IMG/VR virus record: IMGVR_UViG_3300036785_000350
Span: 1-41,646 of that record
Reading direction: 5' to 3' (one strand)
DNA: 41,646 nucleotides
From: a virus
Shown piece after piece: positions 1 to 41,646 of this stretch. The first letter of the stretch is position 1, and each line of letters opens with the position of its first letter. The position numbers and the translations under genes are program-made. Below the pieces are notes generated by a model. That model was not told the origin of the DNA. It worked only from the letters and a program-made list of their open reading frames with translations, and made no database searches.

Positions 1-102
1 AGCGACATTTCCCCCTCTATCCTAATAACCGCAGGTCAAAGACTTATCCGGTAACGGGTTAGAACGGTGTCGTTTTAGGTAGCTTCAGGCGGCGAACCGC
101 GC

Positions 103-140
103 CAGCAAACCAGCAAACAACGCCAGCAAACTAGCAAACA
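103..140. repeat. Four AGCAAAC repeats upstream of the terminase genes
   Basis: The octamer CAGCAAAC occurs at 103-110, 111-118 and 124-131, followed by TAGCAAAC at 132-139. The array ends six bases before the first gene. A similar CAGCAAACAA occurs near the right edge (about 41569-41578). Short iterated motifs next to the small terminase gene are a common form of terminase recognition site, so a cos/pac-linked role is possible but unproven. The rest of 1-102 holds no gene I can support. Confidence 0.5.
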
Positions 141-144
141 TGAG

Positions 145-435
145 ATGAATATGGGCAGGCCACGCAGCATACGCACCATCGCCGGCACTGGCGACAGAAT
201 CGCCACCCTGAAAGCCCTGCGCCAACATCTAGCCGCCCGCATCGACGCATGCGACGACGACCGCGACTTAGCCGCCCTGTCACTACGGTTCACCGACGTC
301 CTTAACCAAATCCAAGCTGTCGGCGGCACATCGGACACCGAAACTGAGGTAATGGATGAGCTTGACCAGCGCCGCGCTTATCGGGGTGCAGAGCCCCCGC
401 GTCGAGCACGTACCCAAAATCGGCGCGTCACCTGA
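145..435 (+). CDS. terS: Terminase small subunit-like protein
   Basis: A 96-aa basic protein. The segment GDRIATLKALRQHLAARID followed by RDLAALSLRFTDVLNQIQ resembles the helical DNA-recognition subunit that actinophages encode just before the large terminase. It would bind the packaging site and load the motor. The 3' end overlaps the large subunit gene by 80 bases, which suggests translational coupling. ATG 145 has no clear Shine-Dalgarno; ATG 151 in the same frame is an alternative. Assignment rests on position and helix-rich composition, so it is family-level only. Confidence 0.75.
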   Translation: MNMGRPRSIRTIAGTGDRIATLKALRQHLAARIDACDDDRDLAALSLRFTDVLNQIQAVGGTSDTETEVMDELDQRRAYRGAEPPRRARTQNRRVT

Positions 436-1801
436 CGCCGACGATGCCGCCTATCTAGCGGCGAAGTACGGGCTGGAGCCGTTCGAGTGGCAGCGCCGCG
501 TCTTGGCCGGCTGGATGGGGATGCGCCCGAACGGCCGCTGGGCGGCGACGCGGTGCGGGCTCGCAGTGCCGCGACAAAACGGCAAAAACGCTGTCGTGGA
601 GATGCGGCAGCTGTACGGAATGTTGGTGCTGGGGGAGCGGTTCTTGCATACCGCGCATCAGGTGAAGACGGCGTCGAAATCGTTTCAGAGGTTGCTGTAT
701 TTTTTCGATAATCCGCGGATGTTCCCGAAACTGCATGCTCGCACAACGATGGTGCGTAAGGCCAACGGTCAAGAGGCTGTGTTTTTGGATAACGGGGGCT
801 CGTTTGAATTAGCTGCCCGGTCTAAAGGTGCTGGTCGCGGGTTCAGTGTCGATGTGCTGGTCTTGGACGAGGCGGAGGAGTTGTCGTCGGATGCGTTGGC
901 GGCGCTGAAGCCGACGATTTCGGCGTCTCCGAATCCGCAGACGATTTATTTGGGGACGCCGCCGTCGCCGGTGCATCAGGGGGAGATTTGGGCGCGGGTG
1001 CGTCAGGCTGGGCTGGCTGGTGAGGAGGAGCGGTTGTGTTGGCAGGAATGGGGTTGTCTGCCGGATGCTGATTTGGCGGATCGGGGGAACTGGGCGGCGG
1101 CGAATCCGTCGATGGGTTTGTTGATTGATCCGGAGACGATCGCGGATGAGTACAACGATTTTGATGAGGCGACGTTTGGCCGTGAGCGGGCGGGTATGTG
1201 GGACGATCCGACAACGGCGCGGATTATTTCGGCGGATTCGTGGGCAGTGTGCGCGGCGCCGTTGCTAGTGGATGCTGGCGGTGAGGTTGCGATCGCTGTG
1301 GATGTGGCGCCGGATCGGCGTTCAGGGTCGATTTCTGTGGCATCGTGGACTACTGACGATTTGCCGTTTGTCGATTTGGTGAAGAAATTCAGTGAACCGG
1401 AGTGGGCGGTACGGAAGATCGTCGATATGTGTGATCGCCATGATGTGCGGGCGGTGGTCGTTGATGCTGCGTCGCCGTCAGCGTCGTTGGTGGACCCGTT
1501 GCGTCAGCGTGGGGTTGCGGTAACGGTGACGACGCTGCGGCAGATGTGCGCGGCGTGCGGCGGATTTTATGATGCGGTGATAGATGGTCGGCTGCGTCAT
1601 TTGGATGACGTGGATTTAAATTTTGCGTTGTCGGTTGCGCGTAAGCGGCCGATTGGTGATGCCGGGTGGGGATGGTGCCGCAAAACTAGCGATTCTGATA
1701 TCACGCCGGTGATGACGGCGACGTTGGCGTTGTGGGGTTTGACGTCTTCGGAGATTGAGGAGAAGCCGCGGATCCGGTCTGGGCGTGCGGTGTTCGTCTA
1801 G
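356..1801 (+). CDS. terL: Terminase large subunit (ATPase/nuclease)
   Basis: 481 aa, the normal length for a TerL of siphophages. It powers DNA translocation into the prohead and cuts the concatemer. The N-terminal ATPase shows a Walker A variant VPRQNGKN (residues 71-78), a Walker B VLVLDEAE (167-174) and a coupling motif YLGTP (198-202). The C-terminal half carries an acidic RNase H-like nuclease start, AIAVDVAPD, near residue 313. ATG 356 is chosen because GAGG lies seven bases upstream inside terS; GTG at 386 is a weaker alternative. Codon style changes noticeably after about base 640, from C-ending to G/T-ending codons. Confidence 0.95.
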   Translation: MSLTSAALIGVQSPRVEHVPKIGASPDADDAAYLAAKYGLEPFEWQRRVLAGWMGMRPNGRWAATRCGLAVPRQNGKNAVVEMRQLYGMLVLGERFLHTAHQVKTASKSFQRLLYFFDNPRMFPKLHARTTMVRKANGQEAVFLDNGGSFELAARSKGAGRGFSVDVLVLDEAEELSSDALAALKPTISASPNPQTIYLGTPPSPVHQGEIWARVRQAGLAGEEERLCWQEWGCLPDADLADRGNWAAANPSMGLLIDPETIADEYNDFDEATFGRERAGMWDDPTTARIISADSWAVCAAPLLVDAGGEVAIAVDVAPDRRSGSISVASWTTDDLPFVDLVKKFSEPEWAVRKIVDMCDRHDVRAVVVDAASPSASLVDPLRQRGVAVTVTTLRQMCAACGGFYDAVIDGRLRHLDDVDLNFALSVARKRPIGDAGWGWCRKTSDSDITPVMTATLALWGLTSSEIEEKPRIRSGRAVFV

Positions 1802-1810
1802 GGATAGGTG

Positions 1811-2077
1811 ATGGTGATGGCAGCGAAGAAACCCGCGAAAGTGGTGGCGAATACGAAGGCGCCCACCGGCTCGTATGCGGTCACGAAAAATGTTGGCGGG
1901 AAGACGGTGAAGAAGTATCCGGTGAACACGCCGGCGCGGGCGCGTAGCGCGATCTCGTATGTGGGTCAGTATGGGACGCCGGCGGAGAAGGCGGCGGTGT
2001 ATGCGAAGGTGAAGTCGACGTATCCGGCGTTGGCGAAGCGGTCGAGTGTGATTAAGACTCCGAAGAAAGGCAAATAA
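1811..2077 (+). CDS. Small Lys-rich protein between terminase and portal
   Basis: 88 aa, strongly basic, with the segment KYPVNTPARARSAISYVGQY followed by TPAEKAAVYAKVKSTYP. A short Lys-rich protein with a K-Y-P and AEK-x-AV-x-AKVK pattern is found in several actinophages and in bacterial proteins of unknown function. ATG 1811 has AGGG at 1800-1803; GTG 1808 and ATG 1817 are also possible. It ends two bases before the next small gene. A DNA-binding or packaging accessory role would be a guess. Confidence 0.65.
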   Translation: MVMAAKKPAKVVANTKAPTGSYAVTKNVGGKTVKKYPVNTPARARSAISYVGQYGTPAEKAAVYAKVKSTYPALAKRSSVIKTPKKGK

Positions 2078-2079
2078 TC

Positions 2080-2250
2080 ATGGCGTCGAATGACAAAGCT
2101 GGTACGTCGCACAATGGTTGGGTGTTGTCGGTGGCGCCGCCTGGGTCGACGCCGGGGCAGAAGTATGAGGGTGTCGGTAGTGGTGCGGGTGCGGTGGTTG
2201 CGGCGCCGCCTGGCTCGACGCCGGCGCAGAAATATCAGGGAACCCGGTAG
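2080..2250 (+). CDS. 56-aa protein with a duplicated APPGSTP motif
   Basis: A short gene that starts at ATG 2080, two bases after the preceding stop, and ends with TAG at 2248-2250. The protein carries the same block twice: VAPPGSTPGQKYEG (residues 18-31) and AAPPGSTPAQKYQG (41-54). The spacer is Gly/Ser-rich. It is in the correct place and orientation for the head operon, and its codon style matches the neighbouring genes. No function is known to me; the repeat looks like a short binding motif or linear peptide. Confidence 0.7.
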   Translation: MASNDKAGTSHNGWVLSVAPPGSTPGQKYEGVGSGAGAVVAAPPGSTPAQKYQGTR

Positions 2251-2270
2251 GGCGGTAAGCGTACAAGCTG

Positions 2271-3761
2271 ATGCTTGACCAAGACGATATCCGGCGCCTG
2301 TTCGGGAACATGTGGACGCTGAACCAGACCGAACGGTTGTGGCTGGACCGCATCTACGGCTATGTGACCGGGGTTTTGGGGAAGCCGGAGGTGCCGGATG
2401 GGTCGCCGCAGGAGATTGAGGATTTGTGTCGGTTGTCGATTAAGAATGTGCTTGGGCTGGTGCGGGATTCGTTTGCGCAGAATTTGTCGGTGATCGGGTA
2501 TCACACGGCGTTGGCGCAGGAGAACGGGCCGGCGTGGGATATGTGGCAGCGGAATCGGATGGATGCGCGGCAGGCGGAGGTGTATCGGCCGGCGATCACG
2601 TATGGCGCCGGGTATGTGATCGTGACGAAGGATCCGGATAGCGGCGACTCGATATGGCGGTGCAAGTCTCCGCGGCAGCTGCTGGCGACCTATGAGGATC
2701 CGTCGATTGACTTGTGGCCGACCTACGGGCTGGAGGTGTGGATTGATCAGGGCGACGCCAAGGCGCATTGGGTCGGTCGCATGTATGACGACGAGTACAT
2801 TTACCCGCTGGCGTTGGGCGGGTTGCAGGTGTTGCCGATCGACCAGTATGCGACGTCGATTGTGCGGACGGCGACGATTCAGGAATTCGGGGAGCCGATC
2901 CGCCATGGCGGGGATCAGTGCCCGATCGTCAGGTTTGTGAACGGGCGGGATCCTGATGACATGATTGTGGGGGAGATCGCCCCGTTGATGCGGACGCAGC
3001 AGGCGATTAACTGCGTCAACTTCGACCGGCTACTCGTATCCAGGTTTGGGGCGTTTCCGCAGAAGGTGATTACCGGCTGGTCGGCGGCCACCAGCGTCGT
3101 GCTCGAAGCGTCGGCGAAGCGGGTATGGGCGTTCGATGATCCTGGCGTGGAAGCACACTCATTCCCGCCCGCATCGCTCGAGCAGTACAACGGTGTGATT
3201 CAGGAGATGACCGAGGCGTTGGCGTTGACGGCGCAAATCAGCCCGCATCAGATCACCGGGAAGATGATCAACATGTCCGCGGAGGCGCTGGCGGCGGCGG
3301 AGGCGAATCAGCAGCGGAAGCTGCAATCCAAGCGCGACGGGTTCGGGGAATCCTGGGAACAGGTATTCCGGCTGGCCGCCGCGATTGAGGGCGACACCGC
3401 CAGCGCGGAGGACACGAGCTCGGAGGTGGTGTGGCGGGATACGGAGGCGCGGGCGTTCGGGGCGATCGTCGACGGGATCACGAAACTGTCAGCGGCGGGG
3501 ATCCCGATCGAGGAACTTGTTGACATGGTTCCTGGTGTGACGCAGCAGAAGATCGAGTCGATTAAGGCTGCGTTGCGGATGGGTCAGGTCAACGAGTTGA
3601 TTAAGTCGTTGAGTCAGCCAGCGCCAGGCACGGTCGGTATGCCGCCTGGCGCGCCGGCGCCGCCTGCCGTTACTACCCCAGCAGCCGCGGCGGCGCCGGC
3701 CCCTAATCCGGCGAACATGCCCCGGGCCGGCGCGGCGCGTAATGCGATGGTGACCGCCTAA
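2271..3761 (+). CDS. Portal protein
   Basis: 496 aa, in the place and size of the SPP1 gp6-like portal family. It would form the dodecameric vertex through which DNA is packaged and to which the neck binds. Recognisable features are the N-terminal helix region with TERLWLDRIYGYVTG, the segment ITYGAGYVIVTKDPDSG, and a C-terminal low-complexity Pro/Ala tail (about residues 440-490). Its stop shares a base with the MuF start (TAATG at 3759-3763), indicating coupled translation. Confidence 0.93.
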   Translation: MLDQDDIRRLFGNMWTLNQTERLWLDRIYGYVTGVLGKPEVPDGSPQEIEDLCRLSIKNVLGLVRDSFAQNLSVIGYHTALAQENGPAWDMWQRNRMDARQAEVYRPAITYGAGYVIVTKDPDSGDSIWRCKSPRQLLATYEDPSIDLWPTYGLEVWIDQGDAKAHWVGRMYDDEYIYPLALGGLQVLPIDQYATSIVRTATIQEFGEPIRHGGDQCPIVRFVNGRDPDDMIVGEIAPLMRTQQAINCVNFDRLLVSRFGAFPQKVITGWSAATSVVLEASAKRVWAFDDPGVEAHSFPPASLEQYNGVIQEMTEALALTAQISPHQITGKMINMSAEALAAAEANQQRKLQSKRDGFGESWEQVFRLAAAIEGDTASAEDTSSEVVWRDTEARAFGAIVDGITKLSAAGIPIEELVDMVPGVTQQKIESIKAALRMGQVNELIKSLSQPAPGTVGMPPGAPAPPAVTTPAAAAAPAPNPANMPRAGAARNAMVTA

Positions 3762-4504
3762 TGCCCACCGTCGGGGAAGTCGCCAACTTTCAGCGGATCC
3801 TGCACCAGTTATCGGCGGGCGCCGGAAACGTCGTCAGACGGATGCTGGACGCCACACCGACCGATCAGGTACCCGATGTATACCCAGCCGCTGTTGACCC
3901 GTACCTGGCCGCCTCAGCCCAGGTAACGACCCACTGGTATCAAAGCCTGAACCAGACGGCGCCATACGCGGCACAACCCGGCCCGTTGCCACCCGCTGAC
4001 CAGTTGTCGCAGAACGCGCGTTACGCGTTGTCCACCGACAATCCGTTCGGCGCGCTGTCGATGGCCACGGATCGGCATGTGTTCCAAACATCTGGAGTGA
4101 CGGTCGCGCACAACGCCGACCGGGAGCACGTCCGCTACGGCCGCTACGCGTCGGCGACGGCATGCGCGTTCTGCCGACTCCTAGCCACCCGCAGCACCTT
4201 GTATAGCAGCGAAACGGCCGCCACCCGCGTCGTTGGGCGCGCTGGCCGTACCCGTGGAACACGCAAAATCGGCGACGCATATCACGACAACTGCCACTGC
4301 GTCGCCGTCCCCATCCGGCCCGGCGACGACTACCACCCACCCGACTACGTCCAAGGCTGGCAAGCCGACTACGAGAACGCTATGCGCGACGACGACGTCC
4401 ACAGCTTCGACCAAATCGTGAACCACATGCGGCGCACCGAATACGCCCGCACACATGAACCGGCAGAACCCGAATCGGTGTTCGCCGGCCTACACCAAAA
4501 CTGA
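3761..4504 (+). CDS. MuF-like capsid maturation/minor head protein
   Basis: 247 aa, immediately after portal, the usual position of MuF homologues. It contains the diagnostic Cys/His signature: CAFC (residues 135-138) and YHDNCHCVAVP (174-184), separated by a basic loop. Members are minor head proteins that act in early DNA injection or head assembly. The N-terminal 130 residues are helical and less conserved. It overlaps the portal gene by one base. Confidence 0.9.
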   Translation: MPTVGEVANFQRILHQLSAGAGNVVRRMLDATPTDQVPDVYPAAVDPYLAASAQVTTHWYQSLNQTAPYAAQPGPLPPADQLSQNARYALSTDNPFGALSMATDRHVFQTSGVTVAHNADREHVRYGRYASATACAFCRLLATRSTLYSSETAATRVVGRAGRTRGTRKIGDAYHDNCHCVAVPIRPGDDYHPPDYVQGWQADYENAMRDDDVHSFDQIVNHMRRTEYARTHEPAEPESVFAGLHQN

Positions 4505-4536
4505 CGCCACAACACCCGGCGGAAAACAAGGGTGGC

Positions 4537-4594
4537 AACTGCCCGACGGGGCAGGCTAAACAATCACGGTAACTGCCCGACGGGGCAGGCTAAA
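4537..4594 (+). repeat. Two tandem hairpin repeats before the scaffold gene
   Basis: A 24-base direct repeat (AACTGCCCGACGGGGCAG plus GCTAAA) occurs at 4537-4560 and again at 4571-4594, 34 bases apart. Each copy contains a perfect six-base stem, CTGCCC/GGGCAG, around the loop GACG. They fill the only untranslated gap in the head operon, between MuF and scaffold. Possible roles are transcript attenuation or mRNA processing that sets capsid-gene dosage. There is no T-tract, so a classical intrinsic terminator is unlikely. Confidence 0.7.
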
Positions 4595-4610
4595 ACCACG
4601 GATAGAGTCA

Positions 4611-5108
4611 ATGACCCAACCAGAACCCGAACACGATGACGCACTCGAAACACCGTCTACTGCAACGGATTTCGAGGCGATCACGTCTAAAGAACACTTA
4701 GACAAGATCATCGCGGCGGCACGCAAAAAAGACAAAGCCGTCATCGCCGAACTGCAACCAAAAGCGCGACGCCTCGCCGAGCTTGAGCAAGCCAACCTCA
4801 CCGAATCCGAGAAACAAACCCAACGGATACGGGACCTGGAAAGCCAACTCCAACAACGCGAAACCGCCGAACTACGCTACAACGTAGCCTCGGCGAAAGG
4901 TGTTCCAGCAGAACGCATCACGGGCACAACCCGCGAAGAGTTGGAGCAGTCAGCCGACGACCTGTTGGCGTTCATCAACGAACGGGCCAAAACCCAAACT
5001 AGAACACCGAAACCTGTTGGTAGTTCAGGCGCCAGCAACACGGACAACCGTTTGGATCCTAAGGAACGGGCCGCCGCCGCTATGCGCCAATACTATTCAT
5101 CAACCTGA
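4611..5108 (+). CDS. Scaffold protein
   Basis: 165 aa, acidic N-terminus, then a long charged coiled-coil region (about residues 30-90, rich in E, K, Q, R), then a flexible C-terminal tail ending in a small basic helix. This composition and the position just before the major capsid gene are those of phage scaffolding proteins, which direct prohead assembly and bind capsid through the C-terminal helix. The start is ATG 4611 preceded by a weak GATAGAG ribosome site. Confidence 0.88.
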   Translation: MTQPEPEHDDALETPSTATDFEAITSKEHLDKIIAAARKKDKAVIAELQPKARRLAELEQANLTESEKQTQRIRDLESQLQQRETAELRYNVASAKGVPAERITGTTREELEQSADDLLAFINERAKTQTRTPKPVGSSGASNTDNRLDPKERAAAAMRQYYSST

Positions 5109-5132
5109 ATTTGGAAGGAACAGTGAGCCGTC

Positions 5133-6050
5133 ATGGCTGACATTACCCGCGCGCAACTCGCCACCCTCATCCAAGAGGCATACTCTCATGTCCTGCTGGA
5201 TGCGGCTGTGACGACTTCCTGTGCGCTGCAAGCATTCCCGACCGTAAACATGGGAACAAAACTGACCCACCTTCCGGTGCTCGCGACGCTGCCGGTAGCC
5301 GGGTGGGTGACAGAGAATGAGCCGCCCGACACGACGGGCGCCAAACCGACCAGCACCGTGGGTTGGGTTGACCGCACCCTGGTCGCCGAAGAGATCGCCG
5401 TGATCATCCCCATTCACGAGAACGTGTTGGAGGACGCGAGTGTGGATTTGATCACCGAAATCACTATGCGCGGCGGGGAAGCCATCGGCGAAATCCTGGA
5501 CTTGGCGGTGCTGTTCGGTGTCAATAAGCCCGCATCGTGGGTGTCGGCTGACTTGTTCACCGCGTCGACGGCGGCCACCCAAACCACCCCCGGTAACACG
5601 CCGGCGGTGGCGGCGGGCGCCAAGGACATCGTCGGCGCGGTGAACACCGCGTCACGGGAGCTGGCCAACGTCGGTTTGATACCGGATACGATCATTGCGC
5701 CGTTGACGTTCCGCTACGACGTCGAGCAGATCCGCGACAGCATGGGTCAACCGATCTTCCGTAACGAGCAGTTCGCCGGCTACAACACGGTGTTGTGCCG
5801 TAACGCGGCGTGGAACCCGGCGAACGCGGTGCTGTTCGTCGCCGACTCGCGGCGGATGCGGATCGGTGTGCGCCAGGATATTCAGGTCAAGATTTTGGAT
5901 CAGGCCACCATCGGCACCACCAATCTCGCCGAGCGCGACATGATCGCCGTTCGAATGAAGGCGAGATATGCATGGGTGCTGGGTATTTCGGCGACGCGCC
6001 GTAATGCGAACGCTAGTCCTGTGGCCGCGGTGGTTCCATCGGGTAGCTGA
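5133..6050 (+). CDS. Major capsid protein (HK97 fold)
   Basis: 305 aa, typical of short HK97-fold capsid proteins without a protease domain. It follows scaffold and has the highly expressed ribosome site GGAAGGA at 5113-5119. Conserved-looking elements are VAEEIAVIIPIHENVLEDA in the P-domain helix/loop region, IRDSMGQPIFRN, and the C-terminal RARYAWVLG-like segment (MKARYAWVLGISATR). It forms the icosahedral shell. Its TGA overlaps the next ATG. Confidence 0.93.
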   Translation: MADITRAQLATLIQEAYSHVLLDAAVTTSCALQAFPTVNMGTKLTHLPVLATLPVAGWVTENEPPDTTGAKPTSTVGWVDRTLVAEEIAVIIPIHENVLEDASVDLITEITMRGGEAIGEILDLAVLFGVNKPASWVSADLFTASTAATQTTPGNTPAVAAGAKDIVGAVNTASRELANVGLIPDTIIAPLTFRYDVEQIRDSMGQPIFRNEQFAGYNTVLCRNAAWNPANAVLFVADSRRMRIGVRQDIQVKILDQATIGTTNLAERDMIAVRMKARYAWVLGISATRRNANASPVAAVVPSGS

Positions 6051-6862
6051 TGACATCAGCAACATCACCGACGCCGCCGTACGCCGCAGCCAGCGACGTG
6101 CAGGCCGCTTTGGGGCGCCCGATTGATCCCTCCATCGACCTGACCTTTTTGCTGCTGACCGCATCGGATTTGGTGGCTGGCTACCTCAACGGGCAGGTCC
6201 CCAACCCGATTCCTAACATGCTTCTGCGGGTTACTGCCGAAGTGGTGGCCAATGTGCTCAACCGGCCGCAGACGCCACCGGACCCCACCGACAACGCCTA
6301 CACCTTGAGCGGCTTCGCCTACCAGGTGGGGCCGTCGTCGGTGGGTCCGTGGCTCAACGCGTCGCAGCAGGAACGCCTCGACCTGTTCCGGTCCGGCGGC
6401 CTGTACCAGCTGGAAATGTTCTCCGAGATCATCGGTACGGATGTGTCGACGGATATCATGGATTCGTTTGACCCGTTCGCCGGGACTGACCTGACGAATA
6501 TGGGTGGCGGCGGGACGATTCCGGTGCAGGGCAGCGGCACCAACGAGATTCAGCACATCAGCATCACCGGCGCCCCGACTTCCGGTGCGTTCATTATCGA
6601 ATTCTCGTTGGCGTTTACCACGCCGATCCTCTACAACCCCACCGCTTCGGCGATTCAGGGTGCGTTGGCGTCGCTGTCCACCATCGGTTTCGGAAATGTG
6701 ATCGTGACCCAAAACCCGGTGGGGGCAGCGGAGTTTGATGTGGAGTTTGTGGGCGCGCTGGCCGGCTTTAGTCTGTCTTTGATGAGCGTCGACAATTACA
6801 CGTTGCCGGTCGGCGCCGGCGTTGGTATCAGCCGCGTTCAGATGGGCGGGCAGGGTTCGTGA
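6050..6862 (+). CDS. Head-tail adaptor with an extra C-terminal beta domain
   Basis: 270 aa. Residues 1-150 are a helical connector protein of the type that docks below the portal (ASDVQAALGRPID ... TAEVVANVLNRP). Residues 165-270 form a separate module beginning NEIQHISITGAPTSGAF and containing YNPTASAIQGALASL and GFGNVIVTQNP; this pattern recurs as an add-on Ig-like or decoration-type domain in many phage structural proteins. A Gly-rich hinge (MGGGGTIPVQGSG) joins the two. The stop overlaps the next GTG start. Confidence 0.8.
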   Translation: MTSATSPTPPYAAASDVQAALGRPIDPSIDLTFLLLTASDLVAGYLNGQVPNPIPNMLLRVTAEVVANVLNRPQTPPDPTDNAYTLSGFAYQVGPSSVGPWLNASQQERLDLFRSGGLYQLEMFSEIIGTDVSTDIMDSFDPFAGTDLTNMGGGGTIPVQGSGTNEIQHISITGAPTSGAFIIEFSLAFTTPILYNPTASAIQGALASLSTIGFGNVIVTQNPVGAAEFDVEFVGALAGFSLSLMSVDNYTLPVGAGVGISRVQMGGQGS

Positions 6863-7038
6863 TCACGGTGCGCCGGGTCGGGGACTTGTCGCTGTCGTTC
6901 GCCGAGGCGCGGCGGGTGTCGACTGATGAGCACAACAATCTGGAAATTTGGGCTGGCGACGACGGCGACGAACTGTTGTATATCTGCGCCGCTGATCGCT
7001 GGTTCGAAGTGACAGTCGAGGAGGAAGCCGAATCCTGA
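6859..7038 (+). CDS. 59-aa neck-region protein, function unknown
   Basis: Starts with GTG 6859 overlapping the adaptor stop (GTGA) and ends with TGA 7036-7038, whose last base is the first of the next ATG. The acidic protein (residues 24-59 include many D and E) has no motif I recognise. The overlap at both ends and conserved coding style make it a real gene of the connector operon. It may be a head-tail stopper or an assembly helper, but nothing in the sequence decides this. Confidence 0.7.
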   Translation: MITVRRVGDLSLSFAEARRVSTDEHNNLEIWAGDDGDELLYICAADRWFEVTVEEEAES

Positions 7039-7310
7039 TGGCACCTACACCCACCGGCATCAGCGGCACCGTCAGGCTTGAATGGGTGCCCGGCGCGTTG
7101 AAGCAATGCCGCAACTCCGGGCCGTCAATGGCACTCGTGAATCAGTTAGGCAGCAAGTATCTGGCCAAAGCCAACGGCACGGGCGGCGGCTACCTGCTCG
7201 GTCTGCACATGGTGGCGGGCACCAAATACATCGCCAACGTCTACACCGCGACCGGGAAAGCCATGCACTCCAATGCGGTGAACCAAACCCTGGCGAAACT
7301 GTTGCCGTGA
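7038..7310 (+). CDS. Head-tail connector/neck protein
   Basis: 90 aa. It lies between the adaptor and the tail terminator, where mycobacteriophages place a small connector. The protein begins with a Pro-rich segment and has a basic central part (LVNQLGSKYLAKANG). A C-terminal stretch with KYIANVYTATGKAMHSNAV suggests an alpha/beta fold like the small gp10-type neck proteins. Translation is coupled on both sides by overlapping stop and start codons. Confidence 0.7.
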   Translation: MAPTPTGISGTVRLEWVPGALKQCRNSGPSMALVNQLGSKYLAKANGTGGGYLLGLHMVAGTKYIANVYTATGKAMHSNAVNQTLAKLLP

Positions 7311-7699
7311 GTCAGTGGCCCGTACCCAAGCCGGCGCTCAAGGCCGCGATAGCGGTATTGCGGGCCGCACTGGATCCCAGCGTAGGCGTGGCCACCGTTG
7401 AACCGCGGGTATGGCCGCGCCTGTTTGTCAAAGTCACTCGGGCCGGCGGCGGCCGGCAACTCATCAACACCGACGTCGCCCGCCTTCTCGTCGAGTGCTA
7501 CGCAGACAGCGACGCGGCCTGCGAGACGCTGACCAACCAGTGCCGGGCGGCGCTGGCCAGCACCCAAGGCACCACCTTCGATGGGGTGTTTCTGCGCGGC
7601 TACGACAACGAGCAAGGCCCTGTGCAACTGGCCAACCCGAATGTCACCGATCATCGCCGCTGGCAGTTCCAAGGCGACCTCCTCGTGTCAACCAACTAA
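7307..7699 (+). CDS. Tail terminator protein
   Basis: 130 aa from GTG 7307, which overlaps the preceding TGA; upstream in-frame ATGs would lie inside the previous gene and are rejected. The order beta-strand (VEPRVWPRLFVKVTRAGG), helix (DVARLLVECYADSDAACET), and a late WQFQGDLLVST strand is that of tail terminator proteins related to lambda gpU, which cap the tail tube and join it to the head. It is the last gene before the major tail protein apart from an inserted HNH gene. Confidence 0.82.
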   Translation: MSQWPVPKPALKAAIAVLRAALDPSVGVATVEPRVWPRLFVKVTRAGGGRQLINTDVARLLVECYADSDAACETLTNQCRAALASTQGTTFDGVFLRGYDNEQGPVQLANPNVTDHRRWQFQGDLLVSTN

Positions 7700-7709
7700 A
7701 ATCATTCCT

Positions 7710-8327
7710 ATGCGAAACCCAACGCGCACACCATGTTCGGTTGATGGATGCGACAAACTCGCCCGCAACCGCGGCTGGTGCTCAATGCACTACGAACGGT
7801 GGCGCCTCACCGGAACCACCGACAGCCAACGCCCACCACTTGAGGAACGGTTCTGGGCAAAGGTGGACATGAGCAGCGGGCCGGATGGCTGCTGGCCATG
7901 GACCGCCGCATTGCAAACAACCGGTTACGGTGCGTTCGGGGTCACAAGCCGACAGATCGTTGCCGCGCACCGGATGGCCTACGAATTGACTACCGGTGAA
8001 ACGTTGGGCGCCAAACATATTGACCACATCTGCTTTCGGCGCGACTGCGTCAATCCGAGACACTTGCGGGCTGTGACACAGCAGCAGAATAATGAGCATC
8101 GCCAAGGCGCACAGCGCAACTCGAAGTCCGGTGTCCGCGGTGTGGTGGAACTTTCTCCTGGTAAATGGCGCGCTCAAGCTGAGAAAGACGGCAAAAATCA
8201 CGTCGTTGGAACGTTCGCAACTCTTGACGAAGCTGCCGAAGCTGCGCGCTACAAACGTTGTGAGTTATTCACTCACAATGACGCCGACCACGAAGCGGCG
8301 CCTGAATTCAGCAAATTTACCAACTAA
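7710..8327 (+). CDS. HNH homing endonuclease with AP2-like C-terminal domain
   Basis: 205 aa from ATG 7710, ten bases after the tail terminator stop. Domains in order: an N-terminal zinc knuckle (CSVDGCDKLARNRGWCSMH, residues 10-28), an HNH_3 nuclease (GCWPWTAALQTTGYGAF; IDHICFRRDCVNPRHLRAV) and an AP2-like DNA-binding domain (SGVRGVVELSPGKWRAQ ... FATLDEAAEAARY) ending ELFTHNDAD. It interrupts the normal terminator-to-major-tail spacing and has no visible ribosome site. It probably acts as a freestanding homing gene. The C-terminal motif is shared with the gene at 40803. Confidence 0.9.
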   Translation: MRNPTRTPCSVDGCDKLARNRGWCSMHYERWRLTGTTDSQRPPLEERFWAKVDMSSGPDGCWPWTAALQTTGYGAFGVTSRQIVAAHRMAYELTTGETLGAKHIDHICFRRDCVNPRHLRAVTQQQNNEHRQGAQRNSKSGVRGVVELSPGKWRAQAEKDGKNHVVGTFATLDEAAEAARYKRCELFTHNDADHEAAPEFSKFTN

Positions 8328-8364
8328 ATAGATAACCTCCCAACCTCATTGAAAGGACAAGATC

Positions 8365-8952
8365 GTGGCGGACAGCAAATTGATTTGGGCATCCACCAGA
8401 GATGCCGACGGGGCGGTGTTCTTCCGCGCAGTACTGGGTACACCGCTACCGGACATGACCTCGGCGCCGTGGGACGCGCTACCCGTCGCGTGGCAGGATC
8501 ACGGCTGGATGGGTGATGACGGTCTCGCGAACGGATTGAAGCGTGACACCACCGACCATCAGGCGTTCGGCGGGGACATCGTGAAAACCACCCAAAACAA
8601 ATACACCGAGACACTGAAAGTTACGTGTTTCGAGACGAATCCGATTGTTCTCGCATCAGTGTTCGGCGCCGGCAACGTCACTGTCAGCACCACGACCGGG
8701 CATCGGCAAGTCACTGTCACCCACTCGAGCCTGCCGCTGCAACGCTCTGCGTTCCTCGCCCGCGTCATCGAAGGTGTCAAAACCCGGCTGATTCTCATCG
8801 AGGAAGGCCAGATCATCACCGTCGACGACGTCGTGCATGTCAACAAAGACCTCGTCAAATACACCATGACGATCCAGTGCTACAAGCCCGATGCGAACAC
8901 CGACGCGGTGAGTGAGTTGATCGATGAGCCTGATGTGATGGCCGGCACCTAA
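8365..8952 (+). CDS. Major tail protein (tail tube)
   Basis: 195 aa from GTG 8365, with AAAGGAC at 8352-8358 and six-base spacing, a strong site as expected for an abundant protein. The sequence is beta-rich with segments such as TETLKVTCFETNP, RSAFLARVIEGVKTRLILI and KYTMTIQCYKPDAN, the general plan of siphophage tube subunits. It polymerises around the tape measure. It is followed by a strong hairpin and then the tail chaperone genes, which is the standard order. Confidence 0.9.
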   Translation: MADSKLIWASTRDADGAVFFRAVLGTPLPDMTSAPWDALPVAWQDHGWMGDDGLANGLKRDTTDHQAFGGDIVKTTQNKYTETLKVTCFETNPIVLASVFGAGNVTVSTTTGHRQVTVTHSSLPLQRSAFLARVIEGVKTRLILIEEGQIITVDDVVHVNKDLVKYTMTIQCYKPDANTDAVSELIDEPDVMAGT

Positions 8953-8962
8953 CCCCGATACC

Positions 8963-9027
8963 TCTGGGGTGGGGGCGTTGGGCACGGCCCGCTAACACCC
9001 GACAGCGGCCGCCGCCCCCACCCCGGA
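8963..9027 (+). terminator. Long GC-rich hairpin after the major tail gene
   Basis: GGGGTGGGGGCG at 8966-8977 is perfectly complementary to CGCCCCCACCCC at 9013-9024; pairing can extend by three more positions (one wobble) to 8963-9027. The 35-base loop has its own GGCC-type pairing. It lies in the only gap between the highly expressed tube gene and the poorly expressed chaperone. It could act as a partial terminator or a 3' mRNA-stabilising structure; no T-run follows. Confidence 0.6.
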
Positions 9028-9048
9028 CCATTGCGAAAGGCTTTCGTC

Positions 9049-9474
9049 TTGGATATTCCCGCATCCGATGATCCGCGGATCACCGTCAGCATCCCTGTTC
9101 CGTTGAAGGGCGGAAAGGTGTTGGTGCTGGCGGTGCCGCGGTTCGATTTCATTGAAGAACCCGACTACGACGCCATGACGATCGAGCTGGAAAAACTCGA
9201 CAAGGACACGGACCTGACCGAACGGCAGCGCGCCCGGCTGGCCACCCTGGTGATGTTGAAACCGTTTGTCCCGGCCCGCGATCACAAGGTGTGCGAGTCG
9301 CTGGTGATGGGGCAGCTGACCGCGATCCGAACCCATTGGATCGAACAGTCGAATATTCCCTTGGGGGAATTTCTCGCCTCCGCGCAATCCTCGATGACGA
9401 CGATGTCGGAGGCGCCGTCGAATATGACCTCAACTGCCGGGGATGGCGGCGCCGCGACCTCGGACGCCGCCTAA
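9049..9474 (+). CDS. Tail assembly chaperone, short form
   Basis: 141 aa from TTG 9049, preferred over TTG 9031 because GAAAGG at 9035-9040 is correctly spaced only for 9049. Sequence features: an N-terminal beta segment (ITVSIPVPLKGGKVLVLAV), a helical region (LEKLDKDTDLTERQRARLA) and a disordered Ser/Thr/Met tail. It matches lambda gpG-type chaperones, which coat the tape measure during tail assembly. The downstream frame (-1) is read by slippage, giving a longer form. Confidence 0.85.
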   Translation: MDIPASDDPRITVSIPVPLKGGKVLVLAVPRFDFIEEPDYDAMTIELEKLDKDTDLTERQRARLATLVMLKPFVPARDHKVCESLVMGQLTAIRTHWIEQSNIPLGEFLASAQSSMTTMSEAPSNMTSTAGDGGAATSDAA

Positions 9475-9800
9475 GCTGGCCCGAATTCGCCAACTTTCTG
9501 CGCTGGCTGCCGCAAACCGCGGACAGCGCATTATTCCGGGCAAGGCATCCGAACTCGTGGTGGTGGACCGCCGAACACGACTTTCTCGCCCTCATCCTGC
9601 AAGCCACCCAAGGCGGCAACTGGCAGCGGGCCGGCGGGAAAGGCAACCCACCAACCCGCATCGAACGACCAGACGACAAACCATTGCCGGTACGCAGCGC
9701 CGACGAGCTGAAGCATCGCCGGGCGGCGATGGACGCCGAACTCGCACGGCGCCGAAAAGCAAAACAGAATAAGCAACATCCAACTGAACAAGGAGCATAA
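9049..9800 (+). CDS. Tail assembly chaperone, -1 frameshift form
   Basis: Predicted join of 9049-9369 with 9369-9800, 250 aa. The slippery heptamer is GGGGGAA at 9363-9369 (frame G-GGG-GAA). After the shift the product continues ISRLRAILDDDD, then GAVEYDL, LSWPEFANFLRWLP and SALFRARHP, the pattern I know from the second open frame of actinophage chaperones. The second frame has no start of its own that would retain GAVEYDL with a ribosome site, and it overlaps the first by over 100 bases, both expected for a programmed -1 event. Confidence 0.82.
9363..9369 (+). promoter_or_regulatory. Programmed -1 frameshift site
   Basis: GGGGGAA, read as TTG GGG GAA in the zero frame. The P-site tRNA can re-pair perfectly on GGG after slipping back one base; the A-site re-pairing GAA to GGA needs a G-U type contact at the second position. 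The site sits exactly where the conserved protein pattern passes from one frame to the other. Confidence 0.7.
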
Positions 9801-9802
9801 GC

Positions 9803-10480
9803 GTGGCTGGTGTGCGCCCAAGACGTCGATGCCCCACTTGTAGTGGACCCATCGACCGCGGGCCAGGACAACACGCCTACTGCAGCGACCAATGCCGACC
9901 ATCGTGTGGCATAGATGGTTGCAATCAGCCGAGACGAGGCACACAAACAATATGCATATACCACTACAACCAACGGTTGAGTCTTCGTCAGCGCGGTGCA
10001 TCAAGCCCCCAATGGACATGGGCCAAAACCCGCATTTGCCTCGTCTGCGAACAACCAGTGCCACCAGAAGTAAGAATGCGCCGGTACTGCTCCACACGCT
10101 GCGCTGGCCGAGCTGTACAGAATCCAGACAGACCAAAGTCATTCGACTGTGCGAAATGCGGGATAACTGTAAGTCTCATCGTTAAATCGACCAAAGCTGG
10201 ACAGTTCAAACGGTTTAACGCCACACTATGCGACAAGTGCGCACGCAGGACACGCGCCGGAATGACGGTTGGCCAATTGGCACGACGCGATGGAACAGAC
10301 TGCGGCATCTGCGGCCGCATAGTCGAGTTGAACGCACCGAAAACCGATCCTGACCGGCCATCGATCGACCACATCATCCCCCGCGCCGCGGGCGGCACCA
10401 ACGATCCAGCAAATCTGCAATTAGCGCACCTATCGTGCAATCACCGGAAGCATGTCAAAATCCTAGCAAAGGCCAGTTGA
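9803..10480 (+). CDS. Multi-zinc-finger HNH endonuclease
   Basis: 225 aa from GTG 9803 with AAGGAG ten bases upstream. It has several Cys pairs: CPTCSGPID (10-18) with CSDQC, CGIDGC with CIYH, CLVCEQPV with CSTRC, CAKCG with CDKC. Near the C-terminus it has a classical HNH core CGICGRIVELN ... SIDHIIPRAAGGTNDPANL and LSCNHRKH. It separates the chaperone from the tape measure, which are normally adjacent. Its first residues MAGVR are the same as those of the tape measure gene that follows. Confidence 0.9.
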   Translation: MAGVRPRRRCPTCSGPIDRGPGQHAYCSDQCRPSCGIDGCNQPRRGTQTICIYHYNQRLSLRQRGASSPQWTWAKTRICLVCEQPVPPEVRMRRYCSTRCAGRAVQNPDRPKSFDCAKCGITVSLIVKSTKAGQFKRFNATLCDKCARRTRAGMTVGQLARRDGTDCGICGRIVELNAPKTDPDRPSIDHIIPRAAGGTNDPANLQLAHLSCNHRKHVKILAKAS

Positions 10481-10481
10481 T

Positions 10482-13367
10482 ATGGCCGGAGTACGCCTGG
10501 CCACGGGTTATATTGAGATAAGCGCCGAGACCAGCAAAGTCCCGCAGCAGATTCAGGATGCGCTGAACAAGGCCGGGACCGCCGCGGCCAAGCCCGCCGG
10601 AACCCAAATGGGCAAGGACATTTCGGCGGGTATCCAGGACGGTTTGAAGGCTGGCGCGTCGAGCAGCAGCACCGGGAGTGTTATCTCGGATGTGATCGCC
10701 GGTAAGACCATCGGGGGAGCTGTCCGCACGCAAGGGCAGAAGGTCGGCAAGGAGCTCGGCACTGGCATCAACCAAGGCATCAACGACGCTGTCAGATCCG
10801 GTACTGGCCCGAAGATCGACGAGGCGATCAGCAAGGCCACGAAGCCGAAAGAGACCGGCGAAAAGATCGGTAAGGAGATCAACGAGGGTGTCGGCGGCGC
10901 GCTCAAAGATCTCGGCAAGGAGTCGTTCGACGAGCTGAAAAAGGGTGCGAAAGAGTGGGGCACCGGCGTTGCCAACGAGCTGAAAAAGGGTGACATCAAG
11001 GGCGCGTTCGGTGATGTCGGGGATGTGGTGGAGAACACCACCAGCATGCTTAACACGCTCAGCAAAGTTGTTGGCGTCAACCTGGATTCGGTGGAGAACT
11101 TCGGTCGGGATACGGCGAAGACGTTGGATCAGGTCGGCGGCGGCGTGCAGGTGTGGGTTGATCGGGTCAAAGGCGGCGTTGGGGACGCGAAGACCTTCGC
11201 CGACACTGTCAAAGGGATCGGCTCTGGGGACGCGTCCACCCGGATCAAGGCCACCAGTGACGCGTTGGGCCTACTGGCCGATAATACGAAGAAACTGACC
11301 GGGGCGGACATCTCCGGTGTCACGAAACCGTTGCAGGATATCGCTGGCACTGCGGGCGGAATCGCGGAAGTCGCAGCATCCATCAAAGAGATAGGGTCGG
11401 CTGCCGGGATCGGCGGCCTATCGGGTACTTTAGGTGCGATCTCAACTGCGTTGGGGCCGCTGGCAGTCGCGTTTGCTGCGACATTCGGCCCGTTTTTCGC
11501 GTTCCTGAACTCCGATGCAGGACGCCGGCTAAAGGAATTACCGGCAGGACCGGAGTATCCGGGTGCGGGGTTGTTCCCGGGTTTCAAGGGGGCGCCGACG
11601 GAGGGGAGCGTGGCGGAATTGCTGGGGGCACCGCCGCCGCCTGCCGCGCCGCCTCCTAGTGGTGACCAAGACAAGCTGGATGCGGTGAACCGGGAGCGGG
11701 CCGCCAAAGGGTTACCGCCGGTGCGGCTTCCCGGCGCCCCGCCGCCCGCCGTCGAGGCGCCTGGCGTGTCCGGATACTTCAACTTAGTTGCGCCGCCGGC
11801 CCCGGCTGCCGGACGGCCCTCAGTGCCTGATATCGCGCCCATTGATGTGGGCGGGGGCCCCTTGCCTACTTTGACGCGGCCGGGTTTCAAATCCGACCCG
11901 TTCTATGCTGGCGCGACAGTTTCGGCGCCGCAAGCCAACATCACCAGCAGTACAGCCAATGTGACTGCGGGCAGTGTGAACGTGTCCGGTGGGGCGTCGT
12001 CGGCGGCGTTGGCGGCATCACCGACATACGCGGGTAAGAAAACGTGGTACGACACGGGCGGCAGCATCGGCGGTAGTGGTGCGGTGCCGATCATCGGGCA
12101 TGGCGGCGAACACGTTCTGACGACTGGTGATGTGGATGCGATGGGCGGCCAGGACGCCGTGTATGCGTGGCGCAACGCGCTGCATTACGACGACGGCGGT
12201 GAAGTCAAAAATCAGCAGTGGCTTAAAGACGCCGCCACCAAAGCGGGGATGACACCCGATCAGTATGTGGCGGCGATGGCGCATACCCCGCCTGCGCAAT
12301 CCGGCATGGCAGGCCCGGGGAACATGCCACTGGATCAGCAGCAATCCGACATGCACCAAAACCTTTTGGGTCAGGGCACCGACCAGGCCGGGCAGAACAT
12401 CGCCGCACTCAGCGGCAGCGACCGCACCGGCGGCTTCGTCCCGGTCGGCGCCGGATCCAAAGCGGTTGCGGGAACCAGCTTCGTCAGCGGACTCTTGAAT
12501 TTGGGGAATGAGGCAGTCGGCGGCCTCATCGACACCGGCGCCGAAGCCGCACAAGCGGCCGCCGCCGTCGGCGGCTTCGGGGCAGGGGGCGCCGCAGCAG
12601 GACCAGCCATCCAACTGGGCGCGTCCGAAGCGAAACGCGCTGTCTCCTACGGATTCCAAATGGCCGGCATCCTCGCCGACGCCGGCATCGAGCAACTGTT
12701 CGGCGTGTTCGGCGGGGCGCCGCGCTGGCTCGGCTACGACTACACCCAGTTCATCCCGAATATCAACACTGGCGACATCGGCACCACCACCCTCGAAAAG
12801 GCGATGGGAGCCTCCAAAGACGGCAAGCAGGCTCCCGGGCAGCAGCCTGGCGGCCCTGTCACCCCCGAACACTTACCCGGTGAGCAGCCGGTCGGGCCGC
12901 CCGTCCCGAAGTTCGGTGATCCTTCAGCCCAACAACCCGCACTGGGCGGCTTAGCCCAGACCGGGCAAGGCGCCCAAGCCGGCGACATCAAAGCGGGATT
13001 GGCCGCCGGCCTGGCCGCGGGCGGTGTCGGCGCCCCACCACCAGCACCGGGCAGCGCCAGCCCCGCACCAGCACCACCACCACAAGGCGGCGGCGGCATG
13101 AACCTGCTACAAGGCCTCATCCCCGGCTTCGGCATGGACGAGGGTGGCATGCTGCCCCACAACAGCATGGCCATCAACACCAGCGGCCGACCCGAACTCG
13201 TCCTGTCCCCGCAACAACTCGACGCCATGGGAACCAGCGGCAATAAAAACCCGTACAGCCGCGGCGGGGACACCATCAACATCACCGCCGTCGACGCGCA
13301 AGATGTCGCCGCACAAATCGACAAACGCAAACGCCTAGCCGCCATGCAATACAACTCAAGGCCATGA
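10482..13367 (+). CDS. Tape measure protein
   Basis: 961 aa, the longest tail-assembly gene before the minor tail proteins; it determines tail length and is ejected with DNA. ATG 10482 follows AAAGG at 10468-10472. The N-terminal 300 residues are helical with Gly/Lys-rich heptads (GKELGTGINQGINDA, GEKIGKEINEGVGG). A hydrophobic stretch (about residues 312-342, LGPLAVAFAATFGPFFAFL) could be membrane-active. A Pro-rich linker follows. The C-terminal half has repeated GG-x-HVL-x-x-GDVDAMGG and GRPELVLSPQQLDAMG segments with DDGGEV/DEGGML turns, as in mycobacteriophage tape measures. Confidence 0.93.
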   Translation: MAGVRLATGYIEISAETSKVPQQIQDALNKAGTAAAKPAGTQMGKDISAGIQDGLKAGASSSSTGSVISDVIAGKTIGGAVRTQGQKVGKELGTGINQGINDAVRSGTGPKIDEAISKATKPKETGEKIGKEINEGVGGALKDLGKESFDELKKGAKEWGTGVANELKKGDIKGAFGDVGDVVENTTSMLNTLSKVVGVNLDSVENFGRDTAKTLDQVGGGVQVWVDRVKGGVGDAKTFADTVKGIGSGDASTRIKATSDALGLLADNTKKLTGADISGVTKPLQDIAGTAGGIAEVAASIKEIGSAAGIGGLSGTLGAISTALGPLAVAFAATFGPFFAFLNSDAGRRLKELPAGPEYPGAGLFPGFKGAPTEGSVAELLGAPPPPAAPPPSGDQDKLDAVNRERAAKGLPPVRLPGAPPPAVEAPGVSGYFNLVAPPAPAAGRPSVPDIAPIDVGGGPLPTLTRPGFKSDPFYAGATVSAPQANITSSTANVTAGSVNVSGGASSAALAASPTYAGKKTWYDTGGSIGGSGAVPIIGHGGEHVLTTGDVDAMGGQDAVYAWRNALHYDDGGEVKNQQWLKDAATKAGMTPDQYVAAMAHTPPAQSGMAGPGNMPLDQQQSDMHQNLLGQGTDQAGQNIAALSGSDRTGGFVPVGAGSKAVAGTSFVSGLLNLGNEAVGGLIDTGAEAAQAAAAVGGFGAGGAAAGPAIQLGASEAKRAVSYGFQMAGILADAGIEQLFGVFGGAPRWLGYDYTQFIPNINTGDIGTTTLEKAMGASKDGKQAPGQQPGGPVTPEHLPGEQPVGPPVPKFGDPSAQQPALGGLAQTGQGAQAGDIKAGLAAGLAAGGVGAPPPAPGSASPAPAPPPQGGGGMNLLQGLIPGFGMDEGGMLPHNSMAINTSGRPELVLSPQQLDAMGTSGNKNPYSRGGDTINITAVDAQDVAAQIDKRKRLAAMQYNSRP

Positions 13368-13371
13368 CGCC

Positions 13372-14829
13372 GTGACCAACCCCGGCATCGTCGGCATCCG
13401 CATCGTCCACGGCAACACCACCTTCCACGTTCACGGTGACCGCGCCGGCGCTGAAGGGGTTTGGTTGGCCGCCGGGCAAGTCGACGGCCTGTATGAGGCG
13501 CCGGTGAAAACCACTTGGAAAACCGGCGCCTTTCAAGAGGGTTCGTGGCAGAAGTTTAGGAAGAACCTGCAACGCGACATCACCCTCGGCTTCCACATCC
13601 GCGACACCTTCACCGAATACGAACTCAACGAATCCCTATTCCGGCAAATCTTCAGCTACGAACTCGACCCGTGGGAAACCACCCCGACCCTCACCACCAT
13701 CGAAGTGGAAACCATGCTGTCCGGGATCCGGAAACTCGACGTCCTGATGTATGAGGCGCCGACATTCACCCCCGAAATCGATCCGCTGATGCAGCAATAC
13801 GGCAACCATGTGTTCAAACTCCGCGCCGGGCAACCCTACTGGTATCAAGACGACTACACGTCCAGCCTTTCCGGCGGCACCAGCGGTTCGGTGACAGTGC
13901 AGAACCCGACGGACTGCGTCGCCTATCAGCAGTGGGTTCTACAGATCGGTAACTACACGCTGCCCGACTTCCAGTGGATCGGCGCTCCCGGCGCCCGCGC
14001 GCCGGGCGGCCCGAACGGCGCCCGCACCGTGTCAGGGATCAACGTGACATCCACCAACGGCGGCGCGGTGGTGAGCCTGGACGGAATGGATTTGATGTTC
14101 CGCGACGTCAACGACACCAACATTTTGGCGCAGATGGCGGGCACATTCTTCAACTATCCGATTCCGCCGTACACGCCGCCGACCGCGCTGCCGGTAGTTG
14201 GCGGGCCGGCGCAGCTGGTGGTGCCGCAACGCTGGTCACGGCCGTGGGGTTTGGAGTTGCCTGGGTTGTTGGGCACCCCGATCGCGCCGATAATCAACCG
14301 GCTCGCCGGCACCGGCCCCTACCAGTTCGTGATACCGGACTGGGCTAGCACCATCGACGTTGTCTTGTTAGGCGGCGGCGGTGGCGGCGGCGGCGGGAAA
14401 CTGACCAGCAACGGCGACGGCGGCCTATCCGGACAGTGGGCGACAGCGACACTAGTCCGGGGCACCGACATCCCCTGGGCGACCACCACCATTTCAGGAC
14501 AGGTCGGCTTCGGCGGCAACGGCGGCACCTGGTTCAGCCCGCCGCCGCACCACGGCACCGACGGGCAGGCCAGCACCGCCAGCTGGAACGGAACCAATCT
14601 GATAGCAGCCGGCGGCGTCTCGGGCGGAAACACCTCCAACAGCGGCCAACTGGTGGTGCCGCTGACCTACAACGGATTCACCTACACCGGCGGCGGCCAA
14701 GTCAACCTCGGTGGGCAGCCCGGCCAGGCGCCCGGCGGCGGTGGTGCCGGCGGATCCCAAAACATCGGCAACGGCGGCCCCGGCGCCCGCGGCCAAGCCT
14801 GGTTCAGACCATACTCGGCGGGTTCCTGA
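13372..14829 (+). CDS. Distal tail (Dit-like) protein with glycine-rich C-terminus
   Basis: 485 aa from GTG 13372, four bases after tape measure. Residues 1-300 resemble the distal tail/baseplate hub family (GLYEAPVKTTWKTGAFQEG, QRDITLGFHIRDTFTEYE, YQDDYTSSLSGG). Residues 313-485 form an appended glycine-rich domain: YQFVIPDWASTIDVVLLGG followed by poly-Gly, ending in GGPGARGQAWFRPY. A related terminal module occurs in the 1055-aa tail protein at 17483. It probably links tail tube to the tip, with the Gly-rich part exposed. Confidence 0.83.
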   Translation: MTNPGIVGIRIVHGNTTFHVHGDRAGAEGVWLAAGQVDGLYEAPVKTTWKTGAFQEGSWQKFRKNLQRDITLGFHIRDTFTEYELNESLFRQIFSYELDPWETTPTLTTIEVETMLSGIRKLDVLMYEAPTFTPEIDPLMQQYGNHVFKLRAGQPYWYQDDYTSSLSGGTSGSVTVQNPTDCVAYQQWVLQIGNYTLPDFQWIGAPGARAPGGPNGARTVSGINVTSTNGGAVVSLDGMDLMFRDVNDTNILAQMAGTFFNYPIPPYTPPTALPVVGGPAQLVVPQRWSRPWGLELPGLLGTPIAPIINRLAGTGPYQFVIPDWASTIDVVLLGGGGGGGGGKLTSNGDGGLSGQWATATLVRGTDIPWATTTISGQVGFGGNGGTWFSPPPHHGTDGQASTASWNGTNLIAAGGVSGGNTSNSGQLVVPLTYNGFTYTGGGQVNLGGQPGQAPGGGGAGGSQNIGNGGPGARGQAWFRPYSAGS

Positions 14830-16676
14830 TGACCACCGCCTTCGACACCATCCGCACAGCCACCCAACAACTCCGCCAAAACGAGATGGCGCTACGCCAC
14901 ACCCGCCCGCTAGTGCGGATCTGGGACGGCGAATGGCATTTACAACACCTGTGCACCGTCGAATACAAAGCATCGTTCACCTTCATCTCCAACGACACCG
15001 GGCCGGGCCAAATGGAAATCCCGTTCAACACCCCTGTCGCGCAGTGGATCCACGACGACAACGGCCGCGTCACCCGCGGGGAAGGCCGCAACGTCGGTAT
15101 CACCATCGACTACTGCGGCGCCCGCTGGTCAGGCATCTTGGATAAGTTCAGCGTCGAGCAACGCGACGACGGCGACGTCGTCCTGGTCACCGACTGGTCA
15201 CACGACTACGAGCATTTAAAGTGGTACGCCGTCTGGAGTAACCCGTTCCTACCGGCCGCATTCCAGTTCCCCCGCGCATTCCTGATCGCCGGCCCCGTCG
15301 ACTGGACCCTGAAAACGTGCCTATTCGTCAACCTATTCCGCGAACACGCACCCTTGCTCACCTTTCCCGATGACCCGTTGGACTTCAACGCATGGCACGG
15401 CAACCTCGATCAGTCGCAATGGCACATCGTCGTCGCCCCGAACAGTTTCATCAAATCCATGCAATCCGGTGTTGTTTGGGCGCTACCCATCTCACGCTGG
15501 GCGACCTGGCACGACATGGCCCACCAAATTTTGGAAGACGCTGAAATGTCGGTCACCTGCACCCGCTACCTGCCCGGCGACCCGCTACCGTGGGCAGGCG
15601 CTAACCTGCGCTACGGCACCCTGGTCATCGACCTCGTCGACAAGTCCGGTGTCCTCACCGGAACCGCGCACGGCGGCACCGTCTTCTCCGGCCTGCAACG
15701 CACCGTCATCCAATTCGGGGAAGACTTCGTCGACGGCACCGAAGTCCTGGCCACCGACACCACCGTCCCACCCCAGTACTACGAGTCGCATTCGAAGTTC
15801 ACCATCAAAGAACTCCCCTACGTGGTGTACCGGGAGGGTTTGAATTCGCCGATACAGTCCTCGGCGTGGATCAACAGCCCCGCCAAAGGGGTTCAGGTCA
15901 ACGCTGGCGGGCACTCCGCGCCCGGCGTCAATGAAGCCATCTCCGCCACCATTCAGGCCGGGTTCGACTTGCTGGGCGGCCTTATCATGCTGTCCTCGCT
16001 GGGTTCTACTGTCGACACGTTGTTGAAACCGTTGTACGAGGACGTTGTGCTGGCCTGGTGGTCGCTGAAATCGTCCAGCAGAGCGCAGCATTCGGGCTGG
16101 GAACGGCTGTTCGAATACTTTCAGCAGGGCGCCAACAAGGCCTACACGATCGCATCGCTGATGGTGCTGCGGGCCGGGTTCTGGTCAACGAAAACGATGG
16201 TTAGCTGGAAGATTCAGGTGACTGACGGGCTGCCGTTCCTGATCGGGGACCGCGGCCTGGGGCACTACTTTTTGGACGACCGGATCGGGATCATCATCGC
16301 CGGCGACCCCACCGGCGCCATCCAAATGGACCGCGCCCGCAAACTCGAATTGGCGTGGGACAACGAAGAACAACTCGGCGCCGAATGGCAAATCACCGTC
16401 GGTGATGACCGCATCTTCCAAGATCCCGCACAGAGAGCGTGGGGGAAGATAGAGGCGATCGTTGCCGGCTTACGCGACCTCGGCGTGTACCTCATCGCCT
16501 TCCTATTGATGACGGCCACGCTTGTACTCGGCATCTCGCAATCGTCGGCACTCGCGACACATACGCTGGCCGCCGGGTCGAACATAGGTATTGGCATCAT
16601 CGAAGACGTGTCCTCGGATACAGTGCGTCTTCCGAGTGTTGCGGTGCGTTCGATGGACAACGACCATGTCAACTGA
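14829..16676 (+). CDS. Minor tail protein, Gp37-like
   Basis: 615 aa from ATG 14829 overlapping the preceding TGA. The N-terminus, TRPLVRIWDGEWHLQH followed by FTFISNDTGPGQMEIPFN, is characteristic of the Gp37-like minor tail proteins that sit at the tail tip (hub/tail-associated). Further landmarks are SHDYEHLKWYAVW and VSWKIQVTDGLPFLIGDRG. A hydrophobic stretch (YLIAFLLMTATLVLGI) occurs near the C-terminus. The last 174 bases overlap an antisense HNH gene, so the terminal 57 residues may not be ancestral. Confidence 0.87.
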   Translation: MTTAFDTIRTATQQLRQNEMALRHTRPLVRIWDGEWHLQHLCTVEYKASFTFISNDTGPGQMEIPFNTPVAQWIHDDNGRVTRGEGRNVGITIDYCGARWSGILDKFSVEQRDDGDVVLVTDWSHDYEHLKWYAVWSNPFLPAAFQFPRAFLIAGPVDWTLKTCLFVNLFREHAPLLTFPDDPLDFNAWHGNLDQSQWHIVVAPNSFIKSMQSGVVWALPISRWATWHDMAHQILEDAEMSVTCTRYLPGDPLPWAGANLRYGTLVIDLVDKSGVLTGTAHGGTVFSGLQRTVIQFGEDFVDGTEVLATDTTVPPQYYESHSKFTIKELPYVVYREGLNSPIQSSAWINSPAKGVQVNAGGHSAPGVNEAISATIQAGFDLLGGLIMLSSLGSTVDTLLKPLYEDVVLAWWSLKSSSRAQHSGWERLFEYFQQGANKAYTIASLMVLRAGFWSTKTMVSWKIQVTDGLPFLIGDRGLGHYFLDDRIGIIIAGDPTGAIQMDRARKLELAWDNEEQLGAEWQITVGDDRIFQDPAQRAWGKIEAIVAGLRDLGVYLIAFLLMTATLVLGISQSSALATHTLAAGSNIGIGIIEDVSSDTVRLPSVAVRSMDNDHVN

Positions 16677-17015
16677 GTTGCCGCTATGTGAATCCCACCG
16701 GAGATTCTCGATCCGGTTATCGGTGCGAACCCCGTTGTTATGGCAGCATTCATGACCGGTGGGTGCTGGGCCACGAAATGCCGCCAAGACGAGCCGGTGA
16801 ACAAGCTCGTTCTGATACTTGCCAGCCTTCGACAGAATCACGATGATATAGCCGTTGTAAGTCACGCGCTGCTTAAGTACCCGTCCGTTCACGGGTATCC
16901 GCCGAATCCGACCAAAATTACTGGCTTCGTAGAGACCTTCAAACCTGGGAATCGGGCGCCATCGCTCCAGATGCTCACGTCCCGAAATGTCAACAGTAAA
17001 AGGCGGATATGGCAT
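16503..17015 (-). CDS. Antisense HNH endonuclease with NUMOD4 motif
   Basis: 170 aa on the opposite strand to the tail operon. It begins MPYPPFTVDISG and has a NUMOD4-like motif (ERWRPIPRFEGLYEASNFG, residues 17-35), an HNH_3 core (ELVHRLVLAAFRG ... HECCHNNGVRTDNRIENLRW) and a C-terminal zinc-ribbon-like segment (CIRGHVFDDANTYVRPGG ... CRECRRLRD). The 3' end lies inside the minor tail gene. The gene is the only leftward gene between 1 and 27.5 kb and would need its own promoter. It looks like a homing gene captured in reverse. Confidence 0.88.
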   Translation of the reverse strand: MPYPPFTVDISGREHLERWRPIPRFEGLYEASNFGRIRRIPVNGRVLKQRVTYNGYIIVILSKAGKYQNELVHRLVLAAFRGPAPTGHECCHNNGVRTDNRIENLRWDSHSGNSVDMVVVHRTHRNTRKTHCIRGHVFDDANTYVRPGGQRMCRECRRLRDAEYKRGRHQ

Positions 17016-17049
17016 CGAATTAGTATACCGAAATGGAGTCTAAGTCACC

Positions 17050-17496
17050 ATGACTGATTTGGCGCCACCGCAGTTCCCGCACGACTTCCCGCTCCGGGAA
17101 AACTGCAACCCTGATGATCCGTATCAGGCGTTTTTGTGGATGCTGGTGGCGTGGCCTGGGCAGAACGGCGGCCAACTCGTGATGCCCGTCGGCTATCTGC
17201 AGTTGGTGTCGAAGCGGTTGTGGGACTTGGGCGCCCGCCCTGTCGAGGCGCCGACGTTGAAGTACCGTAAGCCGGGGAATTTGGATCCGCATTGGTTGAC
17301 GTCGCCGGGTAGTTGGGTGCCGATCGACGCCCCCGATGATGATCCGCGCACCCCGGCGCGGAAAGCCGCCGACACACTCGCCGCCACCCAGAAAGCGGAA
17401 CTACTACGGGAATTGGCGAAAGACTTAACCCCGAAACAACGCTACGATCTGGCCCGCGCCATGGCTGAGGAAGAGGGTGACGATGACCCAGCCTGA
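17050..17496 (+). CDS. Conserved tail-operon protein, DUF2744/gp29-like
   Basis: 148 aa. The block FPLRENCNPDDPYQAFLWML followed by PGQNGGQLVMPVGYL and SPGSWVPIDAPDD is a conserved signature of the DUF2744 (phage gp29-like) family, found after the Gp37-like protein in many mycobacteriophages. The C-terminal 50 residues are a charged helix (AELLRELAKDLTPKQRYDLA). Role is unknown; position suggests tail tip assembly. It overlaps the next gene by 14 bases. Confidence 0.85.
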   Translation: MTDLAPPQFPHDFPLRENCNPDDPYQAFLWMLVAWPGQNGGQLVMPVGYLQLVSKRLWDLGARPVEAPTLKYRKPGNLDPHWLTSPGSWVPIDAPDDDPRTPARKAADTLAATQKAELLRELAKDLTPKQRYDLARAMAEEEGDDDPA

Positions 17497-20400
17497 CCAA
17501 TACCTGCCGACCACCGCGCTCACCGGGACCGGCGGCTTCGCCAACTTCTCCACCCAGACACAAGCCGACTTCGAAGCCCAATTCAAAGGCCCGTGGGACG
17601 CGATCCTCAAACCTTTGGTCAACATCTGCAACCTGATCGGGGATCTCCCGTTCATCCAAGGTTTGGCGGCGGCCGGGCGGGCGTTCGCCGGCGGCACCGC
17701 CTCCGCCGGCCCGCTGGGCGACATGATGGCCGGCCTCAACGCGATCGGCTCCCGGCTCAACGGCATCATCAACACACTGAAAACCGCGCTCGAAGCGGTC
17801 GATTGGCTCACCCCGACCGGGGTTATCGACGCGTTCAAAGCCCTCGTCCAGTTCGCCAAGGATCTTATCAACTGGGTCATCTGGATTGTTCAAACGTTGA
17901 TTCAAGCTGAAACCCCGACCTGGTTGCAGAACTTGAAGCAGGTCTTCGAAATCGACCTGCTGCACAATGATTGGAATCAGCTGACCGCGGCGTGGGGCGC
18001 CATCAACTGGGCCAATTGGGCTATCGCCCCCGACCTGATGGCCGCCTGGGGCGCCATCCTCACCTTCCTCCAAGAGTTCGTGCAGTGGGGCCGCCTCGTC
18101 GTCCAAAACATCAGCGGGTTTGATCTGTTCAAGTCGTTCGACGTGTTCGCGTTCCCCCAACTACGCACCGCGATAAGCAGTTTCAGGAACGCGCTGCAAG
18201 CGATCAACTGGACCGGCGGGACCGCGTCGGGCGACGCCGTCAGCGCGATCACGAAATTCCTGCAAGACGCCGGCAACTGGGTACTGCAAGTCCTCGAAAA
18301 CCTGGTAACAGGGATCAATACCGGTCCCATCCACAGCGTCTTTTCCGGCGTGCAAAGTTTCATCGACGGATTCGCGCTGAACCCGTTCCTCGGCGGCATC
18401 GAAACCATCGCCAACAACATCATCGACACAGTCGTCAACACGTTCCTCGGCCAAGGCGGCAGCGGGTTCAGCCTCTCGGACTTTGTCCGCGCCATCCAAT
18501 CCATCCCGTCGAACCTGATGACCGGCAGCTTCGCACCCGGCCAAATCTCCCATCTCAACATCGGCATCCTGTCACCGTTCATCCCCGAATTTTTGGTCAA
18601 CCCGAACTTTGATACCGCGAACTCGATTCTGGGGCAGCTTGATTGGATCTGGGACGGCACCCAAGGGCCGGCCGGGGTGTTGACGTCGGTTTTCTCGACG
18701 ATGGACGGGCTGCTTAAAGAGCTGTTCTCCAATCCGATCGCGGTGGCCGCCGGCCAAGTGCTGGCGATCTCGGGTAACGCGCAGTGGACGGGTGTATCGG
18801 GTTCCACGATCGCGTTGACGGTGGCGAAGTTCGACAACACCAACACCCTGCTCGGCAACGACACCGTCGCCTCAATCCCGTCGCCGGGGGTTTCGTCGGG
18901 TTGGACGGTGCTGTCCAACAACTACACGGTCCCATCCGGTGTGTCGACGGTGGTGTTGCGGCCCATCGCCCAGGCGACTACCGGGAAGGTGTGGTTCGGG
19001 AAACTGTCCGTCAAACAAACAGCTAATTCGCTGCTGGCACAGTTGATTCCTTTGTTGGATGCCTCCAAGATCGGCACCGGCCAGTTTTCGCAAACCCAGA
19101 TCATCAACCTGCCCACCGACCTGACCGCGCGAGCATTAGTCACCGACCTCAACAGCGGCTGGAACACCATCATTTCCGCGCTCGGCGGCACCGGGACGGG
19201 CCTGGCCGGTGTGCAAGCCGCCCTATTATCTATCCCTGGCGCGAACATCAGCGGCACCATCAGCGCTGTCGCCGTCAACATTCAGAACATGATCGACGCA
19301 ATCCTGCTGGCGTTCAACCCTTCCTATGTTGCCGGCTCCGGATCGCTGCCCGGTGTCACCGGCGCGCTCGGCACCATCCCCATCGGCAACATCACCAACC
19401 TGACCACCAACCTCAACGCCAAAGCGCTAGCCACCGACCTCACCGCCCTGATGACCAATTTGGGTGCCGGCGTCGCCACCTTGACGGCGATCACCAACCG
19501 GCTCACCAACCTCACCCCGGGCGGCGCCTACAACGGCAACCTGGCCATCGCCCAGATCACCAACCTCACCAACTACCTGTCCCACCTGTCCCCGGCCGGT
19601 GTCATCGACAGCATCCTTTCGGTGTCCGGGCTCGGCAGCTACCTACAGAACATGAGCACCGGCGGCGTCCTCAACGGCGTCAACGCCGTGACCGGGCTGT
19701 CCACCGCCCTCAACGCGAAAGCATTAGCATCCGACCTGAACAGCCTGCTGACCAACCTATTCGGCACCCCCGCTTTGGGAACGGTGCTGCAATACCCGGC
19801 GCTACCCAACATCACGGTAGGCGGCTCCGTCGCCGACATCCAAGCCTCCCTGGTAGCTTTCGCCGACCAGATCACCGCCGCGGTAGGCATGGGCACCGGG
19901 CACCCGATCACCACCATTGGTACCGCGTTTCAAAACATTCCCGGCTTCAACGTTTTCGGCCCGGTCGGCGGCAACAACAACACCACCCACCAAAGCCTTT
20001 GGGACGCCATCGTCAACGGGATACATCCCGGCTCCGGCACCGGAAACGGTGTGTCGGATGTGCAAACCGCGCTGGCCACACTCGCGGGCACGGTGAACGG
20101 TCTGTCCGGCGGTTTGGGAACAACCTCGTACACGGTGGCCGGGACTTACACCTACACGCTTCCTTCGGCGACCAGCAACATCGACATCGTTGTTGTCGGG
20201 GCCGGTGGCGGCGGTGCGGGCGGCTCCACGGTCCTGCACGGGGTTGGTGGGGGCGCCGGGGTTTTCGGCTCGGCGGCCAACCTAGCCCGGGGCACCTCGT
20301 TTACTGCAACATCGTTCACCGTTGTTGTCGGGACGGGCGGCGCCGGCGGATCCGTATCGGGTAATCCCGGTTTCGGTGGTGGTGGCTCCTCGGTGAACTA

Positions 20401-20650
20401 CGGCACCGGCTCGGCCAGCGGTGCGGGCGGCGCGGGTGGTGTCGGAACAGGCGGCACCCTGGTTTTTCAGGGCGCTGCGGCGGGCAGCACCACCGTCAAC
20501 GGGATCACCTACACCGGCGGCGGGCAGCAGGGCAGCGCAGGTTTCAACGGTCAGTCCTCTGGCGGCGGCGGCGCCGGCGGTAACATCGGTTTCTCGTTAA
20601 GCCCCGGCGGGGCCGGTGCTAGCGGCGGCGTCTGGATCCGGGCCTACTGA
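17483..20650 (+). CDS. Large minor tail protein with glycine-rich tip
   Basis: 1055 aa from ATG 17483, with AGAGGG just upstream; GTG 17477 is possible. Residues 1-400 are helical and Trp-rich. About 417-513 there is a beta jelly-roll carbohydrate-binding-like segment (VLAISGNAQWTGVSGSTIAL ... GKVWFGKLSVKQT). Three copies of NL-x-T-x-LNAKALATDLN (near 541, 638, 737) mark a repeat region. Residues about 878-1055 are a glycine-rich domain (YTYTLPSATSNIDIVVVGAG ... GGVWIRAY) like the end of the Dit protein. It is likely a receptor-binding or fibre protein exposed at the tail tip. Confidence 0.85.
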   Translation: MTQPDQYLPTTALTGTGGFANFSTQTQADFEAQFKGPWDAILKPLVNICNLIGDLPFIQGLAAAGRAFAGGTASAGPLGDMMAGLNAIGSRLNGIINTLKTALEAVDWLTPTGVIDAFKALVQFAKDLINWVIWIVQTLIQAETPTWLQNLKQVFEIDLLHNDWNQLTAAWGAINWANWAIAPDLMAAWGAILTFLQEFVQWGRLVVQNISGFDLFKSFDVFAFPQLRTAISSFRNALQAINWTGGTASGDAVSAITKFLQDAGNWVLQVLENLVTGINTGPIHSVFSGVQSFIDGFALNPFLGGIETIANNIIDTVVNTFLGQGGSGFSLSDFVRAIQSIPSNLMTGSFAPGQISHLNIGILSPFIPEFLVNPNFDTANSILGQLDWIWDGTQGPAGVLTSVFSTMDGLLKELFSNPIAVAAGQVLAISGNAQWTGVSGSTIALTVAKFDNTNTLLGNDTVASIPSPGVSSGWTVLSNNYTVPSGVSTVVLRPIAQATTGKVWFGKLSVKQTANSLLAQLIPLLDASKIGTGQFSQTQIINLPTDLTARALVTDLNSGWNTIISALGGTGTGLAGVQAALLSIPGANISGTISAVAVNIQNMIDAILLAFNPSYVAGSGSLPGVTGALGTIPIGNITNLTTNLNAKALATDLTALMTNLGAGVATLTAITNRLTNLTPGGAYNGNLAIAQITNLTNYLSHLSPAGVIDSILSVSGLGSYLQNMSTGGVLNGVNAVTGLSTALNAKALASDLNSLLTNLFGTPALGTVLQYPALPNITVGGSVADIQASLVAFADQITAAVGMGTGHPITTIGTAFQNIPGFNVFGPVGGNNNTTHQSLWDAIVNGIHPGSGTGNGVSDVQTALATLAGTVNGLSGGLGTTSYTVAGTYTYTLPSATSNIDIVVVGAGGGGAGGSTVLHGVGGGAGVFGSAANLARGTSFTATSFTVVVGTGGAGGSVSGNPGFGGGGSSVNYGTGSASGAGGAGGVGTGGTLVFQGAAAGSTTVNGITYTGGGQQGSAGFNGQSSGGGGAGGNIGFSLSPGGAGASGGVWIRAY

Positions 20651-22605
20651 TGCCGTGGACTGCCAGCCCGTACGCGGTGGGGCAGCCGGCCGGGCAGTTG
20701 GGTTGGCGGGCACCGTTTTCCACCGTGTTGATAACGCCGAGCATGGTTGCGGTGGCAACGATGCTGTCGCCGACTGTGCTGGTGGGTTTCATCATCACCC
20801 CGCCCGCGATGGCCGGGGTTGCCGTGTTCCGGGCGCCGACCGTCACCTCAACGGCCGCGCTGACCGTTCCGCCGATGCAGGCCACCGCCGTGCTGCTGGC
20901 ACCGTTCCTGGGAACCGTGATCCCGGTCGCGGTGCCCGTGTTGCCGGCGACCGCCCAGTTCCGCATCCCGACGGTAGCGGCCGGTGTCAGCGTGGCGTCC
21001 CCGTTGATGCAGGCGATCGCCGCGATGCTGACCCCAGCGGTGAGCAGCGCCTACGCCGAGCTGCCGCCCGCTATGACCGCTGCGGCGCTGATGCCCGCTC
21101 CGGCGGTGGCTTCCGGTGTCGGCGTGGCGCCGCCGTTGATGCTGGCGGCAGCCGCGCTGTTGACACCCACGATCACCATCGGCGGACCTATCCTGCCGCC
21201 GCCCATGGCCGCCAACGCCGCCATGCTTACACCCGCTGTCAGTTCCGCTGTCGCCATTGGCGGCGGCGTCACGGTGCCCGCCTTCGACGCCGTCGGCGGC
21301 ACTGGAACCATAAATACGACAACAACAGGCAGCGAGACGCACACCGGGACAGCCGGCGCCACAGTCCTAGGGATTATCGAAATTTCGGCCGGCGTAACAA
21401 TTTCATCCTTCACCTTCGGCGGAATATCAATGCCGTTGGTCGGGTCCGTACCGCTGAACAACACCTCAAGTCTGCTGGCGATATACCAGCTGACCGGCGC
21501 GCCCGGCGGTACCCAAACAGTCACCGTCACCTCAAGCGGCGTAGCAGTATCAACGTTCACCACGGTCGGCTATACGGGTGTGAACAGCGTGAGTCCCATT
21601 GTCACCGTGTACGGGACGGGCTCATCGCAGTCACAGTCGGCCACCGATTCCGCCAACCAGATCATTGTTCAGGCATTCGGCATCCATTCAGGTACCGCCT
21701 TCTCCGCGCTGGCAGGCGGAACAGTCCGTTTCAACGCGGCGCATCTCGCTATCCAGGAATCCGCGTCCAGCACCACCTTCACCGCCACCAACACCGCGGA
21801 TATCTGGGCTGGGGCGTATGTCGTTTTGTCGGGCGGGGTTGGGGGTGCCCCGCTCATGGCCGCCAGCGCGGCGATGCCCGCCCCGACTGTGGCCGCGACA
21901 GCCGCCGTCACCATCCCCGCACCGCTCCTGGCCGCGGCCGCCGCCATGCCAGCCCCGACCGTCAACGTCGGCACCGGCGTCGCCATCACCGCCCCCGTCT
22001 TGCATGCCACGGCTGCTATGCCGACACCGACAGTCAACGTCACCGCCCCACCCGCCCTGACGTTCGACGCACTCGGCGCTGGTTGCGCGCTGGGCGCGAA
22101 TTCGTGGAGTCACACCGGCACCGCCGGATCCTACGTAGTCGTAGGATTTGTCACGGCGTCGGCCTTCACCTCAGTAACTTTCGGCGCGTCCACAATGACC
22201 CTGCTAGGGTCGAAACCCGACACCCAAAGCGCAGGCACACTGTATTACTACCGCCTGTCGGGCGCGCCCGGCGGTGCGCAAACCGTCTCCGTCAACAGTG
22301 GCAGCGGTGTTTTCGGAAATTCGATCTCCTACAAAAACGTCACTTCCGCAGCACTACAAACGGTTAACAACAGCACCGCGGGAACGGCGCTATCGCAGGC
22401 CGTATCCTGCACCAGCAGCCAAATCATCGTGCAGTCCTTCATGGACAATTACACCCAATCAATCGCGAGTTACAGCGGCGGCACAAGCCGGTACATCGCC
22501 CCAGCACCCATATTCACGCTGAGTACCGCCGCCGCGACAACAACGTTCACAGCAACCGACAGCAACTCAACCTACTGGGCCGGCGTCGCCGCAATCCTCT
22601 CCTAA
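20650..22605 (+). CDS. Repetitive minor tail protein with two beta-sandwich domains
   Basis: 651 aa; ATG overlaps the previous TGA. Residues 1-205 consist of repeats with consensus P-x-M-x-A-x-A-x-ML-x-PTV. Then come two homologous beta domains (about 211-396 and 471-651), each with D-A-[VL]-G-x-G near the start, SHTGTAG or THTGTAG, SGAPGG-[TA]-QTV and STTFTAT or TTTFTAT near the end. Between them the PTV repeats resume (about 400-465). The architecture suggests a modular fibre that grew by duplication. Confidence 0.8.
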   Translation: MPWTASPYAVGQPAGQLGWRAPFSTVLITPSMVAVATMLSPTVLVGFIITPPAMAGVAVFRAPTVTSTAALTVPPMQATAVLLAPFLGTVIPVAVPVLPATAQFRIPTVAAGVSVASPLMQAIAAMLTPAVSSAYAELPPAMTAAALMPAPAVASGVGVAPPLMLAAAALLTPTITIGGPILPPPMAANAAMLTPAVSSAVAIGGGVTVPAFDAVGGTGTINTTTTGSETHTGTAGATVLGIIEISAGVTISSFTFGGISMPLVGSVPLNNTSSLLAIYQLTGAPGGTQTVTVTSSGVAVSTFTTVGYTGVNSVSPIVTVYGTGSSQSQSATDSANQIIVQAFGIHSGTAFSALAGGTVRFNAAHLAIQESASSTTFTATNTADIWAGAYVVLSGGVGGAPLMAASAAMPAPTVAATAAVTIPAPLLAAAAAMPAPTVNVGTGVAITAPVLHATAAMPTPTVNVTAPPALTFDALGAGCALGANSWSHTGTAGSYVVVGFVTASAFTSVTFGASTMTLLGSKPDTQSAGTLYYYRLSGAPGGAQTVSVNSGSGVFGNSISYKNVTSAALQTVNNSTAGTALSQAVSCTSSQIIVQSFMDNYTQSIASYSGGTSRYIAPAPIFTLSTAAATTTFTATDSNSTYWAGVAAILS

Positions 22606-22632
22606 ACCCCAACTAACAGAAAGAAACAAACG

Positions 22633-22923
22633 ATGGCACTCACCACCCTCACCCGCCAAACCGAAACCATCCAAGGCATCGAACTCAAAGGCCCACCCGA
22701 CATGCTCACCGTGCTGCAAAATATCGGCGGCTTCACCGCCTCCGTGTACGGCGGCAGCGTCCAAATGCAGAACAACGCCGGAACCATTACCTGGCAACTC
22801 TTGATCAACAACACCACCGCCAACAGCAGCGCGTTCGCTGTCGTTGGCGATTGGGTGATCATCGAAAACCACGCCATCGTCACCGTCTGCAAACAAGCCG
22901 ACTACGCCAGCATGTTCGTCTAA
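22633..22923 (+). CDS. Small conserved tail-region protein
   Basis: 96 aa. It begins MALTTLTRQTETIQGIELKG and is mainly beta strand (FTASVYGGSVQMQNNAG, WVIIENHAIVTVCKQADY). The 27-base leader carries AGAAAGAAAC as a weak ribosome site. Its place among minor tail genes suggests a virion or tail-tip component. I do not recognise a domain with confidence. Confidence 0.7.
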   Translation: MALTTLTRQTETIQGIELKGPPDMLTVLQNIGGFTASVYGGSVQMQNNAGTITWQLLINNTTANSSAFAVVGDWVIIENHAIVTVCKQADYASMFV

Positions 22924-22942
22924 GAAAGGAACCTAACTCCCC

Positions 22943-23371
22943 ATGGCTACCGCTCATTTTTATGACTGCTACTGGCAGTCGTTGAACAACAAGGAAATTA
23001 ACCTCCTGTCGGACACCATCAAACTGATGCTCACCACCAACGCCTACGTCCCCAACCGCGGCACCGACCGCTACCAATCCGCGGTCACCAACGAAGTCGT
23101 CGGCACCGGCTACACTGCTGGCGGGGCCACTGTCGGATCCATAGCCAACGCGATCGCCAGCAATGTCTACACCATCACCGGCGCAAACGTGTCCTGGCCG
23201 TCCTCCACGTTCACCACCCGCATCGGCGTCCTCTACGACTCCACACCCGCCACCGCCGCCACCCGACCCCTCATCGGATTCGTCGACTTCACCACCGACC
23301 AATCACCCTCCAACGGAACACTATCCGTCACCTGGAACGCCTCAGGCATCGGAACAGTCACCGACAGCTAG
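22943..23371 (+). CDS. Minor tail protein, small beta-rich
   Basis: 142 aa with AAGAAAGGA at 22922-22930. The start MATAHFYDCYWQSLNNKEIN followed by DTIKLMLTTNAYVPN and then GTGYTAGGATVGS is a pattern I associate with small minor tail or fibre-associated proteins of actinophages. A Ser/Thr/Gly-rich C-terminus (SNGTLSVTWNASGIGTV) is consistent with a beta structure. It is transcribed with the tail operon. Confidence 0.72.
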   Translation: MATAHFYDCYWQSLNNKEINLLSDTIKLMLTTNAYVPNRGTDRYQSAVTNEVVGTGYTAGGATVGSIANAIASNVYTITGANVSWPSSTFTTRIGVLYDSTPATAATRPLIGFVDFTTDQSPSNGTLSVTWNASGIGTVTDS

Positions 23372-23383
23372 AAAGGACACCGA

Positions 23384-23620
23384 ATGACCGCACCAGACGA
23401 CACCACCGAATACCGGGTATGGTACGACGCGGTAGACGGCGCACGCCGCTCCCTGAACGCCGAAGACGAAGCCGGCGTACAACAAATCATCGCCGACCTC
23501 GACGCCGACGAAGCGCGCCGCCAACTCCTCGCCACCACAGTCGGGCTGACCACCGAACCCCACGACTACAACATTGCGGCCGAGAAAGTCACCACCAACA
23601 GCACACCCGTCGATCTATGA
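23384..23620 (+). CDS. 78-aa protein before lysis genes
   Basis: An acidic protein with an N-terminal strand (EYRVWYDAVDGARRSL) followed by a helical segment (DEAGVQQIIADLDADEARRQ). AGAAAGGAC lies upstream at 23370-23378. It overlaps the next gene by four bases (ATGA type). No known domain recognised; it may be a tail-operon accessory. Confidence 0.68.
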   Translation: MTAPDDTTEYRVWYDAVDGARRSLNAEDEAGVQQIIADLDADEARRQLLATTVGLTTEPHDYNIAAEKVTTNSTPVDL

Positions 23621-23790
23621 CCGCACCGCCGCCGCCGCCCGAAGTGCGGCAATGCCAAGACAACACCCACCCCGCCTACACCGCCGTAGCAGTCAACGCC
23701 GGCACCAACCGCTGGGGCGTCATGCACCCAGCCAACGGCGGCTACTGGGCGTTAGACACCGACGTCGCAGACTGGACCGTCCTCACGTGA
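23617..23790 (+). CDS. 57-aa protein, function unknown
   Basis: ATG 23617 overlaps the preceding TGA and the stop overlaps the GTG of the lysin fragment. The protein starts MTAPPPPPEV, has NAGTNRWGVMHPANGGYWA in the middle and many aromatic residues. Upstream in-frame extension would lie inside the previous gene and is rejected. Likely a small tail or lysis-operon protein. Confidence 0.65.
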   Translation: MTAPPPPPEVRQCQDNTHPAYTAVAVNAGTNRWGVMHPANGGYWALDTDVADWTVLT

Positions 23791-24020
23791 TCACCGAAAA
23801 CAATTGGCCCTCCTGTGGTGCTGATCGGTGCGACAAAACCCCCATCCCCGGCACCCAAATCAACCTGCCGCTACAACAAGGCCAACCCGCCGCGATCATG
23901 AAAGCGTTCGCCGCCGACTACCACGTCTACATCGAAAGCCTCTACAACGGGGCCAGCGATGAAGGGGGGTGGACGCCCACCAATTCCGTCGCGACGAGCA
24001 ATCATCTCGGCGGAACTTAA
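23787..24020 (+). CDS. lysA: Endolysin LysA, N-terminal fragment (M15 peptidase, part 1)
   Basis: 77 aa from GTG 23787 overlapping the preceding TGA. It has the mycobacteriophage LysA N-terminus: TENNWPSCGADRCDKTPIPG, FAADYHVYIESLYN, TNSVATSNHLGGT. The last block is the first half of the peptidase M15 zinc motif S-x-H-x-x-G-x-A-x-D; His73 would be a zinc ligand. The frame then ends with TAA at 24018-24020, whereas the expected continuation AMDLNW is found in another frame six bases later. A five-base insertion close to 24016-24020 would explain the break. It could be a sequencing error, a real mutation, or a two-subunit lysin. Confidence 0.8.
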   Translation: MITENNWPSCGADRCDKTPIPGTQINLPLQQGQPAAIMKAFAADYHVYIESLYNGASDEGGWTPTNSVATSNHLGGT

Positions 24021-24025
24021 CCGCG

Positions 24026-25045
24026 ATGGATCTTAACTGGACAGACCACCCCTTCCAAGTCCGCGGCACTTTCTCCCACGACCAAGTCAACACCATCCGC
24101 GAACTGTTGGCCTACTACGAAGACACCATCTTTTGGGCCGGCGACTGGGAGAGCCCCGTGGACGAAATGCACTGGCAGATGGGCTATGACACCTACAAAA
24201 ACAGCCACACCCAAGAGTTCATCGACCGCAAAATCCGCCCGGATGGGTTCAGCTTTTTCCGGCAGACCATCACCCCGGCGATCGACCGTAAACCCGTCAC
24301 CCCGTCTGAAGGTGGCACCAGCTGGGCTGACGTGTCGCAGTATCAGGGCCGGCCTGTGGACTCTACCTATCCCTACGGCGTCCTTAGCTTTAGGACTAAC
24401 AGCGGCGACAAGGTTGATACGTTGGCGTTGGAGAATGCGCGGTCGGCGAAGAAAGCGTTGGCCAGCGGCGGCAGTTCCCTCGTGATTCCGTACTACTTTT
24501 TCAGGCCCGGCGAAGAGAACTGCGACCTACACCGAAAAGTGTTGGAGGACGCCGGATTATGGAACGTCGACGGCACGATCACCATGGTTGATGTCGAGTC
24601 CGCGGGCGGCGCCATCAAAGGGGATCAGTCGTGGGAGATCAACGACGAAGTGAACCGGATACGGGGCTGGTACGGCAACACCCGCCGCGTCTGCGGCTAC
24701 TGGAACCCCAACGCCGACAGCGGATTATGGTTAACCCGGCCCTACGCGCTGGAGCTGATCATCCCGCAGTACAACAACCGGCCCGGCGACCTCACCGGCG
24801 TCCACGACAACATCGCCGTCCGCGAAGCGTTCGCGCACCAGTACACCGACAAAGCCACCGACGTGCCACCATGGTCGGGCCAGGGCGTCGATATGAACTG
24901 GTCGGTTTACACGCTGGCTGAGCTACTGACCCTGTTCGGGCTGAAAGAGGCGATCAAAGAACCGGAGCCGGGTGGCCCGATTGATGTCACGGACGCGGAT
25001 CTGGAAGAGTTGTGTAGCGCGATCGGGGCTCAGTTCCTTGCCTAG
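24026..25045 (+). CDS. lysA: Endolysin LysA, C-terminal fragment (M15 part 2 plus GH25-like)
   Basis: 339 aa from ATG 24026, five bases after the stop of part 1, compatible with translational reinitiation. It starts MDLNWTDHPF with the Asp2 zinc ligand of M15, followed by D46-E-M-H49-W50, the second zinc/catalytic block. Residues about 98-300 resemble a GH25 muramidase: SWADVSQYQGRPVDS, SFRTNSGDK, and the D-x-E pair in TITMVDVESAGG (Asp189, Glu191). A short acidic tail ends the protein. No separate cell-wall binding domain is clear. The frame begins further upstream (ATG 23969) but that region only encodes LysA in the other frame. Confidence 0.82.
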   Translation: MDLNWTDHPFQVRGTFSHDQVNTIRELLAYYEDTIFWAGDWESPVDEMHWQMGYDTYKNSHTQEFIDRKIRPDGFSFFRQTITPAIDRKPVTPSEGGTSWADVSQYQGRPVDSTYPYGVLSFRTNSGDKVDTLALENARSAKKALASGGSSLVIPYYFFRPGEENCDLHRKVLEDAGLWNVDGTITMVDVESAGGAIKGDQSWEINDEVNRIRGWYGNTRRVCGYWNPNADSGLWLTRPYALELIIPQYNNRPGDLTGVHDNIAVREAFAHQYTDKATDVPPWSGQGVDMNWSVYTLAELLTLFGLKEAIKEPEPGGPIDVTDADLEELCSAIGAQFLA

Positions 25046-25046
25046 A

Positions 25047-26405
25047 ATGCATGCCCTCACCGGTGTCGGTGTCACTACCCGAGTCGCTTGTGAGAGTGCA
25101 GATCTCGGTGTCATGCGCTGGGACGATCAACGCCACTGCGTAGCCGCCATGATGGGCGACAATTTTGAATTCTGGAAGATGGGCGGGGAGTGGCAATCGC
25201 CTTCGATTATCTGCTACGACCTCGACCTGAACGTGCTAGGTGTTCCCACTAAGGACGGGATCGACCCGAACGGCCGGCGCAAGCAATTATTTGAATATCA
25301 GCATGGGAATGATGATTTCACGACGATTTTGCCTTGTGACTTCATCAAGGTTGGTGACTGGTGGTACGCCGCGCTCATGGTTACCGCGGGCTTGGGACAT
25401 GAGAAGCGGACCGTGTTCTGGCAGAGCCGCGACCTCTACGACTGGCAGAAAACAGACCCGTACGTCAGCTTGGTTCACCTCGACAAGAACATGCGGCATG
25501 TCGGGCACGCCGGGAACACCATGCTCACCTTCGACCAGATCGGCGACTACGTCCACATCTTCGGGACTGCCGGTTTAGCGCGGGACCAGGCGATCTGGCT
25601 GTGGCGCAGCCCGGTCGATGACTTCCCGCACGGGGATTGGGAGCCGTGGGGTGCGGATCATCAGCGCTGGGGGTGGGGCATTCCGAATGAGTCGACGCCG
25701 GTGTTACCGGGCCGGTTCGGGGAGCTGTGTTTCCGGCATCTCCAAGGCAACTGCGTACTTAGTTTCTTTGACGTCGACAACTACTGCCAGACCGCGCTCA
25801 CCGTCATCGACCCGACCGATGATTGGACGACGGCGAACCGTTGTGATTACGCGTGGGGGCAAGACTTTCCGCAGTTGTACGGCGGGTATATCGCGCCGGG
25901 TTCGCGGTTGAATCAGGCGAACGGGATGCGGTTCGCCGTCTCGCAGTGGAACACCGCCAACAACGACCCGTATCACGTCGTGAGGTTTGATGACACGTTG
26001 TTGGCGCAAGGCCCGCTTATTGAGCCGCCCCCAAAACCCGTCCCAGTCCCCGTCCCCGTCCCTATCCCGACACCACCCTTGTCAGGGGAGCCCATGGACC
26101 CACAAGCCCTCTACGAGCTGTTGTTGCGCGAATTGTCCGCGTCTGGAAGCACGAAGATCACGACACCGGATGGGGTGAACATCACCCTTAGACAAGCGGT
26201 GGAACAAATCTTCTGGAAGGAACGCGGCCCGCATGACATGGCCGGCGCGAGGCCGCGGCACCCATCCGAAACCGACGACCAGCTCGGCCACGTCCTCAAC
26301 GCCCGCGCCGAAGGCCTCTACACCCAAGCCCTGATCTATGCGCTAGCCAACAAAGCCGGCATCGACACCAGAACCATTTACCGCCAAGTACAGGACTCAC
26401 TGTGA
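25047..26405 (+). CDS. DUF4185-like beta-propeller protein of the lysis cassette
   Basis: 452 aa from ATG 25047, one base after the LysA stop. Residues about 5-325 have propeller-like repeats with TRVACESADLGVMRWD, MMGDNFEFWKMGGEWQSP, VFWQSRDLYDW and GLARDQAIWLWRSP, reminiscent of DUF4185 and related glycosidase-fold proteins. A Pro linker (PVPVPVPVPIPTPP, 331-344) leads to a helical C-terminal domain ending in YTQALIYALANKAGIDTRT. It lies where LysB is normally found, but there is no G-x-S-x-G serine esterase motif. It may act on arabinogalactan or be a structural hydrolase; the enzymatic role is inference. Confidence 0.72.
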   Translation: MHALTGVGVTTRVACESADLGVMRWDDQRHCVAAMMGDNFEFWKMGGEWQSPSIICYDLDLNVLGVPTKDGIDPNGRRKQLFEYQHGNDDFTTILPCDFIKVGDWWYAALMVTAGLGHEKRTVFWQSRDLYDWQKTDPYVSLVHLDKNMRHVGHAGNTMLTFDQIGDYVHIFGTAGLARDQAIWLWRSPVDDFPHGDWEPWGADHQRWGWGIPNESTPVLPGRFGELCFRHLQGNCVLSFFDVDNYCQTALTVIDPTDDWTTANRCDYAWGQDFPQLYGGYIAPGSRLNQANGMRFAVSQWNTANNDPYHVVRFDDTLLAQGPLIEPPPKPVPVPVPVPIPTPPLSGEPMDPQALYELLLRELSASGSTKITTPDGVNITLRQAVEQIFWKERGPHDMAGARPRHPSETDDQLGHVLNARAEGLYTQALIYALANKAGIDTRTIYRQVQDSL

Positions 26406-26860
26406 CGCTGCCCTGGGACGAGCTGAAACCCGAACCCCCGCCACCCCCACCACCGAACCTGCCCGACGTCATCATCCCTTCTCAATCAGTGCAACTCGAC
26501 CTCGGGAAAATCCTCACCGACGCCCTCGCGCAAGTTCTTCACCAAAGAACCCAACCAGGCGGCGGCGACACTCCACAAAGGAGACCGCAAATGAAACAAG
26601 GCGCTGTAGCGAAAATCATCGACACCCTCATCGGCTGGCTACCCGACAAAACCCAGGCAAAGATTCAGGCGTCCCGCAAAGCCGTCGTCGCCGGCATCGG
26701 CACCCTACTGACCGTGTTGACGTTCGTCAGCGACAAATTCCACTTCCTGATACCGCCGCAGTACGCCGAACCCGTCGCCGCGGTGATCGCGTTCCTGACC
26801 ACGATCCTCACATACACCACTCCCAACCAGTTGCCTGATGTGGACGACAGCGGCGCGTAA
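26402..26860 (+). CDS. Holin-like protein, long form
   Basis: 152 aa from GTG 26402, overlapping the previous stop. Residues 1-63 form a soluble Pro-rich extension (EPPPPPPPNLPDVIIPSQSV). The membrane part has two hydrophobic segments: AVVAGIGTLLTVLTFVSD (about 94-111) and PVAAVIAFLTTILTYTT (about 124-140). This is the size and topology of class II holins. A good internal start at 26591 would make the shorter membrane-only form. Both products would come from the same transcript. Confidence 0.75.
   Translation: MTLPWDELKPEPPPPPPPNLPDVIIPSQSVQLDLGKILTDALAQVLHQRTQPGGGDTPQRRPQMKQGAVAKIIDTLIGWLPDKTQAKIQASRKAVVAGIGTLLTVLTFVSDKFHFLIPPQYAEPVAAVIAFLTTILTYTTPNQLPDVDDSGA
26591..26860 (+). CDS. Holin-like protein, short form (internal start)
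   Basis: 89 aa from internal ATG 26591, which has an excellent ribosome site AAAGGAG at 26577-26583 with seven-base spacing, much better than the GTG of the long form. It comprises MKQGAVAKIIDTLIGWLP, then the two membrane segments and an acidic end. This is probably the main holin. The longer form could be a regulator or merely leaky initiation; the sequence cannot tell which. Confidence 0.65.
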   Translation: MKQGAVAKIIDTLIGWLPDKTQAKIQASRKAVVAGIGTLLTVLTFVSDKFHFLIPPQYAEPVAAVIAFLTTILTYTTPNQLPDVDDSGA

Positions 26861-27431
26861 CGCTGTTCGCGTATCGGTGGCGCTGTGCGCGTGCGCGGCC
26901 GCGCCGACACCACCGGCACACGCCGACACCATCTGCCCCTATCCCGGCGTGGGAGTCTTAGGTGTCAACGTCGCCGGCATCAACGGCGGATTCTGCGACT
27001 TCCCCACCGAGATCAACGGGGCGCACTGGCACTGCCAAGCCGGTGGTGTCGGCCTGGGGATCGGATTCGGTGTCAGCGGCGCCGGCGGCGTCAGCGGCGC
27101 CCAAGCTGGGCAGGGCGCGGGCGGGGTGTCGTGTAACTGGCGCTGCCCGGACGGCGTGGACGCACCCACACCCAACCCGCCGGGCGCGTGGAAAAACTAC
27201 TTGGTCCCGATGAACAGCACCAATTTTTGCCGCGATCACATGACCCCGAACGGGTTTTGGTCCGCGCCCGTGTTGCCGACCGAAGGTATCCCGCCGGTCA
27301 ATGAACAGCCGCCCGCGCCGGGCGAGGTGCTGCCGCCGCAGCCGGTCCCACCGCCCGAACCGACGCCGGTGCCCGGGGAGCCGTTGATACCGGCAACACC
27401 ACCGGCGCCGCCTGATGTTCCGGCACCGTAG
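26838..27431 (+). CDS. Secreted Cys- and Pro-rich protein
   Basis: 197 aa from ATG 26838, overlapping the holin by 23 bases. A signal peptide is evident: basic start (MWTTAARNAVRVSV), hydrophobic ALCACAAAP, and cleavage site PPAHAD (after residue 29). The mature part has a Cys-rich domain (CPYPGVGVLGVN, CDFPTEINGAHWHCQAGG, CNWRCPDG, NFCRDHM) and then a long Pro-rich tail (residues 150-197). Mycobacterial hosts have similar secreted proteins; here it could alter the envelope in the host or during lysis. Function unknown. Confidence 0.75.
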   Translation: MWTTAARNAVRVSVALCACAAAPTPPAHADTICPYPGVGVLGVNVAGINGGFCDFPTEINGAHWHCQAGGVGLGIGFGVSGAGGVSGAQAGQGAGGVSCNWRCPDGVDAPTPNPPGAWKNYLVPMNSTNFCRDHMTPNGFWSAPVLPTEGIPPVNEQPPAPGEVLPPQPVPPPEPTPVPGEPLIPATPPAPPDVPAP

Positions 27432-27576
27432 CCGGCCATGCCCGCACCGGGACGTCATCCGCGCGTGCATCACTTGCGGCCGCACACCTGAACGGCACGG
27501 CATCAACTGTCTGTGTACTGATTTCCGGGTGGTGTGCGCCCGCTGTGCCACGCTGCAATACGGCAGATCCCCCTAG
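27415..27576 (+). CDS. Small zinc-ribbon protein
   Basis: 53 aa from ATG 27415 to TAG 27574-27576. It contains CITC (18-21), CLC (34-36) and CARC (43-46), a likely zinc-binding ribbon. It overlaps the preceding gene by 17 bases and ends where the leftward genes end (the stops share bases 27574-27575). No strong ribosome site is seen and the first 12 residues have a shadow-like Arg/His composition, so confidence is moderate. Confidence 0.5.
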   Translation: MFRHRSRPCPHRDVIRACITCGRTPERHGINCLCTDFRVVCARCATLQYGRSP

Positions 27577-27692
27577 TAGGCGAAAAAACTTCTCAGCCAC
27601 ACCAGCGTCAACACGAGCGAACCCGTAAGCATCAACAACACGACGAAAAACGCCGCGAGTTCCGCACGCGAAATGTTCAACGTACTTCCCAT
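27573..27692 (-). CDS. 39-aa one-helix membrane protein
   Basis: Starts ATG (complement 27690-27692) inside the end of the upstream leftward gene. The product begins MGSTLNISRAELAAFF and has a single membrane span, FFVVLLMLTGSLVLTLVWL (about 15-33), ending RSFFAY. Overlapping arrangement with the 34-aa coiled-coil gene supports co-expression. A tiny membrane protein next to lysis genes could be an antiholin-like or exclusion factor; no direct evidence. Confidence 0.6.
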   Translation of the reverse strand: MGSTLNISRAELAAFFVVLLMLTGSLVLTLVWLRSFFAY

Positions 27693-27781
27693 TCCAAGGT
27701 GTCGATGCGGTCCCGTAGGTCCGTGATGTGTTGCTGTAGTTTCTGGCAGTCCGCGCAGTCGTCGCCTGAAGTCGTGTCCAT
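27677..27781 (-). CDS. 34-aa coiled-coil peptide
   Basis: ATG at complement 27779-27781, stop at 27677-27679. After MDTTSGDDCADCQK it forms a heptad-like helix (LQQHITDLRDRIDTLEWEV). One C-x-x-C pair precedes the helix. The stop overlaps the start region of the downstream membrane peptide (27692), a coupling arrangement typical of real small phage genes. Partner or function unknown. Confidence 0.55.
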   Translation of the reverse strand: MDTTSGDDCADCQKLQQHITDLRDRIDTLEWEVR

Positions 27782-27787
27782 CGGCGC

Positions 27788-28030
27788 TCAGCCCCAGCTT
27801 CCCGGGGTGCCTTGCGGCACCCGCACGCCGAACCAGTTGCACGGCGCCATGTTGCGCCAGGCGATGACGGCGCATTGGGTGGCGGGGTCGGCGGGCGGGG
27901 CGCACGGCGGCAGCCCGGGGCCATCACACACGTCGGCGTGCGCGATGCCGGTGCCGGTCGCACCGCATAGGGCGATGACCAGGGTGCAGATGATTTCGCC
28001 CGCGATTGATATTTTAGTCCTCGTTCTCAT
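27788..28030 (-). CDS. Secreted Cys-rich small protein
   Basis: 80 aa from ATG at 28028-28030; an upstream ATG at 28078 would put the operator within the coding region and is rejected. It has a signal peptide (MRTRTKISIAGEIICTLVIA, then GIAHAD cleavage) and a mature region with five Cys, including CDGPGLPPC. It is the first gene of the leftward mini-cluster 28030-27573 and is divergent from the HTH gene at 28090. Possibly expressed from the prophage and exported, as a lysogenic conversion factor (inference). Confidence 0.68.
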   Translation of the reverse strand: MRTRTKISIAGEIICTLVIALCGATGTGIAHADVCDGPGLPPCAPPADPATQCAVIAWRNMAPCNWFGVRVPQGTPGSWG

Positions 28031-28039
28031 GCAATGATC

Positions 28040-28079
28040 TTTGCATAGGGTAGTTGTTTGATGCAACAATCTATGCAAA
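28040..28079. promoter_or_regulatory. Inverted-repeat operator between divergent genes
   Basis: TTTGCATAG at 28040-28048 and CTATGCAAA at 28071-28079 form a perfect nine-base inverted repeat with a 22-base spacer. It lies between the leftward secreted-protein gene and the rightward HTH gene. A dimeric HTH regulator binding two half-sites two to three turns apart fits; the adjacent HTH protein is the obvious candidate, but this is inference. Confidence 0.55.
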
Positions 28080-28089
28080 AGTAATCCGT

Positions 28090-28263
28090 GTGGACGACCT
28101 CATCGGATCCGCCGAAGCCGCCGAAATCCTCGGCAAAGACCAAGCCACCATCAGCCGCTGGGTCGCCAACGGCACCCTAAAACCCGCCACCAAACTCCCC
28201 GGCCTCTCCGGCGCCTTCCTCTTCCACCGCACCGACATCGAAACACTCGCAACCCATGACTGA
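28090..28263 (+). CDS. Small HTH protein, excisionase/MerR-like
   Basis: 57 aa from GTG 28090 (MDDLIGSAEAAEILG). The segment SAEAAEILGKDQATISRWV followed by FLFHRTDIETLA is the excisionase-family helix-turn-helix with a wing. A TTG at 28054 would add 12 residues but would translate across half of the inverted repeat. It lies next to the integrase, convergent to it, so it may be the recombination directionality factor or an autoregulator. A second protein of this type occurs at 30640. Confidence 0.75.
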   Translation: MDDLIGSAEAAEILGKDQATISRWVANGTLKPATKLPGLSGAFLFHRTDIETLATHD

Positions 28264-28423
28264 ACACGAATTGCTGGCCGAAGACGCCGAATCTGTGGCG
28301 CGCGAATTAGACCGGGCGCACCCCGACCGCATCTGCGCCTGGTGCTTCCACCCGCGCAACAGCGACGAATGCCAGTTCGCCGCGAAGCACACACCCTACG
28401 TTGAGAGGTTCGCGCCGCGATGA
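28256..28423 (+). CDS. 55-aa Cys-containing protein
   Basis: ATG 28256 overlaps the end of the HTH gene and TGA 28421-28423 abuts the integrase stop. Sequence MTEHELLAEDAESVARELDR is an acidic helix, followed by CAWCFHPRNSDEC and a basic tail. The C-x-x-C plus C/H pattern suggests a zinc site. Very short operon partner of the HTH gene; function unknown. Confidence 0.6.
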   Translation: MTEHELLAEDAESVARELDRAHPDRICAWCFHPRNSDECQFAAKHTPYVERFAPR

Positions 28424-29278
28424 TTATCGGCGTGCCGCCGCGTCGCACACCGCCCGCAAATCAGCCGCCGCCACCGCCGTATACCGCTGCGTCGTAGCAA
28501 CCGAAGCGTGCCCAAGCATCTCCTGGATAGCGCGCAGATTCCCGGTCCCGGCATAGCCGCGGGTGGCGAACCGGTGCCGCAGCTGGTGCATCGACCAGCC
28601 CGCAGGCATCACCGCCGACACCAGGTGCCCGACCCGGTCCGCGGAGATGTGCCCGTCGATCTTGCCTGGGAACACGAAGCCGCCCCACGGCGCGGCCCGC
28701 CGGATCCGGCCCGCGAGCTCGGCGGTGACCGGGATCACCCGCTGCCGCGCGCCTTTACCGTGCACGATCAGCGACGGACCATCCAGGCCGGCCAGCAGAT
28801 CGTCACGATGCAGACACGCCACCTCGGCGCGCCGCAACCCGGCCTGCCCGGCCAGGCGCACCATCAACGCCACCCGGACATCGGTGATCGCCGTCAGCGC
28901 GGCCCAGACGTCGTCGGTCACCGGGCGCGGCGCCGCGACCGCGGGGCGCACCACCGGCAACCCCGCCGCCGGGTCGGCGTCCACCACGCCGGTCAGCAAC
29001 GCCCACCGATAGAACGAACCCAGACTGGCCCGCAGCCCGCGCCGATGCTCCAACGACACCGCCCGCCCGACGATCCCCACCAGCTCGCCGGTGGCCACCT
29101 TATCCGGATCGGTCACCTGTAGCTCGCGGGCCACCGACCGGACATGGGAACGCCGCGTCTTACGCGTCGCCGCCGACGTCCCCGCCGCCGCCAACCACAC
29201 CAACCAGTCCTCGATCAGCTCATCCCAGCGACCCGGCAACCGATACGACAACACGTGAACATCGGGCATAACGCACAT
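28424..29278 (-). CDS. int: Tyrosine integrase
   Basis: 284 aa (281 if ATG 29269 is used). Residues about 15-100 are the core-binding SAM-like domain (WDELIEDWLVWLAAAGTS). The catalytic domain shows the full tyrosine recombinase set: Arg149 in QAGLRRAEV, Lys175 in VHGKGARQR, His231-x-x-Arg234 in HQLRHRF, His257 in LGHASVATT and nucleophile Tyr266 in TQRYTAVA. It lacks a large arm-binding N-terminal domain, as in the small integrases of BPs-like phages. It would recombine attP (probably at 30289-30323) with a host tRNA gene. No clear ribosome site before either start. The 132-base gap 29279-29410 upstream holds no gene I can support. Confidence 0.94.
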   Translation of the reverse strand: MCVMPDVHVLSYRLPGRWDELIEDWLVWLAAAGTSAATRKTRRSHVRSVARELQVTDPDKVATGELVGIVGRAVSLEHRRGLRASLGSFYRWALLTGVVDADPAAGLPVVRPAVAAPRPVTDDVWAALTAITDVRVALMVRLAGQAGLRRAEVACLHRDDLLAGLDGPSLIVHGKGARQRVIPVTAELAGRIRRAAPWGGFVFPGKIDGHISADRVGHLVSAVMPAGWSMHQLRHRFATRGYAGTGNLRAIQEMLGHASVATTQRYTAVAAADLRAVCDAAARR

Positions 29279-29410
29279 ATCGCACTCGAACGGGGCCCCG
29301 CTACCGATTTCCTTACCTCTGTGACCTAATTCATAGGTTGTCGTAGTAACTGCGGATCGGGCAGGTTGGCGGTGCGGTGGTTACCCATAATCACGCCTTA
29401 CGTCAACTAC

Positions 29411-29536
29411 TCAACGACATTCGTCGTTATCCCGTGCGGCTGCCAGGGCGGCGAACAACCCGGCTAACACCTGGCCGAACTCCTGGCCAGATTGTGCAGA
29501 ATCCAACTGCTCAGCAATGGTCTTGGGCTGTGTCAT
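29411..29536 (-). CDS. 41-aa helical protein with strong ribosome site
   Basis: ATG at complement 29534-29536 preceded on the leftward strand by AAAGGAGGAG (plus-strand 29544-29553), one of the best ribosome sites in the window. The protein MTQPKTIAEQLDSAQSGQEF followed by GQVLAGLFAALAAARDN is one amphipathic helix pair. It overlaps the preceding leftward gene (TGATG). Its expression may be substantial in the lysogen; function unknown. Confidence 0.68.
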   Translation of the reverse strand: MTQPKTIAEQLDSAQSGQEFGQVLAGLFAALAAARDNDECR

Positions 29537-29757
29537 CAAAAATCTCCTCCTTTCATCCTCAGGCTCGAAACGATCTGATAGCCCTTGTCTGCCAGCTCGG
29601 CCACGATTGCGTCGGCGACGTGTGTGCCGTGAAACTCACCCAGCTCGCCTCGGTGGCCGCAGTGGCACCGACATTTGTCGGGCTTGCCGTTGTCGATCCA
29701 GCCGCCGGCGTGGTAGGCCAAGATTCCAGTCAAGGTCTGTCGTACGTGATCGGCCAT
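29536..29757 (-). CDS. Conserved small Cys/His protein
   Basis: 73 aa with GAGGGAG before ATG 29757. Features: N-terminal helix MADHVRQTLTGILAYHAGGW, then CRCHCGHRGELGEFHGTHVA and DAIVAELADKGYQIVSSL. The pattern C-x-C-G followed by H-x-A-D-AIVAEL is a recurring small actinophage protein, of unknown function, probably binding zinc. It is transcribed toward integrase. Confidence 0.72.
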   Translation of the reverse strand: MADHVRQTLTGILAYHAGGWIDNGKPDKCRCHCGHRGELGEFHGTHVADAIVAELADKGYQIVSSLRMKGGDF

Positions 29758-29799
29758 TCTTTGCTCCCTCTACCGATAAAACCGCGTTCTGTCAGGCTA

Positions 29800-29830
29800 C
29801 TAACCGCTGACTGGGCAGATCAGCGGTTAG
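29800..29830 (-). repeat. Hairpin repeat A in the leftward operon
   Basis: CTAACCGCTGA (29800-29810) pairs perfectly with TCAGCGGTTAG (29820-29830) around the nine-base loop. The same element with few changes occurs at 30031-30057. It covers the stop of the 64-aa gene and precedes the 73-aa gene. It could be an attenuator, an mRNA processing site, or a regulator-binding site. Confidence 0.65.
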
Positions 29831-30014
29831 CATTCCCGTTCGTGACCGTTCCCGCCGCCCACGTACGCTGCGGAGGGTTCCTTTCCATCCACCAAGTGTG
29901 CTGCGGTGGGCCGAAGCAATCACAGTAGTGATAAGACCGCCGACACTCGGGGCATTGATACGTCGGCGTCATCAGCCGACGAAACCACCCGTAACGCCAC
30001 AGCAGTCGCTTCAT
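29820..30014 (-). CDS. 64-aa Trp/Cys-rich protein
   Basis: ATG 30014 (complement) is preceded by GAAAGGAATAG. The protein is basic and aromatic-rich: MKRLLWRYGWFRRLMTPTYQ, then CPECRRSYHYCDC which is a probable zinc knuckle, then WWMERNPPQRTW. Flanked on both sides by the repeated hairpins. No family recognised. Confidence 0.66.
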   Translation of the reverse strand: MKRLLWRYGWFRRLMTPTYQCPECRRSYHYCDCFGPPQHTWWMERNPPQRTWAAGTVTNGNANR

Positions 30015-30030
30015 GCCGCTATTCCTTTCA

Positions 30031-30057
30031 AACCGCTAATCGGGCAGATCAGCGGTT
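30031..30057 (-). repeat. Hairpin repeat B in the leftward operon
   Basis: AACCGCTAATCGGGCAGATC followed by AGCGGTT: a 7-base stem AACCGCT/AGCGGTT with extended partial pairing. It differs from repeat A (29802-29828) by only three bases over 27. It lies between the 50-aa membrane gene and the 64-aa gene, just ahead of the latter's ribosome site. Confidence 0.65.
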
Positions 30058-30088
30058 CGCCTACGGCTTAGCCGATGCCCCGTCGGAG

Positions 30089-30241
30089 TCATCCCAGCAG
30101 CCATAGTGAAAGTTCGGCAGTCGCCCAGACAAAAGCGACGACAAGTAGCAGAAACCACACGACAGCAGCCTTGGACATGTCCATCAGCCGGTACTCGTAC
30201 TTGTACGCGGCGCACAGTTCCCAAAACCCTTTGAGCATCAT
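30089..30241 (-). CDS. 50-aa one-helix membrane protein next to the repressor
   Basis: ATG 30241 (complement) follows GAAGGGAC on the leftward strand. The product starts MMLKGFWELCAAYKYEYRLM and then has the span AAVVWFLLLVVAFVWATAE (about 25-43), ending LSLWLLG. It is the first gene after repressor, directly left of attP. A small membrane protein in this place is a good candidate for a superinfection-exclusion or lysogeny-maintenance factor, but the sequence shows only its topology. Confidence 0.68.
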   Translation of the reverse strand: MMLKGFWELCAAYKYEYRLMDMSKAAVVWFLLLVVAFVWATAELSLWLLG

Positions 30242-30263
30242 GTCCCTTCGTTGGATTCGTCAC

Positions 30264-30548
30264 TCATGCCGCGACCGTAGACCACTGACCGAAGGGTTGG
30301 TGGTTCGAGTCCACCCGGGGGAGCAACAACTCGGCAACCGGCACATCCAGCCACTGAGCCGTCACCACCACATCCACCGCACCCCACGCCCGCTTACCCC
30401 GCATCCGCCTCGACACCGACCCCTGATCAACCCCCAGCAAATCCGCTAGATCTTCCTGCCGGCGGTGGTTACGCCACATCAGGGTATGGATGCGTTCACC
30501 GATCACCGCGTCGTCGATCGGCGCCGCATGCGTTCGTGCGCGACTCAT
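30264..30548 (-). CDS. rep: Immunity repressor, viral form, with attP in its 3' end
   Basis: 94 aa from ATG 30548. An HTH of the XRE/lambda type spans about 32-56: QEDLADLLGVDQGSVSRRMR. The final residues, LPRVDSNHQPFG (76-87), are an antisense translation of a tRNA 3' half, and the last seven are QWSTVAA. A terminal Val-Ala-Ala resembles ssrA-type tags. Known integration-dependent immunity systems (BPs, Brujita, Charlie) place attP in the repressor gene so that integration removes an unstable tail; the same logic is inferred here. The -10-like TATTGT is eight bases before the start, so the message appears leaderless. Confidence 0.82.
   Translation of the reverse strand: MSRARTHAAPIDDAVIGERIHTLMWRNHRRQEDLADLLGVDQGSVSRRMRGKRAWGAVDVVVTAQWLDVPVAELLLPRVDSNHQPFGQWSTVAA
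30289..30323 (+). other. attP: Candidate attP core (tRNA 3' half)
   Basis: The plus strand shows the 3' half of a tRNA: T-stem GGTGG (30299-30303), T-loop TTCGAGT (30304-30310), CCACC (30311-30315), acceptor strand CGGGGGA (30316-30322) and discriminator G, followed by CA. There is no 5' half and no anticodon, so it is not a tRNA gene. Such partial tRNA sequences mark the crossover region of tyrosine integrases. The acceptor strand recalls tRNA-Asn, but I cannot identify the target with certainty. Confidence 0.8.
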
Positions 30549-30640
30549 AACAGTTGACAATACGACACAACCGCGACAAACGCGACAACTTGCGTGTCGC
30601 GGTTGACAGCATATGGCGCAACGCCATAACGTCCCGCGGG
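30549..30640. promoter_or_regulatory. Divergent promoters and operator of the genetic switch
   Basis: Rightward: TTGACA (30603-30608), 18 bases, TAACGT (30627-30632, a TANNNT -10), predicting a start near GTG 30640. Leftward: TATTGT (plus-strand ACAATA 30557-30562) eight bases before ATG 30548. Between them CAACCGCGACA (30568-30578) and TGTCGCGGTTG (30595-30605) are a perfect 11-base inverted repeat overlapping the rightward -35, and another CGCGACA lies at 30581-30587. These are the expected operators for the repressor. Confidence 0.7.
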
Positions 30641-30825
30641 TGTCATATTCATGCACGCCACCCCAACTCCTCACCCCCAGCCAAGTAGCCCGCCTCTGGG
30701 GCGTCTCCCGGCGCACCGTCCAGCGCTACATCGCCGACGGGAAAATCCCCGCCATCCGGCTCCCCGGCGGCCAGTACCGCATCCGCGCCGAAGACGCCCA
30801 AGCCGCCATCGAAGCCGCATCATGA
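30640..30825 (+). CDS. First rightward gene: excisionase/Cro-like HTH
   Basis: 61 aa from GTG 30640, which coincides with the predicted transcription start; ATG 30613 would lie upstream of the -10 element and is rejected. The core LLTPSQVARLWGVSRRTVQR followed by IPAIRLPGGQYRI is an excisionase-family winged HTH. As first gene of the early operon and divergent from the repressor it is in the place of Cro in BPs-like phages, or it could be Xis. Confidence 0.75.
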   Translation: MSYSCTPPQLLTPSQVARLWGVSRRTVQRYIADGKIPAIRLPGGQYRIRAEDAQAAIEAAS

Positions 30826-30965
30826 CCACCTTCCTCATCGGCCTCATCGTCGGCACCTCCCGCACCCGACTCATCACCGCACCACCCCGCCGCCGCCGAC
30901 CCCGCGACGTGTTCGGACCCCTCCACAAATGGGGCCACCCCATCAACAGGCAGGGACCGCCATGA
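30822..30965 (+). CDS. 47-aa basic protein
   Basis: ATG 30822 overlaps the HTH stop (ATGA). N-terminus MTTFLIGLIVGTSRTRLITA is hydrophobic and short, followed by PPRRRRPRDVFGPLHKWGHP. It might associate with the membrane or nucleic acid. Both ends overlap neighbours by four bases, the pattern throughout this operon, which is the main evidence for coding. Confidence 0.6.
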   Translation: MTTFLIGLIVGTSRTRLITAPPRRRRPRDVFGPLHKWGHPINRQGPP

Positions 30966-31063
30966 CGCACCCCGACCCCGACGACCCCGACGAGCTCGCC
31001 GACACCATCTTCGACCTCGAACTCGAATACGCATTCCCCGACGACGACAAGGACCAGCCATGA
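30962..31063 (+). CDS. 33-aa acidic protein
   Basis: ATG 30962 to TGA 31061-31063, overlapping both neighbours by four bases. The sequence MTHPDPDDPDELADTIFDLE is strongly acidic, ending DDDKDQP. Too short for family assignment. Such acidic mini-proteins in early phage operons sometimes bind host proteins, but nothing shows that here. Confidence 0.55.
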   Translation: MTHPDPDDPDELADTIFDLELEYAFPDDDKDQP

Positions 31064-31338
31064 CCCGACACGACAAAATCACCGACCTCGCCATCACCCC
31101 CCAACGCGCCGCACACCAACACTTCGAAGAAGAACTCACCATCCTCGCCATCGCCCGCACCAGAATCTTCCGCCAAGCCATCCACGCCGACGCCCACCTC
31201 CCCGACATGCCCAACCTCATCGACCACACCCAACTCAACGACGCCTACACCGACCTCAACGAAGCCGCCCGCGGCCAAGACCCCGTCACCGCCGAACTCG
31301 CCAAATGGCGCCAAGAACTCGAAACCACCCGCGCGTGA
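31060..31338 (+). CDS. 92-aa helical early protein
   Basis: Starts at ATG 31060, overlapping the previous stop. The protein is alpha-helical (AAHQHFEEELTILAIARTRI, TDLNEAARGQDPVTAELAKW). No recognisable domain. The stop overlaps the next ATG (TGATG). Probably a host-interaction or regulatory protein typical of the small early genes of mycobacteriophages; function unknown. Confidence 0.65.
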   Translation: MTRHDKITDLAITPQRAAHQHFEEELTILAIARTRIFRQAIHADAHLPDMPNLIDHTQLNDAYTDLNEAARGQDPVTAELAKWRQELETTRA

Positions 31339-31682
31339 TGGGCAGACACCACAAAACCGAACACCCCGACGACGACGTGCCCGCCGATTCGAACGGACGC
31401 TTCGACATCATCACCGACCAATCCGGCTGGCACCCCAAACCCAGCCCACCCCAAAACGTTTGGCAAACCTACCGACCAATGTTCCGCGGCCTCGACGCCA
31501 CCACCGAACTGCCCACCATCGGCGAACCATTAGCCGCCCAACGCAACCCCGAACCAGACGGCCCGAAAACCTACACCCGCGAAACATTGATCTTCTGGAA
31601 CATCGTCACCGCCATCCTCACCGCCGGCACCGCATTCATCACCTTCTACCTCATCGCCGCCCAAGCCGGACTCTGCCGATGA
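31338..31682 (+). CDS. 114-aa protein with C-terminal membrane span
   Basis: ATG 31338 within TGATG. Residues 1-75 are soluble and polar (MGRHHKTEHPDDDVPADSNG), then after TYTRETLIFWN comes the hydrophobic segment IVTAILTAGTAFITFYLIAA (about 89-108). A tail-anchored topology is predicted. No family recognised. Upstream in-frame extension (31305) would lie inside the previous gene. Confidence 0.65.
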   Translation: MGRHHKTEHPDDDVPADSNGRFDIITDQSGWHPKPSPPQNVWQTYRPMFRGLDATTELPTIGEPLAAQRNPEPDGPKTYTRETLIFWNIVTAILTAGTAFITFYLIAAQAGLCR

Positions 31683-31846
31683 GCAACACCCGCCGACTCT
31701 GCCCCATCTGCCGAAGACCCGTGCTACCAACCAAACTCGGCAACGTCGGCGGCCACCTCGACAAAGCCGGCCACCCCTGCCCCGCAAGCTACAACCTCGC
31801 CTACACCCACACCCTCGACCCGCCACAAAAAAGGCCCCACCCATGA
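31679..31846 (+). CDS. 55-aa zinc-finger protein
   Basis: ATG 31679 to TGA 31844-31846. It contains CPIC (8-11), two His (GGHLDKAGHPC) and one more Cys; likely a single zinc finger. Overlaps both neighbours by four bases. Function unknown; may act on nucleic acid. Confidence 0.62.
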   Translation: MSNTRRLCPICRRPVLPTKLGNVGGHLDKAGHPCPASYNLAYTHTLDPPQKRPHP

Positions 31847-31956
31847 CCGACCACGAACCCCGCCGCTGCCCCTACTGCCGCCGCGGACTTTTCCACGACG
31901 AAAACATCTGCAACATATGCGCACAACCCGACACCGACGAGGAGATCAGGGCATGA
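31843..31956 (+). CDS. 37-aa zinc-ribbon peptide
   Basis: ATG 31843 to TGA 31954-31956. MTDHEPRRCPYCRRGLFHDE then NICNICAQPDTDEE: two C-x-x-C knuckles about 12 residues apart, a minimal zinc ribbon. Its end provides the ribosome site GAGGAG for the next gene. Likely a nucleic-acid or protein adaptor; unknown. Confidence 0.6.
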   Translation: MTDHEPRRCPYCRRGLFHDENICNICAQPDTDEEIRA

Positions 31957-32138
31957 CTAACCGCACACCCGCACGGGATTTGCTAGACATGGCCGCTGAA
32001 ATCGCCGTAGCTGGCGACGTCCCTACCCGCGCGATCGTGCTTGTACTAATCGACATCGCCCGCACTTTGCGCAGCATCGACCTGGAACACGGCATCTCCG
32101 ACTGTGCAAAATCAGACGCCACCAAAAACGGCCAGTGA
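31953..32138 (+). CDS. 61-aa helical protein
   Basis: ATG 31953 with GAGGAG at 31940-31945. The protein MTNRTPARDLLDMAAEIAVA followed by VPTRAIVLVLIDIARTLRSI is two helices. No domain recognised. The stop overlaps the region before the nuclease gene start. Confidence 0.62.
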   Translation: MTNRTPARDLLDMAAEIAVAGDVPTRAIVLVLIDIARTLRSIDLEHGISDCAKSDATKNGQ

Positions 32139-32140
32139 CA

Positions 32141-33133
32141 ATGAAACTCACCTACAACGACACCAGCCACGCCTACTACCTCGACGGACGCCGCGCCAAA
32201 TCCGTCACCGCCGTAGCCAAAATCCCCACCGACCAATACGCCATCAACAAATGGCACGAACGCATGACCGCCATCGGCACCGCCATCGACCCCAACATCA
32301 GAGAAAACATCGCCCGCCACATCGACAACAAAGACGCCCTCAACGACCTCTGCGAAGAAGCCAAAAAAATCGCCAAAGCCCACCACGCCGCCGACCGCGG
32401 CTCACAAATGCACCGGGTCCTAGAACTCGTCCTACTCGACCAAGAACACAAACTACTCACCGACCAACAACGCGCCGACGCCGAAGTCCTTAAACGCACC
32501 CTCGACCACTATCACCTCACCCCCTACGACTACCTCACCGAACAATTCGTCGCATGGCCGCACTACACATTGTGCGGCCGCTTCGACGCCGTCCTCGAAA
32601 AACCCGGCGGCGCACTAATCCTCACCGACCTCAAATCCGGACCCAACGCCATCACCTACCCCCACAGCGTCTCCGTACAACTCGCCCTCTACGCCCGCGC
32701 CCCCCACATCTCCGACAACATCCACACCCAAGGCGATAAATCCACCGTCACCGACTGGCGCGAAATGCCCCAACGCCTCGACTACCGCCGCGGCTACGTC
32801 CTCCTCGTCGAACCCGACGCCAAAATCGGCACCCTACACGAAATCGACATCGAACACGGCTGGGCCGCAGCGCAAATGGCGCTACACATCATCGAATGGC
32901 GCAAACAACTATCCAATGGCAAAGACATCGTCCGCGAAGTACCCGCCCAACCCATCCCCGACATCATCGAACAACTACACGCCAGCATGTTCATCAGCCT
33001 GGCCCAACGTGCCCGCACTGTCGAAGAGTTACGTGATGTGTGGGAGACAGCGAAACATGAAAACCAGATTACCGCGCAACTATTGGACGCCTGTACCCAA
33101 CGGAAACAGCAGCTGACCGAAGGCGCAGCATGA
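32141..33133 (+). CDS. RecB/Cas4-like PD-(D/E)XK nuclease
   Basis: 330 aa from ATG 32141; GTG 32135 is an alternative. The active-site arrangement is visible: GSQMH (87-91), GRFDAVLE (146-153) with Asp149, LTDLKSG (161-167) with Asp163 and Lys165, and the QxxxY motif at Q180-LAL-Y184. Cas4/RecB-type exonucleases process DNA ends in recombination. It lies just before an HNH gene, SSB and primase, so it belongs to a replication/recombination module. No separate annealing protein is seen. Confidence 0.82.
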   Translation: MKLTYNDTSHAYYLDGRRAKSVTAVAKIPTDQYAINKWHERMTAIGTAIDPNIRENIARHIDNKDALNDLCEEAKKIAKAHHAADRGSQMHRVLELVLLDQEHKLLTDQQRADAEVLKRTLDHYHLTPYDYLTEQFVAWPHYTLCGRFDAVLEKPGGALILTDLKSGPNAITYPHSVSVQLALYARAPHISDNIHTQGDKSTVTDWREMPQRLDYRRGYVLLVEPDAKIGTLHEIDIEHGWAAAQMALHIIEWRKQLSNGKDIVREVPAQPIPDIIEQLHASMFISLAQRARTVEELRDVWETAKHENQITAQLLDACTQRKQQLTEGAA

Positions 33134-33588
33134 CCGACGAATACGTTATGCGGGCACCATGCCCAGAGTGCTCAACCTGGGAAGGCATAATGACCACGGT
33201 CGGCAGTCAGGACACCGTGCGCTGCGCTGCGTGTAATCGCCACTGTTACAACGCACCCAGATCCGAAACCGGGCGCCCAACACGATCCTTACGCACCCGA
33301 CCCACCATCAAACCCAGCCAACGAGCACGGATCCTGCTCCGCGACAATGCCACCTGCGTCATCTGCCACCGCGCCAACGTGCCACTAGACCTTGGTCACC
33401 TGATCTCAGTCCACGACGGACCCGCATTCGGGCTGACCGAACCCGAACTGTTCAGTGATGAAAACCTGGCCGCCATGTGCGACTCCTGCAACTCCGGGCT
33501 ATCCAGCGCCACCGTCCCACTAAGATTCCTCGCCGCAGCACTCCTCGCCCGGCTGAAAAACATCCCTGATGAGCCCACAACTGAATAA
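33130..33588 (+). CDS. HNH endonuclease with N-terminal zinc ribbon
   Basis: 152 aa; ATG overlaps the nuclease stop. Residues 10-40 hold a zinc ribbon (CPECSTWEG ... CAACNRHCY). The HNH core is CVICHRANVPLDLGHLISVH (76-95), with SDENLAAMCDSCNSG after it. A recombination or DNA-maintenance nuclease is possible because of its operon, or a homing nuclease; its codon use matches the operon, unlike the tail HNH genes. Confidence 0.8.
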   Translation: MTDEYVMRAPCPECSTWEGIMTTVGSQDTVRCAACNRHCYNAPRSETGRPTRSLRTRPTIKPSQRARILLRDNATCVICHRANVPLDLGHLISVHDGPAFGLTEPELFSDENLAAMCDSCNSGLSSATVPLRFLAAALLARLKNIPDEPTTE

Positions 33589-33632
33589 CGAAACCAGTTA
33601 AAACACACAACAACACAGGAGAACCAACAACT

Positions 33633-34172
33633 ATGTCCGACAACCTAGAAGGCTTCTTCGCCGGCGGCGGCCGCGCAGCCAAATTCCCCACCATCGGCAC
33701 CACCATCACCGGAACCATCAAAAACGTCCACCCACCAGAACCCCAACGTGACATCAAAACAGGCGCCGAACTCACCGGAAAAACCCAAGTCCGCATCGAA
33801 CTGGTCACCAACGACCGCGACCCCGACATCGACGACGACGACGGCACCCGCACCCTCTACGTCCGCGGCTGGATGAAAGGCGCCATCGGCGACGCACTAC
33901 GCAAAGCAGGAACCCGCAAACCCAACATCGGCGACACCCTGTCCATCACCTACACCAGCGACGGCACCCCACCCCAACCAGGATTCAACGGACCCAAACT
34001 CTTCGACGCCACCTACACACCCAAAGGGGCAGCATCCACCGAGCAATTCTTCACCAACGGAAAAACCGACGCACCACCACCAGGAATCAGCCCCGAAGCG
34101 TGGGCCGCTATGCCGGCGGCCACCCGCGCCACCGTCGCCGCCGCAATGAGCAGCGACGACCCACCCTTCTAA
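33633..34172 (+). CDS. Single-stranded DNA-binding-like protein
   Basis: 179 aa with ACAGGAGA before ATG 33633. The N-terminal two thirds look like an OB-fold (TITGTIKNVHPPEPQRD, TQVRIELVTNDRDPD, TLYVRGWMKGAIGDALR). The C-terminus, SSDDPPF, is the acidic/aromatic tail used by SSBs to recruit partners. It lies just before the primase gene. Mycobacteriophages often have such a protein annotated as SSB. Confidence 0.75.
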   Translation: MSDNLEGFFAGGGRAAKFPTIGTTITGTIKNVHPPEPQRDIKTGAELTGKTQVRIELVTNDRDPDIDDDDGTRTLYVRGWMKGAIGDALRKAGTRKPNIGDTLSITYTSDGTPPQPGFNGPKLFDATYTPKGAASTEQFFTNGKTDAPPPGISPEAWAAMPAATRATVAAAMSSDDPPF

Positions 34173-34188
34173 CAGGTTGAGCCGCGCA

Positions 34189-34270
34189 TCATTCCCGCTG
34201 CCCAGACCCCCGAAGGGGAAGGAATTGAAAATTGGCTGGCAGCCGACCCCCACAAAGGCAGCGGGAATGA
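34189..34270 (+). promoter_or_regulatory. Branched RNA-like element over the primase start
   Basis: TCATTCCCGCTGCC (34189-34202) and GGCAGCGGGAATGA (34257-34270) are a perfect 14-base inverted repeat. The loop contains two further hairpins: CCCCGAAGGGG (34207-34217) and GGCTGGCAGCC (34234-34244). The closing stem includes the ATG of the primase at 34267-34269 and flanks AAAGG (34254-34258). This would occlude initiation and could act as an autoregulatory or replication-linked element. Confidence 0.65.
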
Positions 34271-36489
34271 CGCCCCCACCACACAGCGATCACCCCGGCT
34301 ACGCATTCGCCGCGCCCCTCTACTGGAAAGCAGGATGGCGCAGCATCCTGCCCCTGCCACCACGCGCCAAATCCAAACCACCCACCGGATACACCGGCAA
34401 ACGCCACAACACCGACCCCTCCTACGCCGACATCACCACCTGGACCGAACTACACCCAGACGGCAACACCTGCCTACGCCTACCCGACGACATCGTCGGC
34501 ATCGACATCGACAACTACGGCGCCAAAACCGGCGGTAAAGCCTTCATCGAAGCCCAACAACGCTGGGGCGAACTGCCCCCCACCATCAGATCCACCAGCC
34601 GCACCGACGGCATCTCCGGCATTCGGCTCTACCGCACACCGACCGGCTTGCACTTCATCGAAAGCATCGCCTTCCCCGAACTCGGCATCGGCGACATCGA
34701 AATCATCCAACGCGGACACCGCTACGCCATCGTCTGGCCCTCCATCCACAACGAAGGACGCCACTACCGCTGGCTTACCCACAACCTCCAACCCGTCACC
34801 GACATCCCCACCCCCAACGACCTACCCCCACTCCCCGACACCTGGCTACACGCCCTCCAAGAACACACCACAACACTCACACCAACCGGCGGCGGCGAAC
34901 ACTACAACATCCGCGACGCCCTCACCGGCGGCCAACCCTCACCCCGCGTCGCCGAACGATTACGCCAAGGAATCAAAGAACTCAACCTCCCCGGCCAATC
35001 CCGCCACATCACCACCCGCGGACACGCACTCGCCCTACTGCGACTAGGAAAATCCGGTGAACCCGGCACCCGCACCGCACTCACCACGCTCGGCGAAACG
35101 TTCGTCGCCCTCGTCGCCGGCGACCGCGGCGGCGGCGAGAACGAAGCCCGCACCGAATTCAAAAACATGGTCACCGGCCGCGGTGCCGCCGCCCAGCTCG
35201 CCATCCCAGGACTCACCGACTGGATACAACACATCAGCGGCAACGCCTCCGATGAACCCGACCAACCACCCCCCACATCAGCGCTAGTCGTCGCCGACAT
35301 CGAAAACGGATTCTGGGAAGCCCGCGAATCTCTACGCATCATCTTCACGGCCGCCCTGGCCCGCATGTGCGCGCCCTGGGCAGTGCTGGCGCACTGCGCC
35401 GCCCGCGCGCTGGCCCTCACCCGACCCAACGCCACCCTGCCAGCCCTCATCGGCGGCCCAGGATCACTGAACTGGTTCGGTGCCATCGCCGCACCCTCCG
35501 GCGGCGGCAAAGGATCAGCAACCTCCACCGCTCGCGACCTCATCCGCGAACCGCTGACTATCCGGAATTTGGGCTCCGGAGAAGGCATCATCGGCGCGTT
35601 CCAGCACAACACCGACGAAGGACCCCAAACACGAGAATCCGTCATGTTCCTCGCCGACGAAATCGACACACTCGACGCCCTGAGTGTTCGCAGCGGATCC
35701 ACCACCATGAGCGTCCTGCGCTCCGCGTTCTGCGGCGAAACCCTCGGATTCTCTTACATCAGCCGCGGCCGCGACATCCACATCAACGCACACACCTACC
35801 GCATGACACTACTGATTTCCGTTCAACCCAGCCGCGCCAGCACACTCATGGGCGACCACCAAGGCGGCACCCCGCAACGCTTCCAATGGTTCCCCGGCAT
35901 CGACCGCAGAATCACCGCCGAGCCGCCCTGGATGCCCGGCCCACTCACACTCCCACCCGCGGCAATATGGCAATACCCGCGGGAACTGCCCATCCCTGAC
36001 TGTGCCCGCACAATAATTTTGCAAGAACGCGTCAAAGCGGCCACAGGCGAAACCAACACCATCGACGGCCACACCATGTTCATCCGCGAAAAATTCGCCT
36101 ACGCACTCACCCTCCTAGACGGACGCACAGAAATGACCGTCGAAGACTGGGAACTAGCGGGCATCGCTATCGACATTTCTTCTGTTACCCGCGGCTGGGT
36201 TACCGGCCAATTAGCACGGTCACAAGAAGAAGACGCACAAACACGCGGACGCCTATTAGGCGTCACTTACGCCGCCAGCGACGACCAACGCGTAGTGCAG
36301 GTCGCTAAACGCGACCGGCGCATACAGGATCTTGTTTTAACGCGACTCAAAGAAGCCGGGCCAACGACGTTGGGGACACTGCGCCGCGCCATGACATCGC
36401 GCGACCGGCCCTGGGTCGAAACGGCAGTAGCAGCTCTCACGCAGGCCGGTTTGATCAGGTTCGAGGGGGAGAAGTGGTGCGTGAGCTGA
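34267..36489 (+). CDS. Primase-polymerase/helicase fusion
   Basis: 740 aa from ATG 34267; TTG 34177 would add 30 residues. The N-terminus YAFAAPLYWKAGWRSILPLP begins an archaeo-eukaryotic type primase-polymerase domain with Asp80/Asp82 in VGIDIDNYG, STSRTDGISGIRLY (109-122) and GDIEIIQRGHRYAIVWPS (142-159). A second domain has Walker A APSGGGKGS (409-417) and Walker B FLADEID (461-467), a P-loop ATPase probably acting as replicative helicase. A C-terminal winged helix (TTLGTLRRAMTSRDRPW) could bind origin DNA. It is the main replication protein of the phage. Confidence 0.85.
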   Translation: MTPPPHSDHPGYAFAAPLYWKAGWRSILPLPPRAKSKPPTGYTGKRHNTDPSYADITTWTELHPDGNTCLRLPDDIVGIDIDNYGAKTGGKAFIEAQQRWGELPPTIRSTSRTDGISGIRLYRTPTGLHFIESIAFPELGIGDIEIIQRGHRYAIVWPSIHNEGRHYRWLTHNLQPVTDIPTPNDLPPLPDTWLHALQEHTTTLTPTGGGEHYNIRDALTGGQPSPRVAERLRQGIKELNLPGQSRHITTRGHALALLRLGKSGEPGTRTALTTLGETFVALVAGDRGGGENEARTEFKNMVTGRGAAAQLAIPGLTDWIQHISGNASDEPDQPPPTSALVVADIENGFWEARESLRIIFTAALARMCAPWAVLAHCAARALALTRPNATLPALIGGPGSLNWFGAIAAPSGGGKGSATSTARDLIREPLTIRNLGSGEGIIGAFQHNTDEGPQTRESVMFLADEIDTLDALSVRSGSTTMSVLRSAFCGETLGFSYISRGRDIHINAHTYRMTLLISVQPSRASTLMGDHQGGTPQRFQWFPGIDRRITAEPPWMPGPLTLPPAAIWQYPRELPIPDCARTIILQERVKAATGETNTIDGHTMFIREKFAYALTLLDGRTEMTVEDWELAGIAIDISSVTRGWVTGQLARSQEEDAQTRGRLLGVTYAASDDQRVVQVAKRDRRIQDLVLTRLKEAGPTTLGTLRRAMTSRDRPWVETAVAALTQAGLIRFEGEKWCVS

Positions 36490-36502
36490 CGATTCCAGCA
36501 AA

Positions 36503-36666
36503 TGTGGCCAATGTGGCCATGTGGCCATCCGTGTGGCCACATTCCTCCGAAACTCTAAACCCTTGGTTGAGGGCCCACCTGCTCATATATATAAACTATA
36601 TAAATTTTTCATCCTTAATTAACCACACAGAGACGGACCCCCAATGTGGCTGGCCACATGGCCACA
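36503..36666. other. ori: Candidate replication origin: iterons and AT-rich stretch
   Basis: TGTGGCCA occurs directly at 36503-36510, 36512-36519, 36520-36527 and 36532-36539 (the last within the palindrome TGTGGCCACA), and inverted as TGGCCACA at 36651-36658 and 36659-36666. Between them lies a markedly AT-rich tract (about 36582-36622) in an otherwise GC-rich genome. Iterons flanking an unwinding element directly after the primase/helicase gene are the usual form of an origin; a promoter/operator region is the alternative. Confidence 0.65.
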
Positions 36667-36696
36667 TCGCAGCAAAGCAAAGGAGACGACCCACCT

Positions 36697-37095
36697 ATGA
36701 CCCGCACCCGGCGCAGCGCCAAGACCCTCGGCGCCACCTTCGAACGCCAAATCGCCGACTACCTCAATCACGAGCTCGACGACCGAATAGACCGGCGCAT
36801 CCGCTACGGCATCAAGGATCGCGGCGATATTGCGGGGTTACGTATTCACGGCCGCCGCTTGGTTATCGAGGCCAAGAATTGTTCACGGCTAGAACTGCCG
36901 GCCTGGTTACGCGAAGCCGACATCGAAGCGGGAAACGATGATGCGCTCGCCGGCGTGGTGGTGCATAAGCGCCGCGGGACGACAGATCCCGGCCGCCAAT
37001 TTGTGACAATGACCGTCGACGACTTCTGTGCGCTGATTGACGGATACCGACACGGCCACCGCACCGACCGACTCGGCAATGGCGGCGCCGCATGA
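36697..37095 (+). CDS. Holliday-junction-resolvase-like PD-(D/E)XK nuclease
   Basis: 132 aa from ATG 36697 with AAAGGAG at 36679-36685. It shows the fold motif series: E16 in ATFERQIADYLN, Asp44 in KDRGDIAGLRIHG, then LVIEAKN with Glu58 and Lys60. Later VVVHKRRGTT is a strand. Such small enzymes of actinophages are usually called Holliday junction resolvases and act on branched DNA before packaging. It directly follows the candidate origin. Confidence 0.8.
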   Translation: MTRTRRSAKTLGATFERQIADYLNHELDDRIDRRIRYGIKDRGDIAGLRIHGRRLVIEAKNCSRLELPAWLREADIEAGNDDALAGVVVHKRRGTTDPGRQFVTMTVDDFCALIDGYRHGHRTDRLGNGGAA

Positions 37096-37262
37096 ACTAC
37101 ACCCCACCTAAAACCCAAAACGAACAACGCACCCGCGGCGGCGCCAGCGCCAAATACGCGCACCTACACCGATCCGAAACATTCGACTGGGATACCGCCA
37201 TCACCCGATTCCACGCCATGATGCGCAACATTTACCGCAATCCACCGAAAGGCCCGAAATGA
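37092..37262 (+). CDS. 56-aa protein, function unknown
   Basis: ATG 37092 overlaps the nuclease stop and TGA 37260-37262 overlaps the next ATG at 37259. Basic: MNYTPPKTQNEQRTRGGASA then FDWDTAITRFHAMMRNIYRN. No domain recognised. Overlaps at both ends support it as a real gene. Confidence 0.65.
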   Translation: MNYTPPKTQNEQRTRGGASAKYAHLHRSETFDWDTAITRFHAMMRNIYRNPPKGPK

Positions 37263-37846
37263 CCAGCCGCCGCCGATACCGGTCAAGTCCGTTGCGCGCC
37301 GCCGTCTACGCGCTCACCGACGCCATCGCCGACCTCTGCGAACCTAGACACGTCGCCGGAACGCGAGTAGCTTCCCGGTATGCCCAACTCCGTGACGCCG
37401 TGGACATCGCCGCGAGCCGCGCCGGGACGGGCACCGGCAGCAACCGCACCCCATGCTGGCTCGACGCCCTGAAACTCGCCATCCGCATCGACGCCCGGAC
37501 CGCCGAAATCCGTGCCACCCCAACCCGATCATGGCGACCGCAAGACATCCCGAAAATTGAACAGCTGACCACCGAAATCGGTGCGTGGTGCAAGGCCATT
37601 GATGACCTGTTTTCGATCAAACCGATTTACCTGCCGAATCCGTGCCCCCGCTGTGACCAGCGTTGGACCCATCGTTTAAACGACGAAGGCGAGCGCACCC
37701 GAACGCCGGCACTCGCGTTAACGGCCGAACGCGGCGCCTGGTGCCAAGCCTGTCACGACCGCTGGGAGCCCGAACGGCTGCCGCTTTTGGCCCGCCAGCT
37801 GGGCACCATGCCCGCAACCGTAGGAAATTACAGGGTTGTGGTTTAG
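37259..37846 (+). CDS. Zinc-ribbon protein of the replication module
   Basis: 195 aa. N-terminal 120 residues are helical (RAAVYALTDAIADLCEPRHV, WLDALKLAIRIDARTAEI). The C-terminal third has a zinc ribbon: CPRCDQRWTH (about 128-137) and WCQACHDRWEP (about 165-175). Similar proteins occur in mycobacteriophage early regions; function unknown, possibly DNA binding. Confidence 0.75.
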   Translation: MTSRRRYRSSPLRAAVYALTDAIADLCEPRHVAGTRVASRYAQLRDAVDIAASRAGTGTGSNRTPCWLDALKLAIRIDARTAEIRATPTRSWRPQDIPKIEQLTTEIGAWCKAIDDLFSIKPIYLPNPCPRCDQRWTHRLNDEGERTRTPALALTAERGAWCQACHDRWEPERLPLLARQLGTMPATVGNYRVVV

Positions 37847-37889
37847 TCTGACGTCACGTGCTAGACAGCGCTCAAAATCAGGTTGATCC

Positions 37890-38507
37890 ATGACTCCGCT
37901 GCTCGTGGGGACGTACCGCAAAACCAAGCACATCGGCGACTGCCTACGATCCGTCGACGAACACCTCACCGGGATCACCGATATCACGTTCATCGACGAC
38001 AGCGGCGACCCGGAACACTCGACCTGGCTACGTCAGTACGGCGCCGTCGTCGAAACCGGCGGCCGCGGCTACACGGTAGCGATGAAACAGCTGTGCAAAG
38101 CCGCCAAAGATCGCGAATCGTTTGTGCTGGAAGAGGACTTCACGTTCCTGACCGACGTGAACACCAACGAGCTCTCTGAAATCCTGTTCTACCGCCCGCA
38201 TTTGGCGCAGATCGCGCTGCTGCGCGGCCCGCATTTCCCGATCGAGCACCAATACGGCGGCCTGATCGAAGCGCTGCAGGCCAAAGGGCACAAGTTTCGG
38301 GACGCCGGCGGTGTGATCGAGCAGTCGGCGACGTTCACCGCGAACCCGTCGCTATGGCGCGGCGACGTGTTCACCACCGGCTGGCCGACCGCGCGATGGT
38401 CGGAGGAAGTCAAACGCGACCAGCTGATTGTCCGCGGCTACCGGTTCGGGTATCTGCCTGGTATCCGGGTGGCGCATCACGGCGAGCGGGAAGGGACCGG
38501 CTACTGA
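37890..38507 (+). CDS. Glycosyltransferase, GT-A/family 2-like
   Basis: 205 aa from ATG 37890. It starts with a nucleotide-sugar-binding beta strand pattern (LLVGTYRKTKHIGDCLRSVD), has DITFIDDSGDPEHS and the acidic metal-binding loop LEEDFTFLTDV near residue 76-86, typical of GT-A folds (E-E-D in place of D-x-D). It would transfer sugar to DNA or a virion protein. Forms an operon with two other transferase-like genes downstream. Confidence 0.78.
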   Translation: MTPLLVGTYRKTKHIGDCLRSVDEHLTGITDITFIDDSGDPEHSTWLRQYGAVVETGGRGYTVAMKQLCKAAKDRESFVLEEDFTFLTDVNTNELSEILFYRPHLAQIALLRGPHFPIEHQYGGLIEALQAKGHKFRDAGGVIEQSATFTANPSLWRGDVFTTGWPTARWSEEVKRDQLIVRGYRFGYLPGIRVAHHGEREGTGY

Positions 38508-38749
38508 TGGAAAAACAGCTCGGTTATCACCAGCGAGGCGTGCTGCTAGACATGCTCGATAATTACGGCGTTTGGCCCCCGCATTGGCGAAGAATCCACC
38601 CCGATTGGGCCAAATCCTTGCTCCGCAAAGGTTATATACAGCCTATAGAGGTGAGGATGCAGGTCAAAATGTGGGACATGGTCATCGACAGCAACGACGT
38701 ACCCACCTACCGCATCACCGATCTCGGTCGAAAACGCATGGCTGTATGA
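38507..38749 (+). CDS. 80-aa winged-helix-like protein
   Basis: ATG within TGATG after the first transferase. Residues GVLLDMLDNYGVWPPHWRRI and SLLRKGYIQPIEVRMQV suggest a winged helix; the C-terminus YRITDLGRKRMAV is typical of wHTH ends. It sits between glycosyltransferases and may be regulatory or accessory. No family recognised with certainty. Confidence 0.65.
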   Translation: MEKQLGYHQRGVLLDMLDNYGVWPPHWRRIHPDWAKSLLRKGYIQPIEVRMQVKMWDMVIDSNDVPTYRITDLGRKRMAV

Positions 38750-39387
38750 ACAACGTCACCGTGGCGATGCCGTGGCGCGCCACACCCGAACGTGAACCCG
38801 CACACCAACGCATCAAACAATTTTGGGCGCATCACCAGATTCCGCTCATCGAAGCTGACAGCGACAAACGCCGACCGTTCAACGTCGCTCAAGCCCGCAA
38901 CAACGCCGTCAAAAAAATTCGTACCGCGCTGGTGATCGTCGCCGACGCCGACAGCATCCCCGACATCGGCAACATTCATCAAGCCATCGGCCTGCTCGAC
39001 GACAACCCCAACCTGGTGATCTGGCCCTACACCCTGTATCGGCACATCCCCGCCGACTGGGTCAACAAGTCCGACTTGATGGGCGCACCGGCGGACCGCA
39101 CCTACTACAACAGCGTGGGCGGCCTGTTCATCCTGTACCGCGAAACCTACTGGCGGCTCGACGGGATGGATGAAAAGTTCGGCCCGCATTGGGGTTTCGA
39201 AGACAACGCGTTTCATCACGCCGCCGCAACCTTGGCGTCGGTGACCAGGATTCCGGGGATTGTGTTCAGTTTCAACCACCCGGCCGAACGTGACACGACC
39301 GATGCGAACCCGAATAAGGCGCGCAACAAACTTTACGAATTCGCTCGCGGGAAGCCCGCGATCATGGCCCAACTCATCGCCCGATAG
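38746..39387 (+). CDS. Glycosyltransferase, galactosyltransferase-like
   Basis: 213 aa from ATG 38746, overlapping the previous stop. It shows an N-terminal strand (MNNVTVAMPWRATPER), NVAQARNNAVKKI, the D-x-D metal site in VIVADADSIPD (residues about 65-75), and the acceptor-site signature GGLFILYRETYWRLDGMDEK followed by GFEDNAFHHAA, as in GT families 2/7/27. Likely acts on phage DNA or virion proteins with the neighbouring transferases. Confidence 0.82.
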   Translation: MNNVTVAMPWRATPEREPAHQRIKQFWAHHQIPLIEADSDKRRPFNVAQARNNAVKKIRTALVIVADADSIPDIGNIHQAIGLLDDNPNLVIWPYTLYRHIPADWVNKSDLMGAPADRTYYNSVGGLFILYRETYWRLDGMDEKFGPHWGFEDNAFHHAAATLASVTRIPGIVFSFNHPAERDTTDANPNKARNKLYEFARGKPAIMAQLIAR

Positions 39388-39395
39388 GAAACCAG

Positions 39396-40073
39396 GTGAC
39401 CACCACCGAAACCAGCCTCGCGACGTTTGACACCGTCATCGTCGCGCACACCAGCAGATCGTTGTGGGCCAGCGACCTCGCCCACCAAACCAACGCCCAC
39501 CTCAGCATCGACAACGGCCGACTCGGCTGCACCCAAAACCATTTAGCCGCATGGGAACACCACAGCAAGTTCACTAGCGCCGATTGGAGCGTGATCCTTG
39601 AGGATGACGCTATGCCGATACCCGATTTCACTGCTCAGACTGGTTTGGCGTTGGCTGCCGCACCCACCGACATCGTGTCCCTGTATCTCGGCCGGCAGAG
39701 ACCGCCGCAATACCAGGACGCGATCGCTGCCGCTGTTAAGCACGCTGCTCGGCATAACCACGCATACGCCACCGCACCAACACTTTTCCACGCCGTCGGC
39801 GTCGCCATCCGAACAAACCTGCTGCTCGGCATGCTCAAGCACGTTTCACACATCCACACCGGGCTCGACATCGACGAAGCCATCACAGAATGGGCGCGAT
39901 ATCACAACCGACTGATCGCCTACACGATGCCCTCTTTGGTGGATCACCGCGACCAGGGCACCATCGCCAAGCATCGGGATTATGCGCCGCGCGAGCCTGG
40001 GCGCACCGCCTACAAAACCGGCACCCGCGACACCTGGACCAGCGACGGCGTTACGACAATCGACATCCCATGA
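39396..40073 (+). CDS. Glycosyltransferase, GT25-like
   Basis: 225 aa from GTG 39396 with AGGAAA at 39387-39392. Motifs LGCTQNHLAAWEHH (43-56) and WSVILEDDAMPIPDF (64-78) are those of family-25 transferases (the E-D-D metal site). Later PTLFHAVGVAIRTN resembles the acceptor region. Third transferase in a row; together they suggest a multi-step glycan or glycosylated base. Its substrate cannot be read from sequence. Confidence 0.8.
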   Translation: MTTTETSLATFDTVIVAHTSRSLWASDLAHQTNAHLSIDNGRLGCTQNHLAAWEHHSKFTSADWSVILEDDAMPIPDFTAQTGLALAAAPTDIVSLYLGRQRPPQYQDAIAAAVKHAARHNHAYATAPTLFHAVGVAIRTNLLLGMLKHVSHIHTGLDIDEAITEWARYHNRLIAYTMPSLVDHRDQGTIAKHRDYAPREPGRTAYKTGTRDTWTSDGVTTIDIP

Positions 40074-40543
40074 CCAGCAGCCTCACCACTACCCAAACCA
40101 CCGAAGTCACCGCACGCGCCACCAACAACCCCAGCTACCCCGGCGGAAACATCTGCCAACGCAACCTCGCAGGCTGCACCCAAACCACCAACGTCGTCGA
40201 AACCGCCTACCCCATCAAACAATTGCAACAATTCCGATTCGACATCAACACCACCGACGTCAACTTCGCCGTCTGCAACAACTGCTCCCAAAACAAAACC
40301 CTCAACAACCTCGCCACACCACCGCTGAACGTCGCCGACATCGCCGGCAACATCGTGCAAACCGGAATCAACACCATCAACACGTGGATCGGCGACATCC
40401 AAACCGCGCTCGCACAAGTCCCGGCCGTGTCCAGCCTGATACCGGCACTACCGTCCATGGCCACCGACATCGCCACCGTCAACTCATGGATAGGCGACAT
40501 CAACAATTATTTCGGCATCCACCTCGGCACACTGACATCATGA
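40070..40543 (+). CDS. 157-aa protein after the glycosyltransferases
   Basis: ATG 40070 overlaps the GT stop. It has a Thr/Asn-rich N-terminus, four Cys (ICQRNLAGC, CNNC) and a helical C-terminal half with a repeated NTWIGDI / NSWIGDI segment. Thr/Asn richness makes it a possible glycosylation substrate or a virion protein. No homologue recognised. Confidence 0.65.
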   Translation: MTSSLTTTQTTEVTARATNNPSYPGGNICQRNLAGCTQTTNVVETAYPIKQLQQFRFDINTTDVNFAVCNNCSQNKTLNNLATPPLNVADIAGNIVQTGINTINTWIGDIQTALAQVPAVSSLIPALPSMATDIATVNSWIGDINNYFGIHLGTLTS

Positions 40544-40800
40544 CCGTCGGCAGAACACGCGACCGCGTCTACCAAGCGAACCGCAAGCGCATGTTTGAAA
40601 ACTCCGATACTTGCTGGTTGTGCGGCCAGTGGATCGACCCAGAATTGAAGTTTCCGGACAAGTGGTCAGGGACGGCTGACCATGTCTTGCCGATCGCCAA
40701 AGGCGGCCACATGCACGGCCCGATCATGCCGGCGCATCTGGGTTGTAACCGCAGCCGCGGCGCGAAGCTACCGCCCGCCAGACACGCTCGGAGATGGTGA
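40540..40800 (+). CDS. HNH endonuclease near the packaging end
   Basis: 86 aa from ATG 40540, overlapping the previous stop. Core CWLCGQWIDPEL, then TADHVLPIAKGGHMHGPIMP and HLGCNRSRGAK is a complete HNH. In many siphophages a short HNH protein is encoded just before the terminase and assists cos cleavage; circular joining of the window ends would put it there. This role is inferred from position. Confidence 0.82.
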   Translation: MTVGRTRDRVYQANRKRMFENSDTCWLCGQWIDPELKFPDKWSGTADHVLPIAKGGHMHGPIMPAHLGCNRSRGAKLPPARHARRW

Positions 40801-40802
40801 GA

Positions 40803-41276
40803 ATGAACATCACCGCTGAACAACGATTCTGGACAAAGGTCGACAAGACAAGAACATGCTGGAATTGGACGGCATCAGTCGAAGGCAAAGGTTATGGACA
40901 GTTCAGAGCACCCAACCAGAAGATGGTTAAGGCACATAGGTTCGCTTATGAGCAACTCGTTGGACCTATACCCGGACATCTGCAACTAGATCATCGCTGC
41001 CGCAACAAACGTTGTGTACGACCCGATCATCTGCGAATCGTCACAGACAAGCAGAACAAAGAGAACCTCACACAACTCGGCCGCAGCATTTCAGGAATAC
41101 GCGGTGTCACTTGGTCAAAAAAATCGCAGAAGTGGCAAGCAATCGTTAAGCACAATCGAAGACTTCATTCGGTTGGTTTGTTCGACAATCTTTCAGATGC
41201 CGAAGCCGCAGTGATTGCGAAACGCAATGAACTGTTCACACATAACGATGCTGATCGCGATTCAGGAGAAACATGA
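40803..41276 (+). CDS. HNH endonuclease with AP2-like domain (second copy type)
   Basis: 157 aa from ATG 40803 with GGAG at 40790-40793 (ATG 40794 is too close to it). HNH_3: CWNWTASVEGKGYGQF, LDHRCRNKRCVRPDHLRIV. AP2-like: SGIRGVTWSKKSQKWQAIV ... LFDNLSDAEAAVIAKRN, ending ELFTHNDADRD. The order and terminal motif match the gene at 7710, but without its N-terminal zinc knuckle. Its base composition is lower in GC than its neighbours, which suggests recent acquisition. Confidence 0.88.
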   Translation: MNITAEQRFWTKVDKTRTCWNWTASVEGKGYGQFRAPNQKMVKAHRFAYEQLVGPIPGHLQLDHRCRNKRCVRPDHLRIVTDKQNKENLTQLGRSISGIRGVTWSKKSQKWQAIVKHNRRLHSVGLFDNLSDAEAAVIAKRNELFTHNDADRDSGET

Positions 41277-41362
41277 TGGACGACCACACCATGATCGTCG
41301 TCATACTTGTCCTGCAAGTCATCGCCGTGCTACTCGCACTAGCGCCATGGCGGTGGCGATAG
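41276..41362 (+). CDS. 28-aa one-helix membrane peptide
   Basis: ATG 41276 has AGGAG at 41264-41268; it overlaps the last base of the preceding stop. The product MDDHTMIVVILVLQVIAVLL then ALAPWRWR is a single membrane span with a basic C-terminus. Very short, but the start site and topology are convincing. Function unknown. Confidence 0.55.
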   Translation: MDDHTMIVVILVLQVIAVLLALAPWRWR

Positions 41363-41384
41363 GTGGACTACCTGACGGCACCAC

Positions 41385-41538
41385 AACCATGGACCATCAA
41401 CCATGGACCATCCGGACCATGCGACCATGCAACCCCACCATGCACCCTCCAACCATGACCAACCCCACCATGTACCCTCCGAGCATCCACCACCCCACCA
41501 TGCACCCTCCGAACTACAACCCCACCATGCGACCCTCC
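41385..41538. repeat. Right-end repeat block (ACCATG-rich)
   Basis: AACCATGGACCATC is tandemly duplicated at 41385-41398 and 41399-41412. Then a 20-base unit [AC]ACCCCACCATGCACCCTCC occurs at 41431-41450, 41461-41480 (one change), 41491-41510 and 41518-41538 (one insertion), with a spacing close to 30 bases. It lies in the non-coding stretch after the last gene (41363-41646), before the terminase genes if the ends adjoin. It may be a packaging or replication site. I see no supported gene in this stretch. Confidence 0.7.
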
Positions 41539-41646
41539 GGAGACAACCCCCAACCATGCAACCATCCAGCAAACAACCCCACCACCCCAGCAAAGAGCGA
41601 TGGTGACCCTGGGGGGAAGGCCCCACGGGCGATTTTGAAGCCGCCT

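Follow-up and report, generated by a model that had tools for sequence, protein, structure and literature searches.

Does the locus at 30264-30640 of this phage couple immunity to integration? The window, that is, the whole stretch of DNA analysed, is a virus record of 41,646 bases carrying terminase, portal, minor tail, DNA polymerase/primase and exonuclease genes together with a leftward rep-int segment, and the phage is a mycobacteriophage. Integration-dependent immunity is reportedly known from BPs, Brujita and Charlie, and the original prediction assigned the same logic to this locus. The analysis presented here indicates that the locus is very probably such a switch, in which the viral repressor of 94 residues (Rep94) would be tagged and destroyed and the form of 87 residues made after integration (Rep87) would be stable and active.

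Organization of the rep-int region

The rep gene (30264-30548, minus strand) encodes a helix-turn-helix (HTH) immunity repressor, supported by matches to a PHROG transcriptional repressor family (E value of 2e-11) and, above the cut-off, to Pfam BetR. Its viral form, Rep94, ends in LPRVDSNHQPFGQWSTVAA, with QWSTVAA as the last seven residues. When Rep was used as query against viral contigs, a single weak match was obtained, and a megablast search of the 28.5-32 kb region against phages gave no match. No complete tRNA gene was found in the window.

The int gene (28424-29278, minus strand), co-oriented with rep and located about 1 kb downstream, encodes a tyrosine integrase of 284 residues, assigned by PHROG (integrase), Pfam (Phage_integrase) and its position in the tree, and is predicted to be active. 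Four small ORFs on the same strand lie between both genes, encoding 50 (30089-30241), 64 (29820-30014), 73 (29536-29757) and 42 residues (29411-29539). The first three showed no family match, a protein identical to the second is encoded at 609-803 of another viral contig (L048), and the fourth may not be a gene. A scan of the region for sigma-70-type promoters found nothing.

Divergent from rep, a gene at 30613-30825 (plus strand) encodes an HTH_17 protein that is either excise/RDF-like or Cro-like, according to its PHROG excisionase and Pfam HTH_17 matches; in Angel and Taheera, the equivalent position is occupied by an RDF gene. A further gene of the HTH_17 excise-like type (28054-28263, plus strand) is located just past the 3' end of int. 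The intergenic region separating rep from the HTH gene at 30613-30825 contains a candidate repressor operator (30568-30605), consisting of a perfect inverted repeat of 11 bp (CAACCGCGACA/TGTCGCGGTTG) and an additional, third half-site (30577-30587). The inverted repeat has its sole match in the window at this place, where 0.04 would be expected, and half-sites elsewhere in the window were no more frequent than by chance.

The attP core lies within rep and matches host tRNA-Asn genes

The 3' end of rep contains, in antisense orientation, the 3' half of a tRNA gene, as had been proposed for 30289-30323. The attP common core extends one base further on each side, comprising 37 bp (30288-30324, plus strand; ACCGAAGGGTTGGTGGTTCGAGTCCACCCGGGGGAGC), and is identical at 37 of 37 positions to the 3' half of tRNA-Asn(GTT) of Mycobacteriaceae; second copies of the core are present in the prophages of relatives. 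The original prediction depended on a mycobacterial tRNA gene matching this core, and such a gene is indeed present in potential hosts. In a collection with one genome per species (84,980 species), the exact 30-mer of the core was found in 45 stretches, and ARAGORN identified a tRNA-Asn with anticodon GTT at every one of them. The titles of nearly all these stretches name Mycobacterium, Mycolicibacter or Mycolicibacterium, and the remainder are actinobacterial or Mycobacteriaceae MAGs. In 21 of the 45 hosts, the match spans 37 bp or more, and it reaches 40 bp in L012, L027, L030 and L045. Since the core covers the tRNA from its anticodon loop onwards, an intact tRNA-Asn would be rebuilt on integration, and the core may serve integration vectors in species with the matching tRNA-Asn variant.

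Among viral contigs, no match was found to a 31-base core ending in GCA, and the core without the final A matched only the L048 contig. This second viral contig, whose Int is 96% identical to that of the window, also carries the core, read in an identical frame and followed by the tail -QRLEDEAA. The length of the tRNA match, together with the maintenance of the core in frame in L048, excludes chance as an explanation.

Predicted effect of integration on Rep

The edge of the core coincides exactly with the boundary between codons 87 and 88 of Rep, so that codons 88-94 (QWSTVAA) and the stop codon (30264-30287, minus strand) constitute a tail exclusive to the viral form, as indicated by the in silico attL and by the orphan tails found at attR in relatives. 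Crossover within the core had been predicted to cut Rep after about residue 87 with loss of the terminal VAA, and this is the outcome in silico: joining the core of the window to each of the 45 host tRNA-Asn genes shortened Rep from 94 to 87 residues in all cases, with loss of QWSTVAA. At attL, GGT CAG TGG in the phage becomes GGT TAA in the lysogen, TAA replacing CAG at codon 88. This TAA originates from the anticodon loop, where it is antisense to part of the anticodon plus the following base. The predicted Rep87 ends in LPRVDSNHQPFG, with no residues added by the host. The prophage repressor had also been expected to gain a host-encoded end; because the host supplies TAA at codon 88, this end is reduced to a mere stop codon, and the proposal had to be rejected for the window phage, yet it holds for one of the relatives described below (G634).

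During infection, rep would thus be read through the antisense tRNA-Asn half and end in QWSTVAA, a degradation-type tag, and Rep94 would therefore be expected to be destroyed and non-repressing. In the lysogen, rep would be joined to the 5' half of the tRNA, whose antisense anticodon loop would provide the stop codon right after codon 87. The tag-free Rep87 would then accumulate, bind the candidate operator at 30568-30605, and confer immunity. Rep94 and Rep87 represent a minimal pair, seven residues apart, which makes the switch testable.

Truncated repressors in related prophages

When genomes of Mycobacteriaceae and Mycobacterium were searched with the integrase and the core, none of the prophages corresponded to the window phage itself. 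Relatives were identified by integrase searches of the same genomes, followed by searches for a second copy of the core. Both junctions were detected in at least 10 genomes, where they lie exactly at the core: at attL, the rep frame enters the tRNA-Asn gene and stops within it, and an orphan tail remains at attR. The prophage attL and attR thus bear out the truncation of rep in these relatives. Besides G195 and G562, truncation was found in G149, G244, G284, G508, G575, G608, G634, G667, G571 and G673, with tails that are longer or do not end in -AA in G667, G571 and G673. A Pfam HTH domain was detected in the four relatives' repressors scanned (G195, G149, G284 and G608); the frame of G667, in which no clear HTH could be recognized by eye, is the weakest case.

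The closest complete case is G562 (4.9 Mb contig), with an Int 62% identical to that of the window and a Rep 57% identical over 63 residues. Its attL repressor ends in APRKDSNLQPFG (DSNLQPFG before the stop codon), and the tail at attR ends in QPFDYQVPQRDSAA. At the attR of G562 (L182, 7919-9001, minus strand), an acyl-CoA-oxidase-like host frame apparently crosses the core and ends in the phage tail DSAA; a host gene may be interrupted at this point, possibly following a previous rearrangement.

In G195, a single assembly contains three states of the repressor region: an attP form ending in LPRLDSNQQPFGRRIAALRPALSAA, an attL form ending in LPRLDSNQQPFD, and attR, located on contigs C33, C70 and C163 (L110, L104 and L108). 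The presence of all three in one assembly suggests spontaneous excision of this prophage in the culture that was sequenced. Natural Mycobacterium prophages, including this one, therefore show the truncation directly. The TAA forms the exact end of the IMG/VR prophage G002, whose Int and Rep are equal to those of G608.

In G634 (L160 and L171), the core is read in another frame: the prophage repressor ends in TYRLTAERSAN, gaining the host-encoded residues LTAERSAN, and the viral form ends in -LALAA (tail TYRSEVVHLALAA). The distribution of repressor modules disagrees with the integrase tree: similar repressors were found in G571 and G575 (58%) and in G634 and G673 (59%), the integrases of which belong to different supported subclades. 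Exchange at the tRNA-Asn core, by which phages of this integrase group would swap repressor modules and immunity specificity, would explain these pairs as well as the frame change in G634, although we consider it a speculative and rather improbable scenario.

Phylogeny and C-termini of the integrases

A tree was built from 49 integrases. Those labelled as using tRNA-Asn form one group (support 100/99), which includes the window Int and also three unlabelled rows, and which is separate from tRNA-Arg integrases such as those of Angel and UmaThurman. An ssrA-like C-terminus on the integrase is a typical, though not universal, trait of these systems. The integrases of the window and L048 end in CDAAARR, lacking a terminal -AA, and a BPs-style second level of proteolytic control is therefore not evident in the window phage. 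The integrases of G149, G195, G244 and G284 have a C-terminal -AA. Those of G508, G575 and G634 (L125, L126 and L127) share a YG-x-AS terminus, possibly another degradation signal, similar to the C-terminal KAS of Rep in cluster G.

Repressor tails and alternative explanations

The viral Rep of the window has an ssrA-like VAA end, and this type of end is enriched among the repressor tails compared: 10 of 14 end in -AA, against 4 of 283 background ORFs. Because some of the 14 share descent and do not count as fully independent, the computed binomial value overstates this enrichment. The remaining four tails comprise two ending in -VA, one in SGM and one in SGF. The tails of G673 and G571 (L165 and L166), PAVSGF and PAASGM, are closer to the C-terminal VAGF of Int in cluster G than to -AA. 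With their diverse ends (-AA, -VA, -SGM, -SGF), the tails provide a natural series for the study of mycobacterial degradation signals.

Integration could truncate Rep with consequences other than protection from proteolysis, if the tail altered oligomerization, DNA binding or an activator role. The wide spread of tail length and sequence among relatives, including the two SGM/SGF ends, would be compatible with such functions, and in BPs a stabilized long form of Rep caused a modest rise in Prep reporter activity, so that the tail may do other things (PMC4557955). Nevertheless, both BPs Rep forms bind DNA similarly (PMC4557955), and the tails have little in common but the -AA/-VA end, which is what a degradation tag would predict; the tails of the window and L048 diverge in their middle portion while retaining the AA-stop. 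This alternative is consequently regarded as unlikely.

Considerably less probable is that attP is simply a conventional tRNA-Asn site overlapping the end of rep by accident, with the full-length Rep being active and immunity being independent of integration. Conventional use of this site does occur: prophi79-1 of M. abscessus, prophi102-2 and the Gordonia phages Suerte, Easley and Malibo, which served as negative controls, share the tRNA-Asn site without the switch, and the idea that this site always denotes the switch was rejected. In prophi79-1 (MabQ), whose Int is about 50% identical and whose two ends carry the tRNA-Asn core, a stop codon after LPRLDSNQ interrupts the rep-type frame inside the core, and the prophage does not have this switch. 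However, within the integrase group of the window phage, unrelated repressors read through the core, share one cut position and possess -AA tails, and an accident would not recur in this way.

A decayed or chimeric locus with a non-functional rep, conceivable for an IMG/VR contig without established completeness, is highly improbable, given that int is intact, Rep matches repressor families, and the independent L048 contig keeps the core, the frame and an -AA tail.

Comparison with known systems

The integration-dependent switch is known for BPs and its relatives (PMC4557955; PMC9262239), Brujita and Charlie being compared here through later papers. The predicted BPs-like logic is borne out by the core within rep and by the truncations in the relatives. 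As in BPs and other cluster G phages (Angel, Taheera), a leftward rep precedes a tyrosine int, the 3' half of a tRNA forms a core inside rep, the RDF gene (a candidate in the window) is divergent, the junction creates the stop at attL and the tail is lost on integration; Int is about 48% identical and genome length is similar. In contrast, cluster G phages use tRNA-Arg, lose 33 residues, have Rep and Int ends of DKAS and VAGF, respectively, and show rep/int overlap, whereas the window phage uses tRNA-Asn, loses 7 residues, and has a -VAA end on Rep, an untagged Int and a gap of about 1 kb between both genes. BPs-type systems have no arm-type integrase sites beside the core (PMC9635641).

The Mycobacterium prophages G562, G608, G508, G575 and G634 share with the window phage the integrase (61-65% identity), the tRNA-Asn site, a Rep truncated at attL and a tail at attR, but a clearly homologous Rep was found only in G562 (57%), and G634 uses another frame. 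In M. abscessus, where the switch has been described in nine immunity groups, attP lies within rep in MabB, MabC, MabH, MabK, MabN and MabO (PMC8092301). Several of these groups form the stop codon with the first host base, some carry -AA Rep tags, and Int is untagged in several, being adjacent or 3-5 genes away (PMC8092301), but they lose 20-35 residues compared with 7 in the window phage. MabB uses tRNA-Thr, and the MabK prophage prophiGD43A-5, whose annotated attP in the repressor was recovered by the same analysis as a positive control, has a tRNA-Arg-type core; no site with a named tRNA in these groups is tRNA-Asn. The tRNAs used elsewhere are Ala, Arg, Gly, Lys, Ser and Thr among the Gordonia phages of PMC5559632, Thr in cluster P (PMC9635641) and Met in Bifidobacterium prophages (PMC6109161).

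No earlier report of the switch at tRNA-Asn was found in the literature compared, which did not include the original 2013 description or the M. abscessus supplementary tables. The locus had been suggested to be a distinct variant of its class; this goes too far, as -AA tags, junction-formed stops, untagged Ints and intervening genes have all been published (PMC8092301). Thus, the type of switch is already known and only the tRNA-Asn attB looks undescribed, which extends to tRNA-Asn the list of attachment sites where immunity is tied to integration.
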